The notes under the pieces were generated by a model. It saw nothing but the letters and a program-made list of their open reading frames with translations. It made no database searches and had not been told where the DNA came from. Source: Candidatus Stackebrandtia excrementipullorum (lineage in GTDB: Bacteria > Actinomycetota > Actinomycetes > Mycobacteriales > Micromonosporaceae). Taken from it: a stretch of DNA of 36,111 nt. Numbering within the stretch: position 1 is the first letter of the stretch; each line of letters opens with the position of its first letter. Below are positions 1 to 36,111 of this stretch, piece after piece. The translations under genes were made by a program, and so were the position numbers. The stretch is taken from NCBI GenBank assembly GCA_019113825.1, contig DXGR01000115.1:1-36111 (forward strand). Direction: 5' to 3'.

Positions 1-1
1 C

Positions 2-358
2 GACACGCCACACAGCCTGTCATACGCGACACGGAACGTCGCCACGGTTAGCGGCTCAACGGTCCTTCACGAAGCCGTACCGCAAGTGTTTGTGTTTCAA
101 CAGAGCCACCTCGCCGAGGAACTTCGGCGGGCCTCACCGCTGTGGTTGCGGTTCGTCGGAGACGACCGAACCGGCGAATGGCGGCTGTTCTCCTTCGTCT
201 TCCTCAACAGGTTCAAACCCGAGAGCGCCCTGGTTCGGCACAACAAGAAGCCTGTTCGCCGGCTCACCGTGACCGACGAGCACGTCGATAAGTCGGCCGT
301 CGACTGGCTCCGCTACACGAGCGTCCCGGTCGGTGAAGCCCCGGAACCTCCCCGGTAA
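2..358 (+). CDS. C-terminal part of an unknown protein, cut by the window edge
   Basis: The reading frame is open from the first bases of the window to a TAA at 356-358, so this is probably the end of a gene that starts upstream; an internal GTG at 86 is the only evident start inside the window. Third codon positions are strongly G/C, as in real genes here. I do not recognise the family. The visible part is soluble, with several Arg/Trp/Phe-rich stretches (for example the segment WLRFVGDDRTGEWRLFSF) and no obvious membrane segment. The opposite-strand frame over the same bases is Arg/Cys-rich and looks like a shadow. The next gene on the same strand starts about 150 bases downstream. Confidence 0.5.
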   Translation, partial: DTPHSLSYATRNVATVSGSTVLHEAVPQVFVFQQSHLAEELRRASPLWLRFVGDDRTGEWRLFSFVFLNRFKPESALVRHNKKPVRRLTVTDEHVDKSAVDWLRYTSVPVGEAPEPPR

Positions 359-510
359 CCGTCGACACCGATATTCACGGCCACGGAGGTCCGGTGCGAG
401 GATAGATCCGACGGCGCCACGCCTGACCGGGAACTCACAGGCGCATGCGTGTAACCTCGCCCACCTCAAGCGGTACCCCTCAAAGAGGCTTGTGGTTAGG
501 GAAACGTTCG

Positions 511-1224
511 GTGGAATCACTCTTCGGCATGTTCGACCAACTGTTCACGACGCAGCCGTCCCCCGAGTATTGGATCGTGGTCGCCACAGGGGTGGCCGCG
601 GTCGCTGCGGTCCTGGTCGACGTGGTGTGGCGGCGTGCCCGCAACGTCATCACGATCGCCCACGAAGGCGGTCATGCGCTGGTGGCCCTCCTCACGGGCC
701 GCAAGCTGCACGGTATCCGGCTGCACTCGGACACCTCCGGTGTGACGTTTACGCGTGGCCGAGAACGCGGGTTGAGTGCGATCCTGACGCTGTTGGCCGG
801 TTATCTGGCGCCCGCGCTGGTGGGGTTGGCCTTGGCGTGGCTGCTCAGCCGCGGCCAGATGGTGCTGCTGTTGTGGATAAGCCTGGCCCTGTTGGGTGCG
901 ATGGCACTGTTCATCCGCAACCTGTACGGCCTCGTCACGATGGTGGTGACCGGCCTTCTCGTGTTCGCGGTGACGTGGTGGGCCGAGCCCGACGTGCAGG
1001 GCGTCTTGGCCTACCTGGGGGTCTGGTTCCTGCTGGTCGGTGCCGTGCGTCCCGTGTGGGAGGTGCACCGGCAACGACTGCGGAGCCGCAACCGCACGTC
1101 CGACCCGGATCAGCTTGCCGGGATCACGCCGCTGCCGGCGATGGTGTGGTTGTTGTTCTTCGCTCTGGTGAACGTCGGCTGTCTCGCGTTCGGTGCTCGG
1201 CTGCTCCTGCCCGGACTGTGGTGA
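511..1224 (+). CDS. M50-family (site-2-protease-like) membrane metallopeptidase
   Basis: A 237-residue integral membrane protein with the zinc-binding motif HEGGH at about residues 51-55 (HExxH of M50B-type peptidases). Hydrophobic segments lie before the motif (about 20-40) and in several stretches after it, ending in a C-terminal membrane span. Known members cleave within or near the membrane or have unknown substrates; no substrate can be inferred here. I prefer the GTG at 511 because AGGGAA lies 7 bases upstream; a longer frame from 445 has no clear ribosome-binding site, and ATG 529 is an alternative. It is followed by a decayed DUF1772 gene, so it appears to stand alone. Confidence 0.8.
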   Translation: MESLFGMFDQLFTTQPSPEYWIVVATGVAAVAAVLVDVVWRRARNVITIAHEGGHALVALLTGRKLHGIRLHSDTSGVTFTRGRERGLSAILTLLAGYLAPALVGLALAWLLSRGQMVLLLWISLALLGAMALFIRNLYGLVTMVVTGLLVFAVTWWAEPDVQGVLAYLGVWFLLVGAVRPVWEVHRQRLRSRNRTSDPDQLAGITPLPAMVWLLFFALVNVGCLAFGARLLLPGLW

Positions 1225-1284
1225 CGTTCCCCGATAACGTCGCACCGGAGACGCTCGACGGGTTGTCGCACGGTGCGGAGAAAA

Positions 1285-1731
1285 CGTGTCCGAGGGATTG
1301 CCGGCCGCTGCGACGGTATTGAGGGCGTGAGCGCGGGGACCTTGTACGCGTTCCCCTGTGCGGTCATGCCCAGGCCCCGCGTTGCGACAATGAGACGTTC
1401 GTCCACGCGATGAGCCACATCAGCAGGGCCATCCTCAATCCGTGGTTTCTGTTGATCTTCATCGGCGCCATTCCCGTGACCGGCACCACCGTCGTCGTGG
1501 GGTTCGTTTCGGGTGCTGCGGGGCGGCCCCTGCAGTAACGGTCGGTTTGGTGCTGTATCCGGTGAACTTCGGGATCACGGTGGCCGTGAATCCGTTGAAC
1601 AGCGATCCTGACGTCACCCCGGTGACCCCTCAGCGGTTCGCGCCGTGTTCGAGCCGAAGTGAAACCGGTGGCATCTGATCCGCACTGTGGCGGCGGCTTC
1701 GGTGTTCTGTGTGTGGCGCTCGCCGTCTAGA
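1285..1731 (+). pseudogene. Decayed DUF1772 (anthrone-oxygenase-like) membrane protein gene
   Basis: Pieces of one DUF1772-type protein appear in order but in different frames. One frame gives GVSAGTLYAFPCAVMP at about 1324-1371. The next gives RCDNETFVHAMSHISRAILN and continues into NPWFLLIFIGAIPVTG up to a TAA near 1537. A third gives VTVGLVLYPVNFGITVAVNP. A last gives AVRAVFEPK, a TGA where the family has Trp, then NRWHLIRTVAAASVF. I therefore count at least three frameshifts and one in-frame stop. The family is a small four-helix membrane protein of about 150-160 residues. The N-terminal helix is poorly preserved. No intact copy is visible in the window. Confidence 0.72.
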
Positions 1732-1764
1732 AGAAGTCGTCGCCGATGCGCGGTGGTCGGAAGG

Positions 1765-1797
1765 CCGCAGGGCCCACCCGTTGGGTGAGCCCTGCGG
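1765..1797. terminator. Hairpin downstream of the M23 peptidase gene
   Basis: CCGCAGGG pairs with CCCTGCGG and the inner arms CACCC and GGGTG pair, giving a stem of about 15 bp with one mismatch and a GTT loop. It lies just past the stop of the leftward peptidase gene. There is no long T-run, as is usual for high-GC actinomycete terminators. Confidence 0.6.
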
Positions 1798-1818
1798 GAT
1801 GGTGCAGGTGTTCAGTGG

Positions 1819-2997
1819 TTAACACCAGCCCCGGGCGGGACCGTTGGATCCCGTCCAGAGGTAGGCGTCGGCGACCCACGTCCCGTCGCTGAGGCGGTTC
1901 CACAGTCTCGTGGAGCCCCATCGTCCGGTGTGAGTGGTGCCGTTGGCCGAACAGGAGATCGTCACGGTCGCGCCGTCTGCGACGCTGCCGACGACCCCGT
2001 ATCCGGTGCCCGGACCGCTGCGTTTGTTGAGGCTGCTGGTGCCGTTGCCGTCGACGACTCCCTGGGTCAGGCCCAAAGCGCCGTAGTTGTACATGCTGCC
2101 GCCGGCGTACACGCGCTTCGAGCCGTGCAGGGCGCTGCCCTGGTAGGCGTACGAACCGTTCATGATCACCCATTTACCCAGGTTGGACCCGTGCAGTGCG
2201 GTGTAGGCGTTGTTGTGACGCAATCCCATGTGGACGTGACGGCCATTGGCGCCGCCGCCGCACGTGATGTCGGTGCCGGTGAAACCAAGGTAGGCGCCGG
2301 CGGCGACCGATGCACCGTTGACGTTGATGTTGTCCCACAGGTGGTAGTAGTCGGTGGCGAAGCCGCCGCCGTGGATGATGCGAATCCAGCCCTTACACAT
2401 CGTGTAGGCGGTGCCGGAACGCATGGCTCGTACGCGTTCGTCACCACCGGCGAAGTCGAGGGAGCTCCAGGGGTGGTGGTTACCGCTCCAGCCGTGTGGT
2501 CCGCTGGTCATTCTCCAGGTGGCGCCGACCGCGTACGGCAGCCGCATCTGGGTGCGGTTGTCGGCCAGGACGGTGACCTCGTCGGGCCCGAAGGAGGCGC
2601 GTTCGGCGTCGGTCAACACCGTTGCGTCCCTGGACAGGGAAGCGAAGTCGGCGGTTCCGTCGAAGGAGACGTTCCATTGGCCGGCGTCGTACTTGGCCAG
2701 GAAGAGTCGTCCTTCGGGGTAGGCGTCGCCGCCCTGCGGTGTCGTGATGACGGCGGTCCCGAAGGCCCAGTCGTCGGCTTCCTTGGTGACGGTGATCTGA
2801 GTGCTGTCCGCGTTGGCGGTCATCGTCAGGTCGGGGCGGACCGTGGCGCTGGTGGCCAGCATCTCCTTGGTCACCGTCGCGGTGAGGTCGTCGGGGGCGG
2901 TGGCGGTGGGGTCGGCCGAGGCGGTACCGGACAGACCGGTGAACATCAGCGCGGCTGCCGCCATTGTCGCGCTGATTCGGGTGAACAGTTTGGGCAT
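1819..2997 (-). CDS. Secreted LasA-like M23 metallopeptidase with C-terminal SH3-like domain
   Basis: A 392-residue secreted protein. Residues 1-28 form a Sec signal peptide ending ASA. A poorly conserved pro-region follows to about 160. The M23 domain at about 165-280 shows HHPWSSLD (zinc ligands around His175 and Asp181), YYH at 217-219 and HVHM at 254-257. This arrangement resembles the staphylolytic LasA/beta-lytic peptidases that cut glycine-containing peptide bridges. The last 75 residues look like an SH3-like repeat (KRSGPGTGYGVVGSV) and may bind cell wall. The ATG at 2997 has GGAGG at the right distance and starts exactly at the signal peptide; a longer frame to 3156 has neither. A two-component system lies directly upstream on the same strand and could control it. 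Substrate is inferred from family only. Confidence 0.88.
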   Translation of the reverse strand: MPKLFTRISATMAAAALMFTGLSGTASADPTATAPDDLTATVTKEMLATSATVRPDLTMTANADSTQITVTKEADDWAFGTAVITTPQGGDAYPEGRLFLAKYDAGQWNVSFDGTADFASLSRDATVLTDAERASFGPDEVTVLADNRTQMRLPYAVGATWRMTSGPHGWSGNHHPWSSLDFAGGDERVRAMRSGTAYTMCKGWIRIIHGGGFATDYYHLWDNINVNGASVAAGAYLGFTGTDITCGGGANGRHVHMGLRHNNAYTALHGSNLGKWVIMNGSYAYQGSALHGSKRVYAGGSMYNYGALGLTQGVVDGNGTSSLNKRSGPGTGYGVVGSVADGATVTISCSANGTTHTGRWGSTRLWNRLSDGTWVADAYLWTGSNGPARGWC

Positions 2998-3014
2998 GTG
3001 GCCTCCAATGCGAG

Positions 3015-3083
3015 TTCCGGGTGGGCACACCGGAAACAACGGGGGATCGATATGCATACATCGATACTCCACGCGCATGTTAA
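3015..3083 (-). promoter_or_regulatory. Promoter/operator region of the M23 peptidase gene
   Basis: In the leftward direction TTAACA (3083-3078) could be a -35 box, followed about 17 bases later by TGTATG/TATGCA as a weak -10. Around it are ATCGAT-8-ATCGAT (3046-3065), an off-centre palindrome TATGCATA (3051-3058), and TTCCGG-9-CCGGAA (3015-3035). Any of these could bind a regulator such as the neighbouring NarL-type protein. This is a motif reading only. Confidence 0.3.
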
Positions 3084-3152
3084 TCGTAAGTAACCCCGTT
3101 CGGCCAGCCGGGGAACGGCTCGATTCAGGGCTTACACATCGTGGAGAAGACC

Positions 3153-3806
3153 TCACGGTTCGATCAGACCGGCCCGGATGGCGTACCGGGTGAGCTCCAA
3201 CCGATCCCGCAGCCCGAGTTTCTGCAGGATGTTTGCGCGATGCCGCTCGACCGTCTTCACGCTGATATAGAGAATGTCGCCGATCTCTTTGGACGTGTGG
3301 CCTTCGGCGACGAGCTTGAGAATTTCCTCTTCACGATGCGTGATCGCCCGATCCGGGATGTCCTCCCCCTGTCGAGCACGTTCCAGATAGTTGCGAATCA
3401 ACGCGGTCACCGCGCCGGGGTACAGAAACGGTTCGTCACGCATCGCGGCACGACACGCCTCGACCAGATCACGGTCGGCCACCGACTTGAGAACATAGCC
3501 GCTGGCGCCGGCCTGCAACGCCTCGAAAAAGTACTGTTCGTTGTCGTACATCGTGAGGATGAGTATCCGCAGCTCCGGTTGGACGCGGGACAGTTCACGC
3601 GCCGCCTGCAATCCGGTCAGGCGCGCCATCGCGATGTCAAAGATCGCCAGGTCCGGTACGAAATGCTTCGCATGGTCGATGGCCTCGGCACCGTCACTGG
3701 CTTCGGCGACAACCGTCAAGTCGGGCTCCGAATCCAAAATCAACCGCACACCGCGCCGCACCAGAGCGTGGTCGTCGGCCAACAGAATCCGTGTCACCTG
3801 GGTCAT
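3153..3806 (-). CDS. NarL/LuxR-family response regulator
   Basis: A 217-residue response regulator. The receiver domain (about 5-120) has the acidic pair Asp11/Asp12, the phospho-acceptor Asp57 (in AIFDIAM), Thr85 and Lys107. A LuxR-type helix-turn-helix fills about 153-215, with the typical EEILKLVAEGHTSKEIGD and VKTVERHRANI signature. It would bind DNA as a dimer after phosphorylation by the adjacent kinase. Its start overlaps the kinase stop by 4 bases, so the two are translationally coupled. The M23 peptidase gene follows 155 bases downstream on the same strand and is a plausible target, but no binding site is established. Confidence 0.93.
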   Translation of the reverse strand: MTQVTRILLADDHALVRRGVRLILDSEPDLTVVAEASDGAEAIDHAKHFVPDLAIFDIAMARLTGLQAARELSRVQPELRILILTMYDNEQYFFEALQAGASGYVLKSVADRDLVEACRAAMRDEPFLYPGAVTALIRNYLERARQGEDIPDRAITHREEEILKLVAEGHTSKEIGDILYISVKTVERHRANILQKLGLRDRLELTRYAIRAGLIEP

Positions 3807-4840
3807 TGAGACGCGCTCCTGTTACGAACGGGTAGATGCAGTCGCACCTCGGTTCCGCCCTCGGGGTGGTCCGCGATGCTCAAATCCGCACCCACCAGTA
3901 GAGCACGTTCCCGCATACCTCTCATTCCGGCTCCTTCGGTGGCACGACCGAGCCCTTTCCCGTCGTCCCGAAGCCGCAGGAGGATGCCGTTACCGACCCG
4001 CCTCAGCGACACCTCCAAGCGGCGGGCGCGCGCGTGCCGGGCGGTGTTGGTGATGCTTTCCTGCGCCACCCGATACAGCACAAGCTCGGCCTCGTCACCC
4101 AGTTCGGGAAGGTCCGAGTCGAACTTGCGATGGACGGTCAATCGCGCGCTTCCGGCGACTTCGCTGGTGAGTGCCTTCAAAGCACTGTTCAATCCGAGCT
4201 CCTCCAGCACGCCGGGCCGCAGACGTCGGGCGATCCGCCGAATCTCGTCGAGGCTGTCCCGAGTGGTTTCCTGCACCTGACGAAGCTCCTCGCGAAGTTC
4301 CTCGGGCGCGTGGTCCTTGACGCGCTTCAATTCCAACAGCACGGCCGTCAGACTCTGCCCCACCTCGTCGTGCAGCTCCTGAGCGACCCTGCGGCGTTCG
4401 TCCTCCTGCGCCGACAGCGCGCGGGCCGTCGACAACGCCCGTTCGGCCTCCAATCGGTCGAGCATGGTGTTGAACGTGCGAATGAGGTCGGCGATACCGG
4501 CGTGTCCCCTCATCGCCGGACGCGGACCACTGCTCAACAGGTCTGTGGCGGTCATGACACGAACGAGACGCCGCAGCGGCCGGAGCCCCAGTTTGAGCAG
4601 TCCCGCGTTGATGACCAACAGCCCGGCGAAGCCGCTGAACAGGATGAGGATCTCGGATACCTGTGGCGACTCCGAAACCGTGATGGGGCCGAAGAGCAGC
4701 AGCAATATTCCGGTGATCAGCATCACGGAGTTGAGGAGAAAGATCCGCCAGAACAGGGACACGAAGTAAAGACCTCTCGGCTGCGTGACAGGGGGCGGGC
4801 TACTCCGGACAACCAGGGGACGTCCTTTGGCCTTCTCCAC
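3803..4840 (-). CDS. Membrane sensor histidine kinase (HisKA_3 type)
   Basis: A 345-residue kinase, partner of the adjacent NarL-type regulator. Two membrane helices (about 30-52 and 62-85) are separated by a very short extracytoplasmic loop, so it more likely senses a membrane or envelope state than a bound ligand. A HAMP-like linker follows (86-138). The HisKA_3 dimerisation domain contains the phospho-acceptor His157 in RVAQELHDEVGQSL. The ATPase domain has the N-box Asn265 (QESITNTARHA) and the G-box DDGKG at 292-296. The start is a GTG at 4840 with no strong ribosome-binding site, so a start slightly further in is possible. The stop overlaps the regulator start. Confidence 0.9.
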   Translation of the reverse strand: MEKAKGRPLVVRSSPPPVTQPRGLYFVSLFWRIFLLNSVMLITGILLLLFGPITVSESPQVSEILILFSGFAGLLVINAGLLKLGLRPLRRLVRVMTATDLLSSGPRPAMRGHAGIADLIRTFNTMLDRLEAERALSTARALSAQEDERRRVAQELHDEVGQSLTAVLLELKRVKDHAPEELREELRQVQETTRDSLDEIRRIARRLRPGVLEELGLNSALKALTSEVAGSARLTVHRKFDSDLPELGDEAELVLYRVAQESITNTARHARARRLEVSLRRVGNGILLRLRDDGKGLGRATEGAGMRGMRERALLVGADLSIADHPEGGTEVRLHLPVRNRSASQ

Positions 4841-5471
4841 TATTGCCGCCTGTCAGCCGCCACGCCAGCGTAGAGCGTGATCTTGTGTCGTAAAACCCGT
4901 GCGTCTTCAGCCTGGCCTACCGCTTCCAAAGAGTCCATGCGGGCCGACACCCAATTGAGTGTGTCGAAAATTACAGCCCGGAACCGGCAGCACACTCACG
5001 GAAATGGGTGCTGGCACCGATAGTCAATTCGATGATCACGGATCATGCTGTTATCGGCGTTAGACGATCGACTGCATGCCCGGTATCGACACTGTCGCCG
5101 AACGCAACCCCCGGGGAGCCTGGCATTCCGCCCAGATGCTCTCCCGATCGACGCCGACGTCATGATTCGCTTCTGGAACATGACCGCGCGGCGTAGCGCC
5201 GAATCCAGGCCAGGATGAAGGACTGACGCATGACGATGCGAAGAAGCCCCGCCACCCCCTCGTCATGCCCAATTACGGGCCGGTCCCCTCCCGTTACTCT
5301 CCGAACATTCCGTCATGCATCCTCCCCGGCCAACCCACCGGACCGGGGCGACCACCTGCGAGGAGTTTTTCGAATGTTCCGTCAACCTTTGGTGACGCAC
5401 GTGCCGTCACCCGTACCGCTGTTGCGGCTGAGGGCCGCCTTCATTGACGCCGGGCCTCCAGGCGGCTGCGC
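4841..5471. other. Divergent intergenic region (631 bases) without a convincing gene
   Basis: It separates the leftward kinase from the rightward permease and must hold both promoters. Short frames here have poor coding character. Three dyads are visible: ACACCCAATTGAGTGT (4947-4962, 14 of 16 symmetric), ATGATC-ACG-GATCAT (5032-5046, perfect arms) and GGTGACG-7-CGTCACC (5391-5411) about 60 bases before the permease start. I recognise no known riboswitch. Confidence 0.5.
5391..5411. promoter_or_regulatory. Inverted repeat upstream of the ArsB/NhaD permease
   Basis: GGTGACG and CGTCACC are perfect 7-base arms around CACGTGC, which overlaps the palindrome GCACGTGC. Its position about 60 bases before the start codon fits an operator or a leader hairpin. 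No regulator gene is adjacent, so its role is open. Confidence 0.3.
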
Positions 5472-6776
5472 ATGATGGAGAGCATCGCGCCGATCGCCGC
5501 GATCGCGATCTTCGCAGTCGCGTTCTTCTTCATCGCGACAGAGAAGTTCAATCGCGTAGCAGTGGTGTTGGTGACCGCGGGTCTCATGACCGCCATCGGG
5601 CTCACCACCGCCGATAGCATCTTCTACTCCCATCACGCCGGTATCGACTGGGGTGTCATCTTCCTCTTGCTCGGGATGATGGTCATCGTTGGGATCATCA
5701 AACAGACCGGCATTTTTGAGGCACTTGGCATCTGGGCGGCACAACGTTCCGGTGGCAAGCCTTACAAGCTGCTGGTACTGCTCATGGTCATTACGGCCGT
5801 GGCGTCACCGTTCTTGGACAACGTCACGACGATCATGCTGGTAGCGCCGGTAACGATCTCAGTTTGCCGTCGCTTGGACATTCCGGCGGCCCCATACCTG
5901 ATCGCCGAGGTTCTCGCCTCGAACATCGGTGGAGCGGTCACCTTGATCGGTGATCCCCCCAATATCATCATCGCCTCGCGCGCCGGTTTGACCTACATGG
6001 ACTTCATATACCACATGTCCCCCATTGTGGTGGTGATGTTCACGGTGTTCGTACTGATGGCACGCTTCATGTTCCGTAAATCATTCGTGTACCACCCCGA
6101 ACGTGTCGGCGCGGTCATGGCGATGGACGCCTCTGCACCGATTCAGGATCGGAAACTGTTGTACCGCTGCCTGGTCGTGCTGACACTGGTCATGATCGCT
6201 TTTTCGGTACACCACATCGTGCACATGGATCCGGCCGTGGTTGCGTTGTTGGGCGCCGGCATCATGGTGTTGGTTTCAGGCGTACGCACCTCTGATTACC
6301 TGGCCGAGGTCGAATGGTCGACGCTGGTCTTCTTCATGGGACTGTTCGTCATGGTCGGCAGTCTCGTGCACACCGGTGTCATCGGGACCATCGGCGACTG
6401 GGCCATCGGGATTATCGGCGACAACTACTTCGCCGCCGCCACCGGTCTGGTGTTCGGCTCGGCGATTCTGGGCGCGTTCTTCGACAACATCCCCTACACC
6501 GCGACCATGGCACCTATCGTTGAGGGCCTCGTGGCACAGGCTCCCGATCCCGCCACCGGGCAGTCCCTGTGGTGGGCGTTCGCCCTCGGTGCGGACCTGG
6601 GCGGTAACGGAACGGCCCTGGCGGCCAGCGCCAACGTGGTGATGCTCGGCATCGCCGCCCGCGCGGGCGAGCCGATCTCGTTCTGGAAGTTCACGAAGTA
6701 CGGCATCGTCACCACCATCGTCACCACGTTCATGGCGTGGATCTACGTCTGGTTGCGTTACTTCGTCTGGCTGTGA
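5472..6776 (+). CDS. ArsB/NhaD-family ion transporter (SLC13-like permease)
   Basis: A 434-residue polytopic membrane protein of the ion transporter superfamily that includes ArsB and NhaD. Diagnostic parts are the first-half re-entrant segment SPFLDNVTT (about 112-120), the LIGDPPN motif (158-164), and a matching second-half segment FFDNIPYTA followed by LGADLGGNGTALAASANVV. The length and two-fold repeat match full-length members. It may exchange Na+ for H+ (NhaD) or export an oxyanion; the sequence alone does not decide. Its convergent neighbour is NhaA, which favours a role in sodium or pH homeostasis. The ATG at 5472 has a weak AGGCGG upstream; ATG 5475 is an equal alternative. Confidence 0.85.
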   Translation: MMESIAPIAAIAIFAVAFFFIATEKFNRVAVVLVTAGLMTAIGLTTADSIFYSHHAGIDWGVIFLLLGMMVIVGIIKQTGIFEALGIWAAQRSGGKPYKLLVLLMVITAVASPFLDNVTTIMLVAPVTISVCRRLDIPAAPYLIAEVLASNIGGAVTLIGDPPNIIIASRAGLTYMDFIYHMSPIVVVMFTVFVLMARFMFRKSFVYHPERVGAVMAMDASAPIQDRKLLYRCLVVLTLVMIAFSVHHIVHMDPAVVALLGAGIMVLVSGVRTSDYLAEVEWSTLVFFMGLFVMVGSLVHTGVIGTIGDWAIGIIGDNYFAAATGLVFGSAILGAFFDNIPYTATMAPIVEGLVAQAPDPATGQSLWWAFALGADLGGNGTALAASANVVMLGIAARAGEPISFWKFTKYGIVTTIVTTFMAWIYVWLRYFVWL

Positions 6777-6794
6777 CCCTCAACGGTCGCCTGT

Positions 6795-6821
6795 GGCCGC
6801 GCGCTGTTTCGGCGCGCGGCC
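6795..6821. terminator. Shared bidirectional terminator between permease and nhaA
   Basis: GGCCGCGCGC and GCGCGCGGCC form a perfect 10-bp stem with a 7-base loop, placed between two convergent stops 53 bases apart and followed on the plus strand by GTTTCGATT. Confidence 0.8.
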
Positions 6822-6829
6822 GTTTCGAT

Positions 6830-8071
6830 TCAGGTCGACTCGAACCCCGGGTCGACGACCTTGTGTGCCCCGGCTCTGCGGTAATGCGCGTTACGGACAC
6901 CGAGTACCACCGACGCCAAGACCGCGGCGACCAGGGAGCCGATGAAGACTCCGGCTTTCGCGTGCATGAGCATCTCATCGTTGTTCGGGTATGACAGTTC
7001 CGTGATGAGCAGCGAGACGGTGAAGCCGATACCGGCCAGCTGAGACATGCCGATGACGTCGATCCAGGACAGCGACGGGTCAATATGTCCACCGACCAGT
7101 TTGGTCGTCAACCAGGCGCCACCGGCGACCCCGACGAGTTTGCCGACGACGAGTCCAAGTCCGATGCCCTGCGCCACCGGGTCGGTGAGGACGGCGCCGA
7201 ATCCGTCGAAGGCCACCCCTGCGGACATGAACGCGAAAACGGGCAGTGCCATCCCCATCGCCCACGGGCGTAGATTGAACTCGGCACGGTGGGCGGGGTC
7301 GACTGTTTCGCCCTCGTGTTTCGTGGTCCGCATGAGCACACCGAGCAAAACACCGGCGATGGTGGCGTGAACCCCGCTGGCGTGCATGAGCATCCACGTG
7401 GCGGCGATGAGCGGCAGGTAGACGATCCACGTGGGGAACCGGGACGCCGCCAGGCTCGCAGCGAATCCGTGACCGCGCTGTAGGTAGGCGAAGGCCGCGA
7501 GTACCGGGACGAGCGCAACCAGGGCCCAAAGCTCGACACCGCCGGTGTAGAAGATCGCGATGACGAGGACCGCGATGAGATCGTCGACGACCGCCAGAGT
7601 CAACAGGAACAGGCGTAGCGCAGCGGGCAGACGTGACCCGACGACGGCGAGAACGGCTATCGCGAACGCGATGTCGGTGGCCACGGGGATGCCCCAACCT
7701 GCGGAGGCTTCGGAGTCTCCGAGGGTGAAGAGGAGGAAGATCCCGGCGGGGACGATCACGCCGCATAGGGCGGCCACAACAGGGACCACGGCCTTCTTCA
7801 GGTCGCGCAGTTGACCGTTGACGAACTCCTGTTTCAGTTCGTTGCCGACGATGAAGAAGAACAGCGCCAACAGGGCGTCGGCCGCCCAGGCTTCCAGGGT
7901 CAGGTCGAGATGCCAGGACGCGGGACCGACGGTGATGTGGCGCAGTGATTCGTACGACGCTCCCCACGGTGAGTTCGCCCATATCAGGGCCAACGCCGCT
8001 GCCGCGATCAACAGCAATCCGCCGGTCTTGTCGCTGCGCAGCGCATCTCCCAGTCGGGCCGTCCGGCTCAT
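6830..8071 (-). CDS. nhaA: Na+/H+ antiporter NhaA
   Basis: A 413-residue inner-membrane antiporter that expels Na+ (or Li+) in exchange for H+ at alkaline pH. The family signatures are present: FFFIVGNELKQE near 71-82, ATDIAFAIAV with Asp133, and VVDDLIAVLV with the ion-binding pair Asp163/Asp164, at the same numbers as in the E. coli protein. The C-terminal half carries the usual LPVFAFMSAGV and SLLITEL segments. The ATG at 8071 is preceded by AGGAAAG at good spacing. It is transcribed towards the ArsB/NhaD-type permease and shares a terminator with it. No NhaR-like regulator is nearby. Confidence 0.95.
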   Translation of the reverse strand: MSRTARLGDALRSDKTGGLLLIAAAALALIWANSPWGASYESLRHITVGPASWHLDLTLEAWAADALLALFFFIVGNELKQEFVNGQLRDLKKAVVPVVAALCGVIVPAGIFLLFTLGDSEASAGWGIPVATDIAFAIAVLAVVGSRLPAALRLFLLTLAVVDDLIAVLVIAIFYTGGVELWALVALVPVLAAFAYLQRGHGFAASLAASRFPTWIVYLPLIAATWMLMHASGVHATIAGVLLGVLMRTTKHEGETVDPAHRAEFNLRPWAMGMALPVFAFMSAGVAFDGFGAVLTDPVAQGIGLGLVVGKLVGVAGGAWLTTKLVGGHIDPSLSWIDVIGMSQLAGIGFTVSLLITELSYPNNDEMLMHAKAGVFIGSLVAAVLASVVLGVRNAHYRRAGAHKVVDPGFEST

Positions 8072-8379
8072 TCCGCTTTCCTTTTGCTCGAATCGTTGGA
8101 TGGGTTTGGGTCACAAGGTGTGGTCTTGCAGATGCGATCACGTTGTGGTCGGCACCCGCGAGTCATGTAACTACGCCGCCGTCACCTGCGAGTGAGAATC
8201 TCGACGAGTCCGATAACGTCTCCCGATCTCTCGTTCCCACGGGGCGACCGGCTCGGGTACGAACCCGAGGACGCGGTGCACAACCGCCCAGGGTCGGCGG
8301 GTCGGCGGAAAACGGTCGTACGGCCCTGTGGCGACCGTCATCGGACGTTTTGCAGCACGTTCCAGTCCGCCGCGGGGGG

Positions 8380-8690
8380 CGCGGGGGCGGAGCAAAAATC
8401 GATCGACGGTGCCGTGCCACCTGCTGGAGCATCGGCTCCGCGGTCTCCGTGTCGACGGCGTCGAAGCGGTCGAGTGCGTGCTCCCCCGGGCTCCGCCGCC
8501 ATGCCGGTGATCGCAACGCGGCGACGGGATCAACATCGAGGGAAACGATTCCGGTGGGCGCCGGAACGCGTGCGGCGATTCCGGGTGACGAGCACCTGCG
8601 GCGACGGCGGGCCCCGGTGAATGTCCGACGATAACGACGTCGGTGGCGGTGACGACGTCGACCACATCGACCGGGATGTGGCCGCACCGT
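8380..8690 (-). pseudogene. Possible remnant of an alpha/beta hydrolase
   Basis: Reading leftward, one frame gives DVVIVGHSPGPAVAAG, which looks like a beta-strand followed by the GHSxG nucleophile elbow of alpha/beta hydrolases. After a frameshift near 8590 the next frame gives PGIAARVPAPTGIVSLDV, which fits the helix and strand that follow the elbow, then a further segment ending RHRRSIFAPP. No start, no acid or His partner and no intact frame can be assigned. Two adjoining family-like pieces in neighbouring frames are suggestive, not proof. Confidence 0.3.
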
Positions 8691-9100
8691 CCGTCACGTG
8701 GTCGAGGTCCTTCGACGCCGGCCGAGCCCGGTTGCCCGGGTGGATCGACGGCCGTGGTCGACCACGGTTCGCTCACGGTGGTGATGGCGAGGCCGGCCGC
8801 CACGTTCGTGTTCGTACCGGGCGCCTGAGAGATCGTGTTTTTACGATCGTCGATGTGTGTCGGGTGGATGTCGCCGTCGGGGAGCTTCGGTTGTTGCCGG
8901 CTGTGCGGCATTTTTGAGGAGGCCGACCAATTGAGGCGCCACCGGCGGAGCTCCTCTTGAGTCGCTTCGTTTCGATATACCGGCTTCATACGGTCTGTTC
9001 CGCGAACTTCACAGTGTGCCTTTCCAGGGTCGGTCAAGCCGTCAAACGCCGACCAGACTTCCCGGCACACCGGGTCCGAGGGTATCGGAACAGAACATCG

Positions 9101-9135
9101 GCGGCGAAACCGCTCTCGTGAAGCGGTTTCGCCGC
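9101..9135. terminator. Strong hairpin terminator of the ABC exporter operon
   Basis: GCGGCGAAACCGCT and AGCGGTTTCGCCGC form a perfect 14-bp stem with a 7-base loop, about 20 bases past the stop of the leftward permease gene. Confidence 0.8.
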
Positions 9136-9156
9136 GTGTCGATTCAGACCTGCGAC

Positions 9157-10746
9157 CTATGCCAGATCTCTTCGACGGAATCCGTACACGCCGAGGGCGG
9201 TCAGGGCCACCGTGGCCACGACCATGACGAGCAAGGGGACCGCCGAAACGTCCTCAACGAGCGATTGGGGGACGTGATCGAACGGGGAAAGCCACAGCAT
9301 CACGTCGGGCAGGTTGAGGAAAACACCGAGCATGCCCACGACGACGGCGTATGCGGGAATCAGCCAGGCCAGCGACATCAGCTTGGGCGCCCACCCGTAC
9401 AACGTCACCGCGACGGCGGCAACCAGCCACAGGGCCGGGATGTGGAGAAGTCCTGCAACGATCACGTCGCCGCCGGCGCTCCAGTCACCACCGGCCACAC
9501 CGGCCGAGACGGCGGTAGCCGTGCAGGCGGCCACGAGAATCACCACCGCACCGACGGTGGCGACGGTCAACGGCCCCGCAATGAACCGCATCCGTGTCAC
9601 CACGGTGGCCAGAAGCGGGTCCGCGCGCAGCGTCGTCTCCTCGCCGCGCAACCGTATGACGCTGTGCACGACGAACCCGCCGGCGATCATGCTGATCATG
9701 GACACGACCACCGCAAAGAACGACATGACGGGGTCGGCGCCGCCCTGGGCGAACGCCTCGGCGACGACCTCGTTGCTCGCCACGAACGACCGAACTTCGG
9801 GGACGACCGATCCGTACATCAGACCGAGCACGGACAGGCCCACGGCCCAGGCGATGAGACTGCCGCGTTGCAGCCGCCACGCCAGCGCGATCACGCCGGT
9901 CAGGTGAGGGGACGCGGTGGCTCGGCCCAGCCGCGGATGCATGAGCCCCGAGCCGACGTCACGGCGCGTCGAAAGGATCAGTGCGGTCAGGATGAGGACC
10001 GCGGCGACGGCCACGGGGACCGCCAGCGGCCACCACCGGTCGTCCACGAACGACTTCGTGCGATGTGCCCACCCGATCGGCGACAACCACGCGACGGGCT
10101 CGGCCGACACGTCACCGACCGCACGGGCGACATAGGCGAATCCGACCGTCGCCATCCCGATGCCGGTCGCGGTGCGCGAGCCGAACGTCAGTTGTGCCGC
10201 GACGGCGCCGACTCCGGCGAAGGTGATGCCGACTCCGGCCAGCGACATCCCGAAGAGCAGGCATGATGTTGCCGACAGGCTGTCGAGTGTTGCGGGCATG
10301 AGGACGCCCAGGAGGAGACCGATCACGAGGTTGAGCAATACGACAACGGTGACGGCCGCTGCGACACCGGCGTGTCGCCCCACGACGGCGGCTCGCACCA
10401 GCTCGGCTCGACCGGACTCCTCTTCGGCCCGTGTGTGCCGGACGACGAGTATGACGCTCATGATCGCCATGAGTATCGCGGTGTAGGCGAGGAACTCGTT
10501 GGCGATCATCGCACCAAAGGTGTAGGCGTCACGGCCGTATCCGGGCCCCGACATCGCGACCGCCGCAGGGTTCTCCAGTAGTAGCGCCCGCCCTTGCCGG
10601 GCGGCCGCGGTCGGGTACAGGTCGGGCAGGCTGGGAAGGAACGAGATCGTGAAGCCGACGACGCCGAGGATCCACAGGGGGATTCTTATGCGGTCGCGAC
10701 GCAACGCGAGCCTGATCAGGCTTCCGGTTCCGGTGAACGACCTCAT
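9157..10746 (-). CDS. ABC-2-type exporter permease (antibiotic-exporter-like)
   Basis: A 529-residue membrane protein with about 12 hydrophobic segments arranged as two similar halves. This is typical of the large single-chain permeases of actinobacterial antibiotic-export ABC systems (tetronasin-resistance type). The recurring features are RxEEESGRAELVRAAVVGR after the early helices and RLRGEETTLRADPLLATVVTR in the second half. It works with the ATPase encoded just upstream; the ATPase stop and permease ATG overlap as ATGA, so translation is coupled. The substrate is unknown; drugs or lipids are plausible. The divergent GbsR/MarR-type gene probably controls the pair. Confidence 0.88.
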   Translation of the reverse strand: MRSFTGTGSLIRLALRRDRIRIPLWILGVVGFTISFLPSLPDLYPTAAARQGRALLLENPAAVAMSGPGYGRDAYTFGAMIANEFLAYTAILMAIMSVILVVRHTRAEEESGRAELVRAAVVGRHAGVAAAVTVVVLLNLVIGLLLGVLMPATLDSLSATSCLLFGMSLAGVGITFAGVGAVAAQLTFGSRTATGIGMATVGFAYVARAVGDVSAEPVAWLSPIGWAHRTKSFVDDRWWPLAVPVAVAAVLILTALILSTRRDVGSGLMHPRLGRATASPHLTGVIALAWRLQRGSLIAWAVGLSVLGLMYGSVVPEVRSFVASNEVVAEAFAQGGADPVMSFFAVVVSMISMIAGGFVVHSVIRLRGEETTLRADPLLATVVTRMRFIAGPLTVATVGAVVILVAACTATAVSAGVAGGDWSAGGDVIVAGLLHIPALWLVAAVAVTLYGWAPKLMSLAWLIPAYAVVVGMLGVFLNLPDVMLWLSPFDHVPQSLVEDVSAVPLLVMVVATVALTALGVYGFRRRDLA

Positions 10747-11663
10747 GACGTCACCGACGTTTCGGCGCCCTCTTCGAGCGGGTCACCGTATTGGCGTAGG
10801 AACAGTTCCTCCAGCGTCGGGGGCCGACTCACCAGGCTCGTGATACCGAAACCGGCCAGCTGGGTCATGACCGGTTCGAGGCGGTCGGTTTCGACGTCGA
10901 AGCGGACCTGGTCGCCATCGATGCGAAAATCGTGGACCCCCGAGGCCTGCGCGATACCGGTGACCGGCCGCGCCGTGTGTGCGGTCACCGAGGTCCTGGT
11001 CAGGTGCCGCATCTCGGTGAGTGTTCCGGTCTGGACGGTGCGTCCTCGCCGGATGATGCTGACCTTGTCGCAGAGTGCCTCGACTTCGGCCATGATGTGG
11101 CTGGACAGGAGGACGGTCCGGCCCTCGGCCTTCACTTCACGGATGCAGTCCTGAAAGACCGCCTCCATGAGTGGGTCGAGCCCGGAGGTGGGTTCGTCCA
11201 GTATGAGGAGATCGGCGTGGCCTGCGAGAGCGGCGACCAACGCGACCTTTTGTCGGTTTCCCTTGGAGTAGGTTCGGGCCTTCTTTGTCGGGTCCAGATC
11301 GAAACGTTGCATCAGGGCGTCGACGCGGGAACGGTCGACGCCGCCGCGTAGGCGCCCGAGTAGGTCGACGGCCTCGCCTCCGGTGAGGGTCGGCCACAGG
11401 TTGACGTCCCCGGGGACGTAGGCCAGCCGTTGGTGAAGTTCCACGGCGTTGCGCCACGGGTCGTCACCGAACAGCCGCACCGTGCCGGAGTCGCTGCGGA
11501 TCAGTCCGAGAAGGATCCGGATCGTCGTGGTTTTGCCGGACCCGTTGGGGCCGAGGAAGCCGTGCACCTCCCCGGGGGCGATGGTCAGGTCAAGACCGGT
11601 GAGGGCTTTGTTTCGCCCGTAGGCCTTGACGAGCTGAGCAATGTCTATCACTGCGGTCGTCAT
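10743..11663 (-). CDS. ABC exporter ATP-binding subunit
   Basis: A 306-residue cytoplasmic ATPase that powers the adjacent permease. Walker A is GPNGSGKTT at about 38-46, Walker B is LLILDEPTSGLDP, and the signature region is the variant YSKGNRQK usual in drug-export ATPases of this class; the switch is LLSSHIMAE. A C-terminal extension of about 90 residues ends in EELFLRQYG, also typical. I use ATG 11663 because it starts at the conserved N-terminus (AVIDIAQLVKAYG); the frame extends to 11705 only through the operator palindrome. There is no clear ribosome-binding site, so the message may be nearly leaderless. Confidence 0.92.
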   Translation of the reverse strand: MTTAVIDIAQLVKAYGRNKALTGLDLTIAPGEVHGFLGPNGSGKTTTIRILLGLIRSDSGTVRLFGDDPWRNAVELHQRLAYVPGDVNLWPTLTGGEAVDLLGRLRGGVDRSRVDALMQRFDLDPTKKARTYSKGNRQKVALVAALAGHADLLILDEPTSGLDPLMEAVFQDCIREVKAEGRTVLLSSHIMAEVEALCDKVSIIRRGRTVQTGTLTEMRHLTRTSVTAHTARPVTGIAQASGVHDFRIDGDQVRFDVETDRLEPVMTQLAGFGITSLVSRPPTLEELFLRQYGDPLEEGAETSVTS

Positions 11664-11681
11664 GGAATGAACTTTAGCAGT

Positions 11682-11699
11682 TTTCACAAATTTGTGAAA
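11682..11699. promoter_or_regulatory. Perfect 18-bp palindromic operator between exporter and regulator
   Basis: TTTCACAAATTTGTGAAA is perfectly self-complementary and unusually A/T-rich for this genome. It lies 18 bases from the ATPase start and 60 bases from the start of the divergent GbsR/MarR-type gene. Such regulators bind palindromes of this size in their own divergent promoters, so this is very likely the site of repression of both units. Confidence 0.8.
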
Positions 11700-11759
11700 T
11701 GACAAAAATCTGTGGCGCTATGATGCGTTCATCCCGTCCGTTTCCCAGGAGGCCCTCCG

Positions 11760-12287
11760 ATGACGTCCGACGCCGACTCCCCACAGGACAAGGTTCTGGA
11801 GTACATCGAACGGTTCGCCCTCGTCCTCAATACGAGCGGTCTTCCCCGCATGCCCGCCCGGGTCTTCGCCTTCACCCTGGCCGACGACGCCACCGAATAC
11901 ACCGCAGCCGAACTCGCCGCCGGGCTACGCGTCTCCACCGCCGCCATATCGGGTGCGGTTCGCTATCTCGTGGACGTCGGCATGCTCGTCAAAGGACGCA
12001 AGCCCGGCTCGCGCGCCGACCACTACGCGATCAGCGACCAGGACCTGTGGAGCTCGATCATGTTCCAGCAACAACACCTGCTCGCCGCGTTCAGAGACGT
12101 CGCCGAAGAGGGCGTCGACGTTCTCGGCGTCCAGAGTGTGGGCGGGCGCCGCCTGTGGGAAACCAAGGAATTCTTCGTTTTCATGGAGGCGGAGCAACAC
12201 AATCTCCTCCAACGCTGGGAAGCACACCTGGCAGAAGCCAAAGCCCGGTGGAACAGCGGTGAAGAGGATGCAGCCGCACACGAATGA
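11760..12287 (+). CDS. GbsR/MarR-family transcriptional regulator
   Basis: A 175-residue winged-helix regulator. The N-terminal helix (VLEYIERFALVLNTSGLPRMPARVF) and the DNA-binding core (YTAAELAAGLRVSTAAISGAVRYLVDVGML, about 46-78, then the wing KGRKPGSRADHY) match GbsR-type MarR proteins. The C-terminal half is helical and probably dimerises or senses a ligand. AGGAGG stands 8 bases before the ATG. It is divergent from an ABC exporter with a perfect palindrome between, which suggests it represses the exporter until an exported compound is present. Ligand unknown. Confidence 0.9.
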   Translation: MTSDADSPQDKVLEYIERFALVLNTSGLPRMPARVFAFTLADDATEYTAAELAAGLRVSTAAISGAVRYLVDVGMLVKGRKPGSRADHYAISDQDLWSSIMFQQQHLLAAFRDVAEEGVDVLGVQSVGGRRLWETKEFFVFMEAEQHNLLQRWEAHLAEAKARWNSGEEDAAAHE

Positions 12288-12428
12288 TCCCCTCATCACC
12301 ACGCCCGCAGGCAAGACACCGAGTGGGGTGGCCACCGGCCCGTCCAGGCCATCCGGTTCGGTCATTCACACGGTTACCCCGTCTCTATTGCGGCACGATG
12401 AGTACACATCGACCATCGGGGAGGCATC

Positions 12429-13802
12429 ATGATCGTGGTCACCGGCGCGGCGGGTCGACTCGGAAAACACGTGGTGGACCAGCTGATTCTCAAAGGCGTG
12501 GATCCCGACGACATCGTCGCCGTCGTTCGCCGTCCGGCGCGCGCCGGCCTACTGGCCGAACGCGGCGTACGCATCCGGTACGCCGACTACACCGACCCCG
12601 ACAGTCTGCGGACCGCCTTCGCCGGCTCCGAGCGCGTGTTGTTGATCTCCTCCAACGCGGCACGCCACCGGCTTTCCCAACACCGCAACGTCGTGAAGGC
12701 GGCCGTCGACGCCAACGTCGACGTCTTCGGTTACACCAGCATGCTGCGAGCCGACGACTCCGGAATCGGCCTGGCCGTCGACCACCGCGGCACCGAACAA
12801 CTCATCGCCGAATACGGGCTACCCGCGGTCATTCTGCGCAACGGCTGGTACGTCGAAAACTACACCGAGAACCTCGCCACCGACCTCGCCACCGGCGTGC
12901 ACCTCGGCAGCGCCGGGGAAGGGCGTGTCGCTGCGGCGCCACGCCGGGACTATGCGGCTGCGGCGGCCGAAGTCATGACATCGACCGAATACACCGACCG
13001 GACCTTGGAACTGGCCGGCGACAGCGGATTCACCATGGCCGAGCTGACCGAAACGGTGACCATGGTGAGCGGCAAACCCGTCATCTACACGGACCTGAGC
13101 TCCGGTGAGCACGTCAAGGCCCTCGTGGACGCGGGCCTACCCGAACAGGCCGCCGAACTCTACGCCGACTGGGATGCGGGCATCGCACGCGGTGATCTCG
13201 ACGTCGCCGGGCACATGCTCCGCAAAATCATCGGGCGGGATACGACGCCACTGGCTCAGGCGGTCACCGACGCCATCAACGGCGGTTCGTACGGCCAACC
13301 CAGTTTGTTACCGTCGGTTTCGGCCCGGTGGCGGGCCTCGAAACTTATCGTGATCCCATGGTCAACTTCGCTTCAGCGGTACCGATTCTTCCCGTCAGCG
13401 ATCTTGAGTCCGCCGTCTCCAACTACGAGGAGCTTGGCTTCGACGTCACTCCGCACGAAGGCGGCGGCTACGCGTTCGCGCTACGCGACGAGGTCGCCGT
13501 GCATCTGGGACAGGTCCCCGAGACGGACCCGCTCAGTTCCCAGGTCGCGATCTACCTGTACGTCGACGACGCCGATGCCCTCGCATCGTTGTGGGAGGAC
13601 AAGCCCGGAAAAGTCGTACATCCCGTCGACACCGAGTACGGCATGCGTGAGGGCGCCTATCTGGACGAAGACGGCAATCTCATCCGGTTCGGCTCACAAA
13701 ACCAGGGGGTCGGCAACCCGGACAACGGCCGACAGGGCGAACCGAACGAGTAGGCGTTCACCACGGGCCCGTTCTTCGTGGGGCGCCGAGACGTCGTGGT
13801 GA
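12429..13802 (+). CDS. NmrA/QOR2-like NAD(P)H-binding reductase with run-on C-terminus
   Basis: Residues 1 to about 285 form a complete QOR2-type short-chain reductase: nucleotide-binding GAAGRLGKHV at 6-15, YADYTDPDSL, LLISSNAARH, the RNGWYVENY segment, and the usual end IGRDTTPLAQAVTDAIN. The known family (about 285 residues, NADPH-quinone reductase) stops there. Here no stop follows: the frame continues about 170 residues to 13802, passing through the whole glyoxalase-like gene in a different frame, and that tail is Arg/Ser-rich shadow sequence. Either the stop was lost or a base is wrong near 13284-13350. GGGGAGG precedes the ATG. Confidence 0.85.
   Translation: MIVVTGAAGRLGKHVVDQLILKGVDPDDIVAVVRRPARAGLLAERGVRIRYADYTDPDSLRTAFAGSERVLLISSNAARHRLSQHRNVVKAAVDANVDVFGYTSMLRADDSGIGLAVDHRGTEQLIAEYGLPAVILRNGWYVENYTENLATDLATGVHLGSAGEGRVAAAPRRDYAAAAAEVMTSTEYTDRTLELAGDSGFTMAELTETVTMVSGKPVIYTDLSSGEHVKALVDAGLPEQAAELYADWDAGIARGDLDVAGHMLRKIIGRDTTPLAQAVTDAINGGSYGQPSLLPSVSARWRASKLIVIPWSTSLQRYRFFPSAILSPPSPTTRSLASTSLRTKAAATRSRYATRSPCIWDRSPRRTRSVPRSRSTCTSTTPMPSHRCGRTSPEKSYIPSTPSTACVRAPIWTKTAISSGSAHKTRGSATRTTADRANRTSRRSPRARSSWGAETSW
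13358..13753 (+). CDS. Glyoxalase/bleomycin-resistance-fold (VOC) protein
   Basis: A 131-residue vicinal-oxygen-chelate protein. The first beta-alpha-beta unit is AVPILPVSDLESAVSNYEELGFDV, followed by FALRDEVAVHLGQ. The second unit holds VAIYLYVDDADALASLW and ends with EYGMREGAYLDEDGNLIRFG, where the Glu/Asp end is typical of small bleomycin-resistance-like members. They bind drugs as dimers or act as metal enzymes; neither can be chosen here. ATG 13358 is preferred over GTG 13328, which adds a non-conserved lead; no ribosome-binding site is visible for either. It lies inside the run-on end of the upstream reductase frame. Confidence 0.82.
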   Translation: MVNFASAVPILPVSDLESAVSNYEELGFDVTPHEGGGYAFALRDEVAVHLGQVPETDPLSSQVAIYLYVDDADALASLWEDKPGKVVHPVDTEYGMREGAYLDEDGNLIRFGSQNQGVGNPDNGRQGEPNE

Positions 13803-14185
13803 TCGAACCGATGCGGTATTGAACACCGGGGCCGAAAGAAGCATCACCGGAGAACGGGCAGGCCGTTCGGTTTCGAGAGTGCTTCCGCGACGGGCGTTTT
13901 CATCGTTGTGCACCCGGACTTCCGCAGCACGACCGCACCCGGCCGATCACCATCGGCGTGGGACGTCTCGACGTGCCCGCGAACTCACCGGTGAAACCAC
14001 GGCGTTGACACACACATCACGCCACGAGTGATGCCGGTAACCCGACTCCCCCTCGCGACGGTCCAATGATCGCAGCGACCGCGCGTTGGCCGGTGGGGGA
14101 CCCCGATGTTGCGTTCGAAGGTGTTCGCGGAACACGCGACCGCTACTACGCCTTTGACGAACCGTTGGCCTACCGCCGATATGCG

Positions 14186-14241
14186 CGGCCTCCGTCGGCC
14201 GGTCGAGTGCGATCGTCGACTCGACCGGCCGACGGAGGCCG
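14186..14241. repeat. Perfect 23-bp inverted repeat with 10-base loop
   Basis: The arms 14186-14208 (begins CGGCCTCCGTCGGCC) and 14219-14241 (ends ACGGAGGCCG) are exact reverse complements around GCGATCGTCG. It lies in a convergent intergenic region about 200 bases past the stop of the penicillin-binding protein, so it could terminate leftward transcription. No T-run flanks it. Confidence 0.85.
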
Positions 14242-14400
14242 GAAACATCACAGGCACCGTCGACGCCGTGTCCCGCAACACCCGAGGCGCAACACCCGCC
14301 GACGACAACATCGCTGCCGCGTCGTGGCCATCGACGCGACACCGTCGTGGCCTCACCCCATCGCATTCGTTCCGCAGTTGACGGCGGTTGGTCCACTCGA

Positions 14401-14427
14401 CCGTCGACACTCTGTCGACGTCGACGG
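14401..14427. terminator. Weak hairpin after the penicillin-binding protein gene
   Basis: CCGTCGAC and GTCGACGG pair perfectly around an 11-base loop, starting about 10 bases past the stop of the leftward gene. Loop size and lack of a T-run make it tentative. Confidence 0.4.
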
Positions 14428-14437
14428 CGGTATCGCG

Positions 14438-16801
14438 TCAGTAGCCGTCGTCGCGGCCGGGTTCGAGACTCGGCGGAGTCCGACCGAGTAGACCACGGCC
14501 GTCCGGGTCGCCCGGCGGGTCGATGCCCGGTGGGTCCTCCGGCTCGGTGGGCAGCCCCGGGCCCGGGTCGGACGGGTCGTCACCGGGTGGGTCGTCCCCG
14601 GGCCGGTCGTCACCCGGACCGTCGCCCGGGTCGCCGCCGGGATCGTCTCCCGGGCCCGAACCGGGGCCGTCGTTGTGGGTGTATCCGTTGCCGACCAGGT
14701 CTTCCGGTGGCGTGAACTCCCCGGACGGGTCGGCCCTCCATCCTGCGGCAAGGATCTGACCGGACACGTTGGTCGGCATGACCGTCGTGCCGCCCGGCAG
14801 GAAGTTCGTCGGGTCGTCGGGGTCGGCCATGAACGACGCGACCGCGTGGTTGGGAGTGAAGCCGGTGAACCAGGCCGTCGAGTCACCGTCGGTGGTACCG
14901 GTCTTGCCCGCGACGGGCCCACCGACCATGCCGGCCAGTTGCGTCGCGGTCCCGCCCGAGCACGATCCCTTCGCGGCGCCGTAACCGGTCGTGCAACGGG
15001 ACGCGTCGACGGCTGCACGTGCGACCTCGACGTCGAGGATGCGTTCGGACTCCACCGTGAACGCGACCTCGTTGCCGTTGACGTCGTGAAGTTCGTCGAT
15101 CGGTGTCGGCTCGGTGTACATCCCGTCGGCGGCCAACGTCGCGTAGGCGGCGGCCATGTCCATCGGCGTGACCGAGGCCACTCCGAGCGTGAAAGAGCCC
15201 CAATCGATGGCGTTGTCGGCCTGCTGCTGGTCGACATCGGTGGTCCACGTCAAACCGAGGCGTTCGGCGACCTCGACCGCTTTATCGGCGCCGACACGTT
15301 CCTCCAGCTGGACGAAATAGGTGTTGACGGAACGGCCGAAGGCGCCCCACATGTTGTGGGTGCCGGTCATCGAGGGATTGTCGTTGCTGGGGCACCAGTA
15401 AATGCCGCACGAGGAGTTTCCGCCGCCGCCGACATATTTCGACGTGTAGCGGTGAGGCGAATAAATGGACGTGTCCAGCTTCATGTCGTCCTCAAGGGCC
15501 GCCAGCATTGTGAACATTTTGAACGTGGAACCGGCCTGGTAACCGTGGAAGTCGCTACCACCCGACAACAACGGGTTGGTCGTATTCGGGTAGTTGTCGC
15601 CCGTGTTGTTCTCCACGTTGGGGCTGTAGTTGCGGTTGACGGCCATCACCTTGATGTGGCCGGTGCCGGGTTCCACCACGACCGAGCCCAATGCGTACGG
15701 GGAGTCCTTCGACTGGTTGGCGGCGATGGCGTCCTCGGCTGCGGCTTGAAGGTCGAGGTCGAGGGAGGACGTGATTTCGAACCCGCCACCGTTCAACAGA
15801 GCGAGGCGCTCCTGCGGAGTGGAACCGAAGCGCGGCTGCTGCGCCCACCAGGATTCGAAATAGTCGGCGAAGAAACCGTATTCGCTGTTGGCCGCTCCCG
15901 ACGCGTGCCCCGGCAGTGTTCCCGGGTTGAGGGGCAGCTCCTCCCCCTGGGTTTCGAGGGTTTCTCCGGCGGTGATGAAACCGGCGTCGTTCATCCGATC
16001 AAGGACGTAGTTGCGGCGATGTTCTGCAGCACCGGCGTCACCCGATATCGGGTCGTATTCGCTGGGCGACTGAACAAGCCCCGCCAGCATGGCGGCCTCG
16101 TTGAGTTCGAGCTCGTCGGCACTCTTACCGAAGTAGATCCTCGACGCCGAACCGACGCCGTAGGCACCGTGACCGAAGTAGACGGTATTGAGATAGTTGG
16201 TGAGAATCTCGTCCTTGGACATGTTGCGCTCCACCGCCAGGGCGTACCGCATCTCCCGGATCTTGCGATCGGGCGTCGTCTCCACGGCGGCCTGGGCCTC
16301 TTCGGGCGTCGCCGCGGTGTAGGCGAGAACCTGCCGGACGTACTGCATCGTGATGGTGGACGCGCCTTCGGCGACCCCGCCGGAGGAGAAGTTCGACAAC
16401 AGGGCTCTCAGGATGCCCTTCGAGTCGACGCCGTTGTGCTCGTAGAACCGGACGTCCTCGGTGGCGACGATGGCTTCCTTGAGGACGTCGGAGATTTCGT
16501 CGGATTCGGTGTTGATCCGATACTGGTCACCAAAGGTGGCGATGACGGTTGAGCCGTCCGACGCGTACAGCGTTGATGCTTCGGGCACCTGCGGTAGTGA
16601 AAAATTCTCCGGCAACGACGTGAACCCGTCGGCCCCGGCCTTCACCGCCAATCCCGCGACCAACACCACGGGAAGCAACCCGATCGCCAACACCAGGCCC
16701 GCTATGACCGAGATCCGCCCCAGCCGTGCTGCCGCCCGTCGCTGTTCTCGCTGTCTTATCTTCTTTGTTGACGGCAACACTGCGCCACCTGCTTCGCCCA
16801 C
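14438..16801 (-). CDS. Class A penicillin-binding protein (bifunctional transglycosylase/transpeptidase)
   Basis: A 787-residue cell-wall synthase. A basic cytoplasmic N-terminus precedes one membrane helix (about 30-55). The glycosyltransferase (GT51) domain has its catalytic Glu in ATEDVRFYEHNG (about 115), then EGASTITMQYVRQ and RKIREM. The transpeptidase domain carries SxxK as GSTFK (Ser425/Lys428), SxN as SVNTY (491-493) and KTGT (633-636). The C-terminus is a long Pro/Gly/Asp-rich tail after about residue 705. I choose GTG 16801 because GGAGG sits 7 bases upstream; the longer start at 16843 has AAGGAG only 2 bases away. The membrane-protein gene upstream is 87 bases away on the same strand. 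Confidence 0.92.
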   Translation of the reverse strand: MGEAGGAVLPSTKKIRQREQRRAAARLGRISVIAGLVLAIGLLPVVLVAGLAVKAGADGFTSLPENFSLPQVPEASTLYASDGSTVIATFGDQYRINTESDEISDVLKEAIVATEDVRFYEHNGVDSKGILRALLSNFSSGGVAEGASTITMQYVRQVLAYTAATPEEAQAAVETTPDRKIREMRYALAVERNMSKDEILTNYLNTVYFGHGAYGVGSASRIYFGKSADELELNEAAMLAGLVQSPSEYDPISGDAGAAEHRRNYVLDRMNDAGFITAGETLETQGEELPLNPGTLPGHASGAANSEYGFFADYFESWWAQQPRFGSTPQERLALLNGGGFEITSSLDLDLQAAAEDAIAANQSKDSPYALGSVVVEPGTGHIKVMAVNRNYSPNVENNTGDNYPNTTNPLLSGGSDFHGYQAGSTFKMFTMLAALEDDMKLDTSIYSPHRYTSKYVGGGGNSSCGIYWCPSNDNPSMTGTHNMWGAFGRSVNTYFVQLEERVGADKAVEVAERLGLTWTTDVDQQQADNAIDWGSFTLGVASVTPMDMAAAYATLAADGMYTEPTPIDELHDVNGNEVAFTVESERILDVEVARAAVDASRCTTGYGAAKGSCSGGTATQLAGMVGGPVAGKTGTTDGDSTAWFTGFTPNHAVASFMADPDDPTNFLPGGTTVMPTNVSGQILAAGWRADPSGEFTPPEDLVGNGYTHNDGPGSGPGDDPGGDPGDGPGDDRPGDDPPGDDPSDPGPGLPTEPEDPPGIDPPGDPDGRGLLGRTPPSLEPGRDDGY

Positions 16802-16888
16802 TCGGCTACCTCCGCGCACAACGGTACGTGGAATGGACGCCACCGCTCCTTGATCGGTTGCCCCGGTGTTCTCTTTTCCCCTGAGATG

Positions 16889-17776
16889 TCACCACGTCAA
16901 GGCGAGCGCCCCGAGCCAGATTAGCAGCGGCCCGGCGAGGCTGACGGCCACCGCCCCGGCCCGGAGACGGCCGGGGAACCGCCAGGCACCGGTGGCCCAC
17001 GCGATGGCGAAGCCGGTCGCGATCACAAGCCCCAGACCAACGCTCCAGCGCAACAGCAGCCCCAGGTCGTCACCGATGTAGACGGACGTCGACCGGTGGG
17101 AGACCACCTGCCCGGTAACCGTTTCGCCCGCCCGTTCGGCGTGGGTGTCGCCCGAAATACGAAGAACCGGTTGCGTTTCGCCACCCGAATGGGGGACGAA
17201 CCGGCCTTGGCAGCGCGGTGCGAACCCCTCCGTGTCGCATTCGGCCACCGTCACCGTGCCGGTGACCTCGTGCCCGGTGTACAGCCAGAACGGTTCGGCG
17301 GACACCCAACTGAAAAACGCCGCCACACCGGTCAGCAGAATCACCATCGGCAGCATGACCTGCGGGCGGCGTGGCGGTTTCACTCTCTTGGTGCGTGCCG
17401 ACACCGAGCTCTTAGGCCTCGATTTCGGCTTCTGTGTCCACGCTTCGTGAAGACGTTGCGTCGCATACAGGGATCCGGTCACGGCCGGTTGGGGCGCGGT
17501 GTCGTCGAGCCCGGACCTCCCGTCGGGAACGCTCGGTTCTCCGGACACCACCAGCGGCTCGGTGATCGGACGGTCGATGCGCTGAATCGCATACGGCCCA
17601 CCGCTCATGTACAGAGAAGGACCGTCTCCGGCAGGTGTCGGCGGGGCGGACGCGTCCGGATCGTCGGCGTCCAGGTCGGCCCCCCATCGAGTCGGATCGA
17701 CCGGCGGTCGAGGGAGCATCTCGTCCTCTACGGCGGGTTCGCCGGAGGGCCGCTGTGGTCCGGTAAAATCCGACAT
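16889..17776 (-). CDS. Hypothetical membrane protein with disordered N-terminus
   Basis: A 295-residue protein I do not recognise. Residues 1-135 are Pro/Asp/Ser-rich and probably disordered, ending in a basic patch (RTKRVKPPRRP). A membrane helix follows (about 139-160), then an extracytoplasmic domain with two Cys (VAECDTEGFAPRCQGRF) that could form a disulfide. Two more helices end the protein. The extracytoplasmic part recalls DUF3592-like domains, but weakly. It probably shares a transcript with the downstream penicillin-binding protein, which hints at an envelope role. No ribosome-binding site is seen before ATG 17776, so the message may be leaderless. metG is divergent, 107 bases away. 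Confidence 0.75.
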   Translation of the reverse strand: MSDFTGPQRPSGEPAVEDEMLPRPPVDPTRWGADLDADDPDASAPPTPAGDGPSLYMSGGPYAIQRIDRPITEPLVVSGEPSVPDGRSGLDDTAPQPAVTGSLYATQRLHEAWTQKPKSRPKSSVSARTKRVKPPRRPQVMLPMVILLTGVAAFFSWVSAEPFWLYTGHEVTGTVTVAECDTEGFAPRCQGRFVPHSGGETQPVLRISGDTHAERAGETVTGQVVSHRSTSVYIGDDLGLLLRWSVGLGLVIATGFAIAWATGAWRFPGRLRAGAVAVSLAGPLLIWLGALALTW

Positions 17777-17883
17777 TACGGTATTTCACACCGTCGAAGC
17801 CGTGACGTGGCGCATTGTGGGGTGCCCGGGCGTGCCGTGGTTGCGCGCAACCGTCTATCGACGTCAAACTAAGATCGGCGACT

Positions 17884-19677
17884 ATGAGTCATGTTCTGTC
17901 CGCGGTGGCCTGGCCTTACGCCAACGGTCCCCGCCACATAGGTCACGTATCCGGCTTCGGGGTCCCCGCCGACATCTTCAGCCGTTACATGCGCATGGCC
18001 GGACACGACGTGCTCATGGTTTCGGGCACCGACGAACACGGGACCCCGATCCTGGTGCAGGCCGACGAGGAGGGCCTCAGCGCGCGGGAGGCCGCCGACA
18101 AGTACAACCGCGTCATCGTCGAAGACCTGCACGCGCTCGGCATGTCCTACGACCTGTTCACCAGGACCACCACCGGCAACCACTACCTGACCGTGCAGCA
18201 GATCTTCACCGCGCTCCACGACAACGGGTACATCCTCACCAAGACGACGATGGGCGCGATCTCCCCGTCGACGGGCCGCACCCTGCCGGACCGTTACATC
18301 GAGGGAACCTGTCCGATCTGCGGTGACGACGGTGCACGCGGCGACCAATGCGACAACTGCGGCAACCAGCTGGACCCCGAGGACCTCGTCGACCCGAAGT
18401 CACGCATCAACGGTGAAACGCCGAAGTTCGTCGAAGAGGAGCACTTCTTTCTCGACCTGCCGGCGTTCGGTGACGCGTTGAACGCCTGGCTGGACACCCG
18501 GTCCGATTGGCGCCCCAACGTGGTCCGCTTCACCCGCAACCTTCTCGACGATCTCAAGCCACGCGCGATCTCGCGTGACCTCGACTGGGGCGTCCCGGTG
18601 CCCGTGGACGGCTGGCGCGATCGCACCGACAAAAAGCTCTACGTGTGGTTCGACGCCGTGATCGGCTACCTGTCGGCCAGTATCGAATGGGCGCGCCGCA
18701 GCGGTGACCCCGACGCGTGGAAGAAATGGTGGCGTGACCCGCAGGCCCTGTCCTACTACTTCATGGGCAAGGACAACATCGTCTTCCACTCCGAGATCTG
18801 GCCCGCGATCCTGTTGGGCAACAACGGGGAAGGCGCCACCGGAGGCACCGCCGGCGAACTGGGCACCCTCAACCTGCCCACCGAAGTAGTCTCCAGCGAA
18901 TTTCTGACGATGGAGGGCAAAAAGTTCTCCTCTTCGCGACGCATCGTCATCTTCGTGAGGGACTTCCTGGAACGCTACGACGCCGACGCACTGCGGTACT
19001 TCATCGCCGTCGCAGGACCCGAGAACCAGGACACCGACTTCACGTGGGCGGAGTTCGTACGACGCAACAACGACGAACTCGTCGCCGGTTGGGGCAACCT
19101 CGTGAACCGGTCGGTCGCCATGGCCGCCAAGAACTTCGGCGAAATCCCGGCCGCCGGTGAACTCACCGACCTCGACAAGAACGTGCTGCAGACGACGCAG
19201 GCCGCGTTCGCCTCCGTCGGTGAACTGATCGCCGCCAACCGCATCAAGTCCGCCATCGGTGAGGCGATGAAAACGGTGGGCGCGGTCAACAAGTACCTCG
19301 CCGACACGACTCCTTGGAAGTTGAAGGAGGACCGCGACCGGATGGCGACGGTCCTGCACGTCGCGTTGCAGGCCGTCGACGACTGCAAAACCATGCTCGC
19401 GCCGTTCCTGCCGTTCTCGGCGCAGAAGGTCCACGAGTTGTTGGGCGGCGAAGGCGTGTTCGCGCCGATGCCGCGCATCGAGGACGTCGAGGAGCTCGAC
19501 GGCACCGGCCCGTTGGCCGGTGACACCTACCCGATCCTGACCGGCGACTACTCGCAGACACCCGGCTGGGAGTCCCGCCCGATCAAGGTCGGACACGCGC
19601 TGTCCAAACCGACACCGATCTTCACCAAACTCGATCCGTCGATCGTCGACGAGGAAATCGCGCGCCTCGAGGGGTAG
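17884..19677 (+). CDS. metG: Methionyl-tRNA synthetase
   Basis: A 597-residue class I aminoacyl-tRNA synthetase that charges tRNA-Met. The HIGH motif is at 18-21 ([14 protein letters not shown]). A zinc knuckle starts near 143 (CPIC and CDNC). The KMSKS loop is the variant KFSSSRR at about 346-352, known in actinobacterial enzymes. The anticodon-binding alpha-helical domain follows ([18 protein letters not shown]), ending at the normal length without the C-terminal EMAP-like dimerisation domain. ATG 17884 begins the conserved [15 protein letters not shown]; the frame upstream to 17815 is not conserved. A strong terminator lies 33 bases past the stop. Confidence 0.96.
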
Positions 19678-20241
19678 GTGTGGCGATTCGTTACGCCGAC
19701 GAGCGCATGCGGGGCCGCGACCGAGTCGCGGCCCCGTCGCGTTGTCGCGTGTCACGACAAGGCGCCCGCACGGTTCGGTCGTAACACGGCCGAAGACAGC
19801 CGGCCGCACCGTTACGAGGCCGTCGCGCCGTTGTGAACAGCCGTTCGGGTCGAGGGAATGCAAGGTGGAGAAGGTCTTCGCATACCGATGTCGTGTGCAC
19901 GACTATTCGACAACACTGCGAGAGGCCTCGGGCACCGTGCAATGTCGGGGGCTTTCTGTTGCGTCGGGGTGGCGGGTAGGAGTCCGATGGTCAGGGCGGC
20001 GGTGGTCGACCCGAGACGGGTGATGAGCACGGTTGCTTCACCGGAGGGACGCAACATCACGGTGAGTGATTCCTGATGCACGCAGAATACCGTCCCGAGT
20101 TGTGCATTTACATACCCAAATCTTGCTGTTTATGGTGATCGTTTCCCCTCGCCCCGACGCTCACACGCTTGACGCGTAGGTGCATGATCTGGTGCAACAC
20201 CTCGCCCGTGTGCCCACTTCTTCTGCCCCGAGGATGCTGCG
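19678..20241. other. Intergenic region downstream of metG, no gene recognised
   Basis: It holds the metG terminator (19711-19735). From about 20095 to 20145 there is an A/T-rich stretch (for example TTGTGCATTTACATACCC) that probably includes the promoter of the WXG100-like operon, though I cannot assign clear -35 and -10 boxes. Frames in between lack starts with ribosome-binding sites. Confidence 0.5.
19711..19735 (+). terminator. metG terminator
   Basis: GGGGCCGCGAC and GTCGCGGCCCC form a perfect 11-bp stem closed by a CGA loop, starting 33 bases after the metG stop. Confidence 0.8.
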
Positions 20242-20538
20242 ATGGAAAACGATCTTCCGGCGATACGCCGATGCGGATCCGCCATACAGGATTGCGGTCG
20301 CGCCGTCAGCGATCACTTGACCGACAACACCGACGGTCTCACCGTCTCCGGCAACACCGGCTTCGTCACCGTCGGCGAAGTCGCCGCCATCACCCCCGAC
20401 TGGACCGATCAACTGTCCGGCTTCAGTCGTCGACTCACCTCCATCGGCCGCATCATGAAGGTGTCGGCAGACGACTTCGACGAAGGCGACGTCGAAACCG
20501 CCCTACGCATCCAAGAGTCGGAACCGCAGGTGACGTGA
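20242..20538 (+). CDS. Small WXG100/EspC-like protein, candidate type VII secretion partner
   Basis: A 98-residue, mostly helical acidic protein without signal peptide or membrane span. Size, position just before a WxG-bearing hydrolase, and the C-terminal helix with DDFDEGDVETALRIQE resemble the small ESX/EspC-type proteins that pair with type VII secretion substrates. There is no canonical WxG in this protein, so the assignment rests on context and size. GAGG stands about 8 bases before the ATG at 20242. The stop is 2 bases from the next start, so the two are co-translated. No secretion machinery genes (EccC and others) are in the window. Confidence 0.7.
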   Translation: MENDLPAIRRCGSAIQDCGRAVSDHLTDNTDGLTVSGNTGFVTVGEVAAITPDWTDQLSGFSRRLTSIGRIMKVSADDFDEGDVETALRIQESEPQVT

Positions 20539-20540
20539 CC

Positions 20541-22142
20541 ATGGTTGGATTCGCAGAGCTGAAAGCAGCCGACCCCGCCGCGTTCCGTCTGACCGCGACC
20601 GCCTACGAAGACCTCGCCGGAGTCGTCGACGCCCAATTGGACCCGTTGCGCACCAACGGAGAGTCACTGAACAACGCGTGGAGCGGCAACGACCAGGTCG
20701 GTGGGACCGCAGCCGTCGAGGCGGTTCGCGACCAGCACGACCGCGCGACGATCGCTCAGGCGGACCTGGTGGGTGTCGCCGGAGAACTGAACACGTTGGC
20801 CGACGTGGTCGAATTGTCCCAGCAGCGCCTCAACGACGCTCTCGACCGCGCCAAGAGTTTCGCGATCGTGGCCGAAGACGGAAGTTCGATCAGGCTCAAC
20901 ATCGAGGCGCTGCAACAACGCGGTGTGAAGCCCTCCGACCTCAAGCACTACATGACGTCGATGCAGACCATCGCCGACGACATCAGCGACGCGCTCACCA
21001 CCGCCACCGAAGCCGACGAGACCGCCCGTACCCGGATCAGTCTGCTCACACCGACGTTGACGAGCAACCCGCCCTCCGCCGACGACGTGCCCGAGCCGGA
21101 GGATCACTGGAACCCCGAGCAGGTCAACGAGTGGTGGCACGGCTTGACGCCCGAACAACGGCAGAGCCTGTTGATGAACCGTCCCGACCTGATCGGACCG
21201 CTCGACGGCGTGCCCACCGTCTATCGGGACGTCGCCAACCGCGCGTTGCTCGACGAACAGTTGAACGACGTGGAGGCGGCGTTGGCCGACGACCCGGACA
21301 ACAAACGGCTTCTGGGCATCCAGGAGGGTCTTCTGGAGATTCGTGAACGGCTGGAAAGCGACCACGGTTCCGCCGGTTACGACGACCGCGGTTACCTCCT
21401 GTTGATCGACTCCTCCGGTGACGGTCAAGCCGTTGTCGCCGTGGGGAACCCGGATGTGGCCGACAATGTGGTCACTTTCGTTCCGGGCACCGGTGCCGAA
21501 TTGTCGACCGCTTCGGGTGACGTCGCCAGGGTCGACCGTATGGTCGCCGACGCGAACCTGCTCGACCCCGGATCCACGGCCGGGATCATGTGGCTGGGTT
21601 ACGACGCGCCCGACAACGTCGCGTTGGCGGCGGATCCGTCGTATGCAAACGACGCCGAAGCCGACCTTCAGCGTTTCCAATGGGGTATGGAGGTCACGCA
21701 GGGCGGCCCGGACGAAGTTCTCAACACGACGATGGGGCACTCGTACGGCAGCACGGTGGTCGGTCACTCGGCGGCTGAAGGCGACGGTTTGCGCACCGAC
21801 CAGATCGTCCTCGTCGGCAGCCCGGGTGTGGGAACCGATCATGCCTCGGACCTACAGATCGGCGCGGAGAACGTGTACGCGACGACGGCCCCCAACGACC
21901 TGATCCATATTGTCCCCGATGCGTCGTGGGCCCACGGGACCGCGCCGATCATGGAGAGTTTCGGTGCCGAGGTGTTCGAAACCCCCCGCCACGACGGCAG
22001 CCGGTCCGAGGCCCACAGCGCGTACTGGGACGAGGGCAACCCGGCCCGCGATTCGATGGCGCTCATCATCACCGGTGACGGCGATGAGGTTCAACGCACC
22101 GACTATCACGAACGCTGGTACCAGTGGCGACCGTGGAACTGA
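20541..22142 (+). CDS. WXG-like domain fused to alpha/beta hydrolase (DUF1023 type)
   Basis: A 533-residue protein. The N-terminal 100 residues or so are helical with a WxG turn (LNNAWSGNDQ at about 43-52), as in WXG100/type VII substrates. A linker contains WWHGLTPEQRQSLLMNRPDLIG (about 198-219), the hallmark that precedes DUF1023 hydrolase domains. The catalytic domain (about 280-533) has the nucleophile elbow GHSYGS with Ser401 and a likely catalytic His492 in EAHSAYWD. No signal peptide is present, consistent with type VII export. The substrate is unknown; esterase or lipase activity would be the family expectation. It is coupled to the small upstream partner and shares a terminator with the convergent regulator gene. 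Confidence 0.82.
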   Translation: MVGFAELKAADPAAFRLTATAYEDLAGVVDAQLDPLRTNGESLNNAWSGNDQVGGTAAVEAVRDQHDRATIAQADLVGVAGELNTLADVVELSQQRLNDALDRAKSFAIVAEDGSSIRLNIEALQQRGVKPSDLKHYMTSMQTIADDISDALTTATEADETARTRISLLTPTLTSNPPSADDVPEPEDHWNPEQVNEWWHGLTPEQRQSLLMNRPDLIGPLDGVPTVYRDVANRALLDEQLNDVEAALADDPDNKRLLGIQEGLLEIRERLESDHGSAGYDDRGYLLLIDSSGDGQAVVAVGNPDVADNVVTFVPGTGAELSTASGDVARVDRMVADANLLDPGSTAGIMWLGYDAPDNVALAADPSYANDAEADLQRFQWGMEVTQGGPDEVLNTTMGHSYGSTVVGHSAAEGDGLRTDQIVLVGSPGVGTDHASDLQIGAENVYATTAPNDLIHIVPDASWAHGTAPIMESFGAEVFETPRHDGSRSEAHSAYWDEGNPARDSMALIITGDGDEVQRTDYHERWYQWRPWN

Positions 22143-22149
22143 TCCGATC

Positions 22150-22177
22150 GGGTGTGTCCGTCTTACCGGACGCACCC
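22150..22177. terminator. Bidirectional terminator between hydrolase and SARP genes
   Basis: GGGTGTGTCCG and CGGACGCACCC pair over 11 bp (one G-T wobble on the plus strand) with a 6-base loop, exactly between stops at 22142 and 22181. A run of six T occurs at 22191-22196 on the plus side. Confidence 0.85.
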
Positions 22178-22180
22178 GGA

Positions 22181-25100
22181 TCATCGGCGGGTTTTTTCCT
22201 CGTCGGTGTGTACGCGGGCGGCGCCGCATTCGCTCAGAACCGCGTTGGCCTTCTCGGCCAACCGGTCGTCGCCCGACATGACCGCGCCCAGGTGAACGGC
22301 GCGTGCCTTCCCGACCCGGTCGCCGCAGGCGGCGAATTCGGTTTCGGCGGACCGGACGTCTCGCAGCGCCCGGTCCACGTCGCCCCGGTTTCGGTGGATC
22401 CGACCCCGGACGAACACCGCTCGGGCGTGGAGCAGCCTGTACCCGTATCGGTCGGCCAGACGCAGTGCCGTCTCGGCCGACGTGAGTGCGTCGCCGGGCC
22501 GTTTCAACGCCAGGCGGGCGTGCGCCCCCACGAGGTGCGCGTCGGTCTCGATCTGCGCGAGCGACGTTTCCCGGGCATAGCGGGCGGCGGCTGAGGCCAG
22601 TCCGTCTGCTTCTTCGGCGTCGCCGGTGCACCACGCCAACGTCACCATTGCACGCGGCACATACAGTTCGGACGTTCCTTTTTGCAGGTGTTCGTACGAC
22701 TCGACGGCGTGAGCCCTGGCCGCGACGACATCACCGCGTTCTATATGGATTCTTGCTAGGACGTCGAGCACGTACGACTTCGACATGCGGTGCGCCGCAG
22801 CGTATTGCAAAGCCCGCTGTGCATGTTCGGTGGCCGCTGCCAGGTCACCCGTTTCGCGGCAGGTCACCGCGAGGTTCCACAGGGCGGGCGCCAGTTTCGG
22901 TCCTGTAAGCGTGTCGACCAACTGTTCGAGCAGACGTCGGGATGTGGCTGTATCGCCTCGTTCCCGATGGATCGAGCCCAGGACGTTCACCCCGATCATG
23001 CGGTGCCGATCCGTCGGGTCCGGGACCGCCAGAGCCTCCTCTGCGCGCCGAACGGCCTCGTCGAGCCGACCGGAACGGTAGTACAGTTCGGCCAGGTCCA
23101 GTTGAATCGTCGACCGCAAGGCGTCACGGCGGGTATCCGCGAGAGCCGCCAACAGCAGTTTTTCCGCGCCTGCCGGGTCACCCAGGAATTTGATCCTCCG
23201 GGCCAGTGTCGTCCGCAGAACCACCGTCGCATCGTGTTCACCGGCGGTCGTGGCGGCTTTCAGCCCCAGTTCGATCAGTTCGCTGTGCACCGGGCGGTCC
23301 ATACCGCGTTCCAGGTACAGACGCATCGCGTCGACCAACAACCAGGCCGCGGCGTTCTCGACCGCGACGGCGCGTCTGATCGCGGCGACCAGGTTGTCGA
23401 CCTCGTTGCGAAACCACGTGATGGCGGCCTCTCCACTGGAAAAGGTCGGCACGTCGACGCCGGCAGTCACCGCCGGTGCGGGCAGCTGTAGACCGCCCGC
23501 GCTGATCGCCTCCGAGGCACGGCGCGCACTGTGGACATACCAGTCGAACAAACGGCTCTGCGCATCCGAGGTTTCGAGCTCGTCGAACCACTCGGCCGCG
23601 TAGTCGCACAGGCGGCCACGCACCGCATAGGAGTCGGGTGCCGTCTTAACGATCAAACGGGCCTCCTCCAACGTCCGCAACGCCACATCGGCGTCCGCCG
23701 AGTCCATGGCCGCCATGCAGGCGACGGCACGTCCCGGCGCGCTCGACCCGGGAACCGACCCGAGACACCCGAACACCGTGCGAGCCCGCTCGTCGAGCCG
23801 GGAGAAGACGTGGTCGAAGACCGCCCGGACCGGGTCGTCGTGGCGGAAGCCCAACGCGTCTACGTAGTCGCAAAGCCGTTCGTCGTCGTCAAGCCCGGCG
23901 CAGGCCAGCTTCAACGCCAACGGGAAACCGGCGCAGACCGTCACCAACCGATCCGCGGCCGTCGGTTCGGCCGTCGCCCGCTCACCCAGCAGCGCCGCCA
24001 ACAAACCCATCGAGTCCGCACGAGACAATCCCGGCACGGTAACCCGTCGTGCGTCCTGAAGGGCCACCAAACCCGACAGGGCATGACGACTGGTCACCAC
24101 CACCAGGCTTCCCGCGCCGGTGGGAGTCAACGTACGCACCACATCCGGATCGGCGACGTCGTCAAGCACCAGCAACAGTCGACGATTCGCCGTACGCGAG
24201 CGGTACAGGGCCAACCGGTCGTCGACGTCGGCGGGAATCGACGGGCCGGTAACCCCCAACGCCGTCAACAACCGCGCCAACACATCGCTCATGGTGTCGA
24301 CCGAGCGATCACCGTGCAGATGCTCGAACAGTCGCCCGTCGGGAAAGTCGTCGACGATCCGATGTGCCCAGTTCAACGCCAGGGTCGTCTTCCCGACCCC
24401 GGCTTCGCCGGTGACGAGCACGATCTGGACCGTATCGTCACGGCTGTCGGCGAACAAAGCGTCCAGTTCACGCATCGGGCCGTCCCGCCCGGTCGGGTGT
24501 GCAGCCGTCGGCATCATCGGAGACGGCGACGGCGACGACAACGCCGACTCGGGCTGAAGATTCGGGTCCTGCCTAAGAATCCGCCGTTGCATGCGACGCA
24601 ACCGAGCCGACGGCTCGACGCCGAACTCGTCACGCAACCGGGCGACGGTTTCGGAGTACAACGCCAACGCGTCGGCCTGCCTACCCGACAGGAACACGGC
24701 GCGCATCAGCTCGGCGATCAACGGTTCCTCACGCGGATAGGCGACCACAGCTTCGGTCAGTTCACCGATGACGGCGCCGTGACCGCCCGCGTCGAGCTCC
24801 GCCGCGTACAGGTTACGTAGGTTCGCGACGTGTTCCCGTGTCAAGGCGGCACGAACCCGGTCCGCCCAGGCGGTTTCGATATGCGCCAGGGGACGGTCAC
24901 GCCACAGGGCGACAGCTCGGCGCCAACAGTCGACGGCCCCACCGATGTCACCGATGTCGTGCAAGGACGACGCCTTGGCGGCCAGGTCACGCATCACGAA
25001 CAGGTCGATCGCTCCGTCGTCGACTTCCAAGCGGTAACCGTTGCCGGCGCCGCGTTGAATCGACGCGTCGGGGACCGTGGCGATCAATCGCCGAAGGCGG

Positions 25101-25300
25101 GCCACATAGCTGTACAGGGCGCTGCGCGACGACGGCGGCGGCTCACTCCCCCATGCGCGCAGAATCAATGCCGACTGCGGGACCGAACGACGTGGAGAAA
25201 CGGCCAACGCCGCCAAGATCGCCGCCTGTTTCGCCGGGCCGGCGCGACACCATCGCTTCTCGACCAAAACCTCAACGGATCCGAGGATACGGAGAAACAC
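22181..25300 (-). CDS. AfsR/SARP-family transcriptional regulator (SARP-NB-ARC-TPR)
   Basis: A 1039-residue regulator of the AfsR type. An OmpR-like winged helix (about 1-95) with RSVPQSALILRAWG and SALYSYVARLRRLI leads into the BTAD domain (100-245, ending EFGVEPSARLRRMQ). The NB-ARC ATPase follows with Walker A GEAGVGKTT at 298-306, Walker B LLLVLDD and a later LPLALKLACAGL-like segment. The last 400 residues are tetratricopeptide repeats. Such proteins activate secondary-metabolite or developmental genes by binding heptamer direct repeats, switching with ATP. The GTG at 25300 has AGAAGG 6 bases upstream. No biosynthetic cluster adjoins it, so its target is unknown; a heptamer direct repeat lies in its own promoter. 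Confidence 0.92.
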   Translation of the reverse strand: MFLRILGSVEVLVEKRWCRAGPAKQAAILAALAVSPRRSVPQSALILRAWGSEPPPSSRSALYSYVARLRRLIATVPDASIQRGAGNGYRLEVDDGAIDLFVMRDLAAKASSLHDIGDIGGAVDCWRRAVALWRDRPLAHIETAWADRVRAALTREHVANLRNLYAAELDAGGHGAVIGELTEAVVAYPREEPLIAELMRAVFLSGRQADALALYSETVARLRDEFGVEPSARLRRMQRRILRQDPNLQPESALSSPSPSPMMPTAAHPTGRDGPMRELDALFADSRDDTVQIVLVTGEAGVGKTTLALNWAHRIVDDFPDGRLFEHLHGDRSVDTMSDVLARLLTALGVTGPSIPADVDDRLALYRSRTANRRLLLVLDDVADPDVVRTLTPTGAGSLVVVTSRHALSGLVALQDARRVTVPGLSRADSMGLLAALLGERATAEPTAADRLVTVCAGFPLALKLACAGLDDDERLCDYVDALGFRHDDPVRAVFDHVFSRLDERARTVFGCLGSVPGSSAPGRAVACMAAMDSADADVALRTLEEARLIVKTAPDSYAVRGRLCDYAAEWFDELETSDAQSRLFDWYVHSARRASEAISAGGLQLPAPAVTAGVDVPTFSSGEAAITWFRNEVDNLVAAIRRAVAVENAAAWLLVDAMRLYLERGMDRPVHSELIELGLKAATTAGEHDATVVLRTTLARRIKFLGDPAGAEKLLLAALADTRRDALRSTIQLDLAELYYRSGRLDEAVRRAEEALAVPDPTDRHRMIGVNVLGSIHRERGDTATSRRLLEQLVDTLTGPKLAPALWNLAVTCRETGDLAAATEHAQRALQYAAAHRMSKSYVLDVLARIHIERGDVVAARAHAVESYEHLQKGTSELYVPRAMVTLAWCTGDAEEADGLASAAARYARETSLAQIETDAHLVGAHARLALKRPGDALTSAETALRLADRYGYRLLHARAVFVRGRIHRNRGDVDRALRDVRSAETEFAACGDRVGKARAVHLGAVMSGDDRLAEKANAVLSECGAARVHTDEEKTRR

Positions 25301-25324
25301 TGCGCACCTTCTCTAACGGGCTTA

Positions 25325-25440
25325 AGCAAGATTATGCAAGATACGGACTGGATTTCATCTTTACCGTGTGAGCCTTGGGGCCGAAAAGGTCGTTCCATCG
25401 TCTTAGCCGATCTGAGGCGATGGGGCGACCGCCCCCATAT
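25325..25440. repeat. Structured 116-nt element, copy 1
   Basis: It aligns without gaps up to the hairpin with a second copy at 25641-25756. Conserved blocks are the CAAGATT.TGCAAG start, TTGGGGCCGAAA, GATCTGAG and a CCCCCA.AT end. The hairpin has left arm 25388-25400 (GGTCGTTCCATCG), right arm 25418-25430 (CGATGGGGCGACC) and an inner helix CTTAG/CTGAG around CCGAT. Three positions pair as G-U only if the plus strand is the RNA. It lies just upstream of the leftward SARP gene. Whether it is an RNA, a terminator or a repeat family is not settled. Confidence 0.75.
25326..25342 (-). promoter_or_regulatory. Heptamer direct repeat upstream of the SARP gene
   Basis: GCAAGAT-TAT-GCAAGAT (on the minus strand ATCTTGC-ATA-ATCTTGC) is an exact heptamer repeat with a 10-bp period, 26-42 bases before the regulator's GTG. 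SARP proteins bind heptamer direct repeats of about one helical turn, so this could be an autoregulatory site. The minus-strand CATAAT inside it could alternatively be the -10 box. Confidence 0.45.
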
Positions 25441-25640
25441 AACGGCGGTACACGGGTCGCCGAATCGTTTCACCGATATTTCATTCTCATGAATCGTTTT
25501 CTCGTTATTCGGCCTTGAACGGCCGTCCGCGTGAACGCGCCGAAAAACCGTGTCCACCCGAGGCCGTCGTACACCTCCAGAACACCGCGGACGGATTCAC
25601 TCACATCACCGGGCATCTCGATCTTGCCGTCAACTCACCG

Positions 25641-25756
25641 AACAAGATTGTGCAAGGTTGACGATGGATCCACCGGATACCTTATGCGCATTGGGGCCGA
25701 AAGGCCGCCTCGTTTCCTCAGCAGATCTGAGAAAACGAGGCGGCCCACCCCCACAT
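25641..25756. repeat. Structured 116-nt element, copy 2
   Basis: The second copy has a perfect 13-bp outer helix: 25703-25715 (GGCCGCCTCGTTT) with 25733-25745 (AAACGAGGCGGCC). Inside it, CTCAG/CTGAG pairs around CAGAT (25717-25731). The heptamer repeat is present but degenerate (ACAAGAT-TGT-GCAAGGT, 25642-25658). It ends 7 bases from the stop of the leftward S9 peptidase gene, so at least this copy could serve as that operon's terminator. Confidence 0.78.
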
Positions 25757-25762
25757 TCACCG

Positions 25763-27607
25763 CTAGGGCACGGAAACCCCACCGAACGTATTCGCGGCAA
25801 CGACATTCCGTGATCCCGTCAACCGCGACGCGAACCATTCGATGGTGTCGTTCAACAACGCGACACGGGCGTTTCTCGTCCGAAGCACATGCCCTTCGTC
25901 GGCGAACATCGTCAATTCCGCGGGAACACCCGCCGCCCGCAATGCACGATGCAGCGTCAAAGCCTGATGCGACGGCACTTTACGGTCTTTGTCACCGTGC
26001 ACGATCAGAGTCGGTGTCCGGGTTCCGCTCAGATGAGTCACCGGCGAAATCGCGTCGAACCCGGCACGGTCGGGAAAACGCGCGTCGGGAACAAACCCCT
26101 CCCAGACCGGCCCCATCGGCGACGAACCGATGAAACTGTAATAGTCGCTAATGCCCGCACCGACCACGGCGGCAGCAAAACGGTTACTCCGTGCGATCGC
26201 CCAAGCGGTGAGGTAACCCCCGTAGCTCCAGCCGCCCACGCCCAACGCCGTCGGGTCGGCCACGCCTCGGTCCACCATCGCGTCGACACCACTGAGGACG
26301 TCTCTCAGCGGAAGGTCGCCGAGGCTTCCCCGTACGGCGTGCGCATACGCCCAACCGCGCCCGGTCGAACCTCTCGGGTTCGGCAGGAAAACCGCCATGC
26401 CGCGTGCCGCCAACAGTTGCGCCCAGTCCATCCAGGAACCCAACCAACCGGCGCTCCAGTGGTAATGCGGACCGCCGTGCAGGTTCACGACCATCGGTCC
26501 CGGTCCGGTCCGTTCCGGCTCCACCAGCAAACCCGTAATCGTCGTACCGTCACTGTCCCACGCGACCTCGGAGACCGGGGCGGTGTGACGGTCACGTACC
26601 CACGGGTTGGCGTCGCTGACGCGACGACGCCGAGAACCGTTCCACACATACAGATCCGGCGCCGCATCGCAACGGCCGTCAACAGAAACGATACGACCAC
26701 GCCTCCGGCCATAGGAGAAACGTGGTTGACCGGTCTCCATGTCCCCCAACGGTTGCGCCTCGCCAGGGCTGCTCCCCTGAAGCGGCACCCGCACGAGAGA
26801 CGACCGGGTATTCGTAAACACCTGTGCCACGACCGCGTCGTCGGCGGCCCAATCGGCGGCCAGAACCGTCCCCGCCTCGTCGGGCAGCAGCACGTGTGCC
26901 GGGCCGCCCGTCAACGGCACCACAGCCGGACGGTGCCCGTGCTCGATCCCACCGAGGCTGAACAGCACCCGCGAACCGTCCGGAGACACCTCGAGGGTCC
27001 GGTCGCGACTGGTCGGCCTGCTGGCGCCCTCACACAGAACACGCTCGACAAGCCCGGAGCCGACGTCGAGGAGGACCAGCCGATCGTCGTCGGTCACCGC
27101 GACCACTTTCGCCGGATCCGGTGTGGCCGTGACGTTCAGCACGTCAACGGCCGTATCGACAAGCCGGGCCGCGCCACCCGGGACCTCAACGATCCACAGG
27201 CGACAACGTCCGCCACGGTTCGCGACAACGAGCATCCCCACCGGCCCCGACGCCAACATCCGGACCCGCCCGAGGTCGTCCGGCAACCGGACCGTCACCG
27301 TCCCCGCCGCATCCGGTCCCGTGAGGATCGCGCCGTTCGCGTCGACGTCGGCCACCAGCGCCACGTCACCGGCGGGGCTCCAGCACGGCTCGCTCCCGAT
27401 ATCGTGCACCACGAGTCGACGCTCGACCGGCTCACCGTCGAGCCGCGTCGTCACCAATTCCACCGTCTCCGGGCCGGTATGGACGGTCGCGACATGCGAA
27501 CCGTCGGGCGACATCACCGGCCGCCCCAGCTCCACCAGTCCCGCGAGGTCCGCGGCCGACAACGGAACCGTCGTCGGCCGCGGTGCACCCATCACGTCAA
27601 ACCCCAT
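25763..27607 (-). CDS. S9-family prolyl-oligopeptidase-type hydrolase
   Basis: A 614-residue serine hydrolase. The first 340 residues or so are a beta-propeller-like region with WD40/TolB-type repeats (SPDGSHVATV, SPDGSRVLFSL). The C-terminal alpha/beta hydrolase domain has Ser in GGWSYGGY (about 459), Asp in VHGDKDRKVP (about 537) and His in DEGHVLR (about 568). No signal peptide is seen, so it should be cytoplasmic. It starts 4 bases after the stop of the siderophore-binding protein gene and is the last gene of an iron-regulated operon. Cleavage of an imported peptidic or ester siderophore is an attractive inference; a housekeeping peptidase is the alternative. ATG 27592 is another possible start. 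Confidence 0.9.
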   Translation of the reverse strand: MGFDVMGAPRPTTVPLSAADLAGLVELGRPVMSPDGSHVATVHTGPETVELVTTRLDGEPVERRLVVHDIGSEPCWSPAGDVALVADVDANGAILTGPDAAGTVTVRLPDDLGRVRMLASGPVGMLVVANRGGRCRLWIVEVPGGAARLVDTAVDVLNVTATPDPAKVVAVTDDDRLVLLDVGSGLVERVLCEGASRPTSRDRTLEVSPDGSRVLFSLGGIEHGHRPAVVPLTGGPAHVLLPDEAGTVLAADWAADDAVVAQVFTNTRSSLVRVPLQGSSPGEAQPLGDMETGQPRFSYGRRRGRIVSVDGRCDAAPDLYVWNGSRRRRVSDANPWVRDRHTAPVSEVAWDSDGTTITGLLVEPERTGPGPMVVNLHGGPHYHWSAGWLGSWMDWAQLLAARGMAVFLPNPRGSTGRGWAYAHAVRGSLGDLPLRDVLSGVDAMVDRGVADPTALGVGGWSYGGYLTAWAIARSNRFAAAVVGAGISDYYSFIGSSPMGPVWEGFVPDARFPDRAGFDAISPVTHLSGTRTPTLIVHGDKDRKVPSHQALTLHRALRAAGVPAELTMFADEGHVLRTRNARVALLNDTIEWFASRLTGSRNVVAANTFGGVSVP

Positions 27608-27610
27608 GCA

Positions 27611-28579
27611 CTAGGCCAACATCAAATCGGACACGTCGGTCAACACCCGGGTCGCGGCCTGGACCGAACCGCAGTCGAACCACCATTCGGCGTTCACCTG
27701 GTGAGCCCGGTCGTTCTCGACCGCCTCGAGGCGCTCCCACAACGGGTGGGTCGAGACCTCTTCATAGGCGGCTTCCACGTCCTCGGGATTGGATCCCGCC
27801 GACCCCACGAAGTAGAACATGGTCGCCGCGTCGGCGTCGGTCAAACGCTCGATGCTCAGGTTGACCGAGTTACCGCCCTCCTCGGTCTCATCCTCCAAGT
27901 GCACGGGCAGGCCCAGATCGCCGAGGATCGCCGCCGAGCACGACCGCGTGTACACCCGCAGGTCGTCGACGGCACGAATGTTCAGCAACGACACCGGTTC
28001 TTCCTGCAGACCCGCGGCGTCCAGTTCACCGGCCAGGCCCTCAACCTGAGACTGGTAGTCGGCCAGGCTCGCGGCGACCTCGTCGGGTTTCCCGATGGCG
28101 TCACCGATCACGCCCAACGTCTCCTGCCAACGCATCGCGTCCATCGACACGGCGACGGTCGGCGCGATCTTCGACAGCTGCTCGTAGTCGGCTTCCACGA
28201 AGGAGCTGAGCCCGACGATCACGTCCGGGTTCAGCGTCATGATCTTCTCGATGTCGAGTTCGGTGAACCAACCGACGTTCTCGACGCCTTCGGTGTCGAA
28301 TTCGTCCAGGTAGGACGGGAATGGCTCGCCGAACTGACGGTGAGAGGATCCGACGACGTTCGCGTCGGCGGCCAGGGCGGTCGGCAGCGAGTAATAGGGG
28401 TCGAGGGCCACCACGGTCTCCGGCGACACCGGGACCTCGGCCTCACCGAGCTCGTGTTGGACGGTGCGGGTTTCACCGTCCGCCTGGGCCGCGTCGCCGC
28501 CGCTGCCGCAGCCGGCCAGCACGACCCCCGATGTCAGCGCGGCGGCGACGACACGCCACAGCGAAGATTTAACGTTCAT
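27611..28579 (-). CDS. Iron-siderophore ABC transporter substrate-binding lipoprotein
   Basis: A 322-residue lipoprotein with a signal peptide ending in the lipobox LAGC (lipidated Cys24). The rest is the two-lobe periplasmic binding fold of the FepB/FhuD class (TroA-like): PETVVALDPYYSLPTALA, IEKIMTLNPDVIVGLSS, YEQLSKIAPTVAV, and a C-terminal part with HPLWERLEAVENDRAHQVN. It captures ferric siderophore outside the membrane and hands it to the two permeases. AAAGG precedes ATG 28579, which overlaps the ATPase stop as ATGA. The ligand class is not determinable by eye. Confidence 0.93.
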   Translation of the reverse strand: MNVKSSLWRVVAAALTSGVVLAGCGSGGDAAQADGETRTVQHELGEAEVPVSPETVVALDPYYSLPTALAADANVVGSSHRQFGEPFPSYLDEFDTEGVENVGWFTELDIEKIMTLNPDVIVGLSSFVEADYEQLSKIAPTVAVSMDAMRWQETLGVIGDAIGKPDEVAASLADYQSQVEGLAGELDAAGLQEEPVSLLNIRAVDDLRVYTRSCSAAILGDLGLPVHLEDETEEGGNSVNLSIERLTDADAATMFYFVGSAGSNPEDVEAAYEEVSTHPLWERLEAVENDRAHQVNAEWWFDCGSVQAATRVLTDVSDLMLA

Positions 28580-29418
28580 AATGGACCTTTCTTGACGGGA
28601 ACGGATTCTTGGGGCCGAACCCGGCCGGGCACAGCCGATCGTCGACCGACCGGCACCACCAGGGGCGTCCCTGCGGTGGGATCGGAGAGGATGCGGCACT
28701 CGATACCGAAGACGTCGCGGACCAGGTCCTCGTCGACGATGTCGGCGGGCGGACCGTGCGCAACAATCCGACCGTCCTTCAGTGCCACCAGTCGGTGTGC
28801 GTACCGGCACGCCTGATTGAGGTCGTGCAACACCACCACGACGGTGCGTTGCCGTTCCTCGTGAAGCCGCAGCAGCAGCTCCATGACTTCGAGCTGATAC
28901 GAGATGTCCAAAAAGGTTGTCGGCTCGTCCAGCAGCAGAGTGTCGGTTTCCTGCGCCAGGGCCATCGCGATCCACACCCGCTGCCGCTGACCGCCCGACA
29001 ACTCGTCGACGAACCTGTCGCGCAGGTCGTCGGCGCCGGCCAACTTCAGCGCCCGATCGACGGCCTCCTCGTCGGAACGACTCCACTGAGACAGCCAGGT
29101 CTGGTGCGGATAGCGCCCACGCGCCACCAGATCTCCCACGACAAGCCCTTCGGGAGCCGTCGGCGACTGCGACAGCAGACCGAGGCGACGGGCCAGCGCC
29201 TTACCCGGCAACCGGGCGATGTCGGCGCCGTCCAACATGACCGCGCCCGCCTTCGGTGTAACCAGTCTCGCGATGCCCCGCAGCAGGGTCGACTTTCCGC
29301 AGCCGTTGGGGCCCACCAAGGCGGTGATCGCGTTGTCGGCGAGGTCCGCGGACAGGTCCGCTATCACCTGGCGACTGTCGTAGGCGAGGTCGAGGTTGCG
29401 TATGTCGATACCGGCCAT
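28576..29418 (-). CDS. Iron-siderophore ABC transporter ATP-binding protein (FecE-like)
   Basis: A 280-residue ATPase of the siderophore/B12 uptake type. Walker A is GPNGCGKST at 36-44, the signature is DELSGGQRQRV, Walker B is LLLDEPTTFLDI and the switch His lies in VVVLHDLNQACRYAH, all as in FecE/FepC/FhuC. It drives import through the two FecCD-type permeases encoded just upstream. Its ATG shares one base with the stop of the second permease (TGATG), and its own stop overlaps the next gene's start, so the operon is tightly coupled. Confidence 0.95.
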   Translation of the reverse strand: MAGIDIRNLDLAYDSRQVIADLSADLADNAITALVGPNGCGKSTLLRGIARLVTPKAGAVMLDGADIARLPGKALARRLGLLSQSPTAPEGLVVGDLVARGRYPHQTWLSQWSRSDEEAVDRALKLAGADDLRDRFVDELSGGQRQRVWIAMALAQETDTLLLDEPTTFLDISYQLEVMELLLRLHEERQRTVVVVLHDLNQACRYAHRLVALKDGRIVAHGPPADIVDEDLVRDVFGIECRILSDPTAGTPLVVPVGRRSAVPGRVRPQESVPVKKGPL

Positions 29419-30488
29419 CAACCGGCCTCCTGTCGGCCGACCCGCCGCAGCAGGTAAAGGAAATAAGGACCGCCCAGCAACGGCGTGATGACGCCCAACG
29501 GCAGGGACGCGGGGATCACATGCTGTACCAGCAAATCGGACACCAGAACCAACAGAGCACCCACGGCACCCGCCACCGGCAGAATCGCCGTGCCGGGCGC
29601 GTTCGCCAGCCGCCGGGCCATGTGCGGGGCGATGAACGCCACAAACGAGATGGGGCCGCAGATCGCGACCACGGACGCGGCCAACATGACGCCGACCGCC
29701 AACGTCGCCATACGCATACGTTTCGGGTCCGCGCCCAGCGCCTTCGCCGTGTCCTCCCCCAGCGTCATGGCTTCCATGGGGCGACGCAACAGCATCGCCG
29801 CCGGCACGAGGAACACGACCACGGTGGTGAGGAACCACATCGATGTCGGTGTCGCCTGATCGAGCGAACCGACCATCCACCGCACGGCCGCCTGAGCCCG
29901 CATGCTTTCGCCCTGCACCAACAGGTAGGAGACCCCTGCACGGCAGAACACGTCCACGCCGATACCGATCAACACGAGCCGGTACGGGGAGACGTGCCCG
30001 GAACGCGCGTTGAGATAGACGACTGCGGCGGCGGCGATCGCCCCGGCGAACGCACCCAACGGCAGGAACGCGACGTGGCTGGAGTAGATGGTCAACAGGG
30101 CGACGGCCACAAGACTCGCGCCGGTGTTGACGCCGATGATGTCGGGAGACACCAACGGGTTGCGGGCGAAACTTTGGAACAGCGCGCCGGACACCCCCAA
30201 AGCGATGCCGGCGAGGACCGCCACGGCGACGCGGGGAAGCCGAAGTTCCAGAACGACCAGATCGTATTGGCCGCTGCCCTGCCCGATCAGCGTCGCCGGG
30301 ATTTCGGTAAACGGCACTTCGACCGCCCCGAGAGTCATGCCGTAGACGGCCAGCCCGACGGTGACGGCACCGGCCAACAACAGGATGACACCGATGCGCA
30401 GATCAAGGCGACGCGAGAACCGGCCGTTCCGGGTACGAACGGTACGACGGGCGCGGGGCCGAACGTCCGCCGTGCTTTGTCGACTCAT
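29418..30488 (-). CDS. Iron-siderophore ABC transporter permease 2 (FecCD type)
   Basis: A 356-residue permease with a basic N-terminus and about ten membrane helices. The family signature ELRLPRVAVAVLAGIALGVSGALFQ and the coupling segment GPISFVAFIAPHMARRL, where the ATPase docks, are both clear, as is the C-terminal EVGIATAVIGAP-like counterpart LPLGVITPLLGGPYFLYLL. ATG 30488 overlaps the stop of permease 1 as ATGA; the frame extending to 30656 is shadow. It forms a heterodimeric channel with permease 1. Confidence 0.94.
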   Translation of the reverse strand: MSRQSTADVRPRARRTVRTRNGRFSRRLDLRIGVILLLAGAVTVGLAVYGMTLGAVEVPFTEIPATLIGQGSGQYDLVVLELRLPRVAVAVLAGIALGVSGALFQSFARNPLVSPDIIGVNTGASLVAVALLTIYSSHVAFLPLGAFAGAIAAAAVVYLNARSGHVSPYRLVLIGIGVDVFCRAGVSYLLVQGESMRAQAAVRWMVGSLDQATPTSMWFLTTVVVFLVPAAMLLRRPMEAMTLGEDTAKALGADPKRMRMATLAVGVMLAASVVAICGPISFVAFIAPHMARRLANAPGTAILPVAGAVGALLVLVSDLLVQHVIPASLPLGVITPLLGGPYFLYLLRRVGRQEAG

Positions 30489-31525
30489 GTGGACACCAAC
30501 CGTCGACGTCGGATCAACAGAATGAACAGCGGGGCACCGATGACGGCCGTGGCGATGCCGACCTCGAGTTCGTCGGGACTGACCACGTAACGTCCCACGA
30601 TGTCGGCCGCCAGCATCAGCACCGGCGCATACAGAACCGAGCACGCGACGATCCACCGGTAGTCCGGGCCGGTCACGGTGCGGACGAGGTGCGGCACCAC
30701 CAGTCCCATGAAGGCGATCGGGCCGGCGGCGGCGACGGAACTGCCGGCCAACAACACGACCGCGGCAGCGGCGACGCCACGGACCACGACAACGCGCTGC
30801 CCCAGTGACGACGCCACGTCGTCGCCGAGAACGAGCACGTTGATCGCCGGAGCGGTCGCCAAGGCCGCTACCAGGCCGACGATCATGAACGGTGCCACCG
30901 CGGTCACGACCGACATGTCTCGTCCCGCAATGGAACCGACCATCCAGAACCGGAACTGGTCGAGTGTGCGTTCGTCCAGCAGGAGGACCGTCGACGTCGC
31001 CGACGACAGCAACGCCGCCACGACGGCGCCCGCCAGAGTCAACCGGACCGGGGTCATGGTGCCTCGGCCGCCGGAGCCGAGCCCGTACACGATGGCGGAA
31101 GCGGCCAGCGCACCCAACAGCCCAAACCAGACGTAGGACGTCGGGGCCGTGATACCGAGGACGGCAATGGCCACGATGATCGCCAGCGCCGCACCGGCGT
31201 TGACGCCGAGGATGCCCGGGTCGGCCAGCGGGTTGCGGCTCACCGCCTGCATAAGGGCACCGGCCACCGCCAGCGACGCACCGACGGCGATACCCACGAG
31301 GGTGCGGGGCAGCCGTAGTTCCCTCACGATGACGGCCTCATCGGACAATTCGCTCATCGGCGTCGACGAGAGCGCGGCCTGGATCGTCGACCAGTCGGTG
31401 TCGACGCTACCGAGCCGCAGGCTGGCGATCGCCGCCGCCAACAGTAGAATCAGGCCCAACACCATCCAGCCGAACCGCAGGATGGTGCGGTTGACGGTGG
31501 CGTCGGACGGTGTTCGGGTCTTCAT
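30485..31525 (-). CDS. Iron-siderophore ABC transporter permease 1 (FecCD type)
   Basis: A 346-residue permease, first gene of the iron-uptake operon, with about ten membrane helices. Diagnostic segments are RELRLPRTLVGIAVGASLAVAGALMQ, NPLADPGILGVNAGA, GPIAFMGLVVPHLVR (ATPase docking) and ELEVGIATAVIGAPLFILLI. The start has GAGGACGAGG directly upstream. A DtxR/IdeR-type box lies 45 bases before the ATG, so transcription should be repressed when iron is plentiful. Confidence 0.95.
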   Translation of the reverse strand: MKTRTPSDATVNRTILRFGWMVLGLILLLAAAIASLRLGSVDTDWSTIQAALSSTPMSELSDEAVIVRELRLPRTLVGIAVGASLAVAGALMQAVSRNPLADPGILGVNAGAALAIIVAIAVLGITAPTSYVWFGLLGALAASAIVYGLGSGGRGTMTPVRLTLAGAVVAALLSSATSTVLLLDERTLDQFRFWMVGSIAGRDMSVVTAVAPFMIVGLVAALATAPAINVLVLGDDVASSLGQRVVVVRGVAAAAVVLLAGSSVAAAGPIAFMGLVVPHLVRTVTGPDYRWIVACSVLYAPVLMLAADIVGRYVVSPDELEVGIATAVIGAPLFILLIRRRRLVST

Positions 31526-31569
31526 CCTCGTCCTCGCTCGACCGTCGATACCGACCGGAAGAGACTATC

Positions 31570-31588
31570 TCAGGTTTGCCTAACCTAA
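31570..31588. promoter_or_regulatory. DtxR/IdeR-type iron box
   Basis: TCAGGTTTGCCTAACCTAA matches the known consensus TTAGGTTAGCCTAACCTAA at 17 of 19 positions. It sits 45 bases upstream of the first permease start and 82 bases upstream of the divergent mannosyltransferase start. Iron-loaded DtxR/IdeR would block the leftward operon promoter. Confidence 0.85.
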
Positions 31589-31669
31589 TAATTCGCGTCC
31601 CGCCTTTTGGCTCTCCACTCCCACCACCGCAGCGGGCAACGTCGGCGCTACACGTTTACACTGCCCAGG

Positions 31670-33205
31670 ATGAACGCCGCAGCCGTCGATCACTCCGCAT
31701 CCAGGCTGCGCAGCGACCGCACCGATCCCGTGGTGACCGAGGAGCTGCGCGCACGGTTGACCGGCGACCGCCCCACCGACCGACTGCGCTGCTGGATCAC
31801 CGTCGCAACTGTCACCACATTCGCCGCCGTACTACGACTCATCGGGCTGACCCACCCCAAAGGTCTCATCTTCGATGAGATCTATTACGCCCAAGACGCC
31901 CATCAGCTCCTCGACCACGGCGTCGAATGGAACGTCGACTCCGACACCGGCTCCTACGTCGCCCACCCACCGTTCGGCAAATGGTGCATCGCCCTGGGCG
32001 AATGGCTCTTCGGGTACAACGAATTCGGATGGCGCATCGGCTCCGTCGTCGCAGGCGTCGCATCGGTCGTCCTCGTGATCCTGCTGGCCCGCAAACTCAC
32101 CGGCTCCACAATGCTCGGCGGCGCGGCCGGCCTACTCATGTCCATGGACGGCCTACACTTCGTCCTGTCACGCACCGCGCTGCTCGACATCTTTCTCATG
32201 GTGTTCGTCCTCGCCGCGTTCTACTGCATCGTCCTCGACCGGGAACATCAACGCCGCCGCTGGTTGAAAGCCGTCGAAAACGGCATCGACCCGACCGCCG
32301 GAGACCGCCCCCACTTCACGATCCCGTGGTGGCGCGTAGCCGCCGGCGTCCTATCCGGACTCGCCATGGGCGTCAAATGGAGCGCCCTGTGGTTCATCCT
32401 GCTTCTTATCGTCGTCACCTACGTGTGGGAATACCAACTGCGCCGCACCCTGCGCACACCACGGCCACTCCGCGACACCCTCCTCGACGAAACCGGTTGG
32501 GTCACCGCCTTCGGCCTCCTGTCCGTCGGCACCTACCTGGCCACCTGGACCGGCTGGTTCGCCAGCGACGACGGCTCTTTCCGACACTGGCGCGCCGACC
32601 AGGGCATGGAGGAACCGCCCGTCCTCGGCGCCCTCCACAACCTGTGGGAATACCACGTCGACGTCCTCGAATTCCACGAAAACCTCAGCTCCGAACACAC
32701 CTACCAGTCATGGCCCTGGCAGTGGCTCCTCAATGTCCGACCCGTCGTCTTCTTCTGGTCCTCCGACGTCGACTGTGGAACAGAACGCTGCGCCTCCGAA
32801 GTCCTCCTCCTCGGCACACCACTGCTGTGGTGGGCGTTCATCCCCGCGCTCATCGCGGTCCTGTGGTGGGCCGTCGTCAAACGCGACTGGCGCGCGTGGG
32901 CCATCCTCGCCGGCGTCTTCGCCGGAATCGCACCATGGCTGCTCTACCCCGACCGCACCATGTTCTTCTTCTACGCGATCCCCGCCCAGCCGTTCCTCGT
33001 CATGGCGGTCGTGTTCGCCATGGGCATGGCCATCGGGCCGCGCACCGCATCACCGGAACGCCGTCTCACCGGGGCACTCGCCTGCGCGGGCTTCATGGTG
33101 CTCGTGGCGTTGTGTTTCGCGTACTTCTGGCCGCTCTACACCGGTCAGGTCATGCCCTACGACGACTGGCACGCCCGCATCTGGCTGGGGTCCAACTGGA
33201 TCTAG
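31670..33205 (+). CDS. Protein O-mannosyltransferase (PMT family)
   Basis: A 511-residue polytopic membrane glycosyltransferase (GT39). The catalytic acidic motif in the first extracytoplasmic loop is FDEIYYAQDA, followed by AHPPFGKW. The RxxxxLLD-type region is SRTALLDIFLMVFVLAAFY, and a C-terminal four-helix part ends WPLYTGQVMPYDDWHARIWLGSNWI, as in the mycobacterial enzyme. It moves mannose from polyprenyl-phosphate-mannose to Ser/Thr of exported proteins during Sec translocation. ATG 31670 starts the conserved protein; TACACT 7 bases upstream suggests a -10 box and a leaderless message. Confidence 0.93.
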   Translation: MNAAAVDHSASRLRSDRTDPVVTEELRARLTGDRPTDRLRCWITVATVTTFAAVLRLIGLTHPKGLIFDEIYYAQDAHQLLDHGVEWNVDSDTGSYVAHPPFGKWCIALGEWLFGYNEFGWRIGSVVAGVASVVLVILLARKLTGSTMLGGAAGLLMSMDGLHFVLSRTALLDIFLMVFVLAAFYCIVLDREHQRRRWLKAVENGIDPTAGDRPHFTIPWWRVAAGVLSGLAMGVKWSALWFILLLIVVTYVWEYQLRRTLRTPRPLRDTLLDETGWVTAFGLLSVGTYLATWTGWFASDDGSFRHWRADQGMEEPPVLGALHNLWEYHVDVLEFHENLSSEHTYQSWPWQWLLNVRPVVFFWSSDVDCGTERCASEVLLLGTPLLWWAFIPALIAVLWWAVVKRDWRAWAILAGVFAGIAPWLLYPDRTMFFFYAIPAQPFLVMAVVFAMGMAIGPRTASPERRLTGALACAGFMVLVALCFAYFWPLYTGQVMPYDDWHARIWLGSNWI

Positions 33206-33286
33206 GGGCTGTCAGGCCGTGTGTTAATGTGAGCGTCGGTTTCTCGACCGGAACAACGAAACGTGCACGACGTCACGATTCACCGT

Positions 33287-35035
33287 TCACGACGGGAACC
33301 GAGGTTCCGGGGCTGTGGCGCAGTTGGTAGCGCGCTTCGTTCGCAACGAAGAGGCCAGGGGTTCGAATCCCCTCAGCTCCACCAGAAGGTCGTTGTTCAA
33401 ACCAGCGACATCACCGGTTTGAGTTCCAGATTCCGTCGTCCGTCCTTGGTGGTGGACGGCGAGGGTCTGGATGTCGGGGTTGAAGAACACGTTGAACGGC
33501 ACGCCGGGTTCGCCGTGGATGGTGTCGTCGTCGGTGACGATGAGCTTGTCGAAGAAGGCCTGATTGGCGATCCGGCGCAGTGAGTCGTCGATGCTCATGT
33601 AGATGGCATGCATGTCGCCTGCGAGGGCGAGGCAGTCCTCCAGGTGCGCTTTGGCTTGTTCATACTCGATGTCTCCGGCGTTGATCTGGGCGTCGAGGAA
33701 GGCGAGCCGTCGGGCGATGCGGTCCTGCTCGCTCCCCAGGAGGTCGAGGGGCACGGCGCCGGCGTAGTGGGCCTGCATGAGCTTCTGGCGTTCATCGCGG
33801 AGTGCGTCGCGTTCGATCTTGTACGCCTGGGCTTCCTGTCTGGCGACTTCGTGGAGCCGGTCGAACTCGCTGGTGACCAGCTCGCGCAGCGCATGAAGGA
33901 CGTGTTCGGGTATCTGCACGTGCCGGTAGTAGTCCTCGACGGCGGCTTCGATGTCGGGCACGAACATGGACTTGCGTTCGCAGTTGGTGCGCTTGGCGTG
34001 CCGTCCGGTGCACATGAAGTAGGGGTAGACGACCCCGCGGCGGCTCTTGGCGTTGGTCAGCGTGAGCCGGGACCCGCACTGCCCGCAGTACAGGGTGCCT
34101 TTGAGGTAATGGTCATGGGACTGGGTCTTCTCCCCGGAGGTCTGATGGGCGGTGAGCACGGCCTGGACTCGGTACCAGACCTCGGGCGCGACCAGGGGTT
34201 CGTGCAAGCCGTCGTAGCTGGCGCCGCGGAACCGGACGCTGCCCTTGTAGTAGGGGTTGGTCAGCATCTTGTGGATCGTGGACAGCACCGGCGCTTTGGA
34301 GGGCCGCTTCGGGGTCGGCACGGTGGTCAGGCCACGATCGATGAGTTCCTCGCGCAGGCTGATCGTGGAGTAGTTGCCGGTGGCGTAGGCCTCGAACGCC
34401 CACTTGACCAGGGGTGCCCGCTCGGGGTCGACCTCGACGGTGCGGACCTCGCGTCCGAGTTCGTCACGGCGGGTGACGTTGAGATAGCCCATCGGGGCTT
34501 TGCCGTTGGTGCCGCCGCCCTGGGCTTTCTGGTTCATGCCCTTGGAGACTTCACCGGCGAGGTTGCGGGAGTAGAACTCCGCGATGGTGGACATGATGCC
34601 GTGCAGCAGCATCCCCGAGGGGGTCTCGTCGATGTTCTCGGTCGCGGAGACGAGCATGACGCCGGCCTCTTTGAGGGCCAGGTGGATAGTCACGTCGTCG
34701 GCGCGGTTGCGGGCGAGCCGGTCGACCTCGTGGTCGATGCAGTAGGCGACCTGGTGGGTCTTGACGTACTCGATCATCCGCATCAGCTCGGGCCGGTCGG
34801 CCCTGCGGGCGGACTCGCCGGCGTCGATGAACTCTTCGATGATGATCGCGTTCAGCTCGCGTGCCTTGCGCAGGTTGGCCTCGCGCTGGGCGGGGATCGA
34901 GAAGCCCTCGTCCCGTCCGCCCTTGGAGGCCTGCTCCTTGGTGGACACACGCAGGTAGGAGACCGCGAGCGTGGTGGTCTCACCGACGCGATCCAGAGCC
35001 TCGGTGGCAGGTGGGAGTGATGTCGTGGTGGTCAT
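33287..35035 (-). CDS. Large serine recombinase / integrase
   Basis: A 582-residue site-specific integrase. The resolvase domain (about 22-170) has the nucleophile Ser31 in VSYLRVSTKEQ, with FSIPAQREANLRKA and DRLARNRADD. The recombinase domain follows (GYLNVTRRDELGREV, then ISLREELIDRGL, IHKMLTNPYYKG). A zinc ribbon has CGQCG and, 26 residues on, C-x9-C (MCTGRHAKRTNC), then a coiled-coil segment (about 410-470). The last 25 residues or so (beginning VELRGFEPLASSL) are translated from the antisense strand of the tRNA-Ala gene, so the natural stop was displaced by insertion. ATG 35035 starts the conserved protein; AAGG lies 11 bases upstream inside a folded leader. Confidence 0.93.
   Translation of the reverse strand: MTTTTSLPPATEALDRVGETTTLAVSYLRVSTKEQASKGGRDEGFSIPAQREANLRKARELNAIIIEEFIDAGESARRADRPELMRMIEYVKTHQVAYCIDHEVDRLARNRADDVTIHLALKEAGVMLVSATENIDETPSGMLLHGIMSTIAEFYSRNLAGEVSKGMNQKAQGGGTNGKAPMGYLNVTRRDELGREVRTVEVDPERAPLVKWAFEAYATGNYSTISLREELIDRGLTTVPTPKRPSKAPVLSTIHKMLTNPYYKGSVRFRGASYDGLHEPLVAPEVWYRVQAVLTAHQTSGEKTQSHDHYLKGTLYCGQCGSRLTLTNAKSRRGVVYPYFMCTGRHAKRTNCERKSMFVPDIEAAVEDYYRHVQIPEHVLHALRELVTSEFDRLHEVARQEAQAYKIERDALRDERQKLMQAHYAGAVPLDLLGSEQDRIARRLAFLDAQINAGDIEYEQAKAHLEDCLALAGDMHAIYMSIDDSLRRIANQAFFDKLIVTDDDTIHGEPGVPFNVFFNPDIQTLAVHHQGRTTESGTQTGDVAGLNNDLLVELRGFEPLASSLRTKRATNCATAPEPRFPS
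33308..33383 (+). tRNA. tRNA-Ala (anticodon CGC), CCA encoded
   Basis: The acceptor arm GGGGCTG pairs with CAGCTCC (one G-T pair), followed by A73 and an encoded CCA. The D stem is GCGC/GCGC, the anticodon stem CTTCG/CGAAG with loop TTCGCAA giving anticodon CGC, and the T arm AGGGG-TTCGAAT-CCCCT. It reads alanine codon GCG. Its 3' half is the insertion site of the adjacent integrated element. Confidence 0.97.
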
Positions 35036-35127
35036 GGGTCGTGTTTCCTTCCCCAGTGAGTTGGGGCCAGCACGAGCGGTCGCGGGACCGCTGGTGCGGT
35101 GCGACTCGTAAAGGGGAAACACGACCC
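35036..35127 (-). promoter_or_regulatory. Three-way-junction leader RNA abutting the integrase start codon
   Basis: Read leftward, a 13-bp helix (GGGTCGTGTTTCC with GGAAACACGACCC, 35115-35127 and 35036-35048) closes two hairpins. The first is GCAC-C-AGCGGTC pairing with GACCGCT-C-GTGC around CCGC. The second is CCCCA-ACTCAC-TGGGG. The closing helix ends at the base before the ATG and contains part of the AAGGAAA ribosome-binding site, so it should hinder translation when folded. Function is inferred; the arms could also be a DNA-level inverted repeat. Confidence 0.6.
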
Positions 35128-35202
35128 GGCGGCTCCGAGGGAGCGAGCCGGGTAAGCCACGAAGGCCAAACAGGACTGCGCACCACGACCGAACCCGTGG
35201 GT

Positions 35203-35460
35203 TCAGCCGTTGGCTTCTTGCTGCTCTGATTCTACCTCGTCGCCTCCGACGGGCCCATGACCGTAAGGACCGGTCGGGAGAGTCTGCCCGGTGCTGTCTG
35301 GTTCAGGGCGGTGGTGTTCGGTGCGGGCGACGGCCATGCCGATGAAGAGTTGCGCGAGCTGATGCAGGTCCGGGCTCTGACGCGGCTCGGCGGCGATGCG
35401 GTAGTCGCGCATCCTGGCGGGCAACCGCTCGTCCCTGCCGTGTATCTCTCGGCGGGTCAC
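35203..35460 (-). CDS. Small hypothetical protein of the integrated element
   Basis: An 85-residue hydrophilic protein of no recognised family. Its N-terminal part is basic (RREIHGRDERLPARMRDYRI) and a helical segment follows (PDLHQLAQLFIGMAVARTEHH); the end is Gly/Glu-rich. The GTG start overlaps the stop of the upstream gene as GTGA, which is the main reason to accept it as real, since the two would be translationally coupled. It lies 167 bases upstream of the integrase start. Confidence 0.65.
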   Translation of the reverse strand: MTRREIHGRDERLPARMRDYRIAAEPRQSPDLHQLAQLFIGMAVARTEHHRPEPDSTGQTLPTGPYGHGPVGGDEVESEQQEANG

Positions 35461-35951
35461 GGGACTTCTCCTGTCTGCTCATCGAGGGTGCGGAAGAACG
35501 CCTCCTCGGCTTCGCGACGGGCTTCGACCTGCTCGAACACGAACTGCACGAAGTCCTCGCCGCGGTCGGCGATGATGATGTCCTCCACCGGAGGTGCCGG
35601 GTCTTCACCGGGCCATACGGTCTGACGGGTGCTCCGGTCGCGATCCAGGCGGGTGCCAGAAGCGGCGACCCACTCGCGCAGCCGATTGCGGGCATCGGCG
35701 AAGTCGCGGTGCCACCCGGCCGGCGCGGACCCGTTCTGCTCGGGGTCATAGGCGCACAACCAGTGGATGTGCAGCGCGGACAGTTCCCACACCAGCTCGG
35801 GGTGCCGGTGCCAGAACGGCGGCAGCACGCTGACGGGAAGCCCGTAGGTGCGGCGCAGCCACACCACCCAGTCGTTCAGCGCCAACCACTCGGCTTCCAG
35901 GTCGTCGGCGTTCAGCAGGTTCCAGTTCACCGGGTGCGGCGGCTCCGCCAC
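35457..35951 (-). CDS. Conserved mobile-element hypothetical protein
   Basis: A 164-residue soluble protein rich in Trp and acidic residues. The segment EAEWLALNDWVVWLRRTYGL, then PPFWHRHPELVWELSALHIHWL, is of a kind I associate with actinomycete integrative elements next to serine integrases; function unknown. The C-terminal third is acidic (DRGEDFVQFVFEQVEARREAEE). The GTG start at 35951 has no strong ribosome-binding site and overlaps the end of the upstream fragment by 25 bases. It is coupled to the small gene downstream. Confidence 0.75.
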   Translation of the reverse strand: MAEPPHPVNWNLLNADDLEAEWLALNDWVVWLRRTYGLPVSVLPPFWHRHPELVWELSALHIHWLCAYDPEQNGSAPAGWHRDFADARNRLREWVAASGTRLDRDRSTRQTVWPGEDPAPPVEDIIIADRGEDFVQFVFEQVEARREAEEAFFRTLDEQTGEVP

Positions 35952-36111
35952 ATCATCGACAGAACCATCGGCCTCGGCGTCAGCGCGACCACGTCACCGA
36001 CCGCGACGGGTCGTTCGCCGAACTCGCTGAGCAGGATCGCCGACCCGTCGCGGACGAAGATGAGCTTCACCCAGTCATAGGCGACCGGCAAGACCTCGGA
36101 GCGGAAAGTGC
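35927..36111 (-). CDS. Partial AraC-like (cupin domain) protein, probably truncated
   Basis: The frame enters from the window edge and stops at a TGA at 35927-35929. Visible residues YDWVKLIFVRDGSAILLSEF, then GERPVAVGDVVALTP, resemble the N-terminal cupin part of AraC-type regulators found beside integrases in actinomycete elements. In those proteins the sequence continues for about 200 residues to a helix-turn-helix; here the frame diverges after ALTP and ends after about 17 more residues, so the gene looks truncated. It overlaps the next gene's start by 25 bases. Confidence 0.5.
   Translation of the reverse strand, partial: TFRSEVLPVAYDWVKLIFVRDGSAILLSEFGERPVAVGDVVALTPRPMVLSMMWRSRRTR

Follow-up and report, generated by a model that had tools for sequence, protein, structure and literature searches.

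Tandem hairpin elements upstream of a SARP/AfsR-like regulator gene as candidate small-RNA genes in Candidatus Stackebrandtia excrementipullorum

The locus, its third copy and its spread

The window analysed here is the whole of a 36,111-nt contig (C100) from the 4.17 Mb source genome, that of Candidatus Stackebrandtia excrementipullorum (G000). On its minus strand lies the gene of a SARP/AfsR-like regulator (22181-25300), in which Pfam recognized the DNA-binding (PF00486, Trans_reg_C), BTAD (PF03704), NB-ARC (PF00931) and TPR domains. Because the protein scores only 290 bits against the NCBIfam AfsR equivalog, for which the cut-off is 1430, the regulator is not AfsR itself. Just upstream of this gene are two 116-nt units in tandem on the plus strand, at 25325-25440 and 25641-25756. 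A preliminary description of the locus had placed the two copies there and aligned them along their length; both the positions and the end-to-end alignment are correct.

When 61 genomes were searched by BLAST with copy 2, the best match outside G000 was a third copy in another genome of the same genus (G003), with an E value of 0.0038. This copy was found before any model was built and can be aligned over the whole unit. The search, at E≤10, gave matches in 60 of the 61 genomes, so its list is mostly noise; among the matches at the four loci inspected (L003, L004, L006 and L015), only L003, the G003 copy, aligned over the unit. The G003 element lies ahead of the orthologous SARP/AfsR-like gene, 36 nt from its start, and the genes in common between the two loci are a metG-like gene (86% identity), an alpha/beta-hydrolase gene (Abhydrolase_8, 70%), the SARP gene (50%) and a mannosyltransferase-like gene (80%), where the metG-like and mannosyltransferase-like labels are presumptive and were read off the sequences, with no family model behind them. 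In the window, an S9 peptidase gene and the genes that the preliminary description called an iron operon separate copy 2 from the mannosyltransferase-like gene. The local DNA alignment of G000 and G003 extends out of the SARP gene as far as window position 25414, inside the hairpin of the element. Thus, it is the SARP gene to which the element belongs, rather than the S9 gene or the iron genes.

A covariance model built from the three copies was used to search 250 genomes of the family and 397 genomes of the order, two samples that overlap; both searches used stricter Infernal filters, with which some weak matches are lost. Among the family genomes, the full-length model matched at exactly three places with 117-123 bits, scores that hold by construction since the model was built from those three elements. 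The next best match anywhere in the 250 genomes had 39.1 bits, and some match at E≤0.5 was present in 25 of them, including G000 and G003. Hairpin 2 was also matched on its minus strand (25702-25745, 33.9 bits). Among the order genomes, a threshold of E≤1e-4 returned the same three places, one minus-strand match on hairpin 2 and one hairpin-only match elsewhere, so that three of the 397 genomes were matched, the third by a hairpin only. The model found no further full-scoring copy in G000 or G003.

Weaker model matches at 10 loci were rejected as homologues, with the repeat box described below at none of the ten; at two of them (L036 and L044) the tail-like TTGGGGCCGA lies, by eye, in apparent conserved coding sequence without a hairpin. 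A wider pattern scan of contigs, in which about three chance matches were expected by a rough estimate, gave matches in a Microbacterium, a Streptomyces and a Bacteroidota MAG. These three were also rejected, being without the box and, by eye, without the 19-pair hairpin. The G003 element fits the pattern of that scan and was not returned, the G003 species having no match in that contig collection.

Searching the window with Rfam 15 at the gathering threshold revealed only a tRNA at 33309-33381. In the region 25290-25800, five matches were obtained at E≤10, all far under threshold, of which the best by E-value was to a microRNA model (21.2 against 90.5 bits). The earlier remark that the element resembles no RNA family therefore holds against Rfam 15, and by Rfam the element is a new candidate small-RNA family of a general kind already known. 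The tRNA gene is overlapped on the minus strand by an open reading frame (33287-35122) which we take, on the basis of a motif, to be recombinase-like; this could be an integrated element at the tRNA.

Covariation, stability and strand of the hairpin

Each unit contains a 19-pair hairpin. In copy 1 (25388-25430) its arms are at 25388-25406 and 25412-25430 with the loop CCGAT, and in copy 2 (25703-25745) they are at 25703-25721 and 25727-25745 with the loop CAGAT and one C/A mismatch on the plus strand. Between the two copies, the 13-pair outer helix differs at seven pairs, five of which are double Watson-Crick changes and two are U-G/C-G swaps, and the inner helix differs by one U-G/C-G swap; the pair-by-pair account given previously is accurate on both helices. 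It had also stated that the wobble pairs are valid only on the plus strand. This is right for the wobbles listed, but the pair that joins the two helices (columns 77/93 of alignment A3) was skipped: it is U-G in copy 1 and C/A in copy 2, and the latter is a wobble on the minus strand only. Likewise, TTGGGGCCGAAA, GATCTGAG and CCCCCA are indeed unchanged between copies 1 and 2, whereas CCCCCA is missing from the G003 copy. The minimum-energy folds of both window copies contain the proposed closing helix of TGGGG with CCCCA, but this helix is invariant between the two copies and without covariation support. In the predicted folds it would join GGGGC (25377-25381) to GCCCC (25431-25435) in copy 1, spanning 25377-25435, and TGGGG (25692-25696) to CCCCA (25749-25753) in copy 2.

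Alignment A3 is made of copy 1, copy 2 and the G003 copy, that is, three sequences from two species. In A3, 55 of the 57 cells of the 19-pair hairpin are paired, a percentage that leans to copy 1 because the structure was drawn on that copy. Double changes occur at 7 of the 19 pairs, and seven pairs are invariant across the three sequences. The covariation score was 0.667, compared with 0.382 in shuffles and at most 0.298 in controls in which the structure was slid, and none of 500 shuffles reached the observed value. The percentage paired, the number of doubly changed pairs and the number of such cells were also reached by none of the 500 shuffles. A fifth measure, further pair types, was reached by 40 of the 500 and is unexceptional; the slid controls were far lower on all measures. 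Among the cells that can tell the strands apart, five U-G cells fit the plus strand only and the single C/A cell (copy 2) fits the minus strand only, while one T/T cell in G003 fits neither strand.

The plus-strand folds have z-scores of -5.1 (copy 1) and -5.7 (copy 2), and none of 200 shuffles folded as well in either case, which indicates that the fold is not due to chance. On the minus strand, the z-scores are -1.0 (copy 1) and -6.1 (copy 2). Folded alone, hairpin 1 has -31.4 kcal/mol on the plus strand vs -18.1 kcal/mol on the minus strand, and hairpin 3 (G003) has -35.0 vs -30.5 kcal/mol; hairpin 2, at -32.3 vs -37.1 kcal/mol, is better on the minus strand. The longer stretches 25371-25442 and 25688-25760 fold at -41.1 and -40.3 kcal/mol, respectively. 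The apical stem-loop (CTyAGCmGATCTGrG) and a 5' tail ahead of the stem are conserved in all three copies. The preliminary description had proposed selection on an RNA fold, and had named a lack of further homologues with covariation as the finding that would count against it; one further homologue was found and the covariation persists with it. Taken together, these results support selection on the RNA fold.

Promoter layout ahead of the hairpins

The first ~42 nt of the unit read GCAAGAT-3-GCAAGrT-4-nnTGGAT-8-TAnnnT. In copy 1 (25326-25367, plus strand) the heptamers are at 25326-25332, 25336-25342 and 25347-25353, and an 8-bp gap leads to TACCGT at 25362-25367. In copy 2 (25642-25683, plus strand) they are at 25642-25648, 25652-25658 and 25663-25669, and the same gap leads to TACCTT at 25678-25683. 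This layout is common to all three elements and also occurs ahead of protein-coding genes in G000 and G003: direct heptameric repeats about one helical turn apart, the third one degenerate, precede the three elements and two operons. The first ~42-45 nt of each unit thus look like promoter DNA rather than RNA. Because the 5' third of the unit has a SARP-type promoter layout that protein-coding genes also have, the unit is unlikely to be a single 116-nt RNA, and the RNA is probably only ~65-75 nt long.

SARP targets are described (PMC10936776) as direct repeats 11 or 22 bp apart with the 3' copy 8 bp from the -10 element. The promoters of afsS (activated by AfsR) and pimM (activated by PimR) are examples of SARP-activated promoters. 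Here, the distance from the 3' repeat to TAnnnT is 8 bp in the six sites compared, with the degenerate third repeat counted, and of the repeat intervals one is 11 bp, as in the classical spacing, and one is 10 bp. It is reported in PMC5930380 that PimR, a SARP-LAL regulator, binds CGGCAAG heptamers, also as a doublet in 10-bp units in a secondary operator; the GCAAG-containing heptamers and the 10-bp unit of our elements resemble that operator.

A search of five genomes of the genus for the box alone (GCAAGATTnnGCAAGAT, up to two mismatches) gave 9 sites, against 3 in the controls. The sites in G000:C7, G000:C82 and G001:C8 were dropped, as by eye they are without the third repeat and the -10 layout. 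Two operons have the full layout upstream. One is at G003 C1:625162, where a ribosome-binding site and an ATG follow the -10 by eye, and the other is at G000 C114:21487; the box stands ahead of the second gene in the G003 operon and of the first gene in the G000 operon. The YbaB-like proteins of the two operons have 30% identity (E 2e-18), with PF02575 matched only in the G000 one, and their small WXG-like proteins have 27% identity (E 1e-5). The WXG label is weak, since the WXG100 models are far under cut-off in the G000 protein and unmatched in the G003 protein.

Among 150 genomes of the family, the full-layout pattern gave five sites with zero mismatches (the two elements and the operon in G000, the element and the operon in G003), which holds by construction because the pattern was read from those sites. 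Sites with fewer than three mismatches were found only in G000 and G003. Outside the sites used to build the pattern, there is one with 1 mismatch in G000:C43 and there are two with 3 mismatches in G003, all ahead of homologous Cys-rich peptide genes. The other 148 genomes have 9 sites, all with 3 mismatches; a control pattern gave 10 sites across the full set of 150, with G000 and G003 having none.

The boxes of the peptide genes are at 38387-38427 of G000:C43 (minus strand) and at G003:C1:3667081 and 3667464, where the genes are in tandem. The peptides (MKK..R.AD..L.R.V...) have 65-67 residues with six Cys, and a G000 and a G003 peptide are 41% identical (E 9e-19). Pfam and NCBIfam at cut-off returned no family for the two Cys-rich peptides examined, which are possibly a family of secreted or modified peptides. 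A degenerate layout with 3 mismatches, already among the sites of the box-only search, was also seen at G003:C1:1143950-1143990 (minus strand), divergent from a paralogous SARP gene and followed by a possible 38-residue open reading frame with a ribosome-binding site by eye.

In a survey in which five candidates were scored per genome, a homologue of the adjacent SARP at E≤1e-160 was found in 3 of the 150 family genomes, namely G000, G003 (51% identity) and G001 (40% identity, without sites). The low-mismatch sites and a ~50%-identical SARP homologue therefore co-occur in the same 2 of 150 genomes. The three heptameric repeats, spaced at 10 and 11 bp with the last one 8 bp from TAnnnT, would be the binding site of a SARP/AfsR-like regulator that activates transcription of both elements. 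The product of the oppositely oriented gene directly upstream is the most likely candidate for this putative activator. Since SARP-like matches at E≤1e-30 number 12 in G000 and 22 in G003, another SARP could be the binder. On the minus strand, a consensus scan found one possible promoter of the SARP gene against 0.3 expected: ATGAAA-16-CATAAT at 25331-25358 (9/12), which overlaps the boxes of copy 1. The -10-like hexamers at the boxes are CATAAT in copy 1 and, by eye, CGTAAT in G003 and CACAAT in copy 2. The regulator may repress its own gene while activating the RNA, a reading that rests on few bases.

A candidate SARP-activated small RNA

We consider it likely that each copy is a plus-strand gene, activated by a SARP, for a noncoding RNA of ~65-75 nt, duplicated at this locus. 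From the sequence we infer that the RNA is noncoding, is transcribed upon SARP binding and starts a few nucleotides past the -10. The usual distance of a start from the -10 would put that of copy 1 near 25371-25374, which makes TTGGGGCCGAA its 5' tail. Small RNA 1 is thereby predicted at 25371-25440 (~70 nt, with the start set 4-7 nt past the -10-like hexamer), and small RNA 2 at 25688-25756, with start and end likewise predicted. Such an RNA would have a conserved 5' tail (GnGCnTTGGGGCCGAA), a long stem that drifts but stays paired, and a conserved apical stem-loop; in copies 1 and 2, the G's of the tail can form a closing helix with C's further downstream. The stem would probably stabilise the RNA and terminate its transcription, while the tail and the loop are the probable working parts. 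Our best guess is that they either base-pair with mRNAs from the same SARP regulon or bind a protein.

It is unlikely that the hairpins are only terminators, with that on the plus strand capping abortive transcription from the SARP promoter, that of copy 2 on the minus strand ending the S9 gene, and the RNA without function. The hairpins are strong, long and GC-rich, like those of intrinsic terminators, and the hairpin-only matches of the model elsewhere in the family show that such stems are common. Hairpin 2 sits 17 nt past the end of the S9 open reading frame (25763) and has its more stable fold on the minus strand, where it may also serve as the terminator of the S9 gene. However, a conserved tail and loop together with a drifting lower stem are expected of a working small RNA, while a mere terminator needs neither the tail nor the loop, and intrinsic terminators differ further from the elements in that the latter have a promoter layout of their own and no U tract on the plus strand (no U-rich terminator was found on that strand in 25250-25850, and two sites were found on the minus strand). 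A transcript read on the minus strand would pass copy 2 before reaching copy 1, and the gene that lies next past the element in G003 is a plus-strand one. Moreover, an activator-driven promoter that is terminated after ~60 nt would be a small-RNA gene in itself.

The location of the element, which in both species directly precedes the SARP gene, and the good minus-strand fold of copy 2 would also suit a minus-strand RNA that is part of the SARP mRNA, as its structured 5' leader, and regulates the regulator. A structured motif upstream of a Streptomyces afsR homologue, the asfR motif, has been published (PMC11109978). This reading is improbable, as hairpins 1 and 3 fold more stably as plus-strand RNA, five of the six strand-telling wobble-type cells fit that strand, and the promoter layout points to it, likewise at the protein-coding genes. 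According to PMC11109978, the asfR motif is a three-stem junction with P1a/P1b repeats, a presumed 5'-UTR upstream of the regulator, in Streptomyces only. Our element resembles it as a structured RNA candidate beside an AfsR-type regulator gene, and differs in being a single hairpin on the opposite strand, a distinction made from the published description of the motif. We find it highly improbable that a short peptide is encoded (MSLGAERSSRPLSRSG.. in G003, MRIGAERPPRFLSRSE.. in copy 2 and VSLGAEKVVPSS* in copy 1): although the G003 copy and copy 2 have a common open frame with similar residues, and other genes with the promoter layout encode small peptides, an extra base in copy 1 breaks the frame, with a stop after 12 codons by eye. 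Furthermore, inspection by eye showed no ribosome-binding site at the usual distance, in copies 2 and 3 the frame stays open far past the element, and the changes track base pairing. The tandem arrangement and palindromic core could finally be those of a DNA element, such as a mobile repeat, a recombination site or a protein-binding palindrome. We give this very little credence, since the two genomes have no other full-scoring copy and the stem changes keep pairing, in part through wobbles that a DNA cruciform could hold only as mismatches.

SARPs have mainly been studied as activators of antibiotic genes, and afsR and afsS adjoin each other. The regulator gene is adjacent to the driven gene here as well; unlike in known SARP promoters, the driven gene is apparently a short noncoding RNA rather than a protein, with the binding predicted. 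Regulator-controlled small RNAs that are duplicated neighbours are represented by PrrF1/F2 and OmrA/B. The candidate RNAs resemble these as tandem homologous short RNAs under one putative regulator, and differ from them in that this regulator is a SARP. Among the titles and abstract openings listed for papers on SARP or AfsR together with small or noncoding RNA, we found no SARP-driven small RNA. If the proposed SARP-activated RNA is real, it would belong to a testable SARP regulon in which the nearest target of the regulator is a structured RNA, and the promoter layout would allow further members of the regulon to be found by sequence. More speculatively, the SARP activator might drive a neighbouring pair of small RNAs that act on the translation of other members of its regulon, the WXG-like operon and the Cys-rich peptide genes. 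This would be a feed-forward circuit of protein and RNA that governs secreted peptides in actinomycetes, with an RNA in the position that the small protein AfsS holds next to AfsR.

When the 5' tail was compared with gene starts (11 comparisons, each against 300 random windows), gene A of G003 gave 0/300, and the next lowest fraction was 0.18. In larger tests, the fraction was 0.0047 of 6000 random windows for gene A of G003, and 0.26 (copy 1) and 0.03 (copy 2) of 2000 windows for the gene-A leader of G000. Thirteen comparisons with 414 or 415 start-like windows gave 0.0024 for gene A of G003 and at least 0.29 for the others. In G003, 11 bp of the tail can pair with CGGCCCCAAGG, which directly precedes the start of the YbaB-like gene, a match from one of 13 tests. 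No such pairing recurs around the start of the G000 YbaB-like gene, and exact TTCGGCCCCAA sites are not enriched in five genomes (19 vs 20 in controls, with 3 of the 19 being the elements themselves). We regard the 11-bp match between the tail and the YbaB-like mRNA as an unreplicated lead and not as a claimed target.

Other repeats were noted near SARP-like genes. In G001:C2 (L055:1369-1427), ~75-130 bases ahead of the match to the SARP homologue with 40% identity, there is a 13-bp perfect inverted repeat (GTCGGACGGCCCG / CGGGCCGTCCGAC), and no GCAAG boxes were found at that locus. In G000:C19 (L063:187-511), near another SARP-like gene, six CRISPR-like repeats with the core CGCGCACGCGGGGATGGTCC occur at a 61-base spacing.
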